From contig PADF01000048.1 of assembly GCA_002702945.1 (NCBI GenBank), positions 7,790-13,916 of the forward strand: 6,127 nucleotides of DNA, given 5' to 3'. This DNA is from Methanobacteriota archaeon (GTDB taxonomy: Archaea; Thermoplasmatota; Poseidoniia; Poseidoniales; Poseidoniaceae). The position numbers and the translations under genes were made by a program. Positions 1-6,127 of this stretch are shown one piece after another; the first letter of the stretch is position 1; each line of letters opens with the position of its first letter. The notes below the pieces were generated by a model. The model had not been told where the DNA came from. It did no database searches and saw only the letters and a list, made by a program, of their open reading frames with translations.

Positions 1-767
1 GTGTAAAAGAAAGTTATTCCATTGGTTCGCAGTGGATTTTGTACAGAATCAGACATGTCAAGAATAGGAGTAATTAATGCTGTGTTGAGGTTATTAGAAT
101 ATGTCGAACTTTGCCCATTTCCTAAATGACACGCGGAACCTTGTGATAGAAATGTATCGATACTTGAACTCCATTCATTGCCTACATTCCATGACGTTAA
201 GTCATCGCAGTTGTAATAATTAGACGCAACAGTAAATGTGCCTGTATATCTATCATTACTTGGATTATCATCGGTTGATGTTGCTAGTGTTGGATAAACT
301 GCCAATGAATGATTACCCGAATATTTTGGAGTTATTGTGAATTGTCCGCTAGAACTACCTCCACTGTTTATCGAATTTAATTGGATAGATTCATTATGTA
401 ATTCAAAATTATCGTATTCATTATGAGATATTACAAGGTTTACAGTTAAACTACCGGAATTGGTTGAGCCTATGTTACGAACATCCACCTCTATTGTAAT
501 TGGAACATTGATAACAGTGTCTATGGCAAACAGGCTATCTGGCCTTCCTGTAATGGGCCCATTTGATGAAAACATCTGATACTTCTGCTGATCTACTGAA
601 TTAGTATAACTGAATGATGCACCTTCAATCTTCAAATCTACTCCCGTTGAACGACCTGCGTGATTGATATGTTGATCATTGAATGTCTCTTGTGCTATAG
701 GGTTGATATATACTAAAAGTAATGTTGCGAGAAGAACCGTTGATACAAATTTGGTTCCGCGCATCAT
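1..767 (-). CDS. Partial secreted beta-sandwich protein (CARDB-like domain plus a second sandwich domain)
   Basis: This reading frame stays open from ATG at 767 to the left edge (255 residues seen, C-terminus missing). Residues 1-26 look like a Sec signal peptide: a short basic start (MMRGTK) followed by the hydrophobic run VSTVLLATLLLVYI. Residues 43-181 have the pattern of a CARDB-like adhesion domain: DLKIEG at the start, VPITIEVDVRNIGSTNSG in the middle, and a closing DDNPSND..TGTFTV. Such domains are common in large surface or secreted proteins of marine archaea. From residue 187 a second domain begins (CDDLTSWNVGNEWS, then SNNLNTALITPILDMS). It resembles the jelly-roll modules that follow protease or adhesin domains, and C187 and C213 could form a disulfide. 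The likely role is an extracellular or surface-attached protein. Whether a catalytic domain follows cannot be seen. A second ATG at 764 is an equally possible start. No strong Shine-Dalgarno site precedes either, so the transcript may be leaderless. The family call is by pattern only. Confidence 0.85.
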   Translation of the reverse strand, partial: MMRGTKFVSTVLLATLLLVYINPIAQETFNDQHINHAGRSTGVDLKIEGASFSYTNSVDQQKYQMFSSNGPITGRPDSLFAIDTVINVPITIEVDVRNIGSTNSGSLTVNLVISHNEYDNFELHNESIQLNSINSGGSSSGQFTITPKYSGNHSLAVYPTLATSTDDNPSNDRYTGTFTVASNYYNCDDLTSWNVGNEWSSSIDTFLSQGSACHLGNGQSSTYSNNLNTALITPILDMSDSVQNPLRTNGITFFY

Positions 768-778
768 TTATTCCAAGA

Positions 779-793
779 CATATAATCTATATG
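779..793. promoter_or_regulatory. AT-rich inverted repeat, probable promoter element of the secreted-protein gene
   Basis: CATATA-ATC-TATATG is a perfect inverted repeat with 6-bp arms and a 3-bp spacer. It lies in the 38-bp gap between the membrane-protein gene and the secreted-protein gene. Its upstream half (786-793) is centred about 25 bp from the ATG pair at 764-767. That is the distance expected between an archaeal TATA box and a leaderless transcription start. It may be a TATA box, an operator, or both. The symmetry is seen directly; the role is inferred. Confidence 0.4.
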
Positions 794-805
794 AGGTCAA
801 TGGAA

Positions 806-1624
806 TTATTCTTGCTCGATAATGTTGTCAACATTTTCTTCGGCGAGTTTAAGCTTTAACTCATTATTCCTCTCTTTAGCCCTAGATGCAAAATATAATC
901 CGAACGAGGGAATTAAGACCATTGAAAAGCACCCTACTACAGCGGCTAAGGCCCATAGGAATTCTGTTGCAGCATCTATTGAAAATACTTCAATGGATGA
1001 AAAATCTTCGTTGACAGTAGTTAGGAAGATCGTTGGTGAAGTCTGTCTTTCGCCTTTCTCAATGATCTCAATCTTAATTACAGATGGAGAATGCTCGTAC
1101 TCAATGACCTTCTCAGCCTTTTCTGTAGCATCATCTAATGTTTTAGCGTATACAGTGCCATTATTTCTACGCCCAGGGTCTGTTGTAGTCATAGAATATA
1201 TGCTCACATCAGAACCGTCTTCACTAATTGCTTCATGTGTAGAATTCTTGTAGCATGAATCTTCACAACTAAACTTATCTGCATCCGCTACGCCTAGTAA
1301 TCTATTGCTATACAGGCCAGCGCTATTGATTAATTTAATAATCGAATCATCTGATAATTCAGTGGCTGTTAGATTGACCCAAGTCAAATTAACTCCATTC
1401 GCAGGCACATCCCAGTACCAAGTAGTAGTATTAGTTTCTTCATTGTAGATTGAACTTGTCTGTTCGACATCATGATTTGTGGTTACCGCATCAGTTTGGT
1501 ACAAATAATATGAGGGTGAAACTGTAGCTCCATAAACGGCATACGCAAGGATGAAAATGAGAGTAAATGAAAGCCCCAAAAGTGTCCTAATTAGGTTAGG
1601 GTTTTGGGCCAAAGCCTTCTGCAT
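806..1624 (-). CDS. Uncharacterised membrane protein, two transmembrane segments with a large outer domain
   Basis: I do not recognise this 272-residue family. Residues 12-33 form one hydrophobic helix (LIRTLLGLSFTLIFILAYAVYG) and residues 220-247 a second. After the second come a basic stretch (SRAKERNNELKLK) and a short acidic helix, so both ends are probably cytoplasmic. The roughly 185-residue loop between them would be outside the cell. It holds five N-glycosylation sequons (N65, N79, N84, N127, N155) and a C120/C124 pair that could form a disulfide, which fits an extracytoplasmic domain. A surface sensor, an assembly factor or a structural protein would all fit. ATG 1624 is the natural start because it puts a short polar segment before the first helix, although no Shine-Dalgarno site is visible. 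It is divergent from the ribosomal operon and 38 bp upstream of the secreted-protein gene on the same strand. The two could be co-transcribed, but the downstream gene seems to have its own promoter element. Confidence 0.8.
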   Translation of the reverse strand: MQKALAQNPNLIRTLLGLSFTLIFILAYAVYGATVSPSYYLYQTDAVTTNHDVEQTSSIYNEETNTTTWYWDVPANGVNLTWVNLTATELSDDSIIKLINSAGLYSNRLLGVADADKFSCEDSCYKNSTHEAISEDGSDVSIYSMTTTDPGRRNNGTVYAKTLDDATEKAEKVIEYEHSPSVIKIEIIEKGERQTSPTIFLTTVNEDFSSIEVFSIDAATEFLWALAAVVGCFSMVLIPSFGLYFASRAKERNNELKLKLAEENVDNIIEQE

Positions 1625-1750
1625 GTTTCGTGCAAGAGTTGCCCCTTCATCAAGACTTGTATTTGCCGCTTTGGTATCACGATAATATTATTGTCCACCC
1701 GTTCTTTTCATATAGGGGAGTTTAGTCGGCAAATTGCTTGGTGTGTTTGT
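1625..1750. promoter_or_regulatory. Divergent intergenic promoter region
   Basis: These 126 bp separate the minus-strand membrane-protein gene from rps19e and must hold the starts of both transcripts. Two AT-rich candidates for the plus-strand TATA box are visible. One is the palindrome ATAATATTAT at 1682-1691. The other is TTTTCATATA at 1705-1714, which would place the start about 13 nt before rps19e and match a short leader with a GGTG Shine-Dalgarno site at 1740-1743. For the minus strand only a weak AAATACAAG (1656-1664, read in reverse) is seen. Assignments are by spacing alone. Confidence 0.4.
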
Positions 1751-2242
1751 ATGACTACATTTTATGATATCCCTGCTGATTTTTTGATACCTGCTCTTGC
1801 TGACCACTTGTCAGAAACTAAGGGCATGGAAGCGCCTGAGTGGTCTAGTTTCGTTAAGACCGGTGCATCTAGGGAAAGACCCCCTACACAGTCTAATTGG
1901 TGGCACCTAAGAGCAGCCTCTATTCTACGTAAAGTTGCTAAAGAAGGTCCAATTGGTGTCACTCATCTTGCACAGACCTACGGAGGCTCTCAAGACAACG
2001 GCGCTATGCCAAATACTCCAGGAGTTGCATCACGTCATATTATTAGAACAGCACTTCAACAACTTGAATCAGTAGGATTAGTAGAAAAAGTACCTACTAA
2101 AGAAATAGATTCTGAAGATGGCAAGCAACAGTTATACTCTGGTCGTAGGATAACATCGTCTGGTCATAAGTTGTTGGATTCTATTGCCCATGCTAACCGT
2201 TCTGCAGCAGAAGAAATGTATCCGGGTCTTTCGAAGTATTAA
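1751..2242 (+). CDS. rps19e: Ribosomal protein S19e
   Basis: This is the small-subunit protein eS19, an archaeal/eukaryotic ribosomal protein absent from bacteria and needed for late maturation of the 30S/40S head. The 163-residue product carries the family signature throughout: YDIPADFLIPALADHL near the N-terminus, then PEWSSFVKTGASRERPP, WWHLRAASILRKVAKEGPIGV, a YGG turn, the IIRTALQQLESVGLVEK winged-helix segment, and a C-terminal RRITSSGHKLLDSIA. Length is close to the usual 145-155, with a slightly long tail. The frame is open upstream to about 1604, but that part encodes a Cys-rich non-family sequence. ATG 1751 gives the normal MTTFYDIPAD start and has a GGTG Shine-Dalgarno match 7 nt before it. 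It is the first gene of the ribosomal operon, and the pdcd5 homologue follows after 23 nt, an arrangement familiar from other archaea. Confidence 0.97.
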   Translation: MTTFYDIPADFLIPALADHLSETKGMEAPEWSSFVKTGASRERPPTQSNWWHLRAASILRKVAKEGPIGVTHLAQTYGGSQDNGAMPNTPGVASRHIIRTALQQLESVGLVEKVPTKEIDSEDGKQQLYSGRRITSSGHKLLDSIAHANRSAAEEMYPGLSKY

Positions 2243-2265
2243 CGGGCGTGAAATAGGTGGTTATT

Positions 2266-2625
2266 ATGTCGGCATCAAACAATAATGAGCTGGCAAACAT
2301 CAGGGAACAGCGAAGGCTAGAATTGCAAAAGCAAATAGAAAATCAAGCTAACCAACAACTTGATGCTGAAATAGCAGCACAACAGAGGCAACTTGAGAAA
2401 AATACCCTAGACAACACAATGAAGAAGTTGTTAACTCCTGAAGCCAGATCAAGAATTGCTACTATTTCTCTCGCAACTCCCGAAAGAAGCGAAATGATTA
2501 AACAAAGTATTGTTCAACTTTATGAAAATAAAACCTTTACTCCACCCATGTCTGATGAGCAGTTGAAAAAATTGCTTATGTCGCAATCCAAGAGCCGCCA
2601 TAGTGCGTCAATCCGTAGAATCTGA
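2266..2625 (+). CDS. PDCD5-family DNA-binding protein (archaeal TFAR19 homologue)
   Basis: A 119-residue homologue of eukaryotic programmed cell death protein 5. Archaeal members are small helical proteins reported to bind nucleic acid; their cellular role is unsettled, and linkage to S19e and L39e suggests a link to translation or ribosome biogenesis. Family marks seen here are [16 protein letters not shown] at the N-terminus, a Gln-rich charged helix (residues 22-48), the core [30 protein letters not shown], and the SDEQLKKLL helix ending in a basic tail. The frame could begin at GTG 2257. ATG 2266 is preferred because AGGTGG (2255-2260) sits 5 nt before it as a Shine-Dalgarno site and overlaps the GTG itself. 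The next gene, rpl39e, begins 13 nt after the stop. Confidence 0.95.
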
Positions 2626-2638
2626 GAAGGTGCTCGAA

Positions 2639-2794
2639 ATGTCAAGAAATAAACCAGCAGCAAAAAAAATACGCCTGATGAAGGTACAGAAGCAGAACAG
2701 ACGTGTCCCAGTTTGGGTCATGTTGAAGACCGATAGAAATACAGTTTCGCATCCAAAGCGACACCACTGGAGACGCAGTAAACTGCAACGATGA
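2639..2794 (+). CDS. rpl39e: Ribosomal protein L39e
   Basis: This is eL39, the tiny basic large-subunit protein that lines the peptide exit tunnel in archaea and eukaryotes. The 51-residue product is full length for the family. It matches almost end to end: [15 protein letters not shown] at the start, [13 protein letters not shown] in the middle, and [12 protein letters not shown] at the end. It is rich in Arg and Lys, as expected for an RNA-buried protein. The frame is open 12 codons upstream, but ATG 2639 gives the family N-terminus and is preceded by AAGGTG (2627-2632) with 6-nt spacing. It is followed by rpl31e, the classic archaeal L39e-L31e pair, with a gap of only 10 nt. Confidence 0.98.
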
Positions 2795-2804
2795 GGTGAT
2801 ATGT

Positions 2805-3080
2805 ATGGCTAGACCAAATGAATCAGAATTAATTGTCCCACTAAGGAATGCTTGGAATATTACTCGTTTTAAGAGAGCGCCCAGAGCAATCCAGATCATC
2901 AAAGATTATGTTGTTCAACACTTGAAAGTAACCGAAGACGAAACTGTTTACATCGATAATTCGGTGAATGAATACATATGGTCTCGCGGTATTGAAAATC
3001 CACCAAGGAAAGTTAGGTTACAAGTCATAAGACATGATGACCCAGAATTCCCTATTGAAGTCAAATTGTTTGAGGAGTGA
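2805..3080 (+). CDS. rpl31e: Ribosomal protein L31e
   Basis: This is eL31, a large-subunit protein near the exit of the peptide tunnel, part of the docking site for exit-site factors. The 91-residue product shows the family pattern: ELIVPLRNAW in the first strand, FKRAPRAIQIIKDYVVQHLK in the main helix, the IDNSVNEYIWSRGIENPPRKVRLQV core, and an acidic tail ending VKLFEE. Length is normal for archaeal members. An in-frame GTG at 2796 is not the likely start, because it lies inside the Shine-Dalgarno sequence GAGGTGAT (2793-2800), which serves ATG 2805. That site overlaps the rpl39e stop codon, so translation of the two is probably coupled. The stop at 3078-3080 lies 5 nt before rps17e. Confidence 0.97.
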   Translation: MARPNESELIVPLRNAWNITRFKRAPRAIQIIKDYVVQHLKVTEDETVYIDNSVNEYIWSRGIENPPRKVRLQVIRHDDPEFPIEVKLFEE

Positions 3081-3085
3081 GAAAG

Positions 3086-3277
3086 ATGGGAAATATTAGA
3101 CCAAGTTTTATTAAAATTAGAGCAATTACACTTGTTGAACAACACAGAGAAAAATTCACTGAAGATTTTGACCATAACAAGAAAGTTGTATCACAACTTA
3201 CCGATGTCAACTCCAAGAAGTTGAGAAATTGGATTGCTGGGTACGTAACTAGATATTTACAACGTCGTGTAGATTAG
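3086..3277 (+). CDS. rps17e: Ribosomal protein S17e
   Basis: This is eS17, a small-subunit head protein of archaea and eukaryotes. The 63-residue product has the short archaeal form: MGNIRPSFIKIRAITLVEQ, then FTEDFDHNKKVVSQLTDV, then the diagnostic SKKLRNWIAGYVTRYLQ. The frame also opens at GTG 3077, but that codon overlaps the rpl31e stop and lies in the Shine-Dalgarno stretch GAGGAGTGA (3072-3080). ATG 3086, 5 nt downstream, gives the family N-terminus MGxIR. It sits directly behind rpl31e. In many euryarchaea the translation factor aIF6 gene occupies that slot, so the local order is a variant. Confidence 0.95.
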   Translation: MGNIRPSFIKIRAITLVEQHREKFTEDFDHNKKVVSQLTDVNSKKLRNWIAGYVTRYLQRRVD

Positions 3278-3289
3278 TGAGGGTTTTGC

Positions 3290-3499
3290 GTGTCAGTGCG
3301 CGTAGATTGGAATCGTCATCCAGTTAGTGTACATTCCGATGATAAGGAAGAGTTAGAGCGATTAGTTAATTTCTTGAAATTAAAGTATTCCATTAGAAAA
3401 AGATCACTAGTTATGGAAGATAGAGAAGAAGGCGGTTTCCTTTTTTTCCTATACCAACCATGTGACCCTAGATGGGTCGCCGAATTCATGAATTTATGA
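3290..3499 (+). CDS. Small conserved-looking protein of unknown function in the ribosomal operon
   Basis: I do not recognise this 69-residue protein. It begins at GTG 3290 (MSVRVDWNRHPVSV), and GTGAGGG (3277-3283) lies 6 nt upstream as a good Shine-Dalgarno site. It ends 9 nt before trmJ. The sequence suggests a strand (residues 2-14), a charged helix (DDKEELERLVNFLKLK, 17-32), two strands (38-43 and 49-55), then a short C-terminal helix starting at PRWVAEF. That alpha/beta order would fit a small RNA- or protein-binding fold. It has no signal peptide or membrane segment and is probably cytosolic. Its place between rps17e and trmJ, with tight spacing on both sides, argues that it is a real, co-expressed gene and hints at a role near the ribosome or tRNA. 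No catalytic motif is visible. Confidence 0.8.
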   Translation: MSVRVDWNRHPVSVHSDDKEELERLVNFLKLKYSIRKRSLVMEDREEGGFLFFLYQPCDPRWVAEFMNL

Positions 3500-3508
3500 G
3501 GGTGTATT

Positions 3509-4351
3509 ATGGGAGATAGGCAAAAAATAAAACTACCAACGTCATCATATGAATTGGTAATTATCCTAATTGGAACATCGCACCCAGGGAATCTAGGAGC
3601 AATATGCAGGAGTATGCTTAATTACGGATTTGATAAACTACGTTTGGTTAATCCTATCTGTGATGTTGATGATGTGGAAGCAAGAAACAGAGCAAAACAT
3701 GCAGGTCAGATTCTAGAAAATTGTCAAATTTTCAATTCACTCGAAGATTGTGTTAATGATTGTTCACTTGTAATTGGTACATCAGGTAAAAGGGAAGTAG
3801 GAAGCAAAACTGTATTCAGACATTTCACCTATCCTTGGGAATTGTCAAATCGCATAGAAGATTTCACTGGAAAAATCGGCTTGATTTTTGGCGAGGAAGG
3901 AAAAGGTATGTCAACTGAAGATCTCGACAAATGTGATTTTTTGGTTACACTCCCTACATGGGAAGGCTATCCAATTGCAAATTTATCGCATGCCGTGAAT
4001 GCTTTTGTTTATGAATTGCATAAAAACCGCGTCATTAAAAAGCAAGGTTCGGACAATAGCATTCCAGATATAGTCCCACTTGAAAGGTCAATTAATTCAA
4101 ATTTGAGAGGTATACTTGTTAAAGCGATAGAAGAAATGTCAGATTCTCTACCTGGCAATATTGAGCGTAAAAACAGTTTCAAGAATTCAATTATACGTTC
4201 AATAATGCTTTCAACTCCAACAGAGGATGAAGCAACAAGAATGGTCGGTGGCTTTTTGGATGCTACAACTGCACTACAATATGTTGAAGGAAATGAGGAA
4301 TGGATTAGTAAGAGAAGAAGGAAAATTCAACCCATTGACTCTGAAGAGTAA
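3509..4351 (+). CDS. trmJ: TrmJ-like tRNA (cytidine-32) 2'-O-methyltransferase, SPOUT family
   Basis: A 280-residue SpoU/TrmH-class methyltransferase that uses S-adenosylmethionine to methylate a ribose 2'-OH. By overall resemblance the target is position 32 of the tRNA anticodon loop (archaeal TrmJ is reported to favour C32). The three SPOUT motifs are present: motif 1, HPGNLGAICRSM (residues 25-36, with N28 and R34); motif 2, IFGEEGKGM (126-134); motif 3, LPTWEGYPIANLSHAV (148-163, with N158), forming the trefoil knot that binds the cofactor. Residues 185-280 form a helical C-terminal extension typical of TrmJ. Motif 2 has Glu at 129, where FGRE is common. ATG 3509 follows TGAGGGTG (3497-3504), a Shine-Dalgarno site that overlaps the stop of the previous gene. 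It is the last gene of the ribosomal operon, and its stop touches the stop of the opposing queD-like gene. A related rRNA or other tRNA position cannot be excluded. Confidence 0.88.
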   Translation: MGDRQKIKLPTSSYELVIILIGTSHPGNLGAICRSMLNYGFDKLRLVNPICDVDDVEARNRAKHAGQILENCQIFNSLEDCVNDCSLVIGTSGKREVGSKTVFRHFTYPWELSNRIEDFTGKIGLIFGEEGKGMSTEDLDKCDFLVTLPTWEGYPIANLSHAVNAFVYELHKNRVIKKQGSDNSIPDIVPLERSINSNLRGILVKAIEEMSDSLPGNIERKNSFKNSIIRSIMLSTPTEDEATRMVGGFLDATTALQYVEGNEEWISKRRRKIQPIDSEE

Positions 4352-4804
4352 TTAATCAGACCTGCGGCATATGGCGCTATTTGCACCATGCTCTCTAACT
4401 GTAACACTTTCAACCCAACACCGGTCTTCATATATTTTCTCAATCAATTCTCTTGCGTATTCCATAGCCATTTTGGCAAACATTTCGCAGCCTGTCCCAT
4501 CTACGGGCACCATATCAATGGTTTGATTCTCATGCATTGTTTCAAATGCCGAAAACATAGGATCATCAATTGCCACTAAGGTCTTGTGGTCAAATTTTGT
4601 TCTAAGCCAAGATTCCAAATCTTTCAAGTTACCAAAATCTACAACCCAATTATTTTCATCTAATTCTTTTGCACCGAATACAAATTCGAACTCAAAGGAA
4701 TAGCCATGCATGAATTTACAATGACTATCAGCGCGCCATTGTCTAAATGCCGCAGAAAAACCTCTTTCATGACCATACTTCTTAGCAGAGAAAAAACTAC
4801 TCAT
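4352..4804 (-). CDS. queD: QueD-like 6-carboxytetrahydropterin synthase (variant PTPS family)
   Basis: A 150-residue member of the 6-pyruvoyl-tetrahydropterin synthase/QueD family. QueD converts dihydroneopterin triphosphate to 6-carboxytetrahydropterin, the first committed step to preQ0. Family marks: GFSAAF (15-20), C29 at the catalytic cysteine position in CKFMHGYSF, NNWVVDFGNLKDLESWL (51-67), FDHKTL with the D72-H73 pair, a CEMFA helix, and the C-terminal REHGANSA with E138. The usual zinc ligands are altered: the first His (FxAAH) is F20, and HGH has become HGY (H33 kept, Y35 changed). H28, next to C29, might substitute as a ligand. From memory, alphaproteobacterial QueD-annotated proteins share the FRQWRADSHC and HGANSA wording, so this looks like a defined subfamily, possibly acquired from bacteria. 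The start overlaps the msrB stop (ATGA) and follows a very strong GAGGAGGT site (4811-4818) by 6 nt. Exact reaction is inferred. Confidence 0.88.
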   Translation of the reverse strand: MSSFFSAKKYGHERGFSAAFRQWRADSHCKFMHGYSFEFEFVFGAKELDENNWVVDFGNLKDLESWLRTKFDHKTLVAIDDPMFSAFETMHENQTIDMVPVDGTGCEMFAKMAMEYARELIEKIYEDRCWVESVTVREHGANSAICRRSD

Positions 4805-5952
4805 TCTTCAACCTCCTCAAATATCAAAGATGCAGAATTTATGCAGTATCTTTCACCGCCATAAGCAGCAGGGCCATCTTTGAATACATGCCCTAAATGG
4901 GCGTCACATTTTGAACATCTAACTTCTGTCCTTATCATACCCATGCTATAATCCTCAATTCTAGTTATACCTGCCGAATCTAGTTCAGTGTGGAAAGCCG
5001 GCCAACCACAACCAGAATCATATTTACCGCTAGAACTGAACAACTCATGTTCGCAACAAATACACTTGTAGACGCCGTTTCTCTTTTCTGAATTATACAT
5101 TCCTGTAAACGGCCTTTCAGTGCCGGATTGTCTAGTAACCATGTATTGTAATTCAGTTAATTTTTCTTTATAGTATTCATCTTTGTGCATTCTTTCAACC
5201 TCTATTGCATTTTGTAAAACAGTATCCCAATCATCAACATATTCAACCGGATCTTTTCTTTCAATTGCGTTGAAAGCCAATATCCTCTCAATATCAGCTC
5301 CGCTTTTACCTGAACTTCTGCCTTTTTCATCGGGATTGTATGATGTATTAGTATTGGAAAAAATCAAATCAAAATCTAATTTTAATTCTTCACATGATTT
5401 GATTGCATCTCTAAGTATTGATTCTTTATCACCATCTATATATGGCAATTCTAGTTTTACAAGTTCACTATCCCAATTACCGATACTAAATGCATGCTCT
5501 AATGACTTATAGAACTCAGGACGACAATCAGGATAAATAGCATGATCGCCAGAATGTACTCCTAGTGCAATTATGACATTTTTATTAGATTTTGAGGCAA
5601 TTGAGAGGGCATAACCATACATGATTGATGTAAAAATAGCATTTCTATTGGGGACAACGGTAGATTTCATTTGTTCTTCTTCATAATGCCCCTCTGGTAT
5701 ATCTTTGCCGCCACTGATTAGAGAACTGTTGAAAATCATCATTGCACTCTCTAAATTAACAATTTTTTGTTCTATTGGCAAATTCATACTCTGCAAATAT
5801 TCAATATTTGATTTTGAGCGGTCAATTTCTACCCTGTGCTTCTGTCCGTATTCATAAGATATGCAGCTAACTGAATATCCTTCTCTAAGTAATCTAAGTA
5901 ATAGTGAGGTAGAATCCATACCTCCACTTAATGCCATAACTGCTTTTTTCAT
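4801..5952 (-). CDS. queC: Fusion of 7-cyano-7-deazaguanine synthase (QueC) and methionine sulfoxide reductase B
   Basis: This 383-residue protein joins two complete enzymes. Residues 1-254 are QueC, which makes preQ0 from 7-carboxy-7-deazaguanine with ATP and ammonia. Motifs are the ATP-binding loop SGGMDS (9-14), YGQKHRVE (35-42), VPNRNAIF (100-107) and GVHSGDHAIYPDCRPEF (131-147). The usual four-cysteine zinc site is absent: CGxCxxC reads SGKSGAD (214-220) and the upstream Cys is S204. Residues 255-383 are MsrB, which reduces methionine-R-sulfoxide in proteins. It has zinc pairs C297/C300 and C346/C349, resolving C315 in SGCGWP, HLGHVF (352-357) and catalytic C370 in RYCINSASL, all intact. 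M255 matches a normal MsrB start and has its own Shine-Dalgarno site. The start ATG overlaps the queE stop by one base (TAATG), with GGGTG 7 nt upstream, and the stop overlaps the queD start. Domain identities are firm; the fusion itself could be one indel away from two genes. Confidence 0.93.
   Translation of the reverse strand: MKKAVMALSGGMDSTSLLLRLLREGYSVSCISYEYGQKHRVEIDRSKSNIEYLQSMNLPIEQKIVNLESAMMIFNSSLISGGKDIPEGHYEEEQMKSTVVPNRNAIFTSIMYGYALSIASKSNKNVIIALGVHSGDHAIYPDCRPEFYKSLEHAFSIGNWDSELVKLELPYIDGDKESILRDAIKSCEELKLDFDLIFSNTNTSYNPDEKGRSSGKSGADIERILAFNAIERKDPVEYVDDWDTVLQNAIEVERMHKDEYYKEKLTELQYMVTRQSGTERPFTGMYNSEKRNGVYKCICCEHELFSSSGKYDSGCGWPAFHTELDSAGITRIEDYSMGMIRTEVRCSKCDAHLGHVFKDGPAAYGGERYCINSASLIFEEVEE
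4811..4818 (-). promoter_or_regulatory. Strong Shine-Dalgarno site of the queD-like gene
   Basis: GAGGAGGT on the minus strand, 6 nt before ATG 4804-4802, is the strongest ribosome binding site in the window. It lies within the last codons of msrB, where it encodes Glu-Glu-Val. It fixes the queD start and shows translation is coupled through the ATGA overlap. Confidence 0.75.
5188..5203 (-). promoter_or_regulatory. Internal Shine-Dalgarno site and ATG at the QueC-MsrB junction
   Basis: On the minus strand AGAGGT (5203-5198) lies 7 nt before ATG 5190-5188, the codon for M255. The layout nearly copies the queD start downstream: GAGGTTGAAAGAATG here against GAGGTTGAAGAATGA there. Initiation here would give a free 129-residue MsrB, the usual length for the enzyme. 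In both places the site also encodes Glu-Val-Glu at the end of the preceding protein. The sequence match is seen; use as a start is inferred. Confidence 0.5.
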
Positions 5953-6127
5953 TAATCAACACCCATCCATTTATGTGTTTGCAGAGATAGTCTCCACCCA
6001 TGATTTGATTTTACTACATCTTCAACCATTGCAAAATTTAATCCATTTTGCTCTACACTATCTGAATCAATGTAACACGGTTGGATATAATGGTGTGTGA
6101 ATCCTAGTTTCAAATCATCATACATGG
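5952..6127 (-). CDS. queE: 7-carboxy-7-deazaguanine synthase (QueE), C-terminal part
   Basis: Only the last 57 residues are inside the window; the gene continues past the right edge. The visible part ends WRLSLQTHKWMGVD, and the (F/W)RLSLQTHK signature is the conserved C-terminus of QueE. Upstream HHYIQPCYID matches the QPxD/E region near the end of the same family. QueE is a radical-SAM enzyme that contracts the ring of 6-carboxytetrahydropterin to 7-carboxy-7-deazaguanine. Its radical-SAM cluster cysteines and any upstream promoter or riboswitch lie outside the window. The stop codon TAA shares its final A with the ATG of the queC::msrB gene, so the two are translationally coupled. Identity is supported by motif and by position ahead of queC and queD. 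Confidence 0.9.
   Translation of the reverse strand, partial: MYDDLKLGFTHHYIQPCYIDSDSVEQNGLNFAMVEDVVKSNHGWRLSLQTHKWMGVD

Follow-up and report, generated by a model that had tools for sequence, protein, structure and literature searches.

Why does an archaeal gene join an enzyme of 7-deazaguanine synthesis to one that reduces oxidised methionine? The window analysed here, a stretch of 6,127 nucleotides from a Poseidoniales genome, contains a single frame that matches preQ0 synthase (QueC) in its first part and methionine sulfoxide reductase B (MsrB) in its second part. An earlier sequence-only reading of this DNA had described the fusion as not known and as complete in its motifs, and had named redox protection, thiol-based coupling and co-expression as possible reasons for it.

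The fusion gene and its operon

The features considered are the following:
4801..5952, minus strand: queC-msrB fusion gene of 383 amino acids (one open frame; Pfam, NCBIfam, homolog recurrence)
5218..5952, minus strand: QueC domain, filed as a zinc-less variant, residues 1-245 (PF06508 at 3-229; Foldseek matches 2pg3 and 3bl5)
5911..5928, minus strand: SGGMDS ATP-binding loop, residues 9-14 (motif comparison)
5524..5535, minus strand: YPDC substrate motif, residues 140-143 (Cys143 corresponds to Cys*162 of AANH-MSRB by offset)
5293..5343, minus strand: former zinc loop, residues 204-220 (Ser204, Ser214, Ser217 and Asp220 replace the four Cys; Tyr205 is kept)
5161..5217, minus strand: junction, residues 246-264, within a predicted continuous helix (242-264)
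4816..5160, minus strand: MsrB (SelR) domain, residues 265-379 (PF01641; resolving CysR315, catalytic CysA370, CxxC pairs C297/C300 and C346/C349)
4352..4804, minus strand: queD (PTPS, PF01242, 71.3 bits), overlapping the fusion stop by 4 bases
5952..6125, minus strand: 3' end of queE with its last 57 codons and the stop (79% identical to the QueE of L016 over these 57 residues)

The fusion frame runs without interruption over 383 codons of the minus strand, from an ATG at 5952-5950 to a stop at 4803-4801. Pfam detects QueC (PF06508) at residues 3-229 with 143.6 bits (gathering score 22; 8e-42) and SelR/MsrB (PF01641) at residues 265-379 with 165.6 bits (4.6e-49), which confirms the earlier claim of one 383-residue QueC-MsrB frame. 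Among the NCBIfam models, MsrB (TIGR00357) scores 176.3 bits, above its cut-off of 113.05, and the QueC equivalog (TIGR00364) scores 136.3 bits, below its cut-off of 150.3.

The sequence-only reading had proposed to look for the fusion in independent genomes, and we found that it recurs across a clade. Both Pfam domains are present in all of the best 120 of 7992 homologs. At least 586 genome stretches encode a relative, from which the best 80 loci were taken for comparison. We compared 57 archaeal rows, that is 56 loci (two with bacterial titles) and the window, with L069, L070 and L073 excluded as incomplete. The two genes are fused in 30 of these rows and separate but adjacent in 16; the other 11 have no msrB at this place, among them L052, which cannot be judged as its contig ends 118 bases on. 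The apparent inserts in L026 and L069 were ruled out, their odd look coming from runs of N (753 and 384); L026, with a run of N in its locus, is counted as fused. L021 and L045, whose contigs bear the titles Phycisphaerae and Rhodobiaceae, have the archaeal operon together with archaeal neighbours and are probably mis-binned Poseidoniales contigs.

In a wider sample of the class, 240 of 292 genomes have a match, and at least 118 encode the fusion without a stop over the junction; this number is a minimum, counted on the strongest 121 rows and G232, and four of the 118 match only from residue 64–90 onward. A stop lies inside the junction frame in four genomes of the sample (G013, which is known to be adjacent, G101, G208 and G284). 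In a sample of the phylum (n=145), at least 19 genomes have the fusion, all within the 37 that are common to the class sample, and among the matches listed no single match covers both domains in the 108 others.

Both halves are under purifying selection, with dN/dS of about 0.03-0.09 in 12 distinct close pairs of relatives (at least 91% identical; identical pairs and saturated dS were excluded, and the window is in none of the pairs). Since the same frame recurs across many assemblies and both halves have such a dN/dS, an assembly error is ruled out as the source of the fusion. The QueC-MsrB fusion is real. Separate queC and msrB genes in relatives, which the earlier reading had taken as a possible sign of such an error, do exist in the 16 adjacent rows, yet the fusion stands: these rows come from other species and are thus no correction of the window gene, whose nearest relatives are fused (P0002 with 94% identity, L001 and L002). 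The nearest loci, L001 and L002, are from TMED132 and Poseidoniaceae MAGs. The fusion also explains the conflicting names of this protein in the sources, which are 'MsrB' at NCBI and '7-cyano-7-deazaguanine synthase' at JGI.

The gene order around the fusion is folE–queE–queC(–msrB)–queD. By ORF clustering, with clusters named through NCBIfam and Pfam on representatives, all four preQ0 genes were found in 52 of the 80 loci; the other 28 comprise 21 bacterial loci and seven archaeal ones that miss part of the set, owing to contig ends or ORF calling. On the window, the 3' end of queE overlaps the start of the fusion gene by one base. The Marine Group III locus L031 has the same operon, with msrB absent. 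The remaining window genes, which mark the stretch as archaeal, encode a SpoU methylase, a DNA-binding protein of family PF01984 and the ribosomal proteins S19e, L31e, S17e and L39e. Two ORFs, at 3290-3499 (plus strand) and 806-1624 (minus strand), have no Pfam match; their clusters occur near the operon in 19 and 39 loci, respectively.

The window QueD contains the motif SHCKFMHGYS and scores 44.3 bits with TIGR03367, below the cut-off of 89.25. It is 71-82% identical to the QueD of L017, L023, L033, L034 and L051, whereas the QueD at the same operon place is only about 17-22% identical to it in most relatives and about 40% in L031 and L048. This looks like an apparent in-place replacement of queD.

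A single QueC match of more than 100 bits was found in 29 of 30 genomes and two in G015. Members of the TGT family occur in 24 of 26 genomes, and both members examined exceed the TgtA (arcTGT) cut-off. An ArcS-like protein scores above 190 bits in 24 of 26 genomes, none above the curated cut-off. A search for QueF gave weak matches in nine of 26 genomes, one of them above the cut-off. These were rejected as QueF and taken as FolE, since all nine are FolE-length frames on the queC contig, about 1 kb or less upstream of queC, and since a weak QueF score is also given by the FolE of L016. Judged by these genes, the product of the operon is likely to be preQ0 for archaeosine.

A QueC half without the zinc cysteines

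The motifs SGGxDS, YxQxHxxE, PxRN and YPDC as well as Lys176 and Tyr205 are present in all 57 archaeal rows, with one X at Glu42. In E. coli QueC, the residues Y35, R99, Y131 and Y189 are given as essential in the available text of PMC13329287; matched by motif, these correspond to Y35, R103, Y140 and Y205 of the window protein.

It has been described that a ThiI-like (AANH) domain can precede MsrB (PMC6211008, as far as the accessible text goes), so that the N-terminal half might instead adenylate some other substrate. Both families have the PP-loop ATPase fold, and Foldseek does report a ThiI-type match (4kr6, 1.2e-4). However, the QueC structures match far better (2pg3 with 2.0e-9 and 3bl5 with 2.6e-9), Cap9 (8.8e-8) being weaker than these as well. 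Furthermore, the QueC motifs are kept and the gene lies within a preQ0 operon. We thus regard a ThiI-like function as highly improbable.

The claim of complete motifs holds for the MsrB half, where the Cys and CxxC positions are present, but not for QueC, which has no zinc tetracysteine motif C(x)8CxxCxxC. As this feature fails, we file the window protein as a zinc-less QueC variant and not as a canonical QueC. The replacing residues are conserved among the 57 archaeal rows: position 204 is Ser in 56 and Cys in one, position 214 is Ser in 47 and Cys in none, position 217 is Ser or Thr in 56 (one X), and position 220 is Asp in all 57. Thirty further fused loci also lack the zinc Cys, three of them being duplicates of L001, L002 and L004.

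The loss is not tied to the fusion. All 27 unfused archaeal QueCs lack at least three of the four zinc Cys, with the first Cys kept in one, and we therefore reject the fusion as cause of the zinc loss. The planctomycete QueCs (11 rows, L054-L064) are 52-57% identical to the QueC of the window and lack the same Cys, the first being present in one row and the other three in none. In contrast, all four are present in the six gammaproteobacterial rows and in L067 and L072; they are absent in L066 and L071. That the MsrB domain, which has its own zinc site, structurally stands in for the lost site of QueC would agree with the missing zinc Cys of the fused QueCs. It does not agree with the unfused archaeal (27 of 27) and planctomycete QueCs (11 of 11) in which no more than one of the four Cys is left: since unfused zinc-less QueCs exist, MsrB is not needed for them, and we give such a replacement hardly any credence.

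The zinc-less archaea and the Planctomycetes fall together in the QueC tree with moderate support. No neighbours that cluster with the archaeal FolE, QueE or QueD were found in the 11 planctomycete stretches. The zinc-less state of the planctomycete QueCs suggests a transfer between archaea and bacteria in one direction or the other. Zinc is called required for QueC function in the available part of PMC13329287; with this hallmark site absent from a whole natural group, its necessity becomes directly testable. A more far-reaching idea is that Marine Group II/III and Planctomycetes share a zinc-independent, oxidation-tolerant QueC branch, in which the conserved Ser, Ser/Thr and Asp set would have taken the place of the structural zinc site; in Poseidoniales this QueC would later have been joined to a two-cysteine MsrB, with the redox state of MsrB tuning or protecting the output of preQ0. 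We consider this combination quite unlikely; if true, zinc-less QueC and MsrB together would link tRNA modification to oxidative stress.

The MsrB half, the junction and the history of the fusion

The window MsrB has the catalytic Cys, the resolving Cys, both CxxC pairs and the conserved His and Asn. CysA, CysR and the four CxxC cysteines occur in all 47 operon MsrB rows (16 of fusion type I, 12 of type II, two of type III and 17 adjacent, two of which are the same gene). The stand-alone MsrBs of the genomes of L031 (Marine Group III) and L048, which are L117 and L118, miss the resolving Cys.

No MsrB besides the operon one was found in 20 of the 22 genomes with a fused or adjacent msrB, all being MAGs whose completeness is not stated. 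Exactly one MsrB, the fused one, was found in 13 of 15 fused genomes, and the adjacent msrB is the only one in all seven genomes of the adjacent type. The two exceptions are G014, where a run of N interrupts one MsrB copy, and G015. In the latter MAG, queC-msrB occurs twice on separate contigs, once fused and once adjacent (L027 and L046/L124), which may mean a mixed bin or a real duplicate. Among the four genomes with QueC alone, two have no MsrB and two have one MsrB elsewhere. MsrA was found in 20 of 26 genomes. The Poseidoniales MAGs G016 and G019 gave no MsrB match, and G016 gave no MsrA match either; the missing Msr may reflect incompleteness. As the operon MsrB is the only one in 20 of 22 genomes, we read it as what would be the general MsrB of the cell, made as a tail of QueC.

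The junction exists in several types. In type I fusions, including the window, the helix leads into the usual MsrB start (…HKDEYYKEKLTELQY-VTR…). The spacing between a conserved Trp and the GTE of MsrB is 34 residues in all 16 type I rows and 20 residues in all 14 rows of types II and III (the spacing of L007 was read by eye, as the pattern had caught an earlier STE). This difference of 14 residues in the linker speaks against a fixed geometry. Where the genes are adjacent, they overlap or nearly touch and lie in different frames in 15 of 16 loci; in L025 they lie in one frame, with a stop and one codon between them. This stop could be a sequence error, X being present in both ORFs (9 and 3).

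AlphaFold2, run with 64 sequences, predicts the window protein with pLDDT 92.0 and pTM 0.84 and places one helix (242-264) across the junction; Foldseek matches its second half to MsrB (6.2e-16). Such a helix-spanning model leaves room for a functional interface between the domains. It could be that preQ0 synthesis is redox-gated, with the disulfide state of MsrB regulating QueC and archaeosine synthesis following oxidative stress. The predicted helix that joins both domains would fit, as would the conservation of CysR in 47 of 47 operon rows next to two archaeal stand-alone MsrBs that lack it. However, the linker changes by 14 residues, unfused neighbours are common, and no residue is peculiar to fused QueC among the Met and Cys columns compared. 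We thus judge redox gating to be very unlikely.

Alternatively, the fused MsrB might reduce oxidised Met of QueC or of other operon enzymes and so keep them working. There is a precedent for protection from oxidation in the same pathway for QueF (PMC5372742, in its accessible part), the fusion is widely kept among genomes, and every one of the 57 archaeal rows has Met12 (in the ATP loop) and Met95. However, all six gammaproteobacterial rows carry both residues as well, although MsrB is absent at that place. Met6 occurs in 90% of fused, 75% of adjacent and 73% of msrB-less rows and is somewhat more frequent upon fusion, but Met71 is rarer (70%, compared to 94% and 91%). Overall, despite Met6, no Met enrichment was detected in fused QueC: the Met content is 2.13% in fused forms, 2.42% in adjacent forms and 2.23% in forms without msrB. 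Moreover, the linker length varies, most of the genomes checked have no MsrB besides this domain, and msrB does not follow queC in 10 of the 57 archaeal rows. A tethered repair of this kind is unlikely, and the redox protection of QueC suggested by the earlier reading is not supported by these numbers.

The trees differ on the history of the fusion. In the tree of neighbour genes (six concatenated genes, 57 rows, L009 dropped), the fused forms are scattered with eight changes between fused and not fused, and an AU test rejects a single fused clade (p 2.6e-45); the concatenation presumes one history for the neighbour genes, which recombination would break. A single fusion with simple inheritance is rejected on these grounds. 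The QueC tree requires 10 changes of the fused label, two of them being enforced by strong branches. For the four labels of the MsrB tree (fused, adjacent, archaeal stand-alone and bacterial stand-alone), three changes suffice, which is the minimum; there, type II clusters with type III (96*), and the adjacent forms make up one set (88). As the three trees disagree, we give no number of fusions. To reconcile them, the queC–msrB segment must have recombined between lineages, fused repeatedly, or both. The Poseidoniales loci offer a natural series that may lead from adjacent to fused genes.

We consider it probable that Poseidoniales (Marine Group II) make from the fusion gene a housekeeping protein with two functions, the two sites of which most likely act independently. 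Its N-terminal half would be the QueC of the cell, converting 7-carboxy-7-deazaguanine to preQ0 for archaeosine in tRNA, and its C-terminal half a complete two-cysteine MsrB that would reduce methionine-R-sulfoxide. The TIGR00364 score below the cut-off and the missing zinc site count against this reading of the QueC half. Where msrB, which precedes queD in the preQ0 operon, overlaps or nearly touches queC, the loss of a stop or a change of frame could have given one chain. In a genome that is small and tightly packed, such a chain would let both enzymes be translated together and in equal amounts, and among the three reasons proposed earlier, co-expression fits best. Given that the fusion is kept in many species, there could be selection for more than co-expression; a coupling of the two halves is possible but unsupported.

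Comparison with known systems

A review from 2018 (PMC6211008, available in part; UniProt A0A2D6JNB0) presents AANH–MSRB, a fusion which, in its words, 'appears unique to archaea' and whose substrate is named only as X. Like the window protein, it combines an archaeal N-terminal PP-loop domain with a C-terminal MsrB, and its Cys*162, CysR334 and CysA389 equal Cys143, CysR315 and CysA370 of the window plus 19 each. Because the three cysteines share this constant offset, A0A2D6JNB0 seems to have the same architecture. Whereas the accessible text describes a ThiI-like AANH domain, the window domain is QueC in a preQ0 operon; the substrate X of AANH–MSRB is thus most likely that of QueC. The fusion had been called not known, and it is true that no title or abstract start in the open-licence literature searched names QueC–MsrB and that neither 'msrb' nor 'selr' occurs in the available text of PMC13329287 on QueC. 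However, a protein with matching Cys spacing was already in print in PMC6211008. New here are the identification as QueC, the operon, the loss of the zinc site and the pattern of fused, adjacent and absent msrB.

Compared to canonical QueC (cluster 1 of PF06508 in the accessible part of PMC13329287), the window protein shares SGGxDS, YxQxHxxE, PxRN, YPDC, the Lys and the Tyr of the zinc loop, and differs in the absence of C(x)8CxxCxxC and in being fused to MsrB. Its matched QueC part is about 30 residues longer than that of the gammaproteobacterial rows (244 compared to 215).

The MsrB half resembles two-cysteine zinc-type MsrBs such as E. coli 6sym (54% identity by Foldseek) and the C-terminal domain of PilB in its CysA, CysR and two CxxC pairs; unlike these, it is the C-terminal half of a QueC protein. 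The partners in other MsrB fusions act in the Msr cycle or, if ThyX-like, may pass on electrons, as the review suggests in its available text. Unlike such partners, QueC has no evident redox role.

In the GAT-QueC of archaeosine synthesis, the fusion partner is an amidotransferase domain. The protein described here is likewise a fused QueC in the archaeal deazaguanine pathway, with MsrB as its partner.
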